A DNA stretch of 64,000 nt from Halomonas ventosae (GTDB lineage: Bacteria; Pseudomonadota; Gammaproteobacteria; Pseudomonadales; Halomonadaceae). Location of the stretch: NCBI RefSeq assembly GCF_004363555.1, contig NZ_SNZJ01000003.1:158019-222018 (forward strand), written 5' to 3'. Made by a program: the position numbers and the translations under genes. Each line of letters begins with the position of its first letter. Position 1 is the stretch's first letter. The notes below the pieces were generated by a model. That model saw nothing but the letters and a program-made list of their open reading frames with translations. It was not told where the DNA came from and searched no databases. Shown here piece after piece: positions 1 to 64,000 of this stretch.

Positions 1-2810
1 GCGAAGCTGTCGAGGTAGCCGCCGTCGGTGGCGTCGGCGACGCTGTCGTTGTCGACGGTGCTGTCGAGCGTGTAGCTGTAGCTGAGGGTGCCGCCGGCAG
101 CATCACCGCTGAAGCCGGTCAGCGTCAGCGTGCCATGATCGCTGGTCAGCGTCAGCGGGGTGCTGGCGGACAGGCCCTGCAGGTCGGCCAGCGACAGGCT
201 CTGGCCACCCACGCTCAGGCTGCCCAACTCGTCCAGAGCAGTGAAGCTGAAGGTGCCGCTCTGGGTCAGCGCGGCAGCCTCGGGGCTGGAGCCCGCCGGC
301 AGGTTGGCCTCAGCCACGGTCTGCTCGGCGCCTTCGGCGCTGAGCCCGGTGAGGGTCACGCCGTCGTCCTGGCCGGTGATGGTGATGGTCAGACTGGCGG
401 TACTCTCATCGCCGTCGGCGTCGGTCAACGTATAGCCGAAGGTCTCGGTCAGCGTGTCGCCCTCGCCCAGCGCCTGGACCGCGGCCAGGCTGTTGTCGAG
501 GCTGTAGCTCCAGGTGCCATCGCCATTGTCGGTGAAGGTGCCATAGCTGGCCTGGGTGTCGCCGAAGGCCACACTGGCGGGACGGTCGGCGCCCAGGGTG
601 TCGTTGGCGAGCACGTCGCCGGTCAGCGCCGTGGTGGTGTCCTCGGCGATGCTGGCGCTATCGTCCCCGGCCTCGGGCTCGCTATCCCGGACCTGGATAT
701 CGAGGCTATCACTGGCGGTCTCGCCGGCCAGGTCGGTCACTACAAGGCCAAAGGAGTCGACGATGCTGTCGTCGCCACCGCTGTGGTCCTCGGCATTGCC
801 ATCCTCGGTGTAGTCGTAGCTGATCACACCGGTGGCGGCGTCGAAGCCGGTGATCACCAGAGTGCCGAAGCTACCAGCCAGGGTAACCGGGTTGGTAGCA
901 CTGGCATTGGTGATGTCCTGACCGCCGGCGGTCAGGGTGGCAATACCCGCTTCGGCGGTGACAGTGGCGGTGCCACTGACGGTGTTGCCGGTGGCTTCTA
1001 CCACGTTGTTGTCGGCACCGGTCAGACTGCCATCAACGTCCTCGACCACGATAGTCGGCGGGCCGTCGGTCTGGCCATCGATGGTGATGGTCAGGCTGGC
1101 GGTACTCTCATCGCCGTCGGCGTCGGTCAGCGTATAGCCGAAGGTCTCGGTCAGCGTGTCGCCCTCGCCCAGCGCCTGGACCGCGGCCAGGCTGTTGTCG
1201 AGGCTGTAGCTCCAGGTGCCGTCACCGTTGTCGGTGAAGGTGCCGTAGCTGGCTTGGGTGTCGTCGAAGGCCACACTGGCGGGACGGTCGGCGCCCAGGG
1301 TGTCGTTGGCCAGCACGTCGCCGGTCAGCGCCGTGGTGGTGTCCTCGGCAATGCTGGCGTTGGGATCATCTTCCGCGCTGGGCGTATCGTCGACGATCCG
1401 GATATCGAGCGCGGCGCTGGCACTGCTGCCGTCGGCATCGGTGATGCTGACCGCGAAGCTGTCGAGGTAGCCGCCGTCGGTGGCGTCGGCGACGCTGTCG
1501 TTGTCGACGGTGCTGTCGAGCGTGTAGCTGTAGCTGAGGGTGCCGCCGGCAGCATCACCGCTGAAGCCGGTCAGCGTCAGCGTGCCATGATCGCTGGTCA
1601 GCGTCAGCGGGGTGCTGACGGACAGGCCCTGCAGGTCGGCCAGCGACAGGCTCTGGCCACCCACGCTCAGGCTGCCCAACTCGTCCAGAGCAGTGAAGCT
1701 GAAGGTGCCGCTCTGGGTCAGCGCGGCAGCCTCGGGGCTGGAGCCCGCCGGCAGGTTGGCCTCAGCCACGGTCTGCTCGGCGCCTTCGGCGCTGAGCCCG
1801 GTGAGGGTCACGCCGTCGTCCTGGCCGGTGATGGTGATGGTCAGGCTGGCGGTACTCTCATCGCCGTCGGCGTCGGCCAACGTATAGCCGAAGGTCTCGG
1901 TCAGCGTGTCGCCCTCGCCCAGCGCCTGGACCGCGGCCAGGCTGTTGTCGAGGCTGTAGCTCCAGGTGCCATCGCCATTGTCGGTGAAGGTGCCATAGCT
2001 GGCCTGGGTGTCGCCGAAGGCCACACTGGCGGGACGGTCGGCGCCCAGGGTGTCGTTGGCGAGCACGTCGCCGGTCAGCGCCGTGGTGGTGTCCTCGGCG
2101 ATGCTGGCGCTATCGTCCCCGGCCTCGGGCTCGCTATCCCGGACCTGGATATCGAGGCTATCACTGGCGGTCTCGCCGGCCAGGTCGGTCACTACAAGGC
2201 CAAAGGAGTCGACGATGCTGTCGTCGCCACCGCTGTGGTCCTCGGCATTGCCATCCTCGGTGTAGTCGTAGCTGATCACACCGGTGGCGGCGTCGAAGCC
2301 AGTGATCACCAGAGTGCCGTAGCTACTAGCCAGGGTAACCGGGTTGGTAGCACTGGCATTGGTGATGTCCTGACCGCCGGCGGTCAGGGTGGCAATACCC
2401 GCTTCGGCGGTGACAGTGGCGGTGCCACTGACGGTGTTGCCGGTGGCTTCTACCACGTTGTTGTCGGCACCGGTCAGACTGCCATCAACGTCCTCGACCA
2501 CGATAGTCGGCGGGCCGTCGGTCTGGCCATCGATGGTGATGGTCAGGCTGGCGGTACTCTCATCGCCGTCGGCGTCGGTCAGCGTATAGCCGAAGGTCTC
2601 GGTCAGCGTGTCGCCCTCGCCCAGCGCCTGGACCGCGGCCAGGCTGTTGTCGAGGCTGTAGCTCCAGGTGCCGTCACCGTTGTCGGTGAAGGTGCCGTAG
2701 CTGGCTTGGGTGTCGCCGAAGGCCACACTGGCGGGACGGTCGGCGCCCAGGGTGTCGTTGGCCAGCACGTCGCCGGTCAGCGCCGTGGTGGTGTCCTCGG
2801 CAATGCTGGC
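1..2810 (-). repeat. 1452-bp tandem duplication inside the adhesin gene
   Basis: Positions 1-1358 repeat at 1453-2810 with a period of exactly 1452 bp (484 codons). I noted only about eight single-base differences. The left copy begins outside the window, so there may be more copies. Each unit holds two VCBS-type modules that themselves share sequence (conserved blocks at about 389, 1091, 1841 and 2543, spaced 702 and 750 bp). All spacings are multiples of three, so gain or loss of units keeps the reading frame. Confidence 0.95.
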
Positions 2811-3740
2811 ATCGGCATCGTTCGCTGCCGCGGGCCCGTCATCGGTGATGGCGACCACCAGGGTCGCGGGGGCGGAGACATCGCCGTCATCGTCGGTCAC
2901 GCGCACGGCGAAGGTGTCGGCCAACTGGTCGGCCTCGCCGGTCTCGCCCTGAGCCGGGTGATCGATGCTCTGGTCCAGGGTGTAGGTCCAGCTGCCGTCG
3001 GGGTTGACGCTCAAGGTGCCGTACTCACCCACGATAGTGCTGCCTTCGGCACCGACGGCGACCCAGTTGCCCTCGGCATCCTGCACCTCGATCAGCGCCA
3101 GCAGGTCGGTGCCGGTGTCGATCTGGAACGTGCCCGAGGTCGTCAGGGTGCCGCCGCCGCTGCCTTCCGGCAGGGCCGACTCCCAGACCGTGTCGCCATC
3201 CCCGTCGAGGTCGATGGTGTCGACGGTCGGGAACGAATCCCGCTCATCCTCGAGCGCCGGCTCCTCAACTGCCTGTCCCTCGACCTCGGGGATACCCCCG
3301 AGGGATGCCAGGCCGTACTCGTAGGAGAGCGGATTGACGTTCTCGGTGATGCGCGCGAGACGCACGAAGTCATGCCCGCCGCCTTCACCGCCGGCGCCCC
3401 CGGCACCGGCCGCGGTGGCATCCAGGTCCTCGAGCAGGTCCCCCTCCCCCTCGTCGATTGCCGTGAGCAGGGCCTCCAGGTCCTCGTCCTGGGCGCTCGC
3501 CTCCTCCGCGGCCACCGGCTGTTCGGCATCGAGGTCGGAGGTCATGACGACCTCCTGCCCCCCGTCGATCACTGTGGGGTCGAGGCTGTCGGCGAAGTCG
3601 AGCTCCACCCGGCCATTGTCCGAGGTGACGAGCGTCTCGCCCTCCTGCAGGGTGTCCCCCACCCGCAATTCGCGAAGGTTGCCGGCCTCGTCACGTGCCC
3701 AGGCCTGGCCGCTGATGGAGATGATGGTTGCGATGGTCAT
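1..3740 (-). CDS. LapA-like giant repeat adhesin, N-terminal part (runs off left edge)
   Basis: Open minus-strand reading frame of about 1246 codons with no stop before the left edge. It starts at an ATG (3740-3738) preceded by AGGGAG. Residues 1-55 (MTIATIISISGQAWARD...) resemble the LapA retention module that anchors the adhesin in the TolC pore. A linker follows with T109-A110-A111-G112, the TAAG motif that the periplasmic protease LapG cuts in Pseudomonas LapA, at nearly the same residue number. From about residue 190 the protein consists of acidic VCBS/Ig-like repeats (DGTWSYSLDNSLA, DADGDESTASLTITI), largely within a tandem duplication. The C-terminal secretion signal and RTX region lie outside the window. 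The adjacent type I secretion genes fit export of this protein. The class is clear; target surface and full length are not visible. Confidence 0.9.
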   Translation of the reverse strand, partial: MTIATIISISGQAWARDEAGNLRELRVGDTLQEGETLVTSDNGRVELDFADSLDPTVIDGGQEVVMTSDLDAEQPVAAEEASAQDEDLEALLTAIDEGEGDLLEDLDATAAGAGGAGGEGGGHDFVRLARITENVNPLSYEYGLASLGGIPEVEGQAVEEPALEDERDSFPTVDTIDLDGDGDTVWESALPEGSGGGTLTTSGTFQIDTGTDLLALIEVQDAEGNWVAVGAEGSTIVGEYGTLSVNPDGSWTYTLDQSIDHPAQGETGEADQLADTFAVRVTDDDGDVSAPATLVVAITDDGPAAANDADASIAEDTTTALTGDVLANDTLGADRPASVAFGDTQASYGTFTDNGDGTWSYSLDNSLAAVQALGEGDTLTETFGYTLTDADGDESTASLTITIDGQTDGPPTIVVEDVDGSLTGADNNVVEATGNTVSGTATVTAEAGIATLTAGGQDITNASATNPVTLASSYGTLVITGFDAATGVISYDYTEDGNAEDHSGGDDSIVDSFGLVVTDLAGETASDSLDIQVRDSEPEAGDDSASIAEDTTTALTGDVLANDTLGADRPASVAFGDTQASYGTFTDNGDGTWSYSLDNSLAAVQALGEGDTLTETFGYTLADADGDESTASLTITITGQDDGVTLTGLSAEGAEQTVAEANLPAGSSPEAAALTQSGTFSFTALDELGSLSVGGQSLSLADLQGLSVSTPLTLTSDHGTLTLTGFSGDAAGGTLSYSYTLDSTVDNDSVADATDGGYLDSFAVSITDADGSSASAALDIRIVDDTPSAEDDPNASIAEDTTTALTGDVLANDTLGADRPASVAFDDTQASYGTFTDNGDGTWSYSLDNSLAAVQALGEGDTLTETFGYTLTDADGDESTASLTITIDGQTDGPPTIVVEDVDGSLTGADNNVVEATGNTVSGTATVTAEAGIATLTAGGQDITNASATNPVTLAGSFGTLVITGFDAATGVISYDYTEDGNAEDHSGGDDSIVDSFGLVVTDLAGETASDSLDIQVRDSEPEAGDDSASIAEDTTTALTGDVLANDTLGADRPASVAFGDTQASYGTFTDNGDGTWSYSLDNSLAAVQALGEGDTLTETFGYTLTDADGDESTASLTITITGQDDGVTLTGLSAEGAEQTVAEANLPAGSSPEAAALTQSGTFSFTALDELGSLSVGGQSLSLADLQGLSASTPLTLTSDHGTLTLTGFSGDAAGGTLSYSYTLDSTVDNDSVADATDGGYLDSF

Positions 3741-3907
3741 GAGATGACTCCCTGCATACGAAGCGCGCGTGATGCCGCCTACGGAAGAACGGGTTATATG
3801 ATCAAACTAGGCCAGGTTCCGGGGAAGGAATATTGTACTGTTGGGCAGGGCAGCGCCCTGCCATTGACCTGGGTCAAGCCAATGGCCATCTCAGGTGCAA
3901 CCTGGGC

Positions 3908-4516
3908 TCAAACCGCTTCCCGCTGGGACAGGCGAAGGATCAGCTGGAGCCGGTCGCGCACGCCGAGCTTGCGGAAGATGGCGCCGAGGTGCGCCTTCAC
4001 GGTCCGCTCGGTGATCTCGAGCCGGCGCGCCACCTCCTTGTTGCTCTGCCCTTCCGCCACCGCTAGCGCCACCGCCCTTTCGCGATCGGTCAGCCCGGAG
4101 AGGGTCTCGTCCTGGTGCTGCGACTCCCCGCCCAGGGCCCGGTAGGCCCCACCCATCACCTGGGCCAGCAGTTCCGGGGGCACCCAGATCCCCTGGTGGC
4201 GGGTTACCAGCGCCATCTGGCGCAGCAGCTCGGGGGCCGAGAGCGCATGGCCGTAGCCCCGGGCACCGGCATTCATGGCCCGCAGCGCCTCCCGCGAGCT
4301 GGGCATATAGCTCAGCACCTTGACGGTGGCCCCGCGGGCGGCGAGCAGGGAGACCAGGCCCTGCCAGCCCGCAAGGTTGCTCATGACCCACACGCCGTCG
4401 CCGGACCCGGCCTGGGCGCGGGCCTGTTGTGGCGTGACCAGGCGCGCCTCGTCGAAGGCCGCACGCCAGCGCGGGATCTCGTCAGGCCCCTGACAGACGA
4501 AGAGCTCTGTCATCAT
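3908..4516 (-). CDS. LuxR-family regulator with degenerate receiver domain
   Basis: 202 residues. The C-terminal part (about 139-196) is a GerE/LuxR helix-turn-helix: LTDRERAVALAVAEGQSNKEVARRL then ITERTVKAHLGAIFRKLGV. The N-terminal 120 residues keep the pattern of a receiver fold but lack its phosphorylation chemistry. The position expected to hold the phospho-accepting Asp reads VMSNLAGW, and the conserved Lys region reads GYGHALSAPE. It is probably controlled by something other than phosphorylation (inference). The ATG overlaps the stop of the upstream adaptor gene (ATGA), so it is translated with the secretion operon. It lies between the exporter and the adhesin, which makes the adhesin promoter a plausible target. 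Confidence 0.85.
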   Translation of the reverse strand: MMTELFVCQGPDEIPRWRAAFDEARLVTPQQARAQAGSGDGVWVMSNLAGWQGLVSLLAARGATVKVLSYMPSSREALRAMNAGARGYGHALSAPELLRQMALVTRHQGIWVPPELLAQVMGGAYRALGGESQHQDETLSGLTDRERAVALAVAEGQSNKEVARRLEITERTVKAHLGAIFRKLGVRDRLQLILRLSQREAV

Positions 4517-5940
4517 CGTTCTCCCATGGAATTGTCCCAGGCCCGCAGCACGGGCTTGAGCAGGTACTGCATCACGGTTCGCTTGCCGGTCATGATGTCC
4601 ACCTGGGCGGTCATGCCCGGGATCACGTCCAGTTCCTGGTGCATCTGGGCGTCGTCTGCCGTCCGCACCCGCACCAGGTAGAAGGTGTTGCCCTCGTCAT
4701 CGGTGATGGTGTCGGCACTGATATGGTCGAGTTCGGCCTCGATCCCGCCGTAGATGGCGAAGTCATAGGCGGTAAGCTTGATGGTCGCCGGCTGCCCGGG
4801 GCGCAGGAAGGCAATATCCTGCGGCGCGATGCGCGCCTCCACCAGCAGGGCGTCGTCGGTGGGCACGATGTCGACCACCTCCTGGCCCGGCTGGACGACC
4901 CCGCCGAGGGTCGTGATGCCAAGGCGCTGGATCACGCCATCCACCGGCGAGCGGATCTCCGACAGCCGCACACGGTCCTGCAGTCCGGCGCTGGACTCGT
5001 CCAGGGCCGCCAGCTCACCCAGGGTCCGCGAGAGCTCGGTGCGCCACTCGTTGCGGGCTTCCAGCTCGACCTCACGCAGCTGGGCCTGGGCCTCCTCGAT
5101 TGCCGACTGCAGCCGCTCCACCTGGGCTGCGGCCTGGGCGCGATCGCCGCTGGCCCGGGAGACCTCCCGCTGGAGCCTGAGCACCTCGACCTCGGACACG
5201 GCGCCGGACTGCAGCAGCGGCCGGGTGAGGTTGAGCTCCTGGCTGGCCATGCCCAGCTCCCTGGCGGCGGTATCGCGCCGCGACTGGGCCTCCTCGAGCT
5301 CGGCGCGCCGCTGGGAGAGGCGCTCCTGCAGGATGCTCTTCCCCTCGGCCAGCTTGTCGAGGCCGTTCTCGTAGAGCTCGCGCTCCTGGTCGACGATCTC
5401 GGGGGCCTTGTCGACCAGCTCCTCCGAGGGGGTGAACGGCGACCCGGTGGCCAGGGCCCGCAGCCGCTCTGCCCGTGCCTGGAGCGACTGCGCCTTGGCA
5501 CGGTTCTCGCGGTAGTTGGAGACGAAACGGGTGGGGTCGATGCGCATCAGCAGCTCACCGGCGTCGACGCGCTGCCCCTCCTCGACCAGGATCTCCTGGA
5601 CCACCCCGCCATCGAAGGACTGTACCCGCTGCAGTTGACTCGAAGGGATCACCCGCCCCGTGCCGCGGGTCACCTCGTCGATGGAGGCGAACCAGGCCCA
5701 CACCAGCAGGGCGGCGACGGCCAGCACCACCACATAGAGGAAGCCGCGCGCGCGGATCGGGTCCTGCTGCAGGCGGGCCCAGTCGGCGTCGCTCGCCCAG
5801 TCGCGGCTCAGGTGCGCCGCGGTGACGCGCTTGGCAAAGAGCCGGTCGATGAAGGGCCGGAAGGGCCTGCCACCCGCCTCGGAGAAGCGGCCGATGGCCT
5901 CGAAGCCCTGCTGCTCGGCGGTCTTGTCCGGGGCTGCCAT
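4513..5940 (-). CDS. Type I secretion membrane fusion protein (HlyD/LapC family)
   Basis: 475 residues. A cytoplasmic N-terminus is followed by one membrane segment at about residues 67-86, a lipoyl-like half (RVQSFDGGVVQEILVEEGQ), a long coiled coil (about 120-320) and a C-terminal beta-barrel region (SPVDGVIQRL, GQPATIKLTAYDFAIYGG). This is the standard layout of HlyD-type periplasmic adaptors, which join the inner-membrane ABC exporter to the outer-membrane TolC-like channel. Its ATG shares one base with the stop of the ABC gene (TGATG), and its own stop overlaps the regulator start. The neighbourhood indicates that it serves the giant adhesin. Confidence 0.93.
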   Translation of the reverse strand: MAAPDKTAEQQGFEAIGRFSEAGGRPFRPFIDRLFAKRVTAAHLSRDWASDADWARLQQDPIRARGFLYVVVLAVAALLVWAWFASIDEVTRGTGRVIPSSQLQRVQSFDGGVVQEILVEEGQRVDAGELLMRIDPTRFVSNYRENRAKAQSLQARAERLRALATGSPFTPSEELVDKAPEIVDQERELYENGLDKLAEGKSILQERLSQRRAELEEAQSRRDTAARELGMASQELNLTRPLLQSGAVSEVEVLRLQREVSRASGDRAQAAAQVERLQSAIEEAQAQLREVELEARNEWRTELSRTLGELAALDESSAGLQDRVRLSEIRSPVDGVIQRLGITTLGGVVQPGQEVVDIVPTDDALLVEARIAPQDIAFLRPGQPATIKLTAYDFAIYGGIEAELDHISADTITDDEGNTFYLVRVRTADDAQMHQELDVIPGMTAQVDIMTGKRTVMQYLLKPVLRAWDNSMGER

Positions 5941-8111
5941 CAGCTGGCCCTCCCGATCTGGCCCTTGCGCAGGGCTTCCACCACCTTGTCCCGCGGGCCA
6001 TCGGCCACCACCTTGCCGGCATCGATGACCAGGATGCGATCGACCAGCGAGAGCAACGAGGTGCGGTGGGTCACGACGATCAGGGTCTTGCCCTGGCCGT
6101 AGGCCTTGAGGTTGGCCTTGAAGGCCTCCTCGCTGGCATGGTCCATGGAGCTGGTGGGCTCGTCGAGCAGCAGGATGCGCGGGTCATGGACGAGCGCCCG
6201 GGCGATGGCCACGGCCTGGCGCTGGCCGCCGGAGAGCATCTGGCCACGCTCGCCCACCGGCAGGTCGACGCCCTGGGGGTGCGCGTTGACCAGGCTGTCG
6301 AGGCCGCTCAGCCTGATGGCGCGCAGCAGCGCCTCGTCATCGACCCCGTCGCTGCCGCCTCCGGCGATGATGTTGTCGCGCAGCGAGCCGAAGAACAGGC
6401 TGACATCCTGGGGCACGTAGCCGATATGGCGGCGCAGCTGGACGGGGTCGAACTGGCGGATGTCAACGTCGTCGATCATCACCGCCCCGGCGGTGGGCTG
6501 GTAAAGCCCCAGCAGCAGCTTGTTGAGGGTGGTCTTGCCGCAACCGACGCGTCCCAGCAGCGCCACCCGCTCGCCCGGCTCGATGGTCACCGAGACGTCA
6601 TGCAGGGCCTCGCGCTCCGCCTCAGGGTAGTGGAAGGAGACCTTGTCGAAATGGATCTCGCCACGCACCACCGGGCGGTCGATGAACGTCTTGCCATCGG
6701 GACGCTCCACCGGCCGCTCCATCACCGCATTGAGCGACTGCAGCGCCGTGGAGGACTGGTGGTACTGCGCCAGCAGCGCCGCGGCCTGGCTGATCGGGGC
6801 CATGGCTCGCGACGACAGCAGGTAGGCGGCGATGAGGCCGCCCTGGGTCAGGTTGCCCTCGATGATCTGGTAGACCCCGATGATGATCACGCACACGGCG
6901 ACGCTGTGCTGGGCCCAGAGGGCGACGCTGGATACCGAGGAGCTCACCAGGCGCAGCTGTGCTGAGGTGCGCGACAGGAAGGCCGAGGCCTTCTCCCAGG
7001 TGCCCTGGATGCGGCTCTCGGCCCGCAGCGTCTTGACCGTCTCCAGGTTCGAGAGCGACTCGACCAGGGTGGCGTTGCGCTGGGCCCCCACCCGCCAGGT
7101 GGTCTCCGAGAGCTCATGGAGCTTGCCCTGGGCGGCCATGGCATAGAGCAGCACGAAGACGATGCCTGCCAGCACCGGGATCACCAGCGGCGGGCCGATC
7201 AGCGCGATGATCCCCGCGAACATCAGCACGAAGGGCAGGTCGACCAGCGCCACCACCGTGGCCGAGCCGATGAAGGCGCGCACCGACTCGAAGGACTGCA
7301 GCGTCGCCGCGAAGGAGCCGGTGGAGGCCGGCCGCGCCTCCATGCGCAGCCCCAGCACCCGGGCCATGATCGACGACGACAGCTTGACGTCGGCGCGGCT
7401 GGCGGCCAGGTCGACGAAGGCGTTGCGCATCAGGCGCAGGGCCAGGTCGAAGCAGAGCACGATGAAGATCCCCGCCGAGAGCACCCAGAGCGTCTCGGTG
7501 GCATGGTTGGGCACCACCCGGTCGTAGACGTTGAGCACGAACAGCGGCATCGCCACCGCGAAGAGGTTGATCACCACCGAGCCGGCGATGACGTCGCGGT
7601 AGAGCCTGCGGTTCTCGCGGATCACGCCCCAGAACCAGTGGCGCGAGCGCTGCCGGTTGACCTCGGGCCCGCGGGCGTCGAAGCGGAAGCGCGGTCGCAC
7701 GTAGATGGCCTGGCCGCTGTAGCTCGCCTGCAGGCCATCCAGGCTCACCTCGGTCTCGGCATCGCCCAGCTCGGGAAAGATCACCCTCGCCTTGCGCGCC
7801 TTGAGGTCGAGGGCCACCAGCACGCAGGCGCGCCCCGGCTCGAGCAGCAGGACGGCGGGAAACAGGGCGGGATTGAGCTGCACCAGGCGACTCCGGATGA
7901 TCCGGGCGGTGAGCCCGGCGCGGGACGCGGCGCGAGCGAAGACGCCAGGGGTCAGGCGCCCCTCCTCCAGGGGAAGACCGGCGGTCAGCGACTCGGCCGT
8001 GACCGCATGGCCATGGACCTGCGCGATGGTCTGCAGGCACTCGAGCAACTCGTCATGCACGGCCGACCGGGAGGGACCCGGTCCCGGGTCCAGATCTTCT
8101 TTCTGCGACAC
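5940..8111 (-). CDS. Type I secretion ABC transporter, LapB-like (permease-ATPase)
   Basis: About 723 residues from the chosen GTG (8111; VSQKEDLD), which has GAGG five bases upstream. A longer reading from TTG at 8144 adds 11 residues but has no ribosome site. Order: an N-terminal C39-like domain without the catalytic Cys (as in LapB/HlyB exporters that do not process their cargo), an ABC transmembrane region (about 160-440), then an ATPase with Walker A GRVGCGKTT (about 520-528), signature LSGGQ, Walker B ILLLDEP and H-loop VVTH. It powers export of repeat adhesins through the adaptor and TolC. It is the second gene of the operon and overlaps the adaptor start by one base. Confidence 0.93.
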   Translation of the reverse strand: MSQKEDLDPGPGPSRSAVHDELLECLQTIAQVHGHAVTAESLTAGLPLEEGRLTPGVFARAASRAGLTARIIRSRLVQLNPALFPAVLLLEPGRACVLVALDLKARKARVIFPELGDAETEVSLDGLQASYSGQAIYVRPRFRFDARGPEVNRQRSRHWFWGVIRENRRLYRDVIAGSVVINLFAVAMPLFVLNVYDRVVPNHATETLWVLSAGIFIVLCFDLALRLMRNAFVDLAASRADVKLSSSIMARVLGLRMEARPASTGSFAATLQSFESVRAFIGSATVVALVDLPFVLMFAGIIALIGPPLVIPVLAGIVFVLLYAMAAQGKLHELSETTWRVGAQRNATLVESLSNLETVKTLRAESRIQGTWEKASAFLSRTSAQLRLVSSSVSSVALWAQHSVAVCVIIIGVYQIIEGNLTQGGLIAAYLLSSRAMAPISQAAALLAQYHQSSTALQSLNAVMERPVERPDGKTFIDRPVVRGEIHFDKVSFHYPEAEREALHDVSVTIEPGERVALLGRVGCGKTTLNKLLLGLYQPTAGAVMIDDVDIRQFDPVQLRRHIGYVPQDVSLFFGSLRDNIIAGGGSDGVDDEALLRAIRLSGLDSLVNAHPQGVDLPVGERGQMLSGGQRQAVAIARALVHDPRILLLDEPTSSMDHASEEAFKANLKAYGQGKTLIVVTHRTSLLSLVDRILVIDAGKVVADGPRDKVVEALRKGQIGRAS

Positions 8112-8201
8112 AACCACCTCGAGAATCGATACGCCCCGCCGCAATCACGGCAGGGCGAGGCAAGCCGGCAGGCCGCGCCTGCCGGCGTGATGCGTCATGG
8201 G

Positions 8202-10109
8202 TCAGCCGCTCACCGCATGGCTACCGTCGAAGGCGCGCCCGCTGAGATCCAGGTTCTCGCCGACCCGCTCCAGGGTCACCTCGACACGACGGTTCTGGCG
8301 GCGGCCTTCCACCGTGGCATTGCTCGCCACCGGCTGGCGCGAGCCATAGCCGCGCGTCTCGACCAGCCCCTGGTCGACCCCCTGGCTCACCAGGTAGCCC
8401 GCCACACTCTCGGCGCGCGCCCGGGAGAGCGGTTCGTTGATGGCATCACTGCCGGTGATGTCGGCATGGCCGGCGATGAAGACCCGGGCGAGGTTGTCCT
8501 TGCCGCGGATCTCGGCGGCCAGGGCGTCGAGCTCGCCGCGCGCCTCGGCGGAGAGCTCGGCACTGTTGATCTCGAACAGGGCATCGGCCGAGAGGGTGAC
8601 GTCCGGCGCCCGGGCCGGCGCCTCGATGCCGCCGGTGAAGTCGGCCAGGGTGAAACCCCGGGGGCCCTGGGTCGGGCAGATCACCTCGGGGTTGATCTCC
8701 ACCCCGTCGCTGCCCAGCTCGGCGAGGGTCGGCAGGTCGTCGCGCCGCACCTCGAGGGTCTGCATCAGCTGCCCCATGGCGGCCAGGGTGCGGGCATCGG
8801 CCAGCGCAGCGTCATACTGGGCATTGGCGTAGGCGCGACTGGCCTCGAAGTACTCGTTCTCGCTGTCCAGCACGTCGAGCAGGGTGCGCTGGCCAATGTC
8901 GAACTGCTGCTGGTAGGCGCCACGCACCCGGTCGATGGACTGGCGGTGCTCGTTGAGGTACTGCAGCTGCTCGCGCAGGCGATGGGTATCGTTGTAGGCA
9001 ATCTGGGTGGTCTGGCGCACGTCGACGCAGGCCTTCTCGCGAAGGTTCACGGCCTGCTCGACCCGGTCGCTGGCGGCGCGGAAGGAGGCCCGGTCGCTGC
9101 CGCCGCGATAGAGGTTCATGCTGGCCACCAGCTCGATGCTGTGGCGATCCCGGTGCTCGCCGTCGGCAATCACGTCGTAGTTGCCGTCGCTGTTCTCGTA
9201 GGTGCCGGTGCTGCCGCGCAGGTCGAGGCGCGGCTGGAAGGCCGAGCGGGTACCACGCTGCTCGGCGCGGGAGGCCTCGATATTCTCGATGGCGGCATGG
9301 AACTCGGGGTTGCCCTGGAAGGCCAGGTCCAGTGCCCGGCCCACATCCGCCGGCAGGCGATCGTCCAGCTCCGGGGCCGGGGCCAGGGTCTCCGCCGGCA
9401 GGTCGCCGACGATGCGCTGGTAGCGCGCGGTCACGTCATGGAGGTTGGAGGCCTCGGTCATCAGGTTGGACTCGGCCAGCGCCAGGCGGCCGCTGATCTG
9501 TTCCAGGTCGACCCGGCGCCCCGCTCCGGAGATCACGCGCGCCTCGATCTGGTTGTAGACCCGCAGGTGCTCGCGATAGTTGTCCTGGGCCAGGCGTACC
9601 AGCTCCCGGTAGCGCTGCACGTCCAGGTAGGCCCGCGTCGCCTCCAGGGCGACCTCCTCGCTGGCGCCCAGCAGCTCGTAGTAGCGCACCAGCTCGGCGC
9701 GGTCGAGGCGTTCGACCTCGCTGGCCGTGGCGAAGCCGTCCCAGAGCATCTGGGTGATGGTCAGTTCGGCATAGCTGGTGTCGTAGCTGCCGCGAGTGTC
9801 GAGCTGACGATCCTCCACGCCGATACCGGCCGAGACATCGACGCTGGGGAGATAGTTGCCGCGCGCCACCCCGATATCGTTGCCGGAGGCACGAAAGCCG
9901 TTCCAGGCGGCCTGAACCTCGGGGTTGGTGGAGATCGCCTGCTGGACCACCTGGCGCAGGTCGGTACTCCCCGGGGTCGCCAGGCCCGCCGGCAGTGACT
10001 GGGCCACGGCCGAGGCGAGCGGCAGCAGGGCCAGGGAGGTGCCAAGGGCCAGGCTGCCGGCAAGGCGACGAACACGGGTGCTGCTCACTGGATCGGTAAT
10101 GCGTTTCAT
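8202..10109 (-). CDS. TolC-family outer-membrane channel fused to an OmpA domain
   Basis: 635 residues with a Sec signal peptide (LALGTSLALLPLASAVAQS). Residues about 50-460 form the two-repeat TolC/OEP fold (QAISTNPEVQAAWN, IDRVRGAYQQQFDIGQRTLLDVLDSEN). The last 125 residues are an OmpA-like peptidoglycan-binding domain (ADALFEINSAELS, AGHADITGSDAINEPLSRAR, GYGSRQPVA, RRQNRRVEV). A normal TolC is about 450 residues, so this is a genuine C-terminal fusion that may anchor the channel to the cell wall. It is the first gene of the secretion operon, and AGGGAA precedes its ATG. It is probably the LapE-equivalent that holds the adhesin. Confidence 0.9.
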   Translation of the reverse strand: MKRITDPVSSTRVRRLAGSLALGTSLALLPLASAVAQSLPAGLATPGSTDLRQVVQQAISTNPEVQAAWNGFRASGNDIGVARGNYLPSVDVSAGIGVEDRQLDTRGSYDTSYAELTITQMLWDGFATASEVERLDRAELVRYYELLGASEEVALEATRAYLDVQRYRELVRLAQDNYREHLRVYNQIEARVISGAGRRVDLEQISGRLALAESNLMTEASNLHDVTARYQRIVGDLPAETLAPAPELDDRLPADVGRALDLAFQGNPEFHAAIENIEASRAEQRGTRSAFQPRLDLRGSTGTYENSDGNYDVIADGEHRDRHSIELVASMNLYRGGSDRASFRAASDRVEQAVNLREKACVDVRQTTQIAYNDTHRLREQLQYLNEHRQSIDRVRGAYQQQFDIGQRTLLDVLDSENEYFEASRAYANAQYDAALADARTLAAMGQLMQTLEVRRDDLPTLAELGSDGVEINPEVICPTQGPRGFTLADFTGGIEAPARAPDVTLSADALFEINSAELSAEARGELDALAAEIRGKDNLARVFIAGHADITGSDAINEPLSRARAESVAGYLVSQGVDQGLVETRGYGSRQPVASNATVEGRRQNRRVEVTLERVGENLDLSGRAFDGSHAVSG

Positions 10110-10544
10110 GGGTGTTCCCTTTCATGATGGCAAGGGCCTGGTATCTCGGCGACCGGGCTTGCCAGGAAATGAGGTGATCTTCTTGTTATGGCGGGTCCCA
10201 TGGGGCCGTATGACAGGCCCATGGCGCTTCCCTTCCCGACTTCCTATGTCGACCACCCCGAGGCGCCCCATCGGCCAGGCCCAGGGTCGGTCGAAAGCGT
10301 CAGACACCTCATGCCATTTCATGATGTGTCGCTTTGTAATCCAGCGTAACCGAATAGGAAGATTTGTCCACTGCTGGAGAGTGCGCAGCGGGCAGGAGGA
10401 GACCGACACTTGATGTAGGACAAGACCGACAAGGCGCCACCGCCCCGGCCACGACGGCACCTACACCGGCCGGCCACGCCGGGCGGCAAACGTGGTATCG
10501 TCTGACCGGTCCCCGAAACGGCATGGTCACCCAAGGAGAACGTC
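10110..10544. other. Intergenic region between the divergent secretion operon and a small hypothetical gene
   Basis: 435 bp with no convincing gene. The only AT-richer part, about 10320-10380, is the likeliest place for the leftward operon promoter; on the minus strand it reads TGGACA then TACGCT at suitable spacing, which is weak evidence. A palindromic hairpin, CCATGGGGCC/GGCCCATGG, lies at 10198-10224 without a T-tract. Short reading frames here look like chance. Confidence 0.5.
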
Positions 10545-10826
10545 ATGGCCTCATCGGAAATCCAGAAGACCCGCGTGATCAACGAGCTGCGGGGCTTCAT
10601 CAAGAAACTTCTGCAGGACCCGAAGATCCTCGAGCAGTCGCTGGAGATCACCCGCCGCCAGCTCGGCGAGCCGGGCGAGGGGGACGTGATGGCGCGGATC
10701 GCCAACGAGATCTCCGACACCACCAGCGTGCACATCCCCGAGGATCCCCAGGAGCACTCCGAGGCCGACCGGCTCTTCCTTGAGCTGCTCAAGGAAGTGG
10801 TCAAGGAGGAGCAGGCGCTCTACTGA
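10545..10826 (+). CDS. Small acidic hypothetical protein
   Basis: 93 residues (MASSEIQKTRVINELRG...), mostly charged and apparently helical, with no signal peptide or membrane segment. The start is supported by AAGGAGA eight bases upstream, and codon use matches its neighbours, so it is very probably a real gene. I do not recognise a family. It lies about 150 bp before thiI on the same strand and could share transcription with it. No function is proposed. Confidence 0.7.
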   Translation: MASSEIQKTRVINELRGFIKKLLQDPKILEQSLEITRRQLGEPGEGDVMARIANEISDTTSVHIPEDPQEHSEADRLFLELLKEVVKEEQALY

Positions 10827-10980
10827 CGCCCGGCCCGCCCCGCTACCCGGCCCTCTCCCGGCCACGCGCCGGGAGAGCAACGTCAGCGACCTGCACGCCC
10901 CCCATTACGGGGCCGGGCCTGCCCTTGGTCGCCCGCCCTTGGTAGAATGGGGCGCACATTGTTGCTGCTGTTCCTGTCGA

Positions 10981-12456
10981 ATGACCTACCTGCTCAAGCT
11001 CCACCCCGAGATCACCATCAAGTCCCGTTCCGTGCGCCAGCACATGACCCGCTGCCTCGCCAGCAACGTGCGCAACACCCTGCGCCAGCTGGAGGAAGGC
11101 GTGCGCGTCAAGGGTGGCTGGGACGCCCTGCTCGTGAGCCTGCCCGACGCCCTTCCCGCCGGCCGTGTGGAAGAAATGGAGGACACCCTGGCCCGGATCC
11201 CTGGCATCCATGAGATTCTGGCCACCGAGGCGGTGCCCTGCGGCTCGCTGGACGAGGCCGCCGCCTGGATCGTGCCGCACTGGAAGGCGGCCATCGCCGG
11301 GCGCCGCTTCCGGGTCCGGGCCAAGCGCCGGGGCGATCATGACTTCTCCTCCATGGATCTCGAGCGCCGCCTGGGCAGCGCCCTGCTCGCGGCCGATCCC
11401 ACGGCACGGGTCGACCTCAAGCACCCCGAGGTCGTGGTGTCGGTGGAGCTGACCCACCGACGGCTGCAGCTGATCCGCTCGCGCCGCCCGGGCCTGGGGG
11501 GCTATCCGCTGGGGGTTCAGGGCCAGGCCCTGGCGCTGGTCTCGGGTGGCTTCGACTCGCCGGTGGCGGCCTGGCGGATGCTGCGCCGCGGCATCAAGAC
11601 CCACTACCTCTTCTTCAACCTGGGCGGACCGGCCCACGAGAGCGGCGTGCGGGAAGTCACCCACCACCTCTGGCAGCGCTACAGCGCCTCCCACAACGTC
11701 GACTTCACCTCGGTGCCCTTCGAGGGGGTGGTCGCGGAGATCCTGCGGACCATTCCCGATGGCCTGATGGGCGTGATCCTCAAGCGCATGATGGTACGCG
11801 CGGCCAGCCGCGTGGCCGCCCGGTCGGGGATCCCGGCGCTGGTCACCGGGGACGCCATCGCTCAGGTCTCCAGCCAGACCCTCACCAACCTGGCGCTGAT
11901 CGATGCCGCCAGCGAGCTGCCGATCCTGCGGCCGCTGGTCACGGAGGACAAGCAGGAGATCATCGACACGGCCCGCCGCATCGATACCGCGCGCTTCGCC
12001 GAACAGATGCCCGAATACTGCGGAGTCATCTCGCGCCGTCCCCACACCCGGGCGCCTGCCGACAAGGTGCTCGCCGCCGAGGCCGAGTTCGACTTCGGGG
12101 TTCTCGATGCCGCCATCGAGGCCGCCGCCGTGACCCGCGCCAGCCGCCTGCTGGAGGACCAGCGGCAGCCCGGCGAGGTGACCGTCGTCGACTCGCTGGC
12201 CAGCCTGGCCCGGATGCCGGCGGTCAGCGTGATCGACATCCGCCCCCCGGACGAGCGCGAGGCGGCACCGCTCGAGCTTCCCGAGATACCCTGCCTGGCG
12301 ATCCCCTTCTACGAGTTGCAGGACCAGGCGCAGACGCTGCCCGGCGACCGCGACTACCTGCTCTACTGCGACCAGGGGGTGATGAGCCACATGCAGGCGC
12401 TGCACCTGAAGGATCGCGGCATGGACCACTTCGGCGTCCTTCGCCACGCCTCCTGA
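10981..12456 (+). CDS. thiI: tRNA 4-thiouridine synthase / thiazole sulfur carrier ThiI
   Basis: 491 residues from ATG 10981 (MTYLLKLHPEITIKSRSVRQ), matching the usual start of ThiI. The frame is open further upstream, but that extension shows no similarity. Order: ferredoxin-like and THUMP domains (about 1-165), the PP-loop SGGFDS at 188-193 that adenylates U8 of tRNA, the conserved Cys in PEYCGV (347), and a C-terminal rhodanese domain with its persulfide Cys in LLYCDQG (463). Presence of the rhodanese domain means it can also supply sulfur for thiamine thiazole synthesis, which links it to thiO-thiS-thiG at 33.5 kb. Length matches E. coli ThiI (482). Confidence 0.97.
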   Translation: MTYLLKLHPEITIKSRSVRQHMTRCLASNVRNTLRQLEEGVRVKGGWDALLVSLPDALPAGRVEEMEDTLARIPGIHEILATEAVPCGSLDEAAAWIVPHWKAAIAGRRFRVRAKRRGDHDFSSMDLERRLGSALLAADPTARVDLKHPEVVVSVELTHRRLQLIRSRRPGLGGYPLGVQGQALALVSGGFDSPVAAWRMLRRGIKTHYLFFNLGGPAHESGVREVTHHLWQRYSASHNVDFTSVPFEGVVAEILRTIPDGLMGVILKRMMVRAASRVAARSGIPALVTGDAIAQVSSQTLTNLALIDAASELPILRPLVTEDKQEIIDTARRIDTARFAEQMPEYCGVISRRPHTRAPADKVLAAEAEFDFGVLDAAIEAAAVTRASRLLEDQRQPGEVTVVDSLASLARMPAVSVIDIRPPDEREAAPLELPEIPCLAIPFYELQDQAQTLPGDRDYLLYCDQGVMSHMQALHLKDRGMDHFGVLRHAS

Positions 12457-12574
12457 ACCCGGGGCAGGCACAACTCGTGGAGATTTTCTCCTGCCCGACT
12501 GATCCACTTTCCCCGGCATCCGGCTACGCTACAAAAGGATACAATCTGCAAACGGATCTTGCCGGGGGTGGCAC

Positions 12575-15500
12575 ATGGGCGGGGATGACTCGGCGTCACG
12601 GGGAAGCGGCGACCGGCAGGCTGACGGCACCATCGGCCGCGAGGCGCCACCGGCGGGGCAGGCCCCGCCGCCTCGCAGGCTCCTGCGTCACCGGGGGCTG
12701 ATCCTTCTGGCGCTGCTTGCCATCACGCTCGCCACCCTGCTGGTCGCCGAGGCCAGGACCTCCCACCTCCAGTCCCAGGAGCTCTCGCGCTATGCCGCCA
12801 CCCTGCGCTATACCCTGGCGCCGGGGCCAAGCCCGTATATCCAGTTCCCGCACCACGGCCCCTTCGACCAGCGACTGGGCTATACCCGGCTTCCGGAGAT
12901 CCAGCAGCGACTGCTCGCCGACGGCTATGCCATCGAGCGCCAGGTGCGCTTCTCTCAGCCACTGCTGGAATACACGCAGCGCGGCTTCTTTCCGCCCTAT
13001 ACCGAGAAGACCCGGAGCGGGCTGACGCTCGAGGAGTGCCGCGGCGGCACCCTCTACCACTTTCGTCATCCGCAGCGCCACTACCCCCACTTCGACGCGG
13101 TACCACCGCTGGTCCTGCAGGTGCTGCTCTACATCGAGAACCGCCAGCTGCTGGATGCCGACACCCCCAGGGCCAACCCTGCGGTGGACTGGCCACGCTT
13201 CATCAAGGCCGCGTTCTCCCAGGCGGGACGCGCACTGGACCTGACCGGCCAGGCCGCCGGCGGCAGTACGCTGGCCACCCAGGTCGAGAAGTATCGCCAC
13301 TCCCCCGACGGACTGACCGCCTCGCCCATGGAGAAGCTGCGCCAGATGGTCTCGGCCAGCGTACGCGGCTACCGGCACGGCCCGCAGACGCTCGCCGCAC
13401 GCCAGGACGTGGCGCTGGACTACCTCAACTCGGTGCCGCTCTCAGCGGCCCCCGGCTATGGTGAGGTCCATGGCCTGGGGGATGGCCTGTGGGTGTGGTT
13501 CGGCGCCGATTTCGACGACGTCAACCGCCTGCTGGTGCCGACCTTCAATGCCCCGGACAGCCTCGCCGCCCAGGGCCTGGCGCTGCGCCAGGTGGTGGCC
13601 CTGATGATCGCCCAGCGTCGTCCCTCCTGGTACCTGAACAGCGGCCACCAGTCCCTGGAGTCACTGACCGACAGCCACCTGCGACTGCTCGCCGACGAGG
13701 GCCTGGTGACACCGCCCCTGCGCGACGCCGCCCTGGACCATCGCCTGACCTTCCGCGACTTCGCCAAGGAGCCGGTACGCCTGCGGGTCGACCACGACAA
13801 GGGCCTGCAGGTGGCCCGCCAGCGGCTCGGCCGCCTGGTGGGCCTGTCCTTCTACGACCTCGACCGGCTGGACCTCTCGGCACGCACCACCCTGCACGGT
13901 GACCTCCAGCGCCAGGTCAGCGAGTATCTGCAGCGACTGGTCGACCCGGCCTTCGCGAGCGAGGTCGGGCTGCTGGGCGAGCGCATGCTGTCGCCCGAAC
14001 GGGCCGCCGACGTGCGTTACAGCTTCACCCTGCTCGAGCGCGACGCCACGGGCTTTCGGGTGCGCGTCCAGACCGACACCACCGGCCAGCCCTTCGACAT
14101 CAACGAAGGCAGCAAGCTGGAGCTCGGCTCCACCGCCAAGCTGAGGGTGCTGGCCACCTACCTGGAGGTGATCGCCGAACTGCACGGCCGCCATGCCGGC
14201 ATGCCGGTGGAAGCCCTTCGCCGGGTCGAACTGGATCGGCAGGACGTGCTGAGCCGCTGGGTGATCGACCGACTCATCGCCGAGCCCGGCATGGGCCTTC
14301 GCCCCCTGCTCGAGGCCGCTATGCAACGTCGCTACTCGGCCAGCCCCCACGAGGCCTTCTTCACCGGCGGTGGCCGCCATACCTTCGGCAACTTCCGCCG
14401 CGAGGATGACGGCCGCCACCCCGGCCTCGATGATGCCCTGCGCGAATCGCTCAACCTGCCCTTCGTGCGCCTGCTGCGCGACCTGGTGCACCATGTGATT
14501 CATCAGGGCGAGAGCCGCCGCCAGCTGCTCGAGGACGATCATGACCCGCGTCGGCAGGCCTACCTGGCGCACTTCGCCGACCGCGAGGGCCAGGTCTTTC
14601 TCCAGCGCTTCTGGCGCAAGTACCAGGGGAACTCGCGCGATGAACGCCTGGCCCGCTTCCTCGACGGCCTGCGCCCCACGGCGTCCCGGCTGTCAGCCGC
14701 GCACCGCTACCTGTTTCCCGACGCCGACCGCGATGCCTTCGCCGCCTTCCTCGCGGCCAGGCTGCCTGGCGAGGCGCTTGGCGAACGACGCCTCGAGGCG
14801 CTCTACCGCGACCACGCGCCGGGCAGGCACGGCCTCAACGACCAGGGGTACATCGCCGGGGTGCACCCGCTGGAGCTGTGGCTGGTCGGCTATCTGCTGG
14901 ACCAGCCCGAGGCGGGGTTGCGCGAGGTCATCGCGGCGAGCCACCAGCAGCGCCAGGAGGCCTATGGCTGGCTGTCCAGGACACGTCACCGCAGCGCCCG
15001 CGACGTGCGCATCCGCACCATGCTCGAGGTGGAGGCCTTCGACGAGATCCACCGCCGCTGGCAGCGCCTGGGCTATCCCTTCGACCAGCTGGTGCCATCG
15101 CTTGCCACCGCCGTGGGAAGCTCCGGAGACCGTCCCGCCGCACTGGCCGAACTGATGGGGATCATCCTCAATGACGGCGTCCGCCTGCCGGTGCTGCGCA
15201 TCGACGAGTTGCACTTCGCGGCGGATACCCCCTACGAGACACGCTTCGTTCCCGCCGGCTCTCGCGCCCGGCGCGTCATGGCCCCGGAGGTCGCCGCCGT
15301 GCTGCGCGAGGCCCTCGCCCAGGTCGTGGCGGGCGGGACCGCCCGCCGCCTGCAGGGCAGCTTCACCCTCGCGGATGACGCCCCGCTGGTGATGGGCGGC
15401 AAGACCGGCACCGGCAACAACCGCATCGAGACGGTGACCCGCAGCGGCCAGGTGATCGACTCCCGCGCCCGCAATCGGACCGCCACCTTCGTCTTCCACC

Positions 15501-15694
15501 TGGGCGAGCACCACTTCGGCACACTCACCGCCTACGTGGCCGGCAGTCAGTCCGACGACTTCCGCTTCACCTCGGCACTGCCCGTCCAGGTGCTCAAGGG
15601 GATGGAACCCTTGCTGGCCCCCTACCTGGCCCCTGGAGCCGCCGGCCGATGCCGCTCCCCCGAGGCCGAGGAAGGGCAGCTGGCGATGCGCTGA
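12575..15694 (+). CDS. Large GT51 transglycosylase / transpeptidase-like protein
   Basis: 1039 residues. A basic Pro-rich cytoplasmic tail is followed by one membrane helix (about 41-59) and then a GT51 peptidoglycan glycosyltransferase region. Its catalytic Glu is in LLYIENRQLL (E188) and its second motif reads GGSTLATQVEK (229-239). A transpeptidase domain follows, with S519-TAK522, SLN at 625-627 and K943-TGTG, so all three penicillin-binding motifs are present although widely spaced. Both domains are divergent: the usual ED and QQ of GT51 read EN and TQ. It is longer than ordinary class A PBPs (about 800). I infer a bifunctional or specialised cell-wall synthase; the substrate is not deducible. 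The ATG is at 12575. Confidence 0.8.
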   Translation: MGGDDSASRGSGDRQADGTIGREAPPAGQAPPPRRLLRHRGLILLALLAITLATLLVAEARTSHLQSQELSRYAATLRYTLAPGPSPYIQFPHHGPFDQRLGYTRLPEIQQRLLADGYAIERQVRFSQPLLEYTQRGFFPPYTEKTRSGLTLEECRGGTLYHFRHPQRHYPHFDAVPPLVLQVLLYIENRQLLDADTPRANPAVDWPRFIKAAFSQAGRALDLTGQAAGGSTLATQVEKYRHSPDGLTASPMEKLRQMVSASVRGYRHGPQTLAARQDVALDYLNSVPLSAAPGYGEVHGLGDGLWVWFGADFDDVNRLLVPTFNAPDSLAAQGLALRQVVALMIAQRRPSWYLNSGHQSLESLTDSHLRLLADEGLVTPPLRDAALDHRLTFRDFAKEPVRLRVDHDKGLQVARQRLGRLVGLSFYDLDRLDLSARTTLHGDLQRQVSEYLQRLVDPAFASEVGLLGERMLSPERAADVRYSFTLLERDATGFRVRVQTDTTGQPFDINEGSKLELGSTAKLRVLATYLEVIAELHGRHAGMPVEALRRVELDRQDVLSRWVIDRLIAEPGMGLRPLLEAAMQRRYSASPHEAFFTGGGRHTFGNFRREDDGRHPGLDDALRESLNLPFVRLLRDLVHHVIHQGESRRQLLEDDHDPRRQAYLAHFADREGQVFLQRFWRKYQGNSRDERLARFLDGLRPTASRLSAAHRYLFPDADRDAFAAFLAARLPGEALGERRLEALYRDHAPGRHGLNDQGYIAGVHPLELWLVGYLLDQPEAGLREVIAASHQQRQEAYGWLSRTRHRSARDVRIRTMLEVEAFDEIHRRWQRLGYPFDQLVPSLATAVGSSGDRPAALAELMGIILNDGVRLPVLRIDELHFAADTPYETRFVPAGSRARRVMAPEVAAVLREALAQVVAGGTARRLQGSFTLADDAPLVMGGKTGTGNNRIETVTRSGQVIDSRARNRTATFVFHLGEHHFGTLTAYVAGSQSDDFRFTSALPVQVLKGMEPLLAPYLAPGAAGRCRSPEAEEGQLAMR

Positions 15695-15727
15695 ACGCCA
15701 GTGGGAACCTGCACAACCGCCAGAGAG

Positions 15728-15762
15728 ACCACGGCCCGGCAGGTCGCCTGCCGGGCCGTGGT
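15728..15762 (+). terminator. Hairpin terminator after the transglycosylase gene
   Basis: A perfect 16-bp stem (ACCACGGCCCGGCAGG pairs with its complement across a TCG loop) lies 34 bp after the stop codon. The following T-tract is weak (GTTCGAGCTT). It sits between two convergent genes and may work for both. Confidence 0.65.
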
Positions 15763-15858
15763 GTTCGAGCTTGCCAGATGGGAACCTATCTTGCTCAGGG
15801 AGCCGGCCCGATCATGCCACGAGCCCGAGCGCCACTGAGGTGTAACGGCGCGAGGGGC

Positions 15859-16128
15859 TCACTCGCAGGGCACCACGCGACGCGCGGTATCCTTGGCCCA
15901 GAGGCTCTTGCCGTCCGGGGTGGTGCCGTGGGCGTTCCAGGTCTCGCTGACCTCGACGCAGTAGGAGCCAAGATCCTCGATGCGCTTCTCCGGGTTGGCG
16001 GGGCGCTCGTCGCTGATCCGCATGATATCCGGGTTGGCACTGGTATAGGTCGGGGAGATGGCACTGCTGGCGCAGCCGGCGGTAAGGGCGGCGAGCACTG
16101 CCAGGGGCAGGGCATGACGTAGACGCAT
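15859..16128 (-). CDS. Small predicted lipoprotein
   Basis: 89 residues from ATG 16128, preceded by GAGGAA. The N-terminus is a lipoprotein signal (MRLRHALPLAVLAALTAGC) with lipobox LTAG/C, so the mature protein starts at Cys19. The mature part of about 70 residues (SSAISPTYTSANPDIMRIS...) has two further Cys and no recognised domain. The frame is open upstream, but that extension would bury the signal peptide and is rejected. Probably a periplasmic-side membrane-anchored protein of unknown role. It is a single gene, convergent with the transglycosylase. Confidence 0.75.
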   Translation of the reverse strand: MRLRHALPLAVLAALTAGCASSAISPTYTSANPDIMRISDERPANPEKRIEDLGSYCVEVSETWNAHGTTPDGKSLWAKDTARRVVPCE

Positions 16129-16342
16129 GGGGAATTCCTCCGGGAGGGGGGACAGGGTTCTCCAGCGTGACTTCGGTTGCAGGACCTCCGGCCGGCCGTC
16201 ACTCCGTTTGACGCCCCGCCAGATGGCGGCATCATACCCGAGCGGTCGAGATCGCGCCAATCGGGCGCTCGGCGCGGATGCAGCCATGCGCGAAGATGGC
16301 TACAATCGTGGCCTGATTTTCAACGGGATACCCTGAGCCGCC

Positions 16343-18385
16343 ATGTCGAACACCGCCCGCGCCTCGCGCAAGATCCTGGTCACCAGCGCCCTGCCCTACG
16401 CCAACGGTGCCATCCACCTGGGCCACCTGCTGGAGTACATCCAGACCGACATCTGGGTGCGCTTCCAGAAGAGCCGCGGGCATGAGTGTCACTACGTGTG
16501 TGCCGACGACGCCCACGGCACGGCCATCATGCTGCGCGCGGAGCAGGAGGGCATCACCTCCGAGGCGCTGATCGAACGGGTCTCCCGCGACCACCAGACC
16601 GACTTCTCCCGCTTCGGGGTGGCCTTCGACAACTATCACTCGACCCACTCCCCGGAGAACCGCCACTTCAGCGAGCTGATCTACACCCGGCTGCGCGACA
16701 AGGGGCATATCGCCACCCGCGATATCGAGCAGATGTTCGACCCGGTGAAGGGCCTGTTCCTGGCCGACCGCTTCATCAAGGGCACCTGTCCGAAGTGCAA
16801 GGCCGAGGACCAGTACGGCGACAACTGCGAGGCCTGCGGCGCCACCTACACGCCGGCGGAGCTGATCGATCCGGTCTCGGCGATCTCCGGTGCCGCCCCC
16901 GAGGTGAGAAGCTCCACCCACTACTTCTTCAAGCTGCCGGACTTCGCCGATTTCCTGAAGGCGTGGATCGACGATGACCATGTCCAGCCGCAGATCCGCA
17001 ACAAGCTGATGGAGTGGTTCGAGTCGGGCTTCAACGAATGGGACATCTCCCGCGACGCCCCCTACTTCGGCTTCGAGATCCCCGACGCGCCGGGCAAGTA
17101 CTTCTACGTCTGGCTGGATGCGCCGATCGGCTACCTGGCCAGCTTCAAGAACCTCTGCGACCGCCGGGGGATGGACTTCGACGCCTACTGGGCACCCGAC
17201 TCCGACGCCGAGGTCTACCACTTCATCGGCAAGGACATCGTCTACTTCCACGCCCTGTTCTGGCCGGCCATGCTCCACGGCGCCGACTTCCGGACGCCCA
17301 CCGCGGTCAACTGCCACGGCTTCGTCACCGTGAACGGCGCCAAGATGTCGAAGTCGCGGGGCACCTTCATCAAGGCCGCGACCTATGCCGACCACCTCAA
17401 CCCCGAGTACCTGCGCTACTACTTCGCCGCCAAGCTGACCTCGCGGGTCGACGACCTGGACCTCAACCTCGAGGACTTCGCGGCGCGGGTGAACAGCGAC
17501 CTGGTCGGCAAGGTGGTCAACATCGCCAGCCGCTGTGCCGGCTTCGTCAAGAAGCTCGGCGGCGGGAGGCTCGCCGCCCACTGCAGCGAGCCCGAGATGG
17601 TGGCGCGCTTCATCGCCGCCGGTGACGCCATCGCCGAGGAGTTCGAGGCCCGCGAGTTCGGCCGCGCCATGCGCCGCGTGATGGAGCTGGCCGACGAGGC
17701 CAACACCTACATTGCCGACGCCGAGCCCTGGGTGCTGGCCAAGCAACCCGGCCGCGAGCAGGAGGTGCTGGAGATCTGCTCGGTGGGTATCAACCTGTTC
17801 CGCCAGCTGATGGTCTACCTGGCCCCGGTAGTACCGGCCATGGCCGAGCAGGCCCAGGCGTTCCTCGGGCTCGACACTCTCGACTGGCACAGCCGCCACA
17901 CCCTGCTGGTGGACCACGAGATCGCCAAGTTCAAGCCGCTGATGACCCGCGTGGAGCGGGACAAGATCGATGCCATGATGGCGGCATCGAAGGAGGACCT
18001 GGTGGAAGAGCAGAAACTCAAGGAGACGGCGAAGGGCCCCCTGGCCGAGGAGCCCATCGGTGAGGAGATCAGCTTCGACGACTTCGCCAGGGTCGACCTG
18101 CGCATCGCCCGCATCGCCCGGGCGGAGTATGTCGAGAAGGCCGACAAGCTGCTCAAGCTGACCCTGGACCTGGGCGGCGAGACCCGCACCGTCTTCGCCG
18201 GCATCCGCGCCGCCTATGCCCCGGAGGCCCTGGAGGGGCGGCTGACGGTGATGGTCGCCAACCTGGCGCCGCGCAAGATGCGCTTCGGCGTGTCAGAGGG
18301 CATGGTGCTCGCCGCCGGCAGTGACGACGGCATCTACCTGCTCGGCCCTGATTCCGGCGCCGAGCCGGGCCAGCGGGTGCGCTGA
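16343..18385 (+). CDS. metG: Methionyl-tRNA synthetase
   Basis: 680 residues, as in E. coli MetG (677). It charges tRNA-Met with methionine. HIGH-type motif in [10 protein letters not shown], four zinc-binding Cys (CPKC...CEAC at about 150-170), KMSKS loop in [11 protein letters not shown], an anticodon-binding helical region, and a C-terminal tRNA-binding (EMAP/Trbp111) domain ([14 protein letters not shown]...[15 protein letters not shown]) that mediates dimerisation. A TACAAT box at 16301-16306 may be the -10 element of its promoter. An rnfB-like gene follows only 9 bp after the stop. Confidence 0.98.
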
Positions 18386-18394
18386 GGCGCCGCC

Positions 18395-19195
18395 GTGACG
18401 GAGACCGATGCCCGCCCCCGGGCCGCGCTGATCGAGGCCATCGATGCCGAACTGCCCCAGACCCAGTGTGGCAAGTGCGGTCAGCCCGGCTGTCGTCCCT
18501 ATGCCGAGGCCATCGTCGACGGCGAGGCCATCAATCGTTGCCCGCCCGGCGGCGAGGCTACCGTGGCCCGGCTGGCGGCGCTGACCGGTCGCGCGCCGCT
18601 GCCGCTGGCCGAGCCCGCCCAGTCGCCGCTGGTGGCGTGGATCCGCGAGGCCGAGTGCATCGGCTGCACCAAGTGCATCCAGGCCTGCCCGGTGGATGCC
18701 ATCCTGGGCGCGGCCAAGCGCATGCACACGGTCCTCGTCGACGAGTGCACCGGCTGCGAGCTGTGCGTGGCGCCCTGTCCCGTGGACTGCATCGACCTGC
18801 TGCCCCACCCCGCCTGGGAAGCCGCCGAGACCGATGAGGCGCGCGACGCCTACCTGGCCCGCCGCGCCGAGCAAGGTCGCCGTCGCCATCGCGCCCGCCA
18901 GCAGCGCCTGGCCCGGGAAGCCCGGGAGAGGCGGATGGAGCGCCAGAAGCGACTGATTCGGCAGCGCCAGCGGTCGGGGCCGGGCAGCGCTGCCGGCCCG
19001 GGGCCGCAGCGCCAGCGTCAGATGGCCGTCAAGGCCGCCGAACAGGCCCTGCGCCGGGCCAGGCAGCAGCTGGCCCACGCCGAGCGCCAGGGCGAGACCG
19101 GCGCGGTCGAGGCGGCCCAGGGCCAGGTCGACAGCGCCAGTCGACTTCTTGCTGAAGCGCGAAAGGCGCTGGAGCAGGCAACCGCAGACGAATGA
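18395..19195 (+). CDS. Orphan RnfB-like iron-sulfur protein with basic C-terminal tail
   Basis: 266 residues from a GTG. The N-terminal part (about 20-60) is the RnfB 4Fe-4S domain (CGKCGQPGC...CPPGG). It is followed by a 2x[4Fe-4S] ferredoxin domain ([12 protein letters not shown] and [12 protein letters not shown] at about 88-130). The last 120 residues are Arg/Ala/Gln-rich and predicted coiled coil. The N-terminal membrane helix of true RnfB is missing, and no other rnf/rsx genes are nearby. In Pseudomonas the complete rnf operon sits close to metG and next to nth, so this may be a remnant kept for another electron-transfer task (inference). The gene follows metG by 9 bp. Confidence 0.85.
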
Positions 19196-19199
19196 TGCA

Positions 19200-19380
19200 A
19201 AACAACAATGGCTAATCAGCCAGCACCCGACTGAGAGGGGCGCCGGAGACAGGTCGGAGAGGAGTTCCTACGCCAGGGATGGCGTCGGTAGCGCCCAGGG
19301 AGGGGTTCACAGCGCCTCCTCGGTGGTCCGACACTTCGGGACCTGTCACCGGCAAAGCCCCGGGCATTGCCACTGACCCG
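19200..19380. other. Intergenic sequence resembling a dispersed non-coding element
   Basis: About 180 bp between the rnfB-like gene and nth without a gene. It carries phrases such as GCCAGGGATGGC and CCCAGGGAGGGGTTCACAGCG, and its arms partly match each other (GACAGGTC near 19248 and GACCTG near 19340). This style recurs as dispersed intergenic elements in related genomes, from memory. I saw no second copy in this window. Confidence 0.35.
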
Positions 19381-19387
19381 GAACACC

Positions 19388-20023
19388 ATGAACGCCCAGA
19401 AACGCCACGAGATCTTCGCGCGGCTGCGCGACCACAACCCCGAGCCGACCACCGAACTGCACTGGAGCACGCCCTTCGAGCTGCTCGCCGCCGTGCTGCT
19501 CTCGGCCCAGGCCACCGACGTGGGGGTGAACAAGGCCACCGCCCGGCTCTTCCCGGTGGCCAACACGCCCCAGGCGATCCTCGCGCTGGGGCTCGACGGC
19601 CTCAAGGCACACATCCGGACCATCGGCCTCTACAACACCAAGGCCGAGAACCTGATGAAGACCTGCCGGATCCTGGTCGAGCAGCACGGCGGCGAGGTGC
19701 CCCGCACCCGCAAGGCCCTCGAGGCCCTGCCGGGCGTCGGCCGCAAGACCGCCAACGTGATCCTCAACACCGCCTTCGGCGAGCCCACCATCGCCGTGGA
19801 TACCCATATCTTCCGCGTGGCCAACCGCACCGGGATCGCCAGGGGCAAGGACGTGGTCGAGGTCGAGAAAAAGCTGCTGCGCCATGTGCCCAGGGAGTTC
19901 CGCCAGGATGCCCACCACTGGCTGATCCTCCACGGGCGCTACACCTGCCTGGCGCGCAAGCCCCGCTGCGGCAGCTGCATCATCGAGGACCTCTGCGAGT
20001 ACCCGGAGAAGACCGAACTGTGA
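19388..20023 (+). CDS. nth: Endonuclease III (DNA glycosylase/AP lyase)
   Basis: 211 residues from ATG 19388 (MNAQKRHEIFARLRDHNPEP), the same length as E. coli Nth. It removes oxidised pyrimidines in base-excision repair. The helix-hairpin-helix LPGVGRKTA carries the catalytic Lys, the catalytic Asp is in VDTHIFRVANR, and the C-terminal [4Fe-4S] cluster ligands are C-X6-C-X2-C-X5-C (CLARKPRCGSCIIEDLC). An upstream ATG at 19367 would add seven residues and is less likely. It follows the rnfB-like gene, an association also known in Pseudomonas and enterics. Confidence 0.97.
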   Translation: MNAQKRHEIFARLRDHNPEPTTELHWSTPFELLAAVLLSAQATDVGVNKATARLFPVANTPQAILALGLDGLKAHIRTIGLYNTKAENLMKTCRILVEQHGGEVPRTRKALEALPGVGRKTANVILNTAFGEPTIAVDTHIFRVANRTGIARGKDVVEVEKKLLRHVPREFRQDAHHWLILHGRYTCLARKPRCGSCIIEDLCEYPEKTEL

Positions 20024-20149
20024 CAGGCGCCCTCGCCGTCCTGCCGTGGCGACACGCATCTCGCCATCGCCGGCCCGCGAAGGGCCCTGGCTGGCACAAG
20101 TGCCCGTCGGCTGGTTCACTGGCGGCATGACCGTCAACGAGACCCGCCC

Positions 20150-20905
20150 ATGGAAGCGCTGAAGTACCTCCTGCTGCCGCCGGTGATCAATGCCCTGCTT
20201 CTCCTCGCCGGCCTGGCCCTGGGCGCTCGTCGGCTGAGCGGCGGCCTGTTGGTCACCCTGGGGCTGGGCGGCCTGCTGGCCCTTTCCACCCCGCTGGCGA
20301 GCCACGCCCTGCGCCAGGGGCTGGAACCACCGGCCCTTGCCAGCCCCGCCCAGCTGCGTCAGGCCCAGGCCATCGTGATCCTCGGCGGTGGACGCGACTA
20401 CGCCTCGCCGGAGTTCGGCTGGGGCGATGCCCCCTCCAATGCCAGCTGGCGCCGGCTGGCCTACGGCGCCTACCTGCATCGCGAGACCCGCCTGCCGATC
20501 CTGGTCAGTGGCGGTCGCGTGCACGACGAGCACAGCGCCGAGGCGAGCCTGATGGCCGCAGCGCTGCGTGAGGTCTTCGAGGTGCCCGTCCGCTGGATGG
20601 AAGGGCGCAGCCGCAGCACCGCCGAGAATGCCCGCTACACCGCCGAGATGCTGGGCGGCGAGGGCATCGGGCATGTCGCAGTGGTCTCCCAGGCCTGGCA
20701 CCTGCCGAGGGCGGTGGCGGAGTTCGAGCGCGCCGGCCTTGCCGTCACCGCCGCGCCGACCGAGTTCGCGAGCGCCCCACCGCCGGGCATACACGCCATG
20801 ATCCCGCGTGCCTACCACCTCCACCAGAGCACCCGCGCCCTGCACGAGTGGCTGGGGCGGGCCGAGCTGGCCCTGCGCAACCACCTGCTGCGACGCGGTG
20901 ACTGA
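20150..20905 (+). CDS. DUF218 / ElyC-YdcF family envelope protein
   Basis: 251 residues. Two N-terminal hydrophobic helices (about 8-28 and 31-50) are followed by the DUF218 fold: AIVILGGGRDYASPEF, PILVSGGRVHDEHSAEASLM, EGRSRSTAENARYTAEML and VVSQAWHLPRAVAEFERAG. This order of motifs and the two helices match ElyC (YcbC) rather than the soluble YdcF type. ElyC affects undecaprenyl-phosphate use and peptidoglycan assembly in E. coli; the enzymatic activity is not established. It stands alone, 126 bp after nth. Confidence 0.85.
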   Translation: MEALKYLLLPPVINALLLLAGLALGARRLSGGLLVTLGLGGLLALSTPLASHALRQGLEPPALASPAQLRQAQAIVILGGGRDYASPEFGWGDAPSNASWRRLAYGAYLHRETRLPILVSGGRVHDEHSAEASLMAAALREVFEVPVRWMEGRSRSTAENARYTAEMLGGEGIGHVAVVSQAWHLPRAVAEFERAGLAVTAAPTEFASAPPPGIHAMIPRAYHLHQSTRALHEWLGRAELALRNHLLRRGD

Positions 20906-20984
20906 CCCCAACGTCGAAGCGCCAAGCCTGCCGTGAGGCGCTAGGCTGGCCGCTACGTTCCGTCTTCTCGACACGAGGCCCGAC

Positions 20985-21260
20985 ATGCTGGACCTGCTGA
21001 TCCCCCTCTCCCTGGCCGCCGCCTTCGGTGCCCTCCTCGGCTCGCTCTGCCGGCTGACCCGCTGGCCCGGCCGCGACCGCCCGCTGCTCTTCACGCTGGT
21101 GGGCCTCGTCGCCGGCATCACCGCCTTCTTCATCCATCTGGTGCTCAACTGGGTGACCGGCGCGCCGGTCTGGTGGCTGCCGGTGCTGGTGGTGCTGCAG
21201 GTCTGGCTGTGGCTGGGGCCGCTGGGACCACGGCGAGGACTCGACCGGCAGCGCAAGTAG
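20985..21260 (+). CDS. Small hypothetical membrane protein
   Basis: 91 residues with three hydrophobic stretches (about 3-22, 34-57 and 62-79) and a basic tail (GPRRGLDRQRK). No family was recognised. The ATG is at 20985; the preceding bases (ACACGAGGCCCGAC) include a GAGG. Convergent with the GST gene, with 11 bp between the stops. Confidence 0.6.
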   Translation: MLDLLIPLSLAAAFGALLGSLCRLTRWPGRDRPLLFTLVGLVAGITAFFIHLVLNWVTGAPVWWLPVLVVLQVWLWLGPLGPRRGLDRQRK

Positions 21261-21271
21261 CCACGGCCCCG

Positions 21272-21949
21272 TCACGACAGGGAGAACTCGCCGCCTCGCT
21301 CCACCGCCCGGCGATAGGCCGGGCGCTCGCGGCAGGCCGCCAGGAACGCCTGCAGCCTGGGGTAGCCGGAGAGGCCGCCGCCGTCCTCCAGGGCGAGCAG
21401 CGGAAAGCTCATCTGGATGTCGGCCGCACTGAAGGCGTCGCCGGCGAACCAGGTGCTGCGCCCGAGCTCGGCTTCCCAGTAGTCGCTCAGCTGGCGGATC
21501 TGCGGTCCCAGCAACTGCTGCTCCACCCCGCGGGCGAAGAGCCGGCCGAGGGGCCGGGCCAGCGCCGGTACCGGGGGCTTGCCCAGCGAAGTGAAGACCA
21601 GCCGCATCACCAGCGGCGGCATGGCAGAGCCCTCGGCATGGTGCAGCCAGAAACGGTAGCGCTCATGGGCGTCACTGCCCGCCGGCGGCGCCAGAAGTCC
21701 CTCCTGATCGAAGCGTTCGACCAGGTACTCGAGGATCGCTCCCGATTCCGCCACCACCCGACCGTCCCGGGCCTCGTCGCTGATCACCGGCGACTTGCCG
21801 AGCGGGTGGACCTCGCGCAGCGACGCGGGCGCCAGCATGGTGCGGGGGTCACGCCGATAGGTGATGACCTCGTAGTCGACGCCGAGCTCCTCCAGCAGCC
21901 ACAGGACACGCTGGGAGCGGGAGTTCTCCAGATGATGGACCTTGATCAT
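21272..21949 (-). CDS. Glutathione S-transferase family protein
   Basis: 225 residues. N-terminal thioredoxin-like domain: MIKVHHLENSRSQRVLWLLEELGVDYEV, where Ser11/Ser13 sit in the position of the catalytic Ser of beta/theta-type enzymes, the cis-Pro in GKSPVIS, and the ES in VAESGAILEYLVE that binds the glutamyl part of glutathione. The C-terminal all-helical domain ends with the conserved AADIQMSFPL. It likely conjugates or reduces glutathione-linked substrates in the cytoplasm; the substrate cannot be told. It is a single gene, divergent from the response regulator. Confidence 0.9.
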   Translation of the reverse strand: MIKVHHLENSRSQRVLWLLEELGVDYEVITYRRDPRTMLAPASLREVHPLGKSPVISDEARDGRVVAESGAILEYLVERFDQEGLLAPPAGSDAHERYRFWLHHAEGSAMPPLVMRLVFTSLGKPPVPALARPLGRLFARGVEQQLLGPQIRQLSDYWEAELGRSTWFAGDAFSAADIQMSFPLLALEDGGGLSGYPRLQAFLAACRERPAYRRAVERGGEFSLS

Positions 21950-22110
21950 GCCGTCCTCCTCGGTGGGCCCCCAAGGAGCGGGGGCAACCCCCGCACCCTA
22001 GCACGCCACTCGCGTCGCCTCCTGCCAAGGTCGTCTTTGCGACCGCCCGGCCGCCCACTAGACTGATCGGCAACCATGCATAAAAGACCGCACACTCATA
22101 GGAGGGCACC

Positions 22111-22482
22111 ATGGCCAAGGTGCTGGTGGTGGACGACGAACCCAATATCGTCCTGTCCCTGGAATTCCTGATGCAGCAGGCCGGCTTCCAGGTGGACACC
22201 GCCGAGGACGGCGAGAGTGCCCTGTCGCGGATCGCCGAGTCGCCCCCGGACCTGGTCCTGCTGGATATCAGCCTGCCCGGCATCAGCGGCTTCGACGTCC
22301 TCGAGCGCCTGCGCAGCGACCCCGACCATGCCCGGCTGCCGATCATCATGCTCACGGCCCACGGGCGGGAAGTGGAGCGCGAGAAGGGCCTGGCCCTGGG
22401 CGCCGACGACTACATCACCAAGCCCTTCTCGACCCAGGCGCTGGTCGAGAAGGTCAAGAAACTGCTCGCCGAGGTGTCCTGA
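22111..22482 (+). CDS. Single-domain (CheY-like) response regulator
   Basis: 123 residues with only a receiver domain: acidic pair DDE at 8-10, phospho-Asp in [10 protein letters not shown] (about D53), Thr in IIMLTAHG, and Lys in YITKPFS. There is no output domain, so it must act by protein contact or as a phosphate relay. AGGAGGGC lies just before the ATG. It overlaps the next gene by one base (TGATG), and the symporter-histidine kinase two genes downstream is the obvious phosphodonor (inference). Confidence 0.93.
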
Positions 22483-24551
22483 TGGCCAAGCGTGGCTCGC
22501 GACTGCCCCGCCGCCAGCGGCTGATCGGCCTGTGGCTGCTGCTCAGCGGTATCAGTATCTTCGGCGGCGCCGTGTTCGCGCTGTGGCTGGACAGCCTCGC
22601 CGGCCTCGAGGGCACGGCGCGGCTACTGCTGTGGCTGGGCTGCTTCTCCGGGGGCGGCACCATCTTCCTGGTCGGCCTGCTGCTCGAGCGCCAGCTGTTC
22701 ACCCCCCTGCGACACCTGCAGGTCCAGCTGGCCCGCCTGGTGGCCAACCCGGATGCCCGCCAGGACTATCCGCCCGAGGGCTGGCTGCGGGGGCTCGGTC
22801 CCGACCTGATGCGCGTTCGCGAGGCCTGGCGGGCCGACCGCGAGCGCCTGGCGACCGCCCATGCCGAGGGCGCGCGCAGTGCCGCCCGCATCCGCCAGGA
22901 ACTCGAGACCCTGCTCCAGGTGCTCGACACGCCGCTGCTGCTCTGCGACCACCACCGCCGGGTGCTGCTCTTCAACCAGGCCGCCGAGACGCTGTTCGAG
23001 GGCCATCCCGGCCTGGGGCTCGGCAAGCGCCTCGACGCCCTGATCCCCATCGCGAGCCTGGAGGATGCACTGGGCCAGCTGCCCGACGACGGGGCGCCGC
23101 GGGAGATCCTGGTCCCCTGCGACGAACGCTGGCTGCACGTGGTGCTGCGCCGCGTCCCCGACAGCAACCACGAGACGCTGCTGACCCTGACCGACACCAC
23201 GGCGGCCTGGACCAGCGAGATGGGCGCCCGTGCCGACATCGCCGAGATGCTGCCGGTACTGCGCCGCCACAGCGCCAGCCTGACCAGTGCCGCCGATGCC
23301 CTGGTGGGCGTGCGCGACGACGCTGCGACCGGCGAGCTCGGGAAGCGCCTGGAGGCGGTGATCGACGAGGAGAGCCGGGCGCTGGCCGCCCAGCTCGAGC
23401 GCATGGGCCGGCTGATGGAGGACATGCACCGCGAGGGCGAGCGCCTGGTCCCGCTGTGGTCCAATGACCTCTGGGCGGCCCTCGAGGAGCGACAGGACAG
23501 CGCCTCCCTGCGCATCACCCCCATCGGCATGCCCGCCTGGTTGAAGGGCGACGCCCCGGCCCTGCTGGCGCTGCTCGACTCGCTGCTCCCTCACCTGGCA
23601 GCGCATGCCGGCCAGGCCGAGCTGGAGGGCGAGGTCTGCCTGGGCAACCGCCGGGTCTACCTGGACCTCATCTGGCGCGGGCGCCCGCTGGGCGAGAAGG
23701 TCCTGGACGAGTGGCGCGCCGAGCGCCTGGACGCCCTGCCCCTGGCCCCGCGGGTCGGTGACGTGCTGCGCCAGCACACCAGCGATGCCTGGAGCATCGC
23801 CGACCAGGACGGCGAGCATGCCCGCCTGCGCCTGCCGCTGCCCGCTACCGAACGGGTCGGCGCGCCGCGCCCGCGCACCCCGCCGCGCCCGGAATTCCAC
23901 GACTTCGGCATCGCCGACATGCCCCCGCCGGACAGCGAGCTGGCGGCCCGGCCCCTGAAGACCCTGGAGGTCGTGGCCTTCGATACCGAGACCACCGGGC
24001 TGGAGCTTCGCCGCGGCGACACCGTGGTCAGCATCGGCGCCTGTCGCATCGTCAATGCACGACTGCTGGCCAGCGACATCTTCGACCTGCGGGTCGACCC
24101 GGAACGGCCCATTCCGCCGGCCAGCACCGCCATCCACGGCATCACCGATGACGACGTGGCCGGGGCACCGCCCCTCAACGTGGCCCTGCCGCGCTTTCGC
24201 GACTATATCGGCGAGGCGGTGATCCTCGCCCACAATGCCGCCTTCGACCTGCTGGCCATCCAGCCCCCCGGCGGCGGCATCGCGTTCGACATGCCGGTGC
24301 TCGACACCCTGCTGCTCTCCCGGGCACTCGACGACAGCCTCGACGGCCATGACCTGGACAGCCTGGCCGACCGCTATGACCTGAGCTTCCCGCCCGGCAC
24401 CCGCCACACCGCCCTGGGCGACGCCCGGGTCACCGCGGAGCTGTGGCTCTCGCTGCTGCCCCGGCTGGAGGCGCGCGGCATCGAGACGCTGGAGCAGGCG
24501 CTGGCGCTGCAGGCCAGTGCCTTCGACAGGGAGGACGCCTTCGCCTCGTGA
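22482..24551 (+). CDS. Membrane sensor-like protein fused to a DnaQ-type 3'-5' exonuclease
   Basis: 689 residues. Two membrane helices (about 13-34 and 44-66) are followed by a HAMP-like linker, a PAS-like segment (LLQVLDTPLLLCDHHRRVLLFNQAAETLFEG, about 140-175) and a helical region at the position of a kinase core (about 250-440), without a convincing H-box or the N and G boxes of a histidine kinase. Residues about 495-680 form an epsilon/DnaQ exonuclease: DTETTGLE, the HNAAFDLLAI motif, and HTALGDARVTAELW (DEDDh type). It is translationally coupled to the regulator upstream and, by GTGA, to the small gene downstream. A signalling membrane exonuclease is inferred; its substrate is unknown. 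Confidence 0.85.
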   Translation: MAKRGSRLPRRQRLIGLWLLLSGISIFGGAVFALWLDSLAGLEGTARLLLWLGCFSGGGTIFLVGLLLERQLFTPLRHLQVQLARLVANPDARQDYPPEGWLRGLGPDLMRVREAWRADRERLATAHAEGARSAARIRQELETLLQVLDTPLLLCDHHRRVLLFNQAAETLFEGHPGLGLGKRLDALIPIASLEDALGQLPDDGAPREILVPCDERWLHVVLRRVPDSNHETLLTLTDTTAAWTSEMGARADIAEMLPVLRRHSASLTSAADALVGVRDDAATGELGKRLEAVIDEESRALAAQLERMGRLMEDMHREGERLVPLWSNDLWAALEERQDSASLRITPIGMPAWLKGDAPALLALLDSLLPHLAAHAGQAELEGEVCLGNRRVYLDLIWRGRPLGEKVLDEWRAERLDALPLAPRVGDVLRQHTSDAWSIADQDGEHARLRLPLPATERVGAPRPRTPPRPEFHDFGIADMPPPDSELAARPLKTLEVVAFDTETTGLELRRGDTVVSIGACRIVNARLLASDIFDLRVDPERPIPPASTAIHGITDDDVAGAPPLNVALPRFRDYIGEAVILAHNAAFDLLAIQPPGGGIAFDMPVLDTLLLSRALDDSLDGHDLDSLADRYDLSFPPGTRHTALGDARVTAELWLSLLPRLEARGIETLEQALALQASAFDREDAFAS

Positions 24552-24742
24552 ACACGCCGCGCCTGAAGGAGCGCCTGGTCGCGCTGATCGTGCTGGCGGC
24601 CCTGCTGTTCTCCCCGCCCCTGCTGCTGGTGGCCGACCGCTCCCCGACGGCCCCGGGCTGGCTGGTGGCCTACCTCTTCCTGGCCTGGGGCGCGGTGATC
24701 GCGCTGATGGCCTGGCTGATGGAACACCGTCACGAGGAGTGA
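24548..24742 (+). CDS. Small two-helix membrane protein of the symporter-kinase cluster
   Basis: 64 residues from the GTG that overlaps the exonuclease stop (GTGA). Two hydrophobic segments (LVALIVLAALLFSPPLLLVA and WLVAYLFLAWGAVIALMAWL) and a charged tail HRHEE. Position directly before a sodium:solute symporter gene suggests a small accessory subunit, like the DUF485/DUF4212 partners of such transporters (inference from position and size; sequence family not certain). The next gene begins 23 bp downstream. Confidence 0.75.
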   Translation: MNTPRLKERLVALIVLAALLFSPPLLLVADRSPTAPGWLVAYLFLAWGAVIALMAWLMEHRHEE

Positions 24743-24765
24743 CCACGGATGCAGGCTGACACGCC

Positions 24766-27498
24766 ATGAGAAGCAGTGTCGTGGTCCTGACGGTGGCCTT
24801 CGGCTACCTGGCGCTGCTCTTCGTCATCGCCGCCTGGGGGGACCGCCGCGCCGAGCAGGGTCGCTCGCTGATCGGCTCGCCCACCGTCTATGCACTCTCC
24901 ATTGCCGTCTACTGCACCGCCTGGACCTTCTACGGCAGCGTCGGCCGCGCGGCCCAGTATGGCCCCAGCTTCCTTCTGATCTACCTGGGCCCGACCCTGG
25001 CGATGCTGATTGCCCCCTTCGTGATCCGCAAGATGGTGCGCATCGCCAGCGCCCAGCGCATCACCTCCATCGCCGACTTCATCAGCGCCCGCTACGGCAA
25101 GAGCTCGAGCCTGGGCGCCCTGGTGGCGCTGATCGCCCTGATCGGCATCACCCCCTACATCGCCCTGCAGCTCAAGGCCATCACCGTCAGCCACGCGGTG
25201 CTGGTCAACTACCCCCAGGCCGCCGAGCTGCGCCTGGCCGACGAGAGCTTCTGGGCCGACAAGTCCTTCTGGGTCGCCCTGGTGCTGGCGGTGTTCATCA
25301 TCCTCTTCGGCACGCGCCACCTGGATGCCAGCGAGCGCCATGAGGGCATGGTGGCGGCCATCGCCTTCGAGTCGCTGGTCAAGCTGGTGGCCTTCCTCTC
25401 GGTGGGGGTCTTCACCGTCTTCGTGCTCTTCAACGGCCCGGCGGAGCTCTTCGCCCGGGTCGGCGCGATGCCCGAGCTGACCCGGCTGATGAGCCTGGAG
25501 GCGGTGCCCGGCGGGGCCCTGGGCTGGGTGGGCATGCTGGTGCTGGCGTTCCTGGCCTTTCTCACCCTGCCGCGGCAGTTCCAGGTGCTGGTGGTCGAGA
25601 ACGTCGACGAGCGGCACCTCAAGCGCGCCAGCTGGCTCTTCCCGCTCTACCTGCTGGTAATCAACCTCTTCGTGATCCCCATCGCCCTCGCCGGGCTGCT
25701 GCTGGGCGACGCCAGCGGCGACCCGGACAGCTTTGTGCTCACCCTGCCCCTCTCGGCCGGGCTGGAAGGGCTGCCGCTGCTGGTCTTCATCGGCGGGCTC
25801 TCGGCCGCCACCGGCATGATGATCGTCGAGACCATCGCCCTCTCGACCATGGTCAGCAACCAGTTGGTGATGCCGCTGCTGCTGCGCTCGCGCCACCTCC
25901 ACCTGAGCACCCGGGGCGAGCTCGCCGGCTGGCTGCTGCGCATCCGCCGCGTGGCCATCCTGCTGATCCTGCTGCTCGGCTACCTCTACCATGCGCTGAT
26001 CGGCGACGCCTACAGCCTGGTGACCATCGGCCTGGTCTCCTTCGCCGCCGCCTGCCAGTTCGCCCCGGCGCTGCTGGTCGGCATGTACTGGCGAGGCGCC
26101 AACCGCCTGGGGGCCGGGGTGGGCATGATCGCGGGTGTCCTGATCTGGGCCTGGACCCTGCTGATCCCGGGCTTCGCCCAGTCGGGCTGGCTGGATGCCG
26201 GCTTCCTCGAACAGGGCCCCTGGGGGCTCTCCTGGCTCAAGCCCTATGCGCTGTTCGGCCTCGAGGGCTGGGACATCTATACCCACTCGCTGCTGTGGAG
26301 CCTGGGTGCCAACCTCGGCCTGCTGGTAGGGATCTCGCTCTTCACCCGCCAGTCGCCGCTGGAGCAGACCCAGGCGGCGCTGTTCACCGAGGCCATGCAC
26401 CCCGGCCTGGTCCAGACCACGCTGTGGCAGGGCCAGACCACCCGTGGCGAACTGCGCGCCCTGCTCGACCGCTACCTGGGCGGCGCTGCCACCGCCCGCG
26501 TCTTCGCGATCCATCCCGACGAGGCCGCCGACGACAGCCAGCCCGCCCCGCCGGGGCTGACCACCCGTGCCGAACAGGCCCTGGCCGGTTCCCTGGGCAG
26601 CGCCTCGGCACGGGTACTGATCGACTCGGTGGTGCGCGGCGAGGCCCTGAACCTCGAGTCGATCCTCAGCATCCTCGACACCACCTCCGAGACCCTGGAG
26701 GTCAACCGTCGACTGGAGCAGAAGTCCCGGGAGCTCGCGCGCACCAGCGAGGAGCTGCGCGCGGCCAACGAGCGCCTGCGCGAACTCGACCGCCTCAAGG
26801 ACGAGTTCGTGGCCATGGTCAGCCACGAGCTGCGCACGCCCCTCACCTCGATCCGCGCCTTTGCCGAGATCCTGCGCGACAGCGACGACCTGCCCGACGA
26901 GAAGCGCCGCCACTTCCTCGACGTGGTGGTGCGCGAGAGCCAGAGGCTCTCGCGCCTGATCGAGGAGATCCTCGACCTGGCAAGGCTCGAGAGCGGCCGC
27001 CTGACCCTGGAGCCCCGGCGTCTGGACCTGGTGGCCCTGGCACGCCACAGCGTGGATGCGGTGCACCGCCTGCAGGAGGACCGCGGGGTAAGCCTCGCGG
27101 TCGAGATCACACCAGAGACCGCGACGGTCATCGGCGACCCGGACCGTCTCGAACAGGTGATCATCAACCTGCTCGACAACGCCGGCAAGTTCGCCGCCGA
27201 CGACGACCCCAAGGTGCTGCTGCGCCTCGAGCGGTACAAGGACCACTACCGCCTCGCCGTGGAGGACAACGGGCCCGGCATCGCCGAGGACGAGCGCGAA
27301 CGGGTCTTCGAGAAGTTCCACCAGATCCAGCGCCAGGAGGGGGGCGAGACACGCGGCCGCCCCCGCGGCAGCGGCCTGGGGCTGCCCATCAGCCGGGGCA
27401 TCGTCGCCCACCTGGGTGGGCGACTGTGGGTCGAGGAGGCGCGGCGACTGGGCGGTGCCTGCCTGGTGATGGAGCTGCCCGAGGCGCCACCGGAATAA
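24766..27498 (+). CDS. Sodium:solute symporter - STAC - sensor histidine kinase
   Basis: 910 residues. About 1-530 is an SSS-type transporter with some 13 membrane helices (AIVYCTAWTFYGSVGRAAQYG and following). A STAC-like linker follows (about 545-640: RGELRALLDRYLGG...ALAGSLGSASARVLI), then a coiled coil and a kinase core: H-box VAMVSHELRTPLTSIRAFAE, N-box NLLDNAGKFA, G1 DNGPGIAEDE and G2 GSGLGLPISRG. No PAS or receiver domain. This is the CbrA-like class, which couples solute uptake or sensing to a two-component system. The likely partner is the single-domain regulator at 22.1 kb; no NtrC-type regulator is adjacent. Confidence 0.93.
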   Translation: MRSSVVVLTVAFGYLALLFVIAAWGDRRAEQGRSLIGSPTVYALSIAVYCTAWTFYGSVGRAAQYGPSFLLIYLGPTLAMLIAPFVIRKMVRIASAQRITSIADFISARYGKSSSLGALVALIALIGITPYIALQLKAITVSHAVLVNYPQAAELRLADESFWADKSFWVALVLAVFIILFGTRHLDASERHEGMVAAIAFESLVKLVAFLSVGVFTVFVLFNGPAELFARVGAMPELTRLMSLEAVPGGALGWVGMLVLAFLAFLTLPRQFQVLVVENVDERHLKRASWLFPLYLLVINLFVIPIALAGLLLGDASGDPDSFVLTLPLSAGLEGLPLLVFIGGLSAATGMMIVETIALSTMVSNQLVMPLLLRSRHLHLSTRGELAGWLLRIRRVAILLILLLGYLYHALIGDAYSLVTIGLVSFAAACQFAPALLVGMYWRGANRLGAGVGMIAGVLIWAWTLLIPGFAQSGWLDAGFLEQGPWGLSWLKPYALFGLEGWDIYTHSLLWSLGANLGLLVGISLFTRQSPLEQTQAALFTEAMHPGLVQTTLWQGQTTRGELRALLDRYLGGAATARVFAIHPDEAADDSQPAPPGLTTRAEQALAGSLGSASARVLIDSVVRGEALNLESILSILDTTSETLEVNRRLEQKSRELARTSEELRAANERLRELDRLKDEFVAMVSHELRTPLTSIRAFAEILRDSDDLPDEKRRHFLDVVVRESQRLSRLIEEILDLARLESGRLTLEPRRLDLVALARHSVDAVHRLQEDRGVSLAVEITPETATVIGDPDRLEQVIINLLDNAGKFAADDDPKVLLRLERYKDHYRLAVEDNGPGIAEDERERVFEKFHQIQRQEGGETRGRPRGSGLGLPISRGIVAHLGGRLWVEEARRLGGACLVMELPEAPPE

Positions 27499-27502
27499 GG
27501 CC

Positions 27503-27535
27503 CAAGGAGCAAGGAGCAAGGAGCAAGGAGCAAGG
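27503..27535 (+). repeat. Heptamer tandem repeat (CAAGGAG)
   Basis: CAAGGAG is repeated four times perfectly plus a partial fifth copy, starting four bases after the symporter-kinase stop codon. It lies in the gap between two convergent genes. Confidence 0.9.
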
Positions 27536-27582
27536 CATTGTGCGCTACCGAGGCAGTTGGCTAGTGGCCAGCCTGCGGGCGT

Positions 27583-28710
27583 TCAGGGCCGCCGCGCATG
27601 GCGCAACAGTCGACGGATCTGCAGCAGGTCATGACGCAGAAGCAGGCGCTTCTCCTCGCCCAGCCGGGCGATATCCACCCAGCCATCGGGGCTGCGCCCC
27701 TCGATGAGGGCCCGGCGCTGCTCGTCGAGCATCAGCGCCTGCAGCCGCTCGTGCGCCGCGGTCAGGGCCCGGGCATGCTCGGCGTCGAGCGCCTCCTGCA
27801 TCACCAGCGCCACCAGCCGCGAGCGGGTATCCGGCGGCCGCACCCCGTGGCGGACGGCCAGCAGGCGCACCGCATTCACCAGCGGCAGCATTCCCTGGCG
27901 CTTGAGGTTGATGGCTCGCTCATGGGGGGCGCCCTCGCCGTCGCCGCCGAGCCGGCCGAGCCGGTCCAGGGCCAGCGGCAGCTCATCGAGCAGGCTCGCC
28001 ATCTCGTCGAGGAAGAGGTGGGCCTTCGGCAGCAGCCGGGCCACCCGATCGGCCAGGGCCTCGGCGAGCGCGGGCTCGCCATGGACCGGGTGGAAGTCGA
28101 GCAGGATATTGGCCTGCTGGACCCGCTTGACGCGACGCTCCGCGGTCCAGATCTCCAGCTGTGCACGCCACTCCGAGAGCCGCTTGCGCCACATCGGCCA
28201 GCGCGCCATGACATGGCCCTGGCAGAGCGGGATCCCGGCCGCATCGAGGCGCGCGGTGAAGCGCTCGCCCAGCGACTGGAAGTAGCCGTCGATCTCGGTA
28301 TGCCGCTCGTCGGGGTAGTCGGCGATGATCATGGCGTTGTCCTGGTCCGGCGCCAGCAGGCTCTCGTGGCGCGCCCCCGAGCCGAGGGTCAGCACGCAGA
28401 AGGCCGCCGGCGGCGCCCCCCAGCCCTGGCCGCGCATCTCCTCCAGGGAGAGGGTGATGGCGCGCCGGTAGAGCCAGTCGTTATGGTCGCTGATCAGCTG
28501 GCTGATACGCCAGGCGGGCAGGTCGAGCCGGTCGAGGGCCTCCACCAGCTGGCCCTGCCAGGCATGGGCCTCGTCCAGGTCGGGAGCGGGCCCCAGGCTC
28601 GCCAGGGCCTGGCCCAGCGGGGCCAGCAACGCCGGCCAGCCGCTCGGGTCGGGCAACGCATCGGTGGCGAAGAGCCCTCGCCAGGGCGAGGGTCGGTGCA
28701 GCAGGCGCAT
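27583..28710 (-). CDS. DUF294-type nucleotidyltransferase (GlnD-like)
   Basis: 375 residues. The nucleotidyltransferase signature LTLGSGARHESLLAPDQDNAMI (GS...D-x-D, about 106-127) is followed by the DUF294 C-terminal substrate-binding domain (LDFHPVHGEPALAEAL...ERAINLKRQGMLPLVNAVRLLA). Family members usually carry CBS and cNMP-binding domains in front; here only about 100 helical residues precede the catalytic domain. In Pseudomonas a gene of this type sits with a DnaQ-like nuclease and an ActP-type symporter, so it belongs functionally to the neighbouring cluster. Substrate unknown. Confidence 0.88.
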   Translation of the reverse strand: MRLLHRPSPWRGLFATDALPDPSGWPALLAPLGQALASLGPAPDLDEAHAWQGQLVEALDRLDLPAWRISQLISDHNDWLYRRAITLSLEEMRGQGWGAPPAAFCVLTLGSGARHESLLAPDQDNAMIIADYPDERHTEIDGYFQSLGERFTARLDAAGIPLCQGHVMARWPMWRKRLSEWRAQLEIWTAERRVKRVQQANILLDFHPVHGEPALAEALADRVARLLPKAHLFLDEMASLLDELPLALDRLGRLGGDGEGAPHERAINLKRQGMLPLVNAVRLLAVRHGVRPPDTRSRLVALVMQEALDAEHARALTAAHERLQALMLDEQRRALIEGRSPDGWVDIARLGEEKRLLLRHDLLQIRRLLRHARRP

Positions 28711-28763
28711 GGTGGCTCCGGATCATGCTATGGATCGGCATGTCCTGAAGTATAGGGCGAGCC

Positions 28764-29078
28764 TCAGCGCGGCGAGAACATCTCGTCGCCCACCTCGTCG
28801 ATGAAGCGCTGCGCCTTGCTGATCATCAGGGCGTCGCAGGCCTCGCGGCCGGGCAGCATGTCGGAGCGCTCGAAGCGGTGCTCGAGCATCTCGCCCTCCT
28901 CATCGTCGGCGGCGGGCAGCGGCTTGCGGATCCAGCCGCTGACGCGGTACTGGCCGCCCTGGTCGGCGGGTTCGGAGATGATCAGGTAGCCCTTGTACTC
29001 CACCGGCTCGGCGGCCGCGGCGTTGCCGGACTTGCCCTCGCCACCGCCGAACAGGCCGGATAACAGCTTCTTGAACAT
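28764..29078 (-). CDS. HlyU-family protein
   Basis: 104 residues from ATG 29078 (MFKKLLSGLFGGG), with GAGGAGA before it. The rest (VEYKGYLIISEPADQGGQYRVSGWI...ERSDMLPGREACDALMISKAQRFIDEVGD) matches the PF10115 HlyU family, named for a Vibrio virulence activator but widespread as small conserved proteins of uncertain role. The N-terminal FKKLLSGLF segment is amphipathic. Single gene, 81 bp from argG on the same strand. Confidence 0.82.
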   Translation of the reverse strand: MFKKLLSGLFGGGEGKSGNAAAAEPVEYKGYLIISEPADQGGQYRVSGWIRKPLPAADDEEGEMLEHRFERSDMLPGREACDALMISKAQRFIDEVGDEMFSPR

Positions 29079-29159
29079 GGTGCTCTCCTCGCTTGTGGCA
29101 GCCCTCGACACGACGACGCCGGCGGCGGGCCGGCGTCGAGGAAGGCATGACGCTGCGTC

Positions 29160-30377
<1,218 letters not shown>

Positions 30378-30413
30378 GCTGAGGCTCCTCTAGTAGCGTT
30401 CTCGAAGGAGGCG

Positions 30414-30419
30414 ATTATA
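30414..30419 (-). promoter_or_regulatory. Likely -10 box of argG
   Basis: Perfect TATAAT on the minus strand, 37 bp before the argG ATG. No good -35 hexamer was found at 16-18 bp, so either an activator or a weak -35 is involved. No clear ArgR box was identified by eye. Confidence 0.5.
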
Positions 30420-30521
30420 GCGCGCCGAGCCAGCAGCGAATACCGGCGACGCGACTCGCCGAGGGCAAGCTGCTAGACTTTCGCGGTTTCGAGACACGAT
30501 GGCCCAGACAAGGAGAGGTGC

Positions 30522-31184
30522 ATGAGCGAGGCGATCGCCCGCGAACTCATGGCGCAGCGATTCCGCAGCTTCCTGCCCGTGGTGGTGGACCTGGAAACCG
30601 GCGGATTCAATCCCGAGCGCGATGCGATCCTCGAGATCGCCGCCGTCACCCTGACCATGGACCCGGACGGCAACCTGGTCCCCGACGCCACCTACGCCTA
30701 CCATGTCACCCCCTTCGGGGGAGCCAACGTGGAGCAGTCGGCGCTGGACTTCACCGGCATCCGGCTGGATGACCCGCTGCGCCGCCAGGTGGCTGTCAGC
30801 GAGGCCGAGGCACTGGGCGAGATCTTCCGCCCGGTGCGCAAGTCCATCAAGGCCCACGGCTGCACCCGGGCCGTGCTGGTCGGCCACAATGCCGCCTTCG
30901 ACCACGGCTTCCTCAACGCCGCGGTCAACCGCTGCGGCATCAAGCGCAACCCCTTCCACCCCTTCTCGAGCTTCGACACGGCCTCGCTCGGTGGCCTGGT
31001 CTATGGCCAGACCGTACTGGCCAGGGCCTGCCGCGCCGCGGGCATCGAGTTCGACAACAGTGCCGCCCACTCGGCACGCTACGACACCGAGCGCACCGCC
31101 GAGCTGTTCTGTGCGATGGTCAACCGCTACAAGGACCTGGGCGGCTGGGCCCTGGCCCAGAAGGAGCAGGGGCTGGAGGAGTAG
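30522..31184 (+). CDS. rnt: Ribonuclease T
   Basis: 220 residues. A DEDDh 3'-5' exoribonuclease that trims the 3' ends of tRNA and other stable RNAs. Exo I in [14 protein letters not shown], Exo II in [15 protein letters not shown], Exo III in [14 protein letters not shown]. The characteristic [27 protein letters not shown] segment of RNase T is present, and length matches E. coli (215). AAGGAGAGG precedes the ATG. It is transcribed divergently from argG and converges on grxD. Confidence 0.97.
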
Positions 31185-31232
31185 CGCCAAGCGGCCAAGC
31201 GGAGGCTAGGTTCAATCAACAACAAATAGCAA

Positions 31233-31265
31233 GAAACCCCGCCAGACGTTAGTCCGGTGGGGTTT
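31233..31265. terminator. Bidirectional terminator between rnt and grxD
   Basis: Stem GAAACCCCGCCAGAC / GTCCGGTGGGGTTTC with a GTTA loop; two positions are not Watson-Crick. The T-rich side on the minus strand (GGGGTTTCTTGCTATTTG) favours termination of grxD transcripts as well. Confidence 0.75.
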
Positions 31266-31310
31266 CACGTTGCAGCCTCGCTACCTGTCGCCCGTCACCG
31301 GACAGCTTGG

Positions 31311-31335
31311 CGGCTTGGCGGCTTGGCGCTTGATG
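31311..31335 (+). repeat. Octamer tandem repeat (CTTGGCGG)
   Basis: Three successive copies of CTTGGCGG, the last ending GC, just after the grxD stop. The same octamer forms the longer array at 55.15 kb. A related pair CCAAGCGG-CCAAGCGG is at about 31188-31204. Confidence 0.85.
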
Positions 31336-31343
31336 CCCGGCGT

Positions 31344-31697
31344 TTACTGCTTCTCGTCGCCCGGCTCCTCGGCCTGGGCACGGGAGGCCGCGGCCTTCAC
31401 CAGCTTTTCCAGCTCGCCGGTCTGGTGCATCTCGACCACGATGTCGCAGCCGCCGACCAGTTCACCCTCGACCCACAGCTGCGGGAAGGTCGGCCAGTTG
31501 GCCACCTTGGGCAGCTCGGCACGGATGTCCGGGTTGTCCAGGACGTTGACGAAGGCGAAGCGCTCGCCGCAGGCCATCAGGGCCTGGACGGTCTGGGCGG
31601 AGAAACCGCACTGCGGCAGCTGGGGGGTGCCCTTCATGTAGATCAGGATGGGGTTCTCGCCGATCTGGCGCTGGATGTTCTCGACGGTGGTGCTCAT
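31344..31697 (-). CDS. grxD: Monothiol glutaredoxin Grx4
   Basis: 117 residues. CGFS active site (MKGTPQLPQCGFSAQTVQAL) and the glutathione-binding WPTFPQLW and GGCDIV motifs define the monothiol class that carries and inserts [2Fe-2S] clusters, usually with BolA or NfuA. The C-terminal tail is Ala/Glu-rich and a little longer than in E. coli (115). AAGGGAGA precedes the ATG. Single gene between rnt and argF. Confidence 0.97.
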   Translation of the reverse strand: MSTTVENIQRQIGENPILIYMKGTPQLPQCGFSAQTVQALMACGERFAFVNVLDNPDIRAELPKVANWPTFPQLWVEGELVGGCDIVVEMHQTGELEKLVKAAASRAQAEEPGDEKQ

Positions 31698-31833
31698 GAC
31701 GTCTCCCTTTCTCGTGTGTCCGGGCCCCGGCGAACCGGGCCTCGATTGACCGTGGCCGTCAGGCGCCCGGGCAATACCCGAGTATGCTGGTCGGCCTTGT
31801 GGATGAGGGCCATTCTACTGATGACGGTCGCGT

Positions 31834-31862
31834 TGCGCATCCCCCGTGGCCTGGCTAGGATG
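31834..31862 (+). promoter_or_regulatory. Likely argF promoter
   Basis: TTGCGC (31834-31839), a 17-bp spacer and TAGGAT (31857-31862), ending 26 bp before the argF ATG. Spacing is ideal, while the hexamers are moderate matches. Confidence 0.5.
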
Positions 31863-31888
31863 GTCGTTTTTTCCCGTGGAGCGACACC

Positions 31889-32809
31889 ATGGCCACCCGC
31901 CATTTCCTCACCCTGCTTGACCTCGGTCCGGACGAGCTGCGCTACCTGATCCAGCGAGCCATCTCGATCAAGAACGGCCTGAAGACCCACGGGCCGACCT
32001 ACACGCCCTTCGCCAACCGCACCCTGGCGATGATCTTCGAGAAGTCCTCGACCCGTACCCGGGTCTCCTTCGAGACCGCCATGGCGCAGTTCGGCGGCCA
32101 TGCGCTGTTCCTCTCGCCCCGCGACACCCAGCTCGGCCGCGGCGAACCCATCGGCGATACCGCACGGGTGCTCTCGGAGATGGTCGATGCGGTGATGATC
32201 CGCACCTTCTCCCACGAGGGCCTGGAGACGTATGCCGCCGCCAGCACGGTGCCGGTGATCAACGCCCTCACCGACGACTACCACCCCTGCCAGCTGCTCG
32301 CCGACGTGATGACCTGGACCGAGCTCCGCGGCAGCGTGAAGGGACGTACCGCGGTGTGGATCGGTGATGGCAACAACATGTGCCACTCCTGGATCAACGC
32401 CGCCCGGCAGTTCGACTTCCAGCTGCGCATCTGCTGTCCGGAAGGCTACGAGCCACGCCAGGACATCCTGGCGGCTGCCGGCGAGCGGGTGACTATCATG
32501 CGCGATCCTCAGCAGGCCGTGGCGGAAGCCGACCTGGTGACCACCGACGTCTGGGCCTCCATGGGCCAGGAGGAGGAGCAGGCCAGGCGCCAGGCCGATT
32601 TCGCCGGCTTCCAGGTGAGCGAGGCGATGCTCGACCGGGCGAAGGACGACGTGCTCTTCCTGCACTGCCTGCCCGCCCACCGCGGCGAGGAGATCAGCAC
32701 GACCCTGCTCGATGACCCGCGCGCCGTGGTCTGGCAGGAGGCCGGCAATCGCCTGCATGCCCAGAAGGCGCTGATCGAGTTCCTGCTGCTGGGACGCGTG
32801 GAGGGCTGA
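31889..32809 (+). CDS. argF: Ornithine carbamoyltransferase
   Basis: 306 residues. It forms citrulline from ornithine and carbamoyl phosphate. Carbamoyl-phosphate site [12 protein letters not shown], the [13 protein letters not shown] loop, HPCQLLAD, ornithine-binding [11 protein letters not shown] and catalytic [12 protein letters not shown] are all present, which separates it from aspartate carbamoyltransferase. The rest of the arginine genes are not here except argG. A terminator hairpin follows. Confidence 0.98.
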
Positions 32810-32817
32810 GGGACTCG

Positions 32818-32849
32818 CCCCGCCCGGCGGGCAGGATTCCCGGGCGGGG
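32818..32849 (+). terminator. argF terminator hairpin
   Basis: Perfect 10-bp stem CCCCGCCCGG / CCGGGCGGGG, 9 bp after the argF stop. The T-tract is poor (ACATCTTAG). Confidence 0.55.
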
Positions 32850-32866
32850 ACATCTTAGACCTTGGT

Positions 32867-32895
32867 ATGACATCGACCTTCGTCGCATGTATAAT
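32867..32895 (+). promoter_or_regulatory. Sigma-70 promoter of the 101-residue hypothetical gene
   Basis: ATGACA (32867-32872), 17-bp spacer, perfect TATAAT (32890-32895), then 35 bp to the ATG. One of the best promoter matches in the window for a protein gene. Confidence 0.7.
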
Positions 32896-32930
32896 GCGCT
32901 GCAGCAGAATCCTAAAGGAGATGCGGCAGC

Positions 32931-33236
32931 ATGAGACATGAGACCCCCAGCACCACCGGCATGCAGCGCAGCCTGCGCCAGTGCCTCTCCAACATGGCCG
33001 CCCTGCTCTATCGCCAGGGGCACGTCCTCGAGACGGTCACCGTTCCCCACCGCGGCCTCGACCGCCACGCCCTCGAGGCACTCGGCCAAGCCGACCGCGA
33101 CTGGGCACCCTGCCAACACGTCCTCGAGACCAGCCGGGCGGCCACCTGGAATGACCAGCAGCGCTTCGTGCTGACCGGCCTCGGCCGCGAGCTGCTGTTC
33201 GACATGTTCGGCGAGGGGGCCGCCGACTGCGCCTGA
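32931..33236 (+). CDS. Hypothetical protein with its own strong promoter
   Basis: 101 residues (MRHETPSTTGMQRSLRQCLS...), soluble, with two to three predicted helices and three Cys (CLS, PCQ, DCA-end). No family was recognised. Evidence that it is real: near-consensus promoter upstream, AAAGGAG before the ATG, a good terminator 24 bp after the stop, and codon use like its neighbours. A monocistronic unit between argF and the thiamine operon. No function is proposed. Confidence 0.7.
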   Translation: MRHETPSTTGMQRSLRQCLSNMAALLYRQGHVLETVTVPHRGLDRHALEALGQADRDWAPCQHVLETSRAATWNDQQRFVLTGLGRELLFDMFGEGAADCA

Positions 33237-33259
33237 GCCGAACAGAGCGCCACTCCTAT

Positions 33260-33301
33260 GATGCCCGGGCATGCGACGAGATTGCGTGCCCGGGCATCTT
33301 T
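33260..33301 (+). terminator. Rho-independent terminator
   Basis: Stem GATGCCCGGGCATGC / GCGTGCCCGGGCATC with one imperfect pair, then TTTGGTT. It isolates the hypothetical gene from the thiamine operon. Confidence 0.7.
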
Positions 33302-33317
33302 GGTTAAGTTGGCAGGA

Positions 33318-33423
33318 CTTGTCGGGGAGCCCCGGTACGCTCAGGGAGACGTGCACGGGGGCTGAGATCGGTACGGCCGAACCCGTTGAACCTGATCAGG
33401 TTGATGCCTGCGGAGGGAACAAG
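33318..33423 (+). promoter_or_regulatory. TPP riboswitch (THI element)
   Basis: Conserved core GGGGGCTGAGATCGG, ACCCGTTGAACCTGATCAGG and TTGATGCCTGCGGAGGGAAC in the order of the TPP aptamer. P1 closes by CTTGT (33318-33322) with ACAAG (33419-33423). It binds thiamine pyrophosphate and represses thiO-thiS-thiG downstream. The GGAGGG of its last segment is also the only good ribosome site before the operon, which points to translational control (inference). Confidence 0.95.
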
Positions 33424-33426
33424 CGC

Positions 33427-33501
33427 ATGTCACGCCTGCCTGCCCCCTGTCGCCATCCCGCCTGGTCAGCCATGTCTCCTGCTGGATGGCCACTATCTTG
33501 A
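33427..33501 (+). other. Possible 24-codon leader ORF between riboswitch and thiO
   Basis: ATG 33427 lies nine bases after the riboswitch GGAGGG and opens a 24-codon frame ([20 protein letters not shown]...) that stops 13 bases inside thiO. The thiO ATG itself has no ribosome site. Translation of this leader could therefore deliver ribosomes to thiO. It could also be chance, with a misjudged thiO start. Confidence 0.4.
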
Positions 33502-34595
33502 CAACCACCACCGATCACGTCGCCGTCACCGGGGCCGGCCTGCTGGGGCGCCTGTTCGCCTGGCAACTGCTCGCCGACGGTCACGCCGTCACCCTCTATG
33601 ACGCCGGGGACCTGGACGTCCCGCCGGCTGCCGCCTGGACCGCCGCCGGCATGGTCGCCCCGCTCTGCGAGACGGCCATCTCCGAGCGCTGCGTCCATGA
33701 CATGGGCCGCTTCGCCCTGACCCAGTGGCCGCAGTGGCTCCAGGCCCTCGACGCCGCGTCGCTGTGGCAGCAGCACGGCAGCCTGATGGTGGCGCATCCC
33801 CAGGACCTGGGCGAGCTCACCCAGTTCCGCCACGACCTCGACCACGCGCTGGGCGGCAACGCCCCCTGCCAGCCCCTCGACGCCCGAGAGATCCACCGGC
33901 TGGAGCCCGACCTGGCGCCTGGCTTCCAGCAGGGCCTCTACTTGCCGGACGAGGCCCACCTGGACAACCGGGCCCTGCTCACCCGCCTGCTCGACGAGAT
34001 TCGCGCCCTGGGCGGAGAGTGCCATGCCCACTGCCCGGTGGAGACCTTCCCCGGCGAGGTCGTCACCGCCGACGGCCGCCGGCGCTTCGACCTGGTCATC
34101 GACTGTCGCGGCACCGGCGCCCGGCCGCGCCACCCGAGCCTGCGTGGCGTGCGCGGGGAGACCCTGCACGTGCAGACCGACGAGATCCGGCTCTCGCGCC
34201 CGGTACGCCTGATGCACCCTCGCTACCAGCTCTATGTGGTCCCCAAGCCGGAGGGACGCTTCGTCATCGGCGCCACCCAGATCGAGAGCGAGGACCGCTC
34301 GCCCATGTCGCTGCAGTCCTCGCTGGAACTGGGCAGTGCCCTCTACACCCTCTCCCCGGCGTTCGCCGAGGCGCGCATCCTGGAGCAGGGGGTCAACCTG
34401 CGCCCCGCCTTCCTCGATAACCTGCCCCATGTCACCCACCGGGAGGGGCTGGTCACCGCCAACGGCCTGTTCCGCCACGGCTACCTGCTGGCCCCGGCCG
34501 TGGTCTGCCACCTGCTGGCCGTGATCCGCGGCCACGGCGAACGGCCCTTCGCCGACACTCTGGCGGCACGCCCGCCGCAGGAGAATGCTGCATGA
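33486..34595 (+). CDS. thiO: Glycine oxidase-like FAD enzyme ThiO
   Basis: 369 residues. FAD-binding Rossmann motif [22 protein letters not shown] at the N-terminus, [17 protein letters not shown], and the C-terminal [31 protein letters not shown] substrate/FAD motif (the usual R-x-P-L-P-x-I appears as the FLDNLP segment). It oxidises glycine to the imine used in thiazole synthesis. It sits behind the TPP riboswitch and overlaps thiS by four bases (ATGA). No in-frame ATG, GTG or TTG was found shortly upstream of 33486, and no Shine-Dalgarno precedes it. Confidence 0.9.
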
Positions 34596-34801
34596 ACGAG
34601 ATCACCCTGCGCCTCAACGACGAGGCCGTCCGCCTTCCCGCCGGCACGCCGCTCACGGACGCCCTGCAGGCGTGGCACTACGCCGACCGCCGGGTTGCCG
34701 TGGCCGTCAACGGCGAGTTCGTGCCCCGCTCCGCCTACGCCGGCCGGGTCCTGCAGGACGACGACCGCATCGATATCGTGGCCCCGGTGGGAGGTGGCTG
34801 A
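34592..34801 (+). CDS. thiS: Sulfur carrier protein ThiS
   Basis: 69 residues with a ubiquitin-like beta-grasp fold and the essential C-terminal Gly-Gly (IVAPVGGG), which is thiocarboxylated and gives sulfur to Thi[13 protein letters not shown] is the typical internal motif. It overlaps thiO by four bases and shares one base with thiG (TGATG). Confidence 0.95.
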
Positions 34802-35604
34802 TGGACGCGCTGCACGACGATACCCTGACGCTTTATGACGAGGCCTTCGCCAGCCGCTTCCTGCTCGGCACCGCCCTCTACCCCTCGCCCACGGTGATGC
34901 AGGAGGCCATCCGGGCCGCCGGCTGCGAGATGGTCACCCTGGGGCTGCGCCGCCAGAACCCCGCCGGCGGCGACGGCGAGGCCTTCTGGCAGATCCTGCG
35001 CGACAGCGGCTGCCGGCTGCTGCCCAACACCGCCGGCTGCCGCTCGGCCCGGGAGGCGATCACCCTGGCCCAGATGTCCCGCGAGCTCTTTGACACGCCC
35101 TGGATCAAGCTCGAGGTGATCGGCGATGACTACAACCTGCAGCCGGACCCCTTCGGCCTGCTGGAGGCGGCCCGGGAACTGGTCGACCAGGGCTTCAAGG
35201 TGCTGCCCTACTGCACCGACGACCTGGTGCTCTGCCAGCGCCTGCGCGATGCCGGCTGCCAGGCGCTGATGCCCTGGGGCTCGCCCATCGGCACCGGTCG
35301 CGGACTGATGAACCGCTATGCCCTCGAGACCCTGCGCCGGCGCCTCGACGTGCCGCTGATCATCGATGCCGGCCTGGGCGCCCCGTCCCAGGCCGCCGAG
35401 GCCATGGAGATGGGCTTCGACGGCGTACTGCTCAATACCGCCGTGGCCCGCGCCCATCGCCCCCCGCTGATGGCCGAGGCCTTTGCCGAGGCCATCCGCG
35501 CCGGACGCAAGGCCTACCTGGCCGGGCTGATGCAGCAGCGCCAGACCGCCAGCCCCAGCACGCCGACGGTGGGACAGCCCTTCTGGCACCGCGACGGCGG
35601 CTGA
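34801..35604 (+). CDS. thiG: Thiazole synthase ThiG
   Basis: 267 residues from ATG 34801, which overlaps the thiS stop. A TIM-barrel that builds the thiazole phosphate of thiamine from deoxyxylulose phosphate, ThiS thiocarboxylate and dehydroglycine. The Schiff-base Lys is in [43 protein letters not shown] and [17 protein letters not shown] are family signatures. thiO-S-G is the full operon here; pyrimidine genes and thiE are not in the window. Confidence 0.97.
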
Positions 35605-35709
35605 CCTGGCGCCGCTTCCCACGCAGGTGCCCCCGGGGGGATGACGTCATGGCGGGGAAGTCTGCTATCGTCTGCCCGAGTCGATCCCCCAGACGAGAGG
35701 AGGCACCCA

Positions 35710-36870
35710 GTGAGCAGCGAGATCCTTCCCGACACCATGGCCGCCATGCTGCTGACCGAACATGGTGACGTCGACAGGCTGGTCTACCACGACGACGTGC
35801 CGACCCCGCAACCGGGGCCCGGCGAGGTGCTGGTGCGGGTCACGGCCACCGCCAAGAACAACACCGACCGCAAGGCCCGCGAAGGGCTCTACCCGGTGAA
35901 GAAGGGCGAGGTGACCTCCTTTGCCATGGGCGGGGAGCCGACCCTGACCTTCCCGCGCATCCAGGGCGCCGACATCGCCGGGCGCGTGGTGGCGGTGGGC
36001 GAGGGAGTCGAGGCCTCGCGGATCGGCGAGCGCGGCCTGCTCGACTTCAACCTCTACCCGGATGCCCGGCGCGACATCAACCTGACCCCGGACTACTACG
36101 GCCATGGCGCCGACGGCGGCTTCGCCGAATACGTCGCCGTGCCCTCGGACCAGTTCCACCACGTGCCCAACCCGGAACTGCGCGACGCCGAGCTCGCCGC
36201 CCTGGGCATGTGCTCCTACCAGACCGCCTACCACATGATGACGTCCGCCCGAGTAAGCGCGGGTGAACGGGTTCTCGTCAGCGGGGCCAGCGGCGGGGTC
36301 GGCACCGCACTCATCCAGCTCTGCCGCATCGTCGGCGCCCTGCCCTACGCGGTGAGCCAGCAGGAGAAGGCCCCGGCGCTGAAGGCGCTGGGCGCCGAAG
36401 CGGTGATCGACCGCGGCGACCTCGAGGGCTTCGCCGAGCGGGTGCTCGAGGCCACCGGAGGCGCGCCCATCGACGCGGTGATGGACCTGGTCGGCGGCGA
36501 GATGACCGACCGCTTCATCGACACCATGATCCAGGACATGAAGGCGCGCAGTACCTACCCGCGGCTCTCCATCGCCGGCGCCAGTGGCGGCAACATCTCG
36601 GAGATCCTGTGGACGCGCATCTACCTCTACCAGGTGCAGATCTTCGGCGTCTCCCACGGCACCCGCGAGGAGGCCGAACAGCTGATCGCCTGGATCCGTT
36701 CCGGCGAGCTCAAGCCGGTGCTGCACGCCGCCTTCAAGCTCTCCGACCTCCACCAGGCCGAGCGCTACTTCGTCAGCCGCGGCAGCAACTTCCTGGGCAA
36801 GATCGTGATCGTCCCCGACAGCCAGTGGGACGAGCATGGCGCGCCCTTCGCCCTCGAGGGACACTCATGA
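35710..36870 (+). CDS. MDR-family zinc-type oxidoreductase
   Basis: 386 residues from GTG 35710, preceded by GAGGAGG. N-terminal GroES-like domain (PGPGEVLVRVTATAKNNTDRKAREG) and a Rossmann domain with GASGGVGTALIQLCR. It is a medium-chain dehydrogenase/reductase of the quinone-oxidoreductase or alcohol-dehydrogenase type; the structural-zinc Cys cluster is absent, so zinc may not be used. Its stop overlaps the start of the proline-racemase-family gene (ATGA), so the two probably act on one pathway. Substrate unknown. Confidence 0.8.
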   Translation: MSSEILPDTMAAMLLTEHGDVDRLVYHDDVPTPQPGPGEVLVRVTATAKNNTDRKAREGLYPVKKGEVTSFAMGGEPTLTFPRIQGADIAGRVVAVGEGVEASRIGERGLLDFNLYPDARRDINLTPDYYGHGADGGFAEYVAVPSDQFHHVPNPELRDAELAALGMCSYQTAYHMMTSARVSAGERVLVSGASGGVGTALIQLCRIVGALPYAVSQQEKAPALKALGAEAVIDRGDLEGFAERVLEATGGAPIDAVMDLVGGEMTDRFIDTMIQDMKARSTYPRLSIAGASGGNISEILWTRIYLYQVQIFGVSHGTREEAEQLIAWIRSGELKPVLHAAFKLSDLHQAERYFVSRGSNFLGKIVIVPDSQWDEHGAPFALEGHS

Positions 36871-37916
36871 GCCAGGAACTGACCCTGCAACTGATCGATA
36901 CCCATGCCGGCGGCGATGTCAGCCGCATCGTGGTCGGCGGCATCGAGCCCCTGCCCGGCGCCACGGTGCGTGACCAGATGCACTACCTGCGCGACGACGC
37001 CGACGGCCTGCGCAGGCTGCTGCTGGAGGAGCCCTACGGCATTCCCGAGATGTCGGTGGACCTGCTCGTGCCCGCCACCGACCCGGCCGCCGAGGTGGGC
37101 TACATCATCATGGAGGTGATGGGCTATCCGATCTACTCCGGCTCCAACACCATCTGCACCGCCACGGCGGTGCTGGAGAGCGGCCTGGTGCCCAAGCAGG
37201 AGGGACGCCAGCGCTTCAAGCTGGAGTCGCCGGCGGGACTGGTGCAGATCGAGGCCCTGGTCGAGAACGGCGTGGTGGAGTCGATCACCTGCGGCGGCCT
37301 GCCCAGCTATATCGACACCTACCGCGCCACGATCCATGTGCCCGGCATCGGCGACGTCACCTATTCGGTGGCCTACAGCGGCGGCTTCTACGCCCTGGTG
37401 GACGCCGCCGAGCTGGGCTTCCACCTCAACCGCGACGAGGAGCGGGAGCTCGCCGACTGCGCCCACCGCATCGTCGAGGCGATCCAGGCCGAGCGCGGCT
37501 TCTCCCACTACACCCTGGGCGACGTGGGCCCGCTGCCCTTCCTGCACTTCATGGGGCCGGTGGAGCAGGTGGCCGACGACTTCTACCGCTCGCGCTCGGC
37601 CACCTACGTGCACCCGGGGGTGATCTGCCGCAGCACCACCGGCACCGGCACCTCGGCGCGCCTGGCCCTGATGCGCCACGAGGGCACCATCGAGCCCGGC
37701 GACAAGCTGGAAACTGTCTCGCTGCGCGAGACCGGCTTCATCGGCGAGTTCACCGGCACGCGACAGGAAGGGACCCACACGGTCGTGGAGAACACCATCA
37801 CCGGCAAGAGCTACGTGCTGGCCCGCTCCGACATCGTGGTCAACTGCGACGACCCCCTGGTGGCGTGCGCCGGCCTGCACCACATCCTCAGCGCCGGCCA
37901 GGCCGCGCCCGACTGA
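36867..37916 (+). CDS. Proline racemase-family protein lacking both catalytic Cys
   Basis: 349 residues from the ATG overlapping the previous stop. The fold signatures IDTHAGGDVSRIVVGG and GTGTSARLALM place it in the proline racemase / hydroxyproline epimerase / trans-3-hydroxyproline dehydratase family. The first active-site segment, normally MCGHN-T-I, reads YSGSNTI (Ser for Cys), and the second, normally DRSPCGTGTS, reads CRSTTGTGTS (Thr for Cys, Cys for Asp). Thr at the second site occurs in the dehydratases; Ser plus Thr together is unusual. A lyase-type reaction is likelier than racemisation (inference). Confidence 0.85.
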   Translation: MSQELTLQLIDTHAGGDVSRIVVGGIEPLPGATVRDQMHYLRDDADGLRRLLLEEPYGIPEMSVDLLVPATDPAAEVGYIIMEVMGYPIYSGSNTICTATAVLESGLVPKQEGRQRFKLESPAGLVQIEALVENGVVESITCGGLPSYIDTYRATIHVPGIGDVTYSVAYSGGFYALVDAAELGFHLNRDEERELADCAHRIVEAIQAERGFSHYTLGDVGPLPFLHFMGPVEQVADDFYRSRSATYVHPGVICRSTTGTGTSARLALMRHEGTIEPGDKLETVSLRETGFIGEFTGTRQEGTHTVVENTITGKSYVLARSDIVVNCDDPLVACAGLHHILSAGQAAPD

Positions 37917-37953
37917 GTGCCGCTCGGAGGGCGGCGGGAAGACCGCGCCCCGG

Positions 37954-39060
37954 TCACCAGGTCCGGCGAAAACGCATGGCGGTGACCACGCGCTCCCGGG
38001 CCATCTCGACGGCCGCCTGACGGGGAAGTCCGCCGGCGGCCTCGGCCCGCTGCAGCACCTCGGTGACGTTGGCGCGGACCTTCTCCGCGATGCTCTCGAG
38101 GGCCTCCCCCTGGCGGCCGCCACGGTGCTCGACGGCCGCGCAGATCACCCCGCCGGCGTTGACGATGAAGTCCGGCAACACCAGCACGCCGCGCTCGGCG
38201 AGCCGCCGCTCCGCCGCCTCGGTGACCGGGATGTTGGCCCCCTGTGCCACCACCCGGGCCCGCAGCCGGTCCACATTGCCCTCGTGGATGACGTCGGGCC
38301 GAGCCGCCGGAATCCAGATGTCGCACTCGGCGTCGATGATCGCATCCCGCGGTCCAGCCTCCCCACCCGGGAACTCGGCCAGGCGACCGCCCTGGCGCTT
38401 CCAGTCGATCAGCGCCGGGACATCGAGGCCCTCGGCTCGCGCCAGGCTGCCCGCGGAATCCGAGGCCGCCACCAGCCGCGCTCCGCGCTCGGCAAGAAAG
38501 CGCGCGGCGTTCATGCCGACCGCCCCGAAGCCCTGGATGGCAACCCGCGCACCGGCGAGCGGAAAGGCCGCGAAGGGCTCGGCCGCCTCGAGGGCAACGG
38601 CCAGGCCGAACCCCGTGGCGCCGATCTCGTCGAGGGGGATGCCGCCGATCTCCCGCGGCAAGCCCACGGCGCGGCCGATGACGTCATGCACCCAGGCCAT
38701 GGCGGTCTCGTCGGTACCCATGTCCGGGCCCGCGATGTAGTCCTTCACGTCCTTCAGCGCATAGGCGTAGGCGCGCACCAGCCGCTCCTTGTCACCGGCC
38801 GGCATTGCGGGGTCGGCGAAGATGACCGCCTTGGCCCCGCCATGGGGCAGGCCGGCGGCCGCATTCTTCAGGGTCATCGCACGGGCCAGCCGTGCACATT
38901 CCGCCAGGCTCACGTCCGGTGCCATGCGCGTGCCGCCGATGGCCGGCCCGGCCGCCACATTGTCGATCACCAGGATGGCCCGGAGACCCGTGGCCGGGTC
39001 ATGCAGGTAGAGGACCTTCTCGGGCCCCAGGTCATCAACCAGCTCGAAGGCATCACCCAT
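37954..39060 (-). CDS. Glu/Leu/Phe/Val-type amino acid dehydrogenase
   Basis: 368 residues from ATG 39060 (MGDAFELVDDLGPE), preceded by GGGGAG; an ATG 15 bases upstream is possible. N-terminal dimerisation domain with GPAIGGTRM and the catalytic Lys in MTLKNAAAGLPHGGAKAVI, AGPDMGTDETAMAW, and a Rossmann domain VAIQGFGAVGMNAARFLAERGARLVA. It resembles leucine/valine/phenylalanine dehydrogenases (about 350-370) more than glutamate dehydrogenase (about 450). It deaminates a hydrophobic amino acid with NAD(P)+; exact substrate unknown. Convergent with the proline-racemase-family gene. Confidence 0.88.
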   Translation of the reverse strand: MGDAFELVDDLGPEKVLYLHDPATGLRAILVIDNVAAGPAIGGTRMAPDVSLAECARLARAMTLKNAAAGLPHGGAKAVIFADPAMPAGDKERLVRAYAYALKDVKDYIAGPDMGTDETAMAWVHDVIGRAVGLPREIGGIPLDEIGATGFGLAVALEAAEPFAAFPLAGARVAIQGFGAVGMNAARFLAERGARLVAASDSAGSLARAEGLDVPALIDWKRQGGRLAEFPGGEAGPRDAIIDAECDIWIPAARPDVIHEGNVDRLRARVVAQGANIPVTEAAERRLAERGVLVLPDFIVNAGGVICAAVEHRGGRQGEALESIAEKVRANVTEVLQRAEAAGGLPRQAAVEMARERVVTAMRFRRTW

Positions 39061-39161
39061 CGCCGCTCTCCCCATCGCGTCATCCCTGAGCTCAAGCTAG
39101 CAGGCTTCGCCCGACATGGCGCCATGCCCGGCGAGCCCGAGAGCCGGCGAGACGCCCGTCA

Positions 39162-40265
39162 TCAGCGCCGGCGCCAGTCCAGCTCAAAGGGCGTGATGTT
39201 TCGGAAGGCGCCGGTCCTGGCCATCTCGCGTCGCAGGGGAAAGGCCGCCAGGGCATCAATCGGGTCGAGTTCCGCCAGCCGGTCGAAGTCGAGGCCCTCC
39301 CACGCCTCGCGGGTGACCTTGGCGCTGAAGAGGTAGCTGGCCTGCAACTCGCTGCCCTCCGGGGCCTCGACCCGGCGATGGCCGGAGACCAGCACGTGCT
39401 CGATGCCCGGCAGGCGGGCGAAGACCGTGCCCAGCACCCGGAAGGCCACGCCATGCACGTGGCGCCGGTAGAGCTCGCGCTGTCGCGTGGCGCCGAGCTT
39501 GCGCGGCGAGAGCTTGAGGCGCTTGGCGGGCATGGTCCAGTAGCGATCGGGCATCTCCTCCTCGCCCGGCAGGTCGATGTCCAGGGCAATGGTGCGGCAG
39601 TCGTCACTCAGCTCGAAGTCGACCAGCGTCTCGCGCGGCCAGTCGAGCTCGTCAAGTCGTTCGGCCAGCGTCTGCTGCATGGCCTCGGGGTCGCTCCAGG
39701 CCGCCACCTCCTCGCGCTGCTGACGCTCGAACTCGCGGGCATCGAACTGGGCCTTCTCCCACTCCCAGGCACGATAGGCCTCGGCATGCGACGCCTCGCG
39801 GCGAGCGTTCTCCCGCTCGAGCCGTGCCCGAGCCCCCGGCCAGAGGGCATGCCGCCAGTCGGGCCGTTCCAGGGTCACCGGCGCGGGAGGAGGCACCGGG
39901 TAGTTGCGCGGCTGATAGCCGGCCGCCTCCGGTGGCGGCGTCTGCTCGTGCAGGCGCTCGAGCCGGTCGAGCTCGGCATTGAGCAGCTCGCAGTGGGTCT
40001 CGAGCGCTGCGCGTATCGCCGCCTCGCCCTGGCGGCGCAGCGCCCGGGCCTCGGCATCGGGAAGGCGGCGTCCATCGGGATGCCGGTAGCGGATCTCCCC
40101 GCTGGCGGCGATGTCGAGCTGCACCGGCAGTTCCTCGCCGCTTTCACCGGTTGCCAGGGACAGATGGATACCGGGCGGGCCGACCGAGAGCCCGGGACGC
40201 AGCCTGCAGGTAAGGAGTCGCGCACCGGGTGCGAGACGAATGCGACGCTGGAAGCGAAACCCCAC
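39162..40265 (-). CDS. DUF4236 domain protein
   Basis: 367 residues from GTG 40265 (VGFRFQRRIRLAPGARL), with AGGGAGAGG upstream. The first 55 residues are a DUF4236 domain (SVGPPGIHLSLATGESG). The middle is a charged helical region rich in Arg/Glu (about 95-200), and the C-terminal 160 residues are alpha/beta (DFELSDDCRTIALDIDLPGEEEMP). The long open frame to 40445 is rejected because it breaks the domain start. DUF4236 occurs in small phage-like and chromosomal proteins of unknown function. Single gene. Confidence 0.8.
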   Translation of the reverse strand: MGFRFQRRIRLAPGARLLTCRLRPGLSVGPPGIHLSLATGESGEELPVQLDIAASGEIRYRHPDGRRLPDAEARALRRQGEAAIRAALETHCELLNAELDRLERLHEQTPPPEAAGYQPRNYPVPPPAPVTLERPDWRHALWPGARARLERENARREASHAEAYRAWEWEKAQFDAREFERQQREEVAAWSDPEAMQQTLAERLDELDWPRETLVDFELSDDCRTIALDIDLPGEEEMPDRYWTMPAKRLKLSPRKLGATRQRELYRRHVHGVAFRVLGTVFARLPGIEHVLVSGHRRVEAPEGSELQASYLFSAKVTREAWEGLDFDRLAELDPIDALAAFPLRREMARTGAFRNITPFELDWRRR

Positions 40266-40406
40266 GATGGCCTCTCCCTGATGACCGGTCCAGCTACAGG
40301 GTACTGCACTGGCCGTCATTCGTGACAAACGATGTGACCGCCGCAGGCAGGCTGGCCCCTCAGGCCCCGCGGCCCCGCCAGGAGGCAGAGGGGCACGCAC
40401 CAACGA

Positions 40407-40440
40407 AGACGCCGCCTGAAGCAGGGCTTCAGGCGGCGTT
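40407..40440. terminator. Terminator for tRNA-Ala
   Basis: Perfect 14-bp stem ACGCCGCCTGAAGC / GCTTCAGGCGGCGT with an AGG loop, 14 bp beyond the tRNA 3' end. TTTT follows on the plus strand and CTTCGTT on the minus strand. Confidence 0.8.
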
Positions 40441-40454
40441 TTCATGAAGGTGGT

Positions 40455-40530
40455 TGGTGGAGCCTAGCGGGATCGAACCGCTGACCTCAACACTGCCAGT
40501 GTTGCGCTCTCCCAGCTGAGCTAAGGCCCC
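40455..40530 (-). tRNA. tRNA-Ala (GGC)
   Basis: 76 nt including an encoded CCA. All arms pair: acceptor GGGGCCU/AGGCUCC, D-arm AGCUCAGCUGGGAGAGC, anticodon stem CAACA/UGUUG with loop CUGGCAG (anticodon GGC), and T-arm AGCGG UUCGAUC CCGCU. Confidence 0.97.
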
Positions 40531-40561
40531 ACGTCGTTCCCGCCTTGCGAGAACGAGGCGA

Positions 40562-40590
40562 ATATTACGCAGCCCATTCGGAAGCGTCAA
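40562..40590 (-). promoter_or_regulatory. tRNA-Ala promoter
   Basis: On the minus strand: TTGACG, exactly 17 bp, TAATAT, ending 31 bp before the mature tRNA 5' end. Near-consensus sigma-70 promoter. Confidence 0.8.
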
Positions 40591-40756
40591 CCCCATGAGG
40601 GCAATTTCACTCTTCTGCCTTGGGCCAATTCCCCTTAGGGACGGGATGTGCCACCCTACCGGGACTGATACCGAGCCGGCCGACATGTTGGCATCTTCTT
40701 AGCCAGGCCCCATCTCGGGACGACACTCACCCACCACGTTTTCAGGAGCGTCAGCG

Positions 40757-41404
40757 TTGATCAGGGTTCTCGTCGCCGATGACCATCACCTGGTACGGAC
40801 CAGCATCGCCCACCTGCTGAATGCCGAGCGCGGGATCCGCGTGGTCGGTGAGGCCGCGGATGGCGAGGAAGCCATCACCAAGGCGCGCAAGCTCGAACCG
40901 GACATCGTGCTGATGGATATCCGCATGCCCGGGATCGGCGGCCTGGAGGCCACCCGCAAGATCAACCGCTTCACCAGCGACATCCGCATCCTGGTGCTGA
41001 CCGCCTTCATCGAGGAGACCTTCGCCCAGCGCCTGCTCGAGGCCGGGGCCCACGGCTTCATCAGCAAGGGCTGCCAGCATGACGAGATGGTCGAGGCGAT
41101 CCACTGCGTGTTCGGCGGCAAGCGCTATGTCAGCCCCGAGATCGCCCAGCGGCTGGTGCTGTCGCGCATCGATGCGCCGGACAACCCCTTCGACCAGCTC
41201 TCCCAGCGTGAGCTCCAGGTGGCGATGATGGTCGTCAACTGCCAGCGCGTCGCCGACATCGCCGACCGCATGTTCCTGAGCCCCAAGACCGTCAACACCT
41301 ACCGCTACCGGATCTTCGAGAAGCTCGGCGTGACCTCCGATGTGGAGCTGACCCACCTCGGCCTGCGCCACGGCCTGGTCGACGGCTTCAGCGACGCTGA
41401 CTGA
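40757..41404 (+). CDS. gacA: Response regulator GacA/UvrY
   Basis: 215 residues from a TTG start (40757) with AGGAG eight bases upstream. Receiver with DDHHLVR, phospho-Asp in [20 protein letters not shown], and GFISKG; LuxR-type DNA-binding domain [12 protein letters not shown]...[19 protein letters not shown]. Very close to E. coli UvrY over the whole length. It answers the BarA/GacS kinase and activates small RNAs that titrate CsrA/RsmA; a candidate RNA of this kind is at 57.57 kb. Conserved neighbour uvrC follows. Confidence 0.97.
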
Positions 41405-41472
41405 GCGCCTTGCCGGGGGCTCCGATCTGGTAGAATGAGGCCTCCGCTTCCCGTCTACGGCACGCCGTTTCC

Positions 41473-43287
41473 ATGAGCTTCGATTCCCGCGACTTCCTCG
41501 GCAGCGTCAGCGAATCCCCGGGGGTCTACCGCATGCTCGACGAGCACGGCGAGACCCTCTATGTCGGCAAGGCGCGTCGCCTCAAGGCCCGCCTGGCGAG
41601 CTACTTTCGCGGTGCGCTCAACACCAAGACCCAGGCCCTGGTCGGCCGCATCGCCGACATCCAGGTGACGGTGACCAACAGTGAGACCGAGGCCCTGCTG
41701 CTCGAGCAGACGCTGATCAAGGAGCTGCGCCCGCCCTACAACATCCTGCTGCGCGACGACAAGTCCTACCCCTTCGTCTTCGTCAGCGACCGCCACCCCT
41801 TCCCCGCCCTGGAGTACAAGCGCGCCCGGGTGCGCCATAACGATGGCCGCTACCTGGGCCCCTACCCCAGCAGCGGCGCCGTGCGCGAGAGCCTGTCGCT
41901 GATGCAGAAGATCTTTCGCATCCGCAACTGCGAGGACAGCGTCTTCGCCCACCGCACCCGACCCTGCCTGCAGTACCAGATCCAGCGCTGCAGCGCGCCC
42001 TGCGTGGGCCATATCAGCGAGGCGGACTACCGGCGCGACCTCGAGCATGCAGTGATGTGCCTCGAGGGCAGGAGCGAGGCGGTGACCCGCGAGCTGAGCG
42101 AAGCCATGGAGGCCGCCAGCGCCCGCCTCGACTTCGAGGAGGCCGCCCGGCTGCGCGACCAGGTCCAGCACCTGCGCCAGATGCAGCAGCGCCAGTTCGT
42201 CGATACCGGCGGCGGTGACGCCGACGTCTTCGCCCTGGCCAGCCGTCCCGGGGCACTGTGCATCTCGGTGCTCACGGTGCGCCAGGGCCGCCTGCTGGGG
42301 GCCCGCCACCATGCCCCGGCCAACGGGCTCGACCTGGGCCCGGAGGCGCTGCTCGGCGACTTCATCAGCCAGTTCTACCTGGGCCAGGCCAGGGAGATCC
42401 CCGCGGAGGTGATCACCAGCCACCCGGTACCGGACGCCGACCTGATCGCCCGGGCGCTGGGGGAGCGCGCCGGCAAGCGCATTCGCCTGACCGATCAGGT
42501 CCGCGGTCATCGCGCCCAGTGGCGGGAGCTGGCCCGCACCAATGCCGAACAGCAGCTGGCCAGCCAGCTGGCCAGCCAGACCCAGCTCTCGAAACGCTTC
42601 GCGGCCCTGCGCGAGGCCCTGGCGCTCGAGGACACCCCCCGTCGCCTGGAGTGCTTCGACATCAGCCACAGCCATGGCGAGGCCACCGTGGCTTCCTGCG
42701 TGGTGTTCGACGAGAACGGGCCCCGCAAGTCCGACTACCGTCGCTTCAACATCGAGGGCGTGGCCGCCGGCGACGACTATGCCGCCATGCGCCAGGCCTT
42801 GATCCGCCGCTTCAAGCGCCTTGCCGACGGCGAGGGTGAACGGCCTGACATCCTGGTCGTCGACGGCGGCAAGGGGCAGCTGAACATGGCCCGGGAGGTG
42901 TTCGCCGAACTGGGCGTCAGTGGCGTCACCCTGCTCGGCGTGGCCAAGGGCACCACCCGCAAGGCGGGGCTCGAGACGCTGTTCGTCGAGACCGTCGACC
43001 GCAGCCTGGACCTCGACGGCGCCTCCCCGGCCCTGCACCTGATCCAGCACATCCGCGACGAGTCCCACCGCTTCGCCATCGCCGGTCACCGGGCACGCCG
43101 CGACAAGACAAGGCGCACCTCCACCCTGCAGGATATCCCGGGGGTGGGGCCGCGTCGCCGACGCGAGCTGCTGCGCTTCTTCGGCGGCCTGCAGGGGGTC
43201 AGGCAGGCGAGTCGCGAGGAACTGGCGCGGGTTCCCGGCATCAGCGCCACCCTGGCCGAGACGATTCATCGCGCCCTGCATGGATGA
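41473..43287 (+). CDS. uvrC: Excinuclease ABC subunit C
   Basis: 604 residues. It makes both incisions in nucleotide excision repair. GIY-YIG domain (GVYRMLDEHGETLYVGKARRLKARLASYF), Cys motif FRIRNCEDSVFA...RCSAPCVGHI, a UVR motif (LDFEEAARLRDQVQHL), an RNase H-like C-terminal nuclease (LECFDISHSHGEATVASCV, ILVVDGGKGQLNMA) and a tandem HhH (LQDIPGVGPRRRRELL, ARVPGISATLAE). A TAGAAT box lies 37 bp upstream. Confidence 0.98.
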   Translation: MSFDSRDFLGSVSESPGVYRMLDEHGETLYVGKARRLKARLASYFRGALNTKTQALVGRIADIQVTVTNSETEALLLEQTLIKELRPPYNILLRDDKSYPFVFVSDRHPFPALEYKRARVRHNDGRYLGPYPSSGAVRESLSLMQKIFRIRNCEDSVFAHRTRPCLQYQIQRCSAPCVGHISEADYRRDLEHAVMCLEGRSEAVTRELSEAMEAASARLDFEEAARLRDQVQHLRQMQQRQFVDTGGGDADVFALASRPGALCISVLTVRQGRLLGARHHAPANGLDLGPEALLGDFISQFYLGQAREIPAEVITSHPVPDADLIARALGERAGKRIRLTDQVRGHRAQWRELARTNAEQQLASQLASQTQLSKRFAALREALALEDTPRRLECFDISHSHGEATVASCVVFDENGPRKSDYRRFNIEGVAAGDDYAAMRQALIRRFKRLADGEGERPDILVVDGGKGQLNMAREVFAELGVSGVTLLGVAKGTTRKAGLETLFVETVDRSLDLDGASPALHLIQHIRDESHRFAIAGHRARRDKTRRTSTLQDIPGVGPRRRRELLRFFGGLQGVRQASREELARVPGISATLAETIHRALHG

Positions 43288-43353
43288 GTCAGGCCCCGGC
43301 GGATAGAATGAGGGGGTTTCCGGTATCTCCCAAGGCAAGGACCGCACCTCCCG

Positions 43354-43905
43354 ATGAACATACCCAACCTGCTCACCCTGGCCAGAATCCTCTTCATCCC
43401 GCTGCTGGTGGTGCTGTTCTACTTGCCCTTCGCCTGGAGCATGCCCCTGGCCGCCGCCCTGTTCGCCCTGGCCGCGGTGACCGACTGGCTCGATGGCTAC
43501 CTGGCCCGGCGCTGGGACCAGTCCACGCCCTTCGGCGCCTTCCTCGACCCGGTGGCCGACAAGCTGATGGTGGCCGTGGCCCTGGCCCTGCTGATCGAGC
43601 GCTACGAGGCCATCTGGCTGACCCTGCCGGCACTGGTGATCATCGGTCGCGAGATCGTCATCTCGGCCCTTCGCGAGTGGATGGCCGAGATGGGCAAGCG
43701 CGGCCAGGTGGCGGTCTCCTGGATCGGCAAGGTCAAGACCACCCTACAGATGGTCGCCCTGCTGGTGCTGCTGGCCTTCGCTCCCGGCACCCCCGTGGCC
43801 CTGCTGGGCGTGGCGACCCTCTACGTGGCGGCCCTGCTGACGCTCTGGTCGATGTTCCTCTACCTCAAGGCGGCCTGGCCGCACCTGAGCAGCTCGATGC
43901 GCTGA
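43354..43905 (+). CDS. pgsA: Phosphatidylglycerophosphate synthase
   Basis: 183 residues. CDP-alcohol phosphotransferase motif D-G-x2-A-R-x8-G-x3-D-x3-D is seen in [23 protein letters not shown]. Five to six membrane helices, inner membrane. It makes PGP from CDP-diacylglycerol and glycerol 3-phosphate. The order gacA/uvrY-uvrC-pgsA-tRNA-Gly is conserved in gammaproteobacteria. Confidence 0.96.
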
Positions 43906-43922
43906 AGGGTAGTGAAAAGTGT

Positions 43923-43950
43923 TTGACAGTCACCGACTTATCCGTATAAT
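43923..43950 (+). promoter_or_regulatory. Promoter of the tRNA-Gly cluster
   Basis: Perfect TTGACA (43923-43928), 16-bp spacer, perfect TATAAT (43945-43950), 15 bp before the mature tRNA-Gly. It should drive the tRNA-Gly, the repeat array and probably tRNA-Cys and tRNA-Leu, since no terminator was seen between them. Confidence 0.88.
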
Positions 43951-43965
43951 TCGCTCTCGAGTCAG

Positions 43966-44040
43966 GCGGGAATAGCTCAGTGGTAGAGCATCGCCTTGCC
44001 AAGGCGAGGGTCGCGAGTTCGAATCTCGTTTCCCGCTCCA
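43966..44040 (+). tRNA. tRNA-Gly (GCC)
   Basis: 75 nt with encoded CCA (GCGGGAA...TTCCCGCTCCA). Anticodon stem TCGCC/GGCGA with loop TTGCCAA, anticodon GCC; T-arm GCGAG TTCGAAT CTCGT. Confidence 0.97.
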
Positions 44041-44307
44041 GACTCAAGGCAACATCGTGAGTGGAAGAGTGCGACAGCGAGGGTCGCGAGCTGGAAGGCC
44101 AGCCCCGTCGAATCTCGTTTCCCGCTCCAGACTCAAGGCAACATCGTGAGTAGAAGAGTGCGACAGCGAGGGTCGCGAGCTGGAAGGCCAGCCCCGTCGA
44201 ATCTCGTTTCCCGCTCCAGACTCGCAAGCAGTAACAGAGTCATTGCGTGCGACAGCCAGGGTCGCGAGCCGGTGCGCCGGTCCGATCGAAGCTCGTTTCC
44301 CGCTCCA
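44041..44307 (+). repeat. Three 89-bp tandem units derived from tRNA-Gly
   Basis: Units at 44041-44129, 44130-44218 and 44219-44307, all exactly 89 bp. Each ends with the last bases of the tRNA-Gly just upstream (CTCGTTTCCCGCTCCA, including CCA) and also keeps its GGGTCGCGAG variable/T-stem. The acceptor 5' strand and the anticodon arm are lost, and 15-16 bases are inserted in the T-loop. Units 1 and 2 differ at one base; unit 3 differs at many. The insert forms a hairpin in all three, CTGG/CCAG in units 1-2 and CCGG/CCGG in unit 3, a compensatory change. GACTC/GAGT(C) at the 5' end also pairs. Not a normal tRNA; transcribed with tRNA-Gly. Confidence 0.92.
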
Positions 44308-44333
44308 TTCCCCACGAATGGCACGACTCATGA

Positions 44334-44407
44334 GGCTGGATGGCAGAGTGGTTATGCAGCGGACTGCAACTCCGTGTACGCCGGTTCGATTCCGACTCCA
44401 GCCTCCA
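44334..44407 (+). tRNA. tRNA-Cys (GCA)
   Basis: 74 nt with encoded CCA (GGCTGGA...TCCAGCCTCCA). Anticodon stem CGGA/TCCG with loop CTGCAAC, anticodon GCA. Confidence 0.96.
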
Positions 44408-44440
44408 TCATTCCCCTAGCTGCCCGCTCGGAACCGTGCC

Positions 44441-44527
44441 GCCCGGATGGCGAAATTGGTAGACGCAAGGGACTTAAAATCCCTCGGTGGCAACACCGTG
44501 CCGGTTCGAGCCCGGCTCCGGGCACCA
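44441..44527 (+). tRNA. tRNA-Leu (TAA)
   Basis: 87 nt, class II with a long variable arm (TCGGTGGCAACACCG) and encoded CCA. Anticodon stem GGGA/TCCC with loop CTTAAAA, anticodon TAA. Confidence 0.96.
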
Positions 44528-44585
44528 GCTTTCCTGCACCCTTCCGGCAAGCGTCGGGCGCGACCCTCCAACGGGACGCCGTGAC

Positions 44586-45746
44586 ATGATCCTGCCGCGC
44601 CTGCGCGACCCCTACTTCAACTATCAGCATCGGCGCAAGCTGCACGTGCTGCGCATCGTGCTAGCCCTGTGCCTCACCTTCGCCATCATCGAGTTCTTCG
44701 CCATCCAGCACAGCGGCTGGGCGCTGGTCAGCACCATCATGGTGATGGGCAACCTGCCGCACATCGGTGGCGTGCTGGACAAGGGGCGCCAGCGCCTGCT
44801 GGGCACCCTGCTCGGTGCCGGCTGGGGCCTGCTGCTGATCCTGCTGCCGCTGCCCTGGCCGCCGCTCGTCCCCCTCGCCACCCTCGCCGGCATCGCCGTC
44901 GCCACCTGGTTGACCTTCAGCAACCGGCACGGCTACAGCGGCCTGATGTTCGCCATCAGCCTGCTGCTGGTGGTCGGCGACGGCACCCAGGAGCTCGATA
45001 TCGCCCTGTGGCGCGCCTTCGACGTCCTGCTCGGCACCCTGGTGGGTATCGCCGTCACGGTGCTGGTACTGCCGCAGAAGGCCACCGACATGATGCGCTT
45101 CATGCTGGCCGACAACCTGGACCGCATGGGCCGCCTCTACCATGCGCACACCTCGGCCACGGCGGCCCCCGACATCGATACCCGCGAGATGCTCAAGGCC
45201 ACCAGCAGCCTGCTGGTCAAGCAGCGCGGCCTGGTGGATGCCATCCATCGCGAGCGACGGCTGACCCGCCATGAGCTGGACGACCTGATCTCGCTGCAGC
45301 GACGCATGCTCTCCACCATCGAGCTGCTGCTCGAGACCCACTGGAGCAGTCGCGATGGGCACGAGCGCATCGACGCCATGACCGGCCTCCGCGAGGAGCA
45401 GCACACCCTGGCCCGCGGCATCGGCACCCTGGCCTTCCAGGTACGCACCGGCCAGCCGGTCGACGTGACCATCACCCCCTTCGAGCTGCAGCGCCACGCC
45501 GAGCTGGCCGGCAATGCCCGCTCCGCCGATGGCCGCATGCTCTTCAGCCCCAGTGGCTACCTGTGGCTCAATCGGGAGCTTGCGCGGCTGACCGCCGACC
45601 TCACCCGGCGCCTGGGCGGCCTCGAGCGACTGCCCAGCCGGCGGCTGCGTCGCCGGGCACCCCACCATGGGCTCACCGAGGATGCCTCGGCGATCGTGCG
45701 AGCCACCACGCAAGAAGGAAAGGCAGATGACAGACGGCAAGCATGA
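44586..45746 (+). CDS. FUSC-family membrane protein
   Basis: 386 residues from ATG 44586. Six hydrophobic segments lie in the first 165 residues (VLRIVLALCLTFAIIEFFAI, LLGTLLGAGWGLLLILLPL, GLMFAISLLLVVGDG), with the FUSC-type motif LDKGRQRLLGTLLGAGWG, followed by a long soluble helical domain. The class includes AaeB/YccS-type exporters of aromatic acids and related compounds; the substrate is unknown here. A GTG five bases upstream in another frame is ignored. Its end overlaps nadB by 20 bp. Confidence 0.8.
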   Translation: MILPRLRDPYFNYQHRRKLHVLRIVLALCLTFAIIEFFAIQHSGWALVSTIMVMGNLPHIGGVLDKGRQRLLGTLLGAGWGLLLILLPLPWPPLVPLATLAGIAVATWLTFSNRHGYSGLMFAISLLLVVGDGTQELDIALWRAFDVLLGTLVGIAVTVLVLPQKATDMMRFMLADNLDRMGRLYHAHTSATAAPDIDTREMLKATSSLLVKQRGLVDAIHRERRLTRHELDDLISLQRRMLSTIELLLETHWSSRDGHERIDAMTGLREEQHTLARGIGTLAFQVRTGQPVDVTITPFELQRHAELAGNARSADGRMLFSPSGYLWLNRELARLTADLTRRLGGLERLPSRRLRRRAPHHGLTEDASAIVRATTQEGKADDRRQA

Positions 45747-47307
45747 GGTGCTGGTCATCGGCGGCGGGGTCGCCGGGCTGGTGCTGGCACTGGAAGTGGC
45801 CGACCATCGCCGGGTCACGCTGCTGCGCCCGACCAGCGACGACCAGGGTGCCAGCCGCTGGGCCCAGGGCGGCATCGCCGCCGTGCTCTCCCCCCAGGAC
45901 GACATCGAGGCCCACGTGGCGGACACCCTGGTGGCGGGCGACGGCCTGTGCGACGAGCGGGCGGTGCGCTTCACCGTGGAACAGGGGCCATCGGCCATCG
46001 AGTGGCTGGTGTCACTGGGCGTCCCCTTCACGCCCGACGCGAGCGCCGATGCCGGCTATCCCTACCACCTCACCCGCGAGGGGGGCCATGGCGCGCGGCG
46101 TATCATCCACGCCGACGACGCCACCGGCCGTGCCGTCGTCGAGACCCTCAAACAGCATGTGGAGGCCCACCCGAACATCAGGCTGTGCGGTGACCTCACC
46201 GCCATCGGCCTGATCGGTGACGGCGAGGGCCACTGCCGCGGGGCACGCTGCCTGGATGCGGATGGCCGGCTGCAGGAGCTCGCGGCCGAGGACACCGTGC
46301 TCGCCACCGGCGGGGCCAGCGGCCTCTATCGCCATACCACCAGCCCCCAGCCGGCCAGCGGCGAGGGCATGATGATGGCCGCCGAACTCGGCGCCGAACT
46401 GATGAACCTGGAGTTTCAGCAGTTCCACCCCACCTGCCTCTATGACCCCGAGGGCCCCGCCTTCCTGATCAGCGAGGCGGTTCGCGGCGAGGGCGGGCTG
46501 CTGATCAACGCCGCAGGCGAGCGCTTCATGCCGGCGGTGGACCCTCGGGCCGAGCTGGCGCCCCGCGACATCGTCGCCCGGGCCATCGACGCCCAGATGC
46601 AGCGCACCGGCACCGACCATGTCTACCTGGACATCCGCCACCTCGGCGAGGCCGCTATCCGCCACCACTTCCCGACCATCCATGCCCACTGCGCCCGTCG
46701 CGGGCTGGACATCGTGCACCAGCCGATCCCGGTGGTGCCGGCCGCCCACTACAGCTGCGGGGGGGTCACCACCGATCTCGGGGGCGCCACCACGGTCCCG
46801 CGGCTGCACGCCATCGGCGAGGTGGCCTGCACCGGCCTGCACGGCGCCAACCGCATGGCCAGCAACTCCCTGCTGGAGTGCCTGGTCTATGCCCGCAGCT
46901 GTGGGCGACGGCTGCGTTCCGCAGCCCCTTTGCCGACGGCCGAGCTGGCCCCGGCGCACTGGGGCCGGCAGCCGGTCGCCCTGGACGACATCGGGGAGAT
47001 CCGTGACGCGATGCGCCAGCTGATGAGTGCCCGGGTGGCCATCGTGCGCACCGACCAGGGACTGGACGAGGCTGCCCGAGGCCTCGCGCAGCTGCACCGC
47101 CGGCTCGCCCCCCGCATGGCGGACGCCGCGCCCACGATTGCCCTGGCGAACCTCTGGCATGCGCTTCGCCTGGCGCGCCTCACCGTGGCCTGCGCCCGGG
47201 CACGGCGCGAATCCCGCGGCCTGCACTTCAACCCGGACTGCCCGGTGCATGGCGAAGCCATGCCACGCCCCTCGCGGATCCACCTGCAGGACCTCGAGGC
47301 GATCTGA
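45727..47307 (+). CDS. nadB: L-aspartate oxidase
   Basis: 526 residues from ATG 45727, with AAGGAAAGG before it. It oxidises L-aspartate to iminoaspartate, the first step of de novo NAD synthesis. FAD motif VLVIGGGVAGLVLALEVADH, SRWAQGGIAAVL, TREGGHGARRIIHADDATGRAV, LATGGASGLYRHTT and HYSCGGVTTDLGGATTVPRL match NadB and distinguish it from succinate dehydrogenase (no covalent-flavin His). AlphaHelical C-terminus normal. Confidence 0.97.
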   Translation: MTDGKHEVLVIGGGVAGLVLALEVADHRRVTLLRPTSDDQGASRWAQGGIAAVLSPQDDIEAHVADTLVAGDGLCDERAVRFTVEQGPSAIEWLVSLGVPFTPDASADAGYPYHLTREGGHGARRIIHADDATGRAVVETLKQHVEAHPNIRLCGDLTAIGLIGDGEGHCRGARCLDADGRLQELAAEDTVLATGGASGLYRHTTSPQPASGEGMMMAAELGAELMNLEFQQFHPTCLYDPEGPAFLISEAVRGEGGLLINAAGERFMPAVDPRAELAPRDIVARAIDAQMQRTGTDHVYLDIRHLGEAAIRHHFPTIHAHCARRGLDIVHQPIPVVPAAHYSCGGVTTDLGGATTVPRLHAIGEVACTGLHGANRMASNSLLECLVYARSCGRRLRSAAPLPTAELAPAHWGRQPVALDDIGEIRDAMRQLMSARVAIVRTDQGLDEAARGLAQLHRRLAPRMADAAPTIALANLWHALRLARLTVACARARRESRGLHFNPDCPVHGEAMPRPSRIHLQDLEAI

Positions 47308-47326
47308 CCCCCGGGCTGATGGGGCC

Positions 47327-47725
47327 CTAGGGCAACGGCAGCAGCTCTCGGCGCAGGCGACGCAGCGACTCCGCGTCGCTGCTGTCGGGCCACAGCCAGA
47401 GGCGCCGCCCCTCGAGCCTGAGCCCGATCAGCCAGGGCCCGAGGTAGTCGCAGCGCAGGCTCACCGGGCGCCAGGCCTGGACGGCGCTGTCGCGCCAGGA
47501 CCACTCCACGCCACCCGCCGCCTTCGGCGTGCCCCGCAACTCGCCACGCGGGCGCCGCAGGGCCAGCGTCGCCAGCACCCCGCCAAGTACCCCTGCCGCC
47601 AGCAGACCGGCCCAGGGCGGGGCCACCACCGCTACCAGGCCGACGACCGCCGCGGCGCATAGCCCATGGGCGGCCAGCGACAGCCTAGAGGTTGCGATAG
47701 CGATCGTTGTCGGTGGTCTCGGCAT
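47327..47725 (-). CDS. YgfX-like inner-membrane protein
   Basis: 132 residues; the ATG (47725) lies inside the 3' end of sdhE, with a 41-bp overlap in another frame. Two membrane segments (LAAHGLCAAAVVGLVAVVAP and PWAGLLAAGVLGGVLATLAL) and a C-terminal soluble part ending LWLWPDSSDAESLRRLRRELL, the conserved tail of the YgfX (CptA) family. In E. coli ygfX and sdhE (ygfY) are adjacent and were described as a possible toxin-antitoxin pair. Start position is uncertain because the overlap is unusually long. Confidence 0.75.
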   Translation of the reverse strand: MPRPPTTIAIATSRLSLAAHGLCAAAVVGLVAVVAPPWAGLLAAGVLGGVLATLALRRPRGELRGTPKAAGGVEWSWRDSAVQAWRPVSLRCDYLGPWLIGLRLEGRRLWLWPDSSDAESLRRLRRELLPLP

Positions 47726-47978
47726 GCTCGACGATCATCTTGACGATGCGGCGCCGCGACGGATCCTCGGGCCACTCGCGGCGCATCAGCCAGGCAAACA
47801 GGTCCTGGTCCTCCTCCTCGATCAGTGACCGGAAGGCCGCCTGGTCCGCCTCGTCCAGGTCGCCATAGCACTGCTCGAGGAAGGGGATCAACAGCAGGTC
47901 CAGCTCCCACATGCCGCGACGCGAATGCCAGTAGAGGCGCTTGCGGAGGGTGGCTTCCGGAGACGAATCGTCGTTCAA
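47685..47978 (-). CDS. sdhE: FAD assembly factor SdhE
   Basis: 97 residues from a TTG start (47978), with GAGG six bases upstream. No ATG or GTG fits. RLYWHSRRGMWELDLLLIPF contains the RGxxE motif that contacts the flavin site of SdhA, and EDQDLFAWLM is also conserved. It helps attach FAD covalently to succinate dehydrogenase and fumarate reductase. Followed by ygfX as in E. coli; nadB, another flavoprotein of the same superfamily, converges on the pair. The open frame continues far upstream, but the rest is not protein-like. Confidence 0.9.
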   Translation of the reverse strand: MNDDSSPEATLRKRLYWHSRRGMWELDLLLIPFLEQCYGDLDEADQAAFRSLIEEEDQDLFAWLMRREWPEDPSRRRIVKMIVEHAETTDNDRYRNL

Positions 47979-48089
47979 GGTGGGCCTCGTTGGGTCGGAT
48001 GAGTGTGCGGCCAGTATACCCGAGCCCCGCCCCGCCGGCAGCCCGCCGCCTCCGCGCGCTCCGCCGCCTCGAGAAAAGGTCGTAGTGCG

Positions 48090-48118
48090 TTGTTTTCTCG
48101 AGAGTTGCACAGTATGCT
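48090..48118 (+). promoter_or_regulatory. Likely ihfB promoter
   Basis: TTGTTT (48090-48095), 17 bp, TATGCT (48113-48118), about 60 bp before the ihfB ATG in an AT-richer stretch. Moderate match to sigma-70. Confidence 0.45.
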
Positions 48119-48179
48119 TTGGAAAAACAACAACGCCGGGATCGCGTCGACCCAGGCAGGACCGCACGGAGTAGAGCCG

Positions 48180-48476
48180 ATGACCAAGTCCGAACTGATC
48201 GAACAGATCGCCATGCGACAGCCGGAGCTGTCGGTCAAGGAGGTCGAGGCGGCGGTACGCCTGATCCTCGACGACATCACCGACACCCTGGCCGAGGGGG
48301 GACGCGTGGAGATCCGCGGCTTCGGCAGCTTCTCGCTGCACTATCGCGAGCCCCGGGTGGGTCGCAATCCCAAGACCGGGGAACCTGTCGCACTCGACGG
48401 CAAGTTCGTGCCACACTTCAAGCCCGGCAAGGAGCTGCGCGAACAGGTGGATGCCAGCCGCGCGCTCGGCTACTGA
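48180..48476 (+). CDS. ihfB: Integration host factor subunit beta
   Basis: 98 residues from ATG 48180. DNA-bending HU/IHF fold: [45 protein letters not shown] with the intercalating Pro, and FKPGKELRE. Specific resemblance to IhfB rather than HU comes from [17 protein letters not shown] and the [10 protein letters not shown] arm. Partner IhfA is elsewhere. rpsA, which often precedes ihfB, is not present; sdhE lies divergently instead. Confidence 0.95.
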
Positions 48477-48527
48477 GCGGCGCCCAGCGACCGCCGTCTC
48501 TCCTTCAACCGACATGGGAACAAGCAC

Positions 48528-48833
48528 ATGCGTTGGCTCAAAGGCCTGATCCTGGCCATCATCCTGCTGGCGGTGCTGCTGATCGGCATCCTCTTTGCCG
48601 TCAACAACCAGCAGGCCCTGCCCCTCAACCTGATCTGGATCGAGCTGCCTGCAGCCTCGCTCTCCGTCTGGCTGCTGGCCTCGCTGGCCGTGGGCGTGCT
48701 GCTGGGCATGCTCGCCATGAGCGGCGTCTACCTCCGCCTGCGCACCCTGCTGACCCGCGCCCAGCGGCACAACCAGCAGCAGCGCAAGGAGCTCGACCGC
48801 CTGCGCGTCCAGGAGATGAAGGAACTCCCCTAG
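48528..48833 (+). CDS. lapA: Lipopolysaccharide assembly protein LapA (YciS)
   Basis: 101 residues, DUF1049. Two membrane helices (about 5-24 and 45-66) with the conserved FAVNNQQALPLNLIWIELP between them, then a basic coiled coil. Together with LapB it regulates the amount of LpxC and so LPS synthesis. This is not the giant adhesin LapA, which has the same name. lapB starts one base after the stop codon. Confidence 0.93.
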   Translation: MRWLKGLILAIILLAVLLIGILFAVNNQQALPLNLIWIELPAASLSVWLLASLAVGVLLGMLAMSGVYLRLRTLLTRAQRHNQQQRKELDRLRVQEMKELP

Positions 48834-48834
48834 A

Positions 48835-50019
48835 ATGCCCGATGTCTTCCTGCTGGCCCTGCTGGTGGTGGCCGTTGCCATCGGCTGGTGGCTGGGCCGC
48901 CGGGAGCGCCAGGACACCGGCAGGAGAACGCAGCCCCCGGCGCTGGCGCGGGACTACTTCGTCGGCCTCAACTACCTGCTCAATGACCAGCAGGACCGGG
49001 CCATCGAGACCTTCATCGGCGCGCTGGAGGTCAACAGCGACACCATCGAGACGCACCTCGCGCTGGGCAACCTCTTCCGCACCCGGGGCGAGGCCGACCG
49101 TGCCCTGAAGATCCACCAGAACCTGCTCGCCCGCCCGACGCTGACCGCCGGGCAGAGCGACAGGGTCCAGCTCGAGCTCTCCCGTGACTTCCTCGCCCTG
49201 GGGCTGCTCGACCGCGCCGAGCGCCTGCTGCAGGGCCTGGTGCGCGACAGCCAGGATGACGAGCTGCGCGACACGGCACGGCGGCTGCTGGCCGACCTGC
49301 TGGAGCGGGAGGGGGAATGGCAGGCGGCGCTGGATGTCGCCCTGCCGAGGCTGGTCCGCCAGCACGAGGACATCCGCCGCGCGGCGGCGCACTGGCTCTG
49401 CGAGCTGGCCGACCAGGAGCGCCATTCGGCCAGCCCCGTGCTGGCCAGGCGTCACCTTCGCCAGGCCCTGGCCACCGATCCGCACTGCGTGCGCGCCAAC
49501 CTGCTGCTGGCCGCCATGGAGCACGATACCGGGCAGTACAAGGCCTCCATCCGGCTGCTCAGGCGGATTCCCGACCAGGACCCGGCCTTTACCCCCACCA
49601 TCCTCGAGCCCCTGGCCCGCGCCTACCGGCTGCTGGATGACGAGGAGGGCCTGATCCGCTGCCTGCAGGAGCTTCTCGAGCAGGGGCCCTCTACCAGCGT
49701 GATCACCCGCCTGGCCGAGACGCTGCGCCACCAACACGGCGATGACCGGGAGGCCCTGGCGCTGGTCACCGAGTCGCTCGACCATGCGCCGAGCCTCGGC
49801 GCGATGCACTACCTGCTGACCCTCTACCGGCACACCGCCGTCGGCGAGGAGGACGAGCGGCTCGCGCTGCTGCAGCGCCACACCCACACCCTGGTCCAGG
49901 CCTTGCCCCGCCACCGCTGCCGGCGCTGCGGCTTCTCAGGCGAACGGCTGCACTGGCTGTGCCCCCGCTGTCGCAACTGGGGCACCACCAAGCCGATCAC
50001 CGGTATCGAGGGCCAGTAG
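48835..50019 (+). CDS. lapB: Lipopolysaccharide assembly protein LapB (YciM)
   Basis: 394 residues. One N-terminal membrane helix (about 3-20), then about nine TPR-like repeats (DYFVGLNYLLNDQQDRAIETFIGAL...), and a C-terminal rubredoxin-like metal site CRRCGFSGERLHWLCPRC. It acts as an adaptor that brings LpxC to FtsH for degradation. Size and domain order match E. coli LapB (389). In an operon with lapA and probably ihfB. Confidence 0.96.
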   Translation: MPDVFLLALLVVAVAIGWWLGRRERQDTGRRTQPPALARDYFVGLNYLLNDQQDRAIETFIGALEVNSDTIETHLALGNLFRTRGEADRALKIHQNLLARPTLTAGQSDRVQLELSRDFLALGLLDRAERLLQGLVRDSQDDELRDTARRLLADLLEREGEWQAALDVALPRLVRQHEDIRRAAAHWLCELADQERHSASPVLARRHLRQALATDPHCVRANLLLAAMEHDTGQYKASIRLLRRIPDQDPAFTPTILEPLARAYRLLDDEEGLIRCLQELLEQGPSTSVITRLAETLRHQHGDDREALALVTESLDHAPSLGAMHYLLTLYRHTAVGEEDERLALLQRHTHTLVQALPRHRCRRCGFSGERLHWLCPRCRNWGTTKPITGIEGQ

Positions 50020-50025
50020 CCAGGC

Positions 50026-50727
50026 TCAACCGCCGGAAAGCTCGGTCTCGATGGCGGCCAGGGCAGCCATCGGCTCCTCCGCCTGGGTCACCGGGCGCCC
50101 CACCACCAGGTGGGTACTGCCGGCGGCCATGGCATCGGCCGGGGCCATGACACGACGCTGGTCGCCCGCCGCGGCGAAGCTCGGACGGATGCCCGGGGTC
50201 ACCTTGAGGAAGTCGCTGCCACACAGCTCGCGCAGACGCGACGCCTCCAGTGCCGAGCAGACCACCCCATCCATGCCACTGTCACGGGCCAGCGCGGCCA
50301 GGCGCTCGACCTGGTCGGCGGGCGACGCCGCGATGCCCACCTCCGCCAGGTCGGTGGCCTCCATGCTGGTCAGCACCGTCACCGCGATCAGATGGGTCGT
50401 GAGGCCATGCTGGACCAGGCGCTGCTTGGCCGCCTCCATCATCCGGCGGCCACCGCTGGCATGCACGTTGACCATCCACACGCCCTGCTCGGCGGCGGCC
50501 TGGACCGCCCCGGCCACGGTATTGGGGATGTCGTGGAACTTGAGATCCAGGAACACCTCGAAGCCGCGCCCATGCAGGGCATCGAGCACCTCCGGGCCGC
50601 TGCGGGTGAAGAGCTCCTTGCCCACCTTGAGCCGGCAGCGTGAGGGATCGAGGCGATCGGCCATGCACAGGGCAGCGTCCAGGGAGGCATAGTCGAGGGC
50701 GATGATCAGGGGGGAGGCGGTGGGCAC
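50026..50727 (-). CDS. pyrF: Orotidine 5'-phosphate decarboxylase
   Basis: 233 residues from GTG 50727, preceded by AGGAG. Last step of UMP synthesis. Substrate-binding [14 protein letters not shown], catalytic [23 protein letters not shown] and TPGIRP are intact. The ATG at 50775 would add 16 residues without a ribosome site. Six bases separate its stop from that of lapB. Confidence 0.95.
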
Positions 50728-50942
50728 GGGCAGGCTCCTGTCGGGATGGGCGGACCGGCCCAGTATATCAGCCATGGACTACGGCGCATGTCCGCGACCT
50801 CTTCGACGCGCCTTCGGCAATCGCTGACAAGACGTGGTCACATTCGATGACACGGGCTTGGCCAGCGGCCCACTAGCTTGATAGGGGCAGGCCGGCGCTG
50901 CGTGGTGTCGGCCGCGACCATCCAGGAACAAGGAGAGTGAAC

Positions 50943-51233
50943 ATGAAGACTGCCATCATGCGACGCCTGCCCGGCCTGCTGCTGGTCATGCTGCTGGGCC
51001 TCGCCCCCTTCATCGCCGGCCAGGCGCTGGCCCAGGAGATGGAGCCGATCGACGTCAACAGCGCAGACGCCGAACTGCTGGCCGAACTGCCCGGGATCGG
51101 GGAGACGCGCGCGGCCGCCATCGTCGAGGACCGGGAGGCGAATGGCCCCTACGAGAGCGCCGAGGACCTGACGCGGGTCAGTGGCATCGGCGAGGCCACC
51201 GTGGAGGGGCTCGCCGACCAGGTGACCTTCTGA
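50943..51233 (+). CDS. ComEA-like helix-hairpin-helix protein
   Basis: 96 residues from ATG 50943, preceded by AAGGAGA. Signal peptide (RRLPGLLLVMLLGLAPFIAGQALA), then a ComEA HhH pair: IDVNSADAELLAELPGIGETRAAAIVEDREANG and LTRVSGIGEATVEGLADQ. It is a periplasmic DNA-binding protein of the type that ratchets DNA in during natural transformation; similar small proteins also occur in species not known to be competent. A bidirectional terminator follows. Confidence 0.9.
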   Translation: MKTAIMRRLPGLLLVMLLGLAPFIAGQALAQEMEPIDVNSADAELLAELPGIGETRAAAIVEDREANGPYESAEDLTRVSGIGEATVEGLADQVTF

Positions 51234-51259
51234 CCGAGGGCTCGCCTGGCAACCACGAC

Positions 51260-51283
51260 GACGCCGGCCGCGCGGCCGGCGTC
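51260..51283. terminator. Bidirectional terminator, comEA-like / SDR
   Basis: Perfect palindrome GACGCCGGCCGC-GCGGCCGGCGTC between two convergent genes, with no long T-tract. Confidence 0.6.
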
Positions 51284-51308
51284 ACCCTTCCTGTCCTGTC
51301 GCCACGGG

Positions 51309-52070
51309 TCAGAGACGCAAGCCACCGTCACACTCGACCACGCGGCCGGTGAAGTAGTCATTGGTCATGATGAAGGCCACGCTCTCGGCGATGTCCTCGG
51401 GCTGGCCGAGCCGTCCCAGGGGCACCCCCGCCGTCAGCTTCTCGAGCATGTCCTCACGCATCGCGGCGGTCATGTCCGTCTCGATGAAGCCCGGCGCCAC
51501 CGCCCCGACGCGAATGCCGTAGCGTGCCAGTTCCGATGCCCAGGTCGTGGTCAGCGCCACCACCCCGGCCTTGGCCGCGGCATAGTTGCTCTGGCCCATG
51601 TTGCCGGCCCGCGAGATGCTCGAGATATTGACGATGACGCCCCGGTGACCGGCCTCGATCATCTGCACCGACGCCTCGCGCCCGCACAGGAAGACCCCGG
51701 TCAGGTTGACGTCGATCACCTGCTGCCACTGCTCCAGCGGCAGGGTCTTCTCCACCTTGCCCTCCCTGGCCTTGACCAGCAGGCCGTCCCGCACGATGCC
51801 CGCATTGTTGACCAGGCCGTGAATCGGGCCCAGCGAGGCGGCGATATCCCGGAACGCCTGGGTCACCGACGCCTCGTCGGCCACGTCGACCACGAAGCCG
51901 CGGGACTCGATTCCCTCGGCGTGCAGGGCGGAGACGGCACTGTCCAGGGTATCGCCATCCATGTCCATCAGGGCAAGCCTCGCCCCCTGACCACCGAGCC
52001 GTCGTGCCATGGCCAGGCCGAGGCCACGGGCGCCGCCGGTGATGGCGATAACGGAATTGTCGAGTTTCAT
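51309..52070 (-). CDS. SDR-family ketoreductase (acetoacetyl-CoA reductase-like)
   Basis: 253 residues. Nucleotide motif [19 protein letters not shown] ([12 protein letters not shown]), catalytic Ser in [17 protein letters not shown] and YAAAK, C-terminal VECDGGLRL. FabG/PhbB type. The Asp after beta-2 (LMDMDG) favours NADH. A role in polyhydroxyalkanoate precursor or fatty acid reduction is likely but the substrate is not proven. A perfect 17-bp inverted repeat lies 93 bp upstream of the start. Confidence 0.82.
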
Positions 52071-52162
52071 GGGCGCTTCTCCTGGGGAATGGGAAATCGC
52101 GCTGTCGGCGCGCTTGCCGGGCAGCCGCCGGCTCGGGGACCGGCTCTCGGTATAACCTTATT

Positions 52163-52179
52163 ATGGTGCACTGCACCAT
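52163..52179. promoter_or_regulatory. Perfect 17-bp inverted repeat, possible operator
   Basis: ATGGTGCA-C-TGCACCAT in the region between the divergent SDR and fxsA genes, next to TATAAC (52151-52156). Its half-sites resemble those of NtrC sites (TGCACC/GGTGCA) but in the opposite arrangement, so no regulator is named. Confidence 0.5.
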
Positions 52180-52290
52180 CACCATAGCGAAATATGGAAG
52201 GAGATTCCATCATGCCGCATGGCGCGGCGACAGCTTGAATTCTCCTGCCCTGCCCCCATCACCTGCGCAACGGCCACACGCGGAGTCACC

Positions 52291-52830
52291 ATGCCCTTTC
52301 TCGTCCTCTTCACTCTCTTCGCCCTGCTCGACTTCGTCATCCTCTTCTCGGTCGGCAGCCAGATCGGCCTGCTGAGCACCCTGCTACTGGTCTTGGCCAC
52401 CGGGTTCATCGGCCTGCACCTTATCCGTCGGGAAGGCGTGGCGACCTTCGCCCGTGCCCAGGAGCGCATGGCCCAGGGAGAGATCCCCTCGGGCGAACTG
52501 TTGACCGGGGCGGCCCTGATCTTCGGCGGAGCCCTGCTGATGGCCCCCGGCTTCCTCTCCGACGCCCTGGGCTTCATGTGCCTGATCCCGAATGCGCGGC
52601 GCCTGCTGGCCAGGCTGCTGGGCTGGGTGGGCGTACGCATGAAGGGGCTGCACGTGCATGCCGAAACCTATCGCCCGCGCCAGGGCACCGATGCCGACTG
52701 GCAGCAGGCCGGCCCGCATCGGGAGCCCCGCGACGGGCGGGACACCGACGAGCAGGACACGGCGTCGCCTGGCGACCGTCAGGACGCGCCTCTCGAGGGC
52801 GAGTTCATCTCGCGTGACGACAGGCGCTGA
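52291..52830 (+). CDS. fxsA: FxsA family membrane protein
   Basis: 179 residues from ATG 52291, with GGAG seven bases upstream. Membrane helices at about 1-22 and 28-45 and again near 75-105, with the family motifs FVILFSVGSQIGLLSTLLLV, LLTGAALIFGGALLMAPGFL and DALGFMCLIP. The tail of about 60 residues is charged and probably cytoplasmic. FxsA (YjeG) in E. coli limits phage F exclusion of T7. Location upstream of groES is conserved. Confidence 0.92.
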   Translation: MPFLVLFTLFALLDFVILFSVGSQIGLLSTLLLVLATGFIGLHLIRREGVATFARAQERMAQGEIPSGELLTGAALIFGGALLMAPGFLSDALGFMCLIPNARRLLARLLGWVGVRMKGLHVHAETYRPRQGTDADWQQAGPHREPRDGRDTDEQDTASPGDRQDAPLEGEFISRDDRR

Positions 52831-52859
52831 ACGGGGCACAAAAAATTTTCCGGTGGGGC

Positions 52860-52889
52860 CTTGAAAGCCCAATGCCGAGCCCCACTTAT
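52860..52889 (+). promoter_or_regulatory. Sigma-32 heat-shock promoter of groES-groEL
   Basis: CTTGAAA (52860-52866), 13 bp, CCCCACTTAT (52880-52889). This is a near-perfect match to the RpoH consensus (CTTGAAA...CCCCATNT), 151 bp before groES. No CIRCE element was seen. Confidence 0.88.
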
Positions 52890-53040
52890 CCGACAGCATC
52901 AGGATTCGGCACGGGTTGACCCCCGAGCCATCGACAAGGAAGGCGAACCCCGCCTCCACCCCGCAGCATGGCTGCGGGTAGATGATGAAAACCGCCCGGA
53001 CAATGTCCTGGCACAGCAAACCATCAGGAGAACGTGAGCA

Positions 53041-53334
53041 ATGAACATCCGTCCCTTGCACGATCGCGTCGTGATCCGTCGCGTTGAAGAAGAACAGAAG
53101 ACCGCTGGCGGCATCGTGCTTCCGGGAAATGCCCAGGAAAAGCCGACACGTGGCGAGGTACTGGCCGTCGGTAACGGCCGGATCCTCGATAACGGCGACG
53201 TCCGTCCTCTCGACGTAAAGGTCGGCGACACCGTGATCTTCAAGGATGGCTTCGGCGTCGAGAAGCAGAAGATCGACGGCGAGGAAGTGCTGATCATGAG
53301 CGAGTCCGACATCCTGGCCGTCGTCGAAGGCTGA
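53041..53334 (+). CDS. groES: Co-chaperonin GroES
   Basis: 97 residues, same as E. coli. [29 protein letters not shown] holds the mobile loop, and [26 protein letters not shown] follows. It forms the heptameric lid of the GroEL cage. AGGAGAACGTGAGCA precedes the ATG. groEL starts 63 bp downstream, in one operon. Confidence 0.99.
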
Positions 53335-53367
53335 CCCCGGACACGACCCGCAACTGCTCGATACTGA

Positions 53368-55041
<1,674 letters not shown>

Positions 55042-55091
55042 ACCAGCCCCCTGCCCCAGGCACTGCCCTTCAAGGCAAGCCCTGAGACAGA

Positions 55092-55122
55092 CCCCGCCGG
55101 CTCTCGCCGGCGGGGTTTTTTA
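55092..55122 (+). terminator. groESL rho-independent terminator
   Basis: Perfect 11-bp stem ACCCCGCCGGC / GCCGGCGGGGT with loop TCTC, followed by six T. 50 bp after the groEL stop. Confidence 0.95.
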
Positions 55123-55152
55123 GTGCCAGCGCCAGGCACCAAGCAACCCCGA

Positions 55153-55224
55153 CCTGGCGGCTTGGCGGCTTGGCGGCTTGGCGGCTTGGCGGCTTGGCGG
55201 CTTGGCGGCTTGGCGGCTTGGCGC
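55153..55224 (+). repeat. Octamer tandem repeat array (CTTGGCGG)
   Basis: Nine 8-bp units, seven of them perfect CTTGGCGG and the first and last with one change. It ends about 50 bp before the trmJ ATG. A possible -10 box TAAGAT (55227-55232) directly follows, so unit number could change promoter geometry. Same octamer as at 31.31 kb. Confidence 0.95.
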
Positions 55225-55274
55225 GGTAAGATACCCGCCCTGACTCCTATCACCACCAGGCCTTCCCGAGCCCC

Positions 55275-56009
55275 ATGCTATCGAACATCCGCATCGTCCT
55301 CGTCCAGACCTACCACCCCGGCAACATCGGCGCCTCGGCCCGGGCCATGAAGACCATGGGCCTGACCGACCTGGTGCTGGTCAATCCCCGCCGGCTCCCC
55401 GATCCCGAGGCCTCGCGACTGGCCGCGGGCGCCGAGGACCTGGTCGACAGCGCCCGGGTGGTCGGCTCGCTGGCCGAGGCGGTAAGCGACTGCGTCCAGG
55501 TCGTGGGGGCCAGCGCGCGGCTGCGCAGCCTGCCGCTGCCCCACTTCGACGAGCCGGATGAGATGGCCCGGGAGCTGGTGGGCGAGGCCAGCCAGAATCC
55601 GGTGGCGCTGGTGTTCGGCCGCGAGCGCTTCGGCCTGACCAACGACGAGATCCGCTGCTGCAGCCACCAGGTGAGCATCCCCGCCAATCCCGACTACGGC
55701 ATCCTCAACCTCTCCCAGGCAGTGCAGGTCCTGGCCCACGAGCTCTTCACCGCCTGGCGGCGCCGCCCCGACAGCGGCTACCGCCCACCGCGGCCGGCGC
55801 AGGAGCGCCAGCCGACCCGTGAGCAGCTCGGCCACTTCCATGACCACCTGCGCCGGGTGATGCGGCACAGCGGGTTCATCACCCAGCCCCATGCCCGCAC
55901 CGAGGACCAGCTCGAGGCACTGTTCGCCCGGGCCCGGCCAAATCGCAAGGAGCTCTCGCTGCTGCGCGGCCTGCTGGCCTCCCTGGAGAGCCACCTTCCC
56001 GAGTCATGA
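55275..56009 (+). CDS. trmJ: tRNA 2'-O-methyltransferase TrmJ
   Basis: 244 residues, SPOUT class. Methylates C/U32 of several tRNAs. N-terminal IRIVLVQTYHPGNIGASARAMKTMGL, and knot motifs ALVFGRERFGLTNDEI and SIPANPDYGILNLSQAVQVLAHEL. In E. coli TrmJ stands before iscR; the isc operon is not here. A terminator hairpin at 56022-56047 follows. Confidence 0.95.
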   Translation: MLSNIRIVLVQTYHPGNIGASARAMKTMGLTDLVLVNPRRLPDPEASRLAAGAEDLVDSARVVGSLAEAVSDCVQVVGASARLRSLPLPHFDEPDEMARELVGEASQNPVALVFGRERFGLTNDEIRCCSHQVSIPANPDYGILNLSQAVQVLAHELFTAWRRRPDSGYRPPRPAQERQPTREQLGHFHDHLRRVMRHSGFITQPHARTEDQLEALFARARPNRKELSLLRGLLASLESHLPES

Positions 56010-56021
56010 CAGCAGAAACAG

Positions 56022-56047
56022 CGACGGCGGCCCCAGGGCCGCCGTCG
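56022..56047. terminator. Bidirectional terminator between trmJ and antiporter
   Basis: Perfect 12-bp stem CGACGGCGGCCC / GGGCCGCCGTCG with a tight CA loop, between convergent genes. No T-tract. Confidence 0.6.
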
Positions 56048-56068
56048 TCGATCATGCAGGGAGCGCGA

Positions 56069-57418
56069 TCAGAGGGTCATCGCCGCCAGCCAGCCGAAGG
56101 CGATCAGCGGGATGTTGTAGTGCAGGAAGGTGGGCACCACGCTGTCCCAGATGTGGTCGTGCTGGCGGTCGACGTTGAGGCCCGAGGTCGGCCCCAGGGT
56201 GGAGTCCGAGGCCGGCGAGCCGGCATCCCCCAGCGCCGCGGCGGTCCCCACCAGCGCCACCGTGGCCAGCGGCGAGAAGCCGAACTGCACCGCCAGGGGC
56301 ACGAAGATCGCCGCGATGATGGGGATGGTGGAGAACGACGAGCCGATGCCCAGGGTGATGAAGAGCCCCACCAGCAGCATCAGCAGTGCGGCCAGGCCGC
56401 GGTTGTCGCCGATCACCTCGACGCTGGAGTCCACCAGGGTCTCGATCTGCCCGGTGGCGGTCATCACCGCGGCGAAGCCGGAGGCGGAGATCATGATGAA
56501 GCCGATCAGCGCCATCATGCGCATGCCGCTGGTGAAGAGGTCATCGGCCTCCCGCCACTTGAAGATGCCGCCCACCGAGAGCAGCGCGAAGCCCACCAGG
56601 CCACCCAGGATCATCGACCCCGTCCACAGCTGGATGCCCAGGGCAGCGACGATCGCCACCACCGACATGGCAAGCCCCAGGGCGTACGGCTCGTGCACCT
56701 CGGGATGGTGGTGCGGCACGTTGCTGGTGGCCACATCGAGCGCCTCGTAGTCTCGCGGCTGGCGATAGCTGACGAAGAGCGCCACCAGCAGGCCCAGTGC
56801 CATGCCCCCCACCGGCACGCCCATGGCCAGGGGCACCATGCCGCGAGTGATCTCGAGACCCAGCGCCTCCCCGGCCTGGTTGATGTTGGCCAGCAGGATG
56901 TCATTGAGAAAGATCGCCCCGAAGCCCACCGGCAGCAGCATGTAGGGGGCAGTGAGGCCGAAGGTCAGGGCACAGGCCACGGCACGCCGGTCCAGGCGCA
57001 GCTGGTTCATCACCTTGAGCAGCGGCGGGATGAGGATCGGGATGAAGGCGATGTGCACCGGGATCAGGTTCTGGGAAGAGATCGAGACCAGCAGCACCGC
57101 GCCGAGCAGCAGGTACTTCACGGTGGCCTGGCGACTCGCCGAGGCCTCCTGGCCGAGCAGCCGGATCAAGCGGCGAGCCAGCAGGTCCGGCAGCCCGGAG
57201 CGCGAGATGGCCACCGCAAAGGCCCCGAGGGTCGCGTAGGCCAGCGCCACCTTGGCGCCCCCGCCCACGCCGTCATTGAAGGCCGCCAGGGTCGCCTCGA
57301 TGGAGAGCCCGCCGACCAGCCCGCCGACCAGCGCACCGACCACCAGCGCAAAGACCACCGAGACCCGTGACAGCGACAGGCCCACCATCACCAGCACCGC
57401 AATGATTACTGCATTCAT
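56069..57418 (-). CDS. Na+/H+ antiporter family protein (NhaC-like)
   Basis: 449 residues with about 11-12 membrane helices, inner membrane. Characteristic segments: [54 protein letters not shown] and [24 protein letters not shown], the last being the conserved charged motif of this antiporter family (PF03553-type). In a halophile it would expel Na+ in exchange for protons; ion specificity is inferred. Probable TAGAAT -10 box at 57471-57466 on the minus strand. Confidence 0.85.
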
Positions 57419-57569
57419 GACAGCTTTCCCGAAAAAGGAGTTGGGTTGAGACGAAACGGCGCAGGATTCTACCAGAAGCAGCCCCGACCTGCCGGCACGG
57501 CTTGCCCCCGGTTGTCACGCAACCGTCATCCGGCCATCACGGCGCTGTCACGGGGATCGGCGATAACAT

Positions 57570-57706
57570 CGGGGACGGGCAAGGGACACTGCCGGGAATG
57601 TCGCCAGGGACGCGAGGGGGCAGGACGCCCCCCAGGGAGAACGGCATCGGGAGGATGCCCAGGGAGTAGGGACATGCCGCCACGACGCCCGCGTCGTGGC
57701 GTTTTT
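57570..57706 (+). ncRNA. CsrB/RsmZ-like small RNA (CsrA sponge)
   Basis: No gene on either strand. About ten GGA motifs lie in 100 nt, and four are placed in hairpin loops as CsrA/RsmA prefers: GGCA[AGGGACAC]TGCC (57578-57593), TCGC[CAGGGAC]GCGA (57601-57615), GGGGGC[AGGAC]GCCCCC (57616-57632) and GGCATC[GGGAG]GATGCC (57643-57659). Two single-stranded copies follow (CAGGGAG, TAGGGAC). It ends in a perfect terminator, CGCCACGACGC-CC-GCGTCGTGGCG plus TTTTT (57678-57706). A GATAAC -10 box at 57562-57567 puts the 5' end near 57574. GacA, which activates such RNAs, is encoded at 40.76 kb. Exact 5' end uncertain. Confidence 0.82.
57678..57706 (+). terminator. Terminator of the CsrB-like RNA
   Basis: 11-bp perfect stem with a CC loop, followed by five T. 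Its T-tract is on the plus strand, where no protein gene exists upstream, which itself points to a small RNA. It abuts the stop codon of the DUF4105 gene. Confidence 0.9.
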
Positions 57707-58731
57707 CATGGGCGGAGGTCCGGCGACGCCCAACCGGGAACCCCCTCGCGTATCCGGCGGGAGAAGTCGGGGGCGTCATGGGCCTGCCGGGCGCGCTCGG
57801 TGATGTCCCCCAGGCGGCGCAGCTCGTGCAGGGAGTAGCCGTCCACCAGGCCGCCATGGTCATGGATGTAGCCCGGCAGCAGGCCACTGAGCAGCAGGCG
57901 ATGGTCCAGCGGCAGTCCCTCGATGATCTGGCGCATCATGGCGAACACCAGCGTGGTGCAGTTGGCGGTGATGGTGTGGTAGAAGCGCGGTTCGCGCTCC
58001 AGGTCGTTGGCCGCCGCCACCAGGGCCAGCAGCAGATCGCGACGGGCCTCGGGCGGAAGGGTGACATGGTAGAGGGTGACCCGCTCGCCCCGCACGTTGC
58101 TGCGCAGGCGCACGGCGTCGCGTTCGTCGGCCGCGATGATCGCCAGCTCGTACTGCTTGAAGAAGCCGCCGATCTCCGAGAAGCGCTCGTGGCGCACGCG
58201 GCGCACCTCCACCGAGAAGGCCACGAACTCCTCCTCGGCCGCCCCCTCAGCGGAAAAGCCGAAGGAGACCAGCACGTGGGCGATACCCGGCCGGCCCCAG
58301 CTCGAGACGAACAGGTCGACCGAGTTCAGCCGACGCAGATCAAAGACGCGCCGCTCCCAGCCTCCACGGGCATCGTTCGGCGTCTGCCAGTCAAAGTGGC
58401 GCACCCGGTGCAGGATCAACCGCTGCCCCTCGACGTCCCCCGTCGCCAGGTGGGCGACATCCTCGGCCCAGGCCAGGTCCTTCGCCGGCATCAGGCGCCG
58501 CCACCAGGCCAGCAGCGCGGTCATCTGCACCACCATGGCGGCAACCGGCCCCAGCCGCGCGCCCTGCCAGGCCAGCCACAGCCAGATACCGCCCGCCAGT
58601 AGCCAGAGCGCCATCACCAGCCACCGCCAGGCCCACGGAAGCACCAGGCGATGGCCCAGGGCCAGCGCTCCCCAGAGGGTGGCGAGCAGCAACGCCAGGC
58701 ACAGGATGCCGTCCAGCAGGGCCATGATCAT
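57706..58731 (-). CDS. DUF4105 membrane-anchored protein
   Basis: 341 residues. Two or three N-terminal membrane helices (about 5-75), then a periplasmic-type domain of the DUF4105 / Lnb N-terminal family with FYHTITANCTTLVFAMMRQI, which carries the conserved Cys and nearby His, and VSFGFSAEGAAEEEFVAFSVEVRR. The fold is thought to be papain-like, but activity in this subgroup is not known. Last gene of the minus-strand run, 76 bp after the aminotransferase. Confidence 0.82.
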   Translation of the reverse strand: MIMALLDGILCLALLLATLWGALALGHRLVLPWAWRWLVMALWLLAGGIWLWLAWQGARLGPVAAMVVQMTALLAWWRRLMPAKDLAWAEDVAHLATGDVEGQRLILHRVRHFDWQTPNDARGGWERRVFDLRRLNSVDLFVSSWGRPGIAHVLVSFGFSAEGAAEEEFVAFSVEVRRVRHERFSEIGGFFKQYELAIIAADERDAVRLRSNVRGERVTLYHVTLPPEARRDLLLALVAAANDLEREPRFYHTITANCTTLVFAMMRQIIEGLPLDHRLLLSGLLPGYIHDHGGLVDGYSLHELRRLGDITERARQAHDAPDFSRRIREGVPGWASPDLRP

Positions 58732-58807
58732 CGTCGTCCTTGCGAGCGTGGTAGCGCGAGGCTACCACGGCCGGCAGGGCCGGATGTCAACGTGGGTGGC
58801 CGGCGGC

Positions 58808-59776
58808 TCAGGCGTCGGTCAGCCAGCCGGCGAAGCCCTGCAGGTCATCGCCCAGATCGCCACGGGTGACCCGGTGATAGAGCCGCTGCAGCCGGGCGGT
58901 CAGCGACGCCTCGGCGATGGGCTTGTCCGGCGGCGGCGCCCCGGCCCGGGCGCCGATATGCCGGCCATCGAGCTCGCGTAACGGTAGCAGCTCGGCCGCG
59001 GTCCCGGTGACGAAGGCCTCGTCGGCGGTATAGAGCTCGTCGCGGGTGATGCGTCGCTCGCGCACCTCGATGCCCAGCACCTCCCGGGCCAGGCGGATCA
59101 CGCTGTCGCGCGTGATGCCCTGCAGGCAGGAGGTCACCTCCGGGGTATGCAGCACGCCGTCGCGGAGCAGGAAGACATTGGCCGCCGAGGCCTCGGCGAC
59201 ATACCCCTCCGGGTCGAGCATGATCGTCTCGTCGAAGCCCGCCTTCACGGCGGTGTTGAGCGCCAGGATCGAGTTGACGTAGTGGCCGTTGGTCTTGGCC
59301 CGGCACAGGCTGATGTTGACATGGTGGCGTGCCCAGGAGGAGGTCAGCGCGCGCAGGCCGATGGCAGCGGCCTCGGGCGAGATGTAGTCGCCCAGGTCCC
59401 AGGCGGCGATCATCACATGCGTGGTGAGCCCCTTCGCCCTGAGCCCCAGCCCCTCGGCGCCGAGGAAGACCGTCGGCTTGAGATAGGCATTGGTCAGGCC
59501 ATTGCGTGCCAGGCACTGACGCTGGGCCTCGATCAGCGACTCGTCATCGAAGGATAACGGTATATCTAGGGCGTGGGCGCTATCCAGCAGTCGCCGGGTG
59601 TGCTCCGCCACCCGGAACAGGTGCGTGCCCCGCGGGCCGTCATAGGCGCGCACGCCCTCGAAGCAGCCCATGCCGTAGTGCAGGCTATGGGTCAGCATAT
59701 GGGTGCGGGCATCGCGCCACGGCAGCCACTCGCCGTCATGCCAGATCCAGCCGTCGCGATCATAGAGCGGTGTCAT
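58808..59776 (-). CDS. ilvE: Branched-chain amino acid aminotransferase
   Basis: 322 residues, fold type IV PLP enzyme. HSLHYGMGCFEGVRAYDG, RAKTNGHYVNSILALNTAVKAGFDETIMLD with the PLP Lys earlier in AYLKPTVFLG, EASAANVFLLRDGVLHTPE and CLQGITRDSVIRLA are class IV signatures of BCAT rather than D-amino-acid or ADC lyase enzymes. It interconverts Leu, Ile and Val with their keto acids. It lies 45 bp downstream of a deacetylase gene on the same strand, so it might instead serve that catabolic cluster (inference). Confidence 0.88.
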   Translation of the reverse strand: MTPLYDRDGWIWHDGEWLPWRDARTHMLTHSLHYGMGCFEGVRAYDGPRGTHLFRVAEHTRRLLDSAHALDIPLSFDDESLIEAQRQCLARNGLTNAYLKPTVFLGAEGLGLRAKGLTTHVMIAAWDLGDYISPEAAAIGLRALTSSWARHHVNISLCRAKTNGHYVNSILALNTAVKAGFDETIMLDPEGYVAEASAANVFLLRDGVLHTPEVTSCLQGITRDSVIRLAREVLGIEVRERRITRDELYTADEAFVTGTAAELLPLRELDGRHIGARAGAPPPDKPIAEASLTARLQRLYHRVTRGDLGDDLQGFAGWLTDA

Positions 59777-59821
59777 GGGCGTGGGCTCCTGACGTGAAAG
59801 AGTCGGTCATCGAAAACGGGC

Positions 59822-60967
59822 TCAGAGCCGGCCGGCCGCGGCCCAGGCCGCGCGCCAGCCGTCGATCAGCTCGCGCTGGTGGGGCTGCACGGCCTGGTAG
59901 GGCCAGGCGGCGATCTCCTCGTCCTGGGGGTCGGGCACCGTGATGTCGCTGTCGGCCAGGGCCTGGACGACCGCGTGGCCGCACAGCGGGACATAGCCCT
60001 CCGAATAGCCGCCCTCGTGGACCATCACCAGCCGCCCTTCGCAGAGGCGATCGGCCAGCTCGCGGACCTGGCGAGTCATGCGCGCGAAGGCCGTGCTGTT
60101 GAGCAGCATCTTGCCCAGCGGATCCTTGGCGCAGGCGTCATAGCCGCAGGCCACCACGATCAGCTCGGGCGCGAAGGCCTCGATCGCCGGCAGCACCAGC
60201 TCGGTCATGGCGTGGTCGTAGGCCCCGAGACCGCAGCCGGGCGGCAGCGGCAGGTTGAGGCAGGCACCCTCGCCGGCCCCCTCCCCCTGCTCCTCGAAGG
60301 TGCCGGTATCCAGCGGATAGTTGCCCGCCTGGTGGATCGAGACCGTGAACACCTCGGGGTCCGAGTAGAACGCTGCCTGCTGGCCGTTGCCGTGGTGCAC
60401 GTCCCAGTCGAGGATCGCCACCCGCCCCGCCTGGCCCAGGGCACGCGCCCGCATCACCGCCACCGGGATGTTGCCCAGCAGGCAGAAGCCCCGTCCGCGG
60501 TCGGCCTCGGCATGGTGGCCGGGGGGTCGACAGAGCGCATAGGCGTGTGTCAGTTCCCCGGTTGCCACGGCCTCGACCGCGGCGATGGCCAGCCCCGCCG
60601 ACTGGCAGGCGGCAGCCAGGCTGCCGGGCGTGAAGGGGGCGCAGTCGCCGCCATCGCCGCCGCGGCCCCGGTCGCCGGCCTCCAGCGTCGCCAGGTAGCG
60701 GGGCGTATGGAAGCGCTCGAGATCCTCGCGGCGAGCCGGCGGCGGCTTGCGCACCGCCAGCGCGTCGATCAACCCGGAGACCTCCATCAGGTTCTTCAGC
60801 CGCCGCTTGCTCTCCGGGCTCTCCGAGGCCGGCTGCGGCTGCAGGAACTCGCCGGGAGCCGAGAAGACCCCGATGGCCCCCGGGTCGTGCCAGAAGCAGC
60901 GCTCGTGCCAGAAGAAGCCTGCGGCCGGCGTTGCGGCGGCCGGTGCTCCGGTGCGTGCCACCGTCAT
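59822..60967 (-). CDS. Histone deacetylase-superfamily amidohydrolase, class II-like (first copy)
   Basis: 381 residues. Zn-dependent deacetylase core: RPPGHHAEADRGRGFCLLGN, DWDVHHGNGQQAAFY, CGYDACAKDPLG and HEGGYSEGYVP, with the metal-binding Asp/His/Asp and the His-His pair intact. A longer N-terminus (GFFWHERCFWHDPG) is typical of class II bacterial enzymes. Likely substrates are acetylated polyamines or N-acyl amino compounds, not histones. Its ATG overlaps the stop of the cyclodeaminase-like gene (ATGA). A different deacetylase is encoded three genes upstream. Confidence 0.9.
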   Translation of the reverse strand: MTVARTGAPAAATPAAGFFWHERCFWHDPGAIGVFSAPGEFLQPQPASESPESKRRLKNLMEVSGLIDALAVRKPPPARREDLERFHTPRYLATLEAGDRGRGGDGGDCAPFTPGSLAAACQSAGLAIAAVEAVATGELTHAYALCRPPGHHAEADRGRGFCLLGNIPVAVMRARALGQAGRVAILDWDVHHGNGQQAAFYSDPEVFTVSIHQAGNYPLDTGTFEEQGEGAGEGACLNLPLPPGCGLGAYDHAMTELVLPAIEAFAPELIVVACGYDACAKDPLGKMLLNSTAFARMTRQVRELADRLCEGRLVMVHEGGYSEGYVPLCGHAVVQALADSDITVPDPQDEEIAAWPYQAVQPHQRELIDGWRAAWAAAGRL

Positions 60968-61905
60968 TCATGGCCCTCCTGACGTTCCCACACTTCGATG
61001 GCCGCGGCCAGATCCTCCAGCGAGGCGCCCACCGACTTGAACAGGGTGATGGCGTCGGCCGAGGAGCGTCCCGCCCGCTCGCCGCGCAGCAGCTCGGCGA
61101 GCTCGCCGCGGATGGCGTCGAAGGTGAAGCCCCCCTCGTCGATGGCCTGCAGGATGTCGCCCGCCTCACCCCGGGCCCCGGCATAGGTGTCGACGAACAC
61201 CTCGCTGCGGGACAGGCACTCGGCATCGGTCTCGCGCATGGTCGGCCGGAAGGCCCCGATCAGGTCGAGGTGGGTGCCGGGCGCAAGCCAGGCGCCACGG
61301 ATCAGCGGCGCGGTGGAGAGCGTCACGCAGCTGACGATGTCCGCCTCGCCGGTCGCCGCCTCGAGGTCGGTGACCGCGGCGCTGTCGAAGCGGTCGGCAT
61401 AGTCGGCGGCCACTTGCTCGGCCTTGGCGGGGTTGCGCCCCCAGACCCGAACCCGGGTGATGGGCCGCACCGCGGCATGCGCCTCGATCACCATGGGGGC
61501 CAGCTTGCCGGTGCCCACCACCAGCAGGGTCGCGGCATCGTCCCGGGCCAGTTCCCGGGCCGCCAGGGCCGAGGCTGCCGCGGTGCGCCGCCGGGTCAGC
61601 TCGCCGCCGTCGATGCAGGCCAGGGGGCGCCCGTGGGAGCCCTCGCTGAGCAGGTAGACGCCGGCGATGGCCGGGAGCCCGTGGTCGGCATTCTGCGGGA
61701 AGACGTTGACCATCTTCACGCCGATGTAGCCGGCCCGCTCCCAGGCCGGCATCAGCAGCATGGTGGCCTCACCATCGGGGCGGTGCATGGCGTGGTGGTG
61801 TCGCGGCGGCGACTCCACCCCCTCACGGAAGGTGGTGGCCAGCCGCTCGACCAGTGCCGGCCAGGCCAGCGAGGCCGACACCTCCTCGGCAGTGATGATG
61901 CGCAT
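60964..61905 (-). CDS. Ornithine cyclodeaminase / mu-crystallin family protein
   Basis: 313 residues from ATG 61905 (MRIITAEEVSASLAWPALVERL). Rossmann motif LLVVGTGKLAPMVIEAHAAV, GGELTRRRTAAASALAARELA (substrate Lys/Arg region), and LIGAFRPTMRETDAECL. The family includes ornithine cyclodeaminase, alanine dehydrogenase, ketimine reductases and the ectoine-utilisation protein EutC, so the reaction cannot be fixed. It starts one base after the RidA stop and overlaps the next deacetylase gene by four bases. The longer open frame to 62031 runs into ridA and is rejected. Confidence 0.87.
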   Translation of the reverse strand: MRIITAEEVSASLAWPALVERLATTFREGVESPPRHHHAMHRPDGEATMLLMPAWERAGYIGVKMVNVFPQNADHGLPAIAGVYLLSEGSHGRPLACIDGGELTRRRTAAASALAARELARDDAATLLVVGTGKLAPMVIEAHAAVRPITRVRVWGRNPAKAEQVAADYADRFDSAAVTDLEAATGEADIVSCVTLSTAPLIRGAWLAPGTHLDLIGAFRPTMRETDAECLSRSEVFVDTYAGARGEAGDILQAIDEGGFTFDAIRGELAELLRGERAGRSSADAITLFKSVGASLEDLAAAIEVWERQEGHE

Positions 61906-61906
61906 C

Positions 61907-62263
61907 TCAGGCCTCCGGCAGCGCCGCGGTGACCATGATCTCCACCTTCCACTCGGGCTTGGCGAGCTTGGCCTCGACGGCGGCGCGCACCGGCGGGCGT
62001 CCCGGCACCACCCAGCCATCCCAGGCGGCATTCATCTGGTCGAACTCGGCCATGCTGGTGACCCAGATCTGGGCGGCGACCAGGTGCTCCTTGGAGGTGC
62101 CGGCCTTGGCCAGCAGGCTGTCGATGCGGGAGAGCACCTGCTCGGTCTGGCCACGCATGTCGGCGGAGGGGTCGGTCGGCACCTGGCCGGCCAGGTAGAC
62201 GGTGCCGTTGTGCACGGTGATCTGGCTCATGCGGGCATTGCTGTCGTGATAGGTGACGGTCAT
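61907..62263 (-). CDS. RidA family (YjgF/YER057c/UK114) protein
   Basis: 118 residues. NGTVYLAGQVPTDPSADMRGQTEQVLSRID and IWVTSMAEFDQMNAAWDGWV...PPVRAAVEAKLAKPEWKVEI contain the RidA core and the Arg that contacts the substrate carboxylate. Members hydrolyse reactive enamines/imines released by PLP or flavin enzymes. Placed between two deacetylases and a cyclodeaminase-like enzyme, it probably removes an imine made by the pathway. An internal Met12 start is possible. Confidence 0.9.
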   Translation of the reverse strand: MTVTYHDSNARMSQITVHNGTVYLAGQVPTDPSADMRGQTEQVLSRIDSLLAKAGTSKEHLVAAQIWVTSMAEFDQMNAAWDGWVVPGRPPVRAAVEAKLAKPEWKVEIMVTAALPEA

Positions 62264-62289
62264 GGCGTGGTCTCTCGTCGGGATGGCAG

Positions 62290-63324
62290 TCAGGCTGCGG
62301 TATAGCCGCCCAGGAAGGCGGCCAGGTTATCGCCCAGGTGCGCGGTGGGGTAGCCCCCCTCCTGCACCAGCACGGTGGGCAGGTCGATGGCGGCCAGGCG
62401 CCGCCCGATCTCGGTGAAGTCCTCGGTCTCCAGGGCCAGGCCGGCCAGCGGGTCGTCCTTGTGGGCATCGAGCCCCAGGGCTACCACCAGCGCCTGGGGA
62501 CGGAAGCCGCCCAGGTGCTCGATCAGGCGGTCCAGCGTCGCCAGGAAGGTCGCGCCGTCGCTGCCCAGGGGCAACGGCAGGTTGACGTTGGCGCCCTGCC
62601 CGTCGCCGTCGCCGTGTTCGCCGGCACCCCCCCAGAAGAAGGGATAGAAGTCGGCGGGATCGGCATGCAGGGAACCGGTCCAGACATCGCCGCGGTCGTA
62701 GAAGATGTCCTGGGTGCCGTTGCCGTGGTGGAGGTCCACGTCGAGGATCGCCACGCGATCGTGATGCTCGCGCAGCACCGTGGCGGCCAGCGCCGAGTTG
62801 TTGAGAAAGCAGAAGCCCCCGGCCCGCTCGGGGCCGGCATGGTGGCCAGGCGGCCGGCACAGGGCATAGGCCGAGGGCTCGCCGGTCAGCACGGCGTCGG
62901 CGGCGGCCTCGGCGCTGGCGGCACTGGCCAGGATGCCGGCAAAGCTGTCGGCGGTCATCGGGCAGGCCATGTCATGCATGTGCCAGCCCACCAGCCCCAC
63001 CGGATGCCGAGGATAGTGGTGCCCGCCCCCACAGGGGTGGACATTGGGCGCCACGATCTCGGCCGCATCCGGCAGCGCCCGCCAGCGGGCATGGATGGTC
63101 TCGAGGAAGTCGAGATAGCGCGGGGCATGGATCCTGGCCAGGCGGTCTCTCAGCCGCGCGCTGTCGACCTCGGTGGGTGGTGTCATGGAGAGGCCCATGG
63201 AGGCCAGCCCCCGGGTCAGCAGCTCGGCCCGCACCGGCCCTTCCGGAGAGTCCACCGGCCGGCCGCGCAGCAGGAAGGTCGGCGGCGCGTGGCGTTCCTG
63301 GTCGGGGTGATAGAAGAGCTTCAT
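62290..63324 (-). CDS. Histone deacetylase-superfamily amidohydrolase (second copy, acetylpolyamine type)
   Basis: 344 residues. MKLFYHPDQERHAPPTFLLRG and GGHHYPRHPVGLVGWHMHD resemble acetylpolyamine amidohydrolases (AphA/B). Active site: RPPGHHAGPERAGGFCFLNN, DVDLHHGNGTQDIFYDR, LGLDAHKDDPLAGL, QEGGYPTAHLG. Distinct from the class II-like copy at 59.8 kb, so two substrates or two steps are likely. It lies 11 bp from the TRAP permease and 26 bp from ridA. Confidence 0.9.
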   Translation of the reverse strand: MKLFYHPDQERHAPPTFLLRGRPVDSPEGPVRAELLTRGLASMGLSMTPPTEVDSARLRDRLARIHAPRYLDFLETIHARWRALPDAAEIVAPNVHPCGGGHHYPRHPVGLVGWHMHDMACPMTADSFAGILASAASAEAAADAVLTGEPSAYALCRPPGHHAGPERAGGFCFLNNSALAATVLREHHDRVAILDVDLHHGNGTQDIFYDRGDVWTGSLHADPADFYPFFWGGAGEHGDGDGQGANVNLPLPLGSDGATFLATLDRLIEHLGGFRPQALVVALGLDAHKDDPLAGLALETEDFTEIGRRLAAIDLPTVLVQEGGYPTAHLGDNLAAFLGGYTAA

Positions 63325-63335
63325 GAGGGAATTCC

Positions 63336-64000
63336 TTAGCCCAGCAGCGAGGGGATCCAGGTGGAGAGCGACGGGAAGATGACCAGCAGCAGGATCACCG
63401 CGATGAAGGCCACGTAGAACGGCAGCGAGGCGATGATCGCCCGTTCGAAGGGCACGTTGGCGATCCTCGCCGCCGTCATCAGTGTCATCCCTACCGGTGG
63501 CGTGACGTTGGAGATGTTGAGCACCACGATCATCAGGATGGCGAAGTGCAGCGGGTCCACCCCCAGCTGGATCATCGCCGGCACCAGTACCGGCGCCACC
63601 ACCACCAGCGCCGGCAGCACGTCCATGACCGTGCCGACCAGGATCAGCAGGCCGCAGACCAGCAGCAGCTGCAGGAAGGTCGAGTCGCTGAAGGTGGTGA
63701 TCAGGCCCGCCGCGTCCCGGGCGATGCCGGAGCGGGTGACGAACCAGCCAAGCACCGCCGAGGTCGCCAGCAGGAAGAACACCACCCCCGAGAAGCGCAC
63801 CGTCACCACCAGCGCGTGCCAGATCTTGCGCCAGGTGAGGTTGCGGTAGAAGACGACCCCGATGGTGATGGCATAGACGGCGGCGAAGCCCGAGGCCTCG
63901 GTGATGGTGGTCAGCCCCGAGAGGATGCCGCCGAGGATGATCAGCGGCACGATCATCGCCGGCAGCGCCACCAGGAAGGCCACGGCCGCCACCTTGAGCG
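63336..64000 (-). CDS. TRAP transporter large permease (DctM type), C-terminal part
   Basis: About 221 codons to the right edge; the frame continues beyond it, so the N-terminus is missing. Six or so membrane helices with TRAP-T signatures GGILSGLTTITEASGFAAVYAI, GTVMDVLPALVVVAPVLVP and VVLNISNVTPPVGMTLMTAARIA. It imports an organic anion using Na+ and a periplasmic binding protein, whose genes should lie further right. Close linkage with the deacetylase genes suggests it brings in their substrate. Confidence 0.92.
   Translation of the reverse strand, partial: LKVAAVAFLVALPAMIVPLIILGGILSGLTTITEASGFAAVYAITIGVVFYRNLTWRKIWHALVVTVRFSGVVFFLLATSAVLGWFVTRSGIARDAAGLITTFSDSTFLQLLLVCGLLILVGTVMDVLPALVVVAPVLVPAMIQLGVDPLHFAILMIVVLNISNVTPPVGMTLMTAARIANVPFERAIIASLPFYVAFIAVILLLVIFPSLSTWIPSLLG

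Follow-up and report, generated by a model that had tools for sequence, protein, structure and literature searches.

Behind the tRNA-Gly(GCC) gene of Halomonas ventosae lie three copies of the gene's own 3' end, and the question raised by this locus is whether such copies are decaying duplicates or RNAs kept by selection. In the window, i.e., the whole 64,000-nt stretch of DNA analysed, the parent tRNA-Gly(GCC) gene occupies 43966..44040 on the + strand (called by ARAGORN; 73.6 bits with the Rfam tRNA model). It is followed on the same strand by unit 1 (44041..44129), unit 2 (44130..44218), and unit 3 (44219..44307), and then by tRNA-Cys(GCA) (44334..44407) and tRNA-Leu(TAA) (44441..44527), both called by ARAGORN; uvrC and pgsA are located upstream, giving the order uvrC-pgsA-Gly-Cys-Leu. 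The coordinates and a repeat finder agree on three units of 89 bp each, and relative to copy 1, in the register set by the repeat finder, identity is 99% for copy 2 and 71% for copy 3, matching the original prediction of two near-identical units and a diverged third. A sigma-70-type promoter match, TTGACA-16-TATAAT (43923..43950, + strand), agrees with the consensus at 12/12 positions, ends 15 nt ahead of the tRNA, and is the sole match in a 1-kb scan (0.2 in shuffles). Given this perfect match, the finding of no terminator-like site in 43700-44700, and the tRNAs downstream, the tRNA-Gly and the three units are likely co-transcribed. By eye, GAGTC at 43958-43962, just 5' of the tRNA, and GACTC at 44041-44045, just 3' of it, could lengthen the acceptor stem of the precursor, a pairing that could compete with the leader stem of unit 1.

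The tRNA 3' 16-mer occurs exactly four times in the window, against 0.04 occurrences expected at two or fewer mismatches. Units 1, 2, and 3 retain 22/22, 22/22, and 21/22 nt of the tRNA 3' end, respectively, as had been claimed, and the one mismatch in unit 3 lies outside the last 16 nt. In alignment, the units match the 3' part of tRNA-Gly with the T-loop interrupted (GCGAG-[CTGGAAGGCCAGCCCCG]-TCGAATCTCGTTTCCCGCTCCA), and the expected T-loop insert is present in the form GCGAG-[insert]-TCGAATCTCG. All three units are degenerate copies of the 3' part of tRNA-Gly, with a module of ~17 nt inserted into the T-loop. The T-arm of unit 1 spans 44086..44118, with a stem formed by 44086-44090 and 44114-44118 and a loop enlarged by the insert. 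Its module (44091..44107; columns 22-38 of our A2 alignment, described below) consists of the hairpin CTGG-AAGG-CCAG followed by CCCCG, and the module of unit 2 (44180..44196) is identical. In unit 3, the module (44269..44285; the same columns) consists of the hairpin CCGG-TGCG-CCGG followed by TCCGA, and the predicted change from CTGG/CCAG to CCGG/CCGG is thereby seen in the sequence. The anticodon arm, described earlier as lost, is so only in part, since the 3' strand of the anticodon stem is kept. The 5' leader pairing GACTC/GAGT is found in all three window units; among 13 distinct leaders at this locus, comprising those of related genomes and the three here, 10 begin with GACTC or GACTT and have GAGT downstream, 2 have TTGGCTC/GAGTCAA, and 1 has neither (pairings judged by eye). 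Neither ARAGORN nor the Rfam tRNA model calls the window units as tRNAs, and the cloverleaf of a functional tRNA was not found in them.

The genome itself holds one further unit, on another contig inside a Glu-Gly tRNA array; among the 22 loci read from it, with 52 ARAGORN tRNAs (58 Rfam tRNA matches genome-wide), such units were found only at tRNA-Gly(GCC). On contig C23 of the same genome (locus L096, ~305-395, - strand), a degenerate copy of tRNA-Met(CAT) follows that tRNA and a terminator-like hairpin; the copy is without the 5' acceptor strand, carries an insert in the anticodon loop, and is followed by another terminator-like hairpin (by eye).

A blastn search of 90 genomes of the genus gave matches in 46. 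Units were taken if they exceeded 60 nt and followed the preceding tRNA or unit at a distance of 140 nt or less; the length filter reduced 99 units to 96, corresponding to 89 distinct sequences. The A2 alignment comprises 67 distinct single-insert cores, with 22 of the 89 left out for extra inserted bases or duplicate cores, and a second, related insert is present in some units. The covariance model derived from these 67 cores, holding the pairs 23-32 and 34-38 and omitting the crossing pair 28-37, scores the last 60 nt of units 1, 2, and 3 at 78.3, 78.3, and 80.7 bits. Because tRNA-Gly itself scores up to 52.8 bits over 44 nt, the threshold for a unit was set at E up to 1e-9. The search of Halomonadaceae genomes with such a model, the check proposed together with the original prediction, matched units family-wide: they occur in 171/275 family genomes, in 14/24 genera of the family, and in 62/90 genomes of the genus (hand counts). 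Outside the family, the sample of the order (at most 372 genomes) contains 9 genomes that pass E 1e-9 (hand count), and units were read in two more genomes of the order (G529 and G628). In the samples of the class and phylum (369 and 398 genomes), none outside the order passed E 1.5e-9 under strict filters and a model tied to the tRNA-Gly end, so the spread is a lower bound. Scanning named genomes with a pattern yielded 26 stretches, from Halomonas, Litchfieldella, Salinicola, Modicisalibacter, Alcanivorax, Alloalcanivorax, Oceanobacter, Thalassolituus, Saccharospirillum, Aliikangiella, and a Pseudomonadota bin; it was by this pattern that the Aliikangiella units were detected. Among the best-ranked literature matches listed, no paper describing these units was found by title or abstract.

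Runs at genus loci consist of one unit in 63 cases (3 of them end matches without a unit), two in 7, three in 4, four in 1, and five in 2. In Aliikangiella marina (locus L176, 248-947), seven model matches spaced 106-107 nt apart stand behind tRNA-Gly, the last two scoring lowest. The identical unit length emphasised in the original prediction holds locally (three times 89 bp) and not elsewhere, as the 96 genus units span 75-107 nt. When all fetched loci are taken together, unit ends lie 67 to 198 nt (median 86) beyond the end of the preceding tRNA or unit, and the kept length can no longer be taken as a sign of selection. A peptide-coding role was rejected, with 38/96 unit lengths being multiples of three and no indication of a reading frame.

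As a match was the reason for fetching a locus, the following figures describe the units rather than all tRNA-Gly genes. Among 163 distinct units, 157 chain back to tRNA-Gly(GCC); five of the other six lie at locus edges, and one (L161) looks coding-like by eye. A terminator-like site between the tRNA and the first unit is absent in 113/120 cases and present in 7/120, another tRNA follows within 200 nt downstream of 79/163 units, and a terminator-like site lies within 150 nt downstream of 45/163. Judged from this arrangement, transcription together with the tRNA is likely in most loci. The last 16 nt are identical to those of the unit's own tRNA in 120/157 units and differ in 37/157, with 10 distinct tRNA-Gly(GCC) sequences in the loci compared. 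A variable base in the 3' strand of the T-stem, G or C between genomes, agrees with the parent tRNA in 149/157 units; this agreement would fit a shared processing signal and, equally, homogenisation by unequal crossing-over, and identical 3' ends can arise without function by the latter route. In Saccharospirillum (L182, - strand), there are two units with a terminator-like hairpin after each (by eye), from which duplication may place some units behind a terminator. At another locus (L153 in genome G200, - strand, repeat ends 1301 to 1589), tRNA-Gly is followed by 72-nt copies of its 3' half that include the anticodon, have an intact T-arm, and carry no module; these copies are perhaps a precursor state of such units.

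The evidence that carries the argument comes from paired changes. In a mutual-information ranking over the 89 distinct units, four complementary pairs are among the top five column pairs, namely 23-32 of the hairpin, 34-38, the crossing pair 28-37, and 18-48 of the T-stem (A2 numbering), and the fifth is a neighbouring, non-complementary pair. Across the 67 cores of A2, 95.5% of the cells are paired against 87.6% in shuffles, and 81 cells are changed on both sides against 27.6, with 0/500 shuffles reaching the observed value in either case; when partners were slid by 1-3 columns, 25-50% were paired. Two of five summary measures (pairs changed on both sides and further pair types) do not beat the shuffles, and the shuffle tests ignore the relatedness of the sequences. 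In A2, three pairs of the module alternate between C-G and U-A, and intermediates are almost absent. This behaviour is repeated in a second set, made up of 69 distinct units that come from other genera and families and have no member in common with the first set. For this set, 73 of 192 matches, with spans of 57-61 nt, were kept, and same-locus repeats, tRNA-Gly matches, and long-insert units were left out. Watson-Crick pairing is present there in 69/69 units at 23-32 (UA 55, CG 14), in 68/69 at the crossing pair 28-37 (CG 60, UA 7, GC 1), and in 65/69 at 34-38. At 28-37, window units 1 and 2 have G-C, in contrast to the C-G or U-A of nearly all other units.

Pairing in the T-stem is looser. 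In A2, its columns 17-21/45-49 are paired in 90.4% of cells and pair 18-48 changes on both sides, with 18-48 and 21-45 each unpaired in 13/67 cores; in the second set, 18-48 is paired in 49/69 and unpaired in 20/69 units, and 20-46 is unpaired in 15/69. The pair 28-37 crosses the hairpin and is pseudoknot-like. The covarying columns read as a T-stem, a tetraloop hairpin, and a one-pair triloop YCCRR, the CR of which would pair with the YG of the tetraloop; the three covarying contacts of the module cross and may not all form at once. Loop column 26 varies, hence a GGA at the loop, of interest for RrB-like binding to CsrA, is not conserved. In the otherwise variable leaders, C(UNCG)G hairpins, an RNA-type loop, occur in 8/82 distinct sequences against 0.33 in shuffles, with 2/96 units dropped because the module regex missed them. 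A scarcity of G-U pairs was considered as a sign of action at the DNA level and rejected, as both sides mostly change together in the stems of the neighbouring tRNAs at these loci too; among the variable pairs of the Gly, Glu, Cys, Leu, and Met tRNAs (5-15 sequences each), the G-U-rich exceptions were Glu 13-23 and Cys 26-42. Taken together, the paired changes in A2 and in the second set constitute strong comparative evidence that the units are under selection on RNA structure, and the proposal of such selection in place of decay is borne out.

Predictions from energy models are less distinctive. Single-unit folding of the window units is not exceptional against shuffles (z of -1.55, -1.78, and -0.84), the RNAalifold consensus predicts the 4-bp hairpin alone, and for units 1 and 2 the T-arm fold lies ~11 kcal/mol above the minimum-energy fold, which is a different rod.

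On balance, we lean towards reading the units as tRNA-linked repeats, i.e., structured small RNAs carried in the tRNA-Gly(GCC) precursor and released by processing. A unit would be transcribed within this precursor, and its repeated 3' end would serve as a second processing site, such that the nucleases acting on tRNA 3' ends would cut at both edges and free the unit (89 nt here); by analogy with RrB of E. coli, tRNA 3'-end processing is probably the route of release. The freed RNA would fold as a T-arm with its loop replaced by a small knotted module, in which the hairpin CYGG-NNYG-CCRG is followed by YCCRR and the CR pairs back with the YG of the loop, and it would end in an acceptor 3' strand without its tRNA partner strand, followed by CCA. 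One guess at its action is that a tRNA-end enzyme or an RNA-binding protein would recognise it as a mimic of the T-arm and CCA; the decoy for RNase P/Z or RNase T and the small-RNA sponge of the original prediction are further candidate roles. The evidence is strong for structure and weak for function.

The same structure might merely limit harm. With two copies of the tRNA 3' strand competing for one 5' acceptor strand, units would survive only if folded away, and they would have no positive function. In folding predictions, the 5' acceptor strand indeed prefers the 3' strand of the unit in 110/118 tRNA-plus-unit transcripts, and when 60 of 95 transcripts were refolded with controls, the own pairing of the tRNA was 0.08 with real units and 0.00 with shuffled ones. 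However, the preference is generic, as shuffled units with the last 22 nt kept show it in 180/180 folds and E. coli repeats in 10/11, and it therefore says little; the folding covers secondary structure, without tertiary contacts or co-transcriptional order. A deletion would suffice to remove a harmful repeat, but the module persists in several families. We consider this account unlikely. An exchange of acceptor strands between tRNA and unit as a special mechanism was rejected because shuffled units and E. coli repeats behave alike. Somewhat less unlikely, though still doubtful, is that the units are cis-acting elements for processing or spacing of the tRNA-Gly precursor rather than released RNAs with a job of their own. 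Their position directly behind tRNA-Gly(GCC), often ahead of another tRNA, and the agreement of the variable T-stem base with the parent tRNA point that way; against it, 28/90 genus genomes lack a unit at the E 1e-9 threshold (hand count) and, where a genome does have units, several of its tRNA-Gly copies are not followed by one; processing therefore does not need the unit everywhere.

The repeated sequence itself suggests another origin, a scar or decoy of an attachment site for integrative elements (ICEs), because ICEclc integrates, according to passages in PMC6563109 and PMC8704644, in the 18-bp 3' end of a tRNA-Gly gene, named as tRNA-Gly(GCC), the very stretch repeated by the units; the 7/120 first units behind a terminator-like site would also fit. 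In 12 genus genomes (11 in one contig), however, no PF00589 match at E up to 1e-12 was found close to the tRNA-Gly/unit locus, the nearest match on the same contig being ~16 kb off (in G002), and every unit match adjoins a tRNA-Gly match, with no solitary copies. An attachment-site remnant with an integrase nearby or with solitary copies was thus not found in these genomes and was rejected. Carriage by phages or plasmids is not convincing either: in phage records no match covers even half of the query, plasmids gave one near-full-length match in a 1.8-Mb Halomonas replicon, and two IMG/VR pattern matches have no tRNA in their stretch. The paired changes of the module and the UNCG hairpins of the leaders also speak against a scar, and we regard this origin as quite improbable. 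An rtT query matched five Salmonella-labelled phage records.

The preferred reading, that of tRNA-linked repeats (TLRs), takes its name from E. coli, in which TLRs were first described in 1978. Passages in PMC8144298, citing Rudd 1999, count 22 TLRs at ten loci, situated behind the parent gene in tRNA or rRNA operons, with 18-19 bp identical to the parent 3' end and one to five repeats per locus, and present them as having had no known function before that study. The units described here likewise stand directly behind a stable-RNA gene (157/163 at tRNA-Gly(GCC), in a putative operon), the window units share the 18-19 bp with the parent 3' end, and the genus set has one to five units per locus; the seven units of A. 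marina exceed the E. coli range. The parents differ, being Tyr, Arg, and Lys tRNAs and 5S rRNA in E. coli and tRNA-Gly(GCC) here.

The resemblance to rtT that had been proposed stands for the layout, on comparison with 11 TLRs of E. coli K-12, and membership in RtT itself is not supported. The Rfam RtT model (RF00391) has no match in window positions 40000-48000 with a cutoff of E 5 or, with a cutoff of E 0.1, in L010 and a further five unit loci, and as a positive control it gives 4 matches in E. coli. RtT resembles the present units in its tandem arrangement behind a tRNA, there tRNA-Tyr, and its insert stands between a copy of AAGGTTCGA (T-stem and T-loop) and the tRNA 3' end. In the 11 Tyr, Arg, and Lys TLRs read by eye, a structured-looking insert precedes the repeated 3' end, as here, but the E. 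coli insert is larger and of other sequence, with CCCGNAGGG in 11/11 before the repeated 3' end, and the CCCGNAGGG module is absent by eye from the Gly units compared. In 6/11 of them, AGGATAACG lies opposite the ATCC in the 3' strand of the T-stem, and AAGGTTCGA is retained ahead of the insert in the 2 Tyr units (both by eye), so that the T-loop region in E. coli also appears interrupted; this is clear for Tyr and less so for Arg and Lys. In loci L133, L145, and L151, tRNA-Glu is followed by a long copy of its own 3' end, in which the insert resembles that of E. coli rtT (by eye); in L145 and L151, this repeat stands beside Gly units of the present kind, and the Rfam RtT model has no match there.

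Two further systems invite comparison. RrA, RrB, and RrF are described in passages of PMC8144298 and PMC9245011 as TLRs that are transcribed and processed and bind Hfq and CsrA in vitro. Like the present units, they are repeats in a stable-RNA precursor, and their release as discrete RNA is reported (PMC8144298); unlike them, they have 5S rRNA, and not tRNA-Gly, as parent. RrB, behind 5S rRNA, is described in the same source as a 173-nt RNA that starts 3 nt after 5S and ends 3 nt after the repeated 3' end, the end cuts being ascribed by its authors to RNase E. The 3'ETS-leuZ sRNA sponge of E. coli comes from the glyW-cysT-leuZ transcript, in the same conserved order pgsA-Gly-Cys-Leu, and the E. 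coli order pgsA-glyW-cysT-leuZ matches that of the window; however, 3'ETS-leuZ is the 3' trailer of leuZ and not a repeat, and in E. coli the glyW gene was not found to be followed by a repeat of its end.

The present family is diverse, with 89 distinct units in the genus, while its base pairs are kept, which provides comparative evidence that TLRs can be selected as RNA; its compact fold gives a target for mutations, and Halomonas and Alcanivorax are hosts for deletion. A wider proposal, which we offer tentatively as possible rather than expected, is that gammaproteobacterial TLRs, these and those of E. coli, might be of one functional kind, passengers of tRNA maturation that would mimic a T-arm with a CCA end, have the T-loop swapped for a lineage-specific module (here knotted and 17 nt long), and act in trans on a T-arm-reading enzyme or protein. 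As far as the sequences compared allow us to judge, the layout of the tRNA-Gly units is shared with the TLRs of E. coli, and the module is new.
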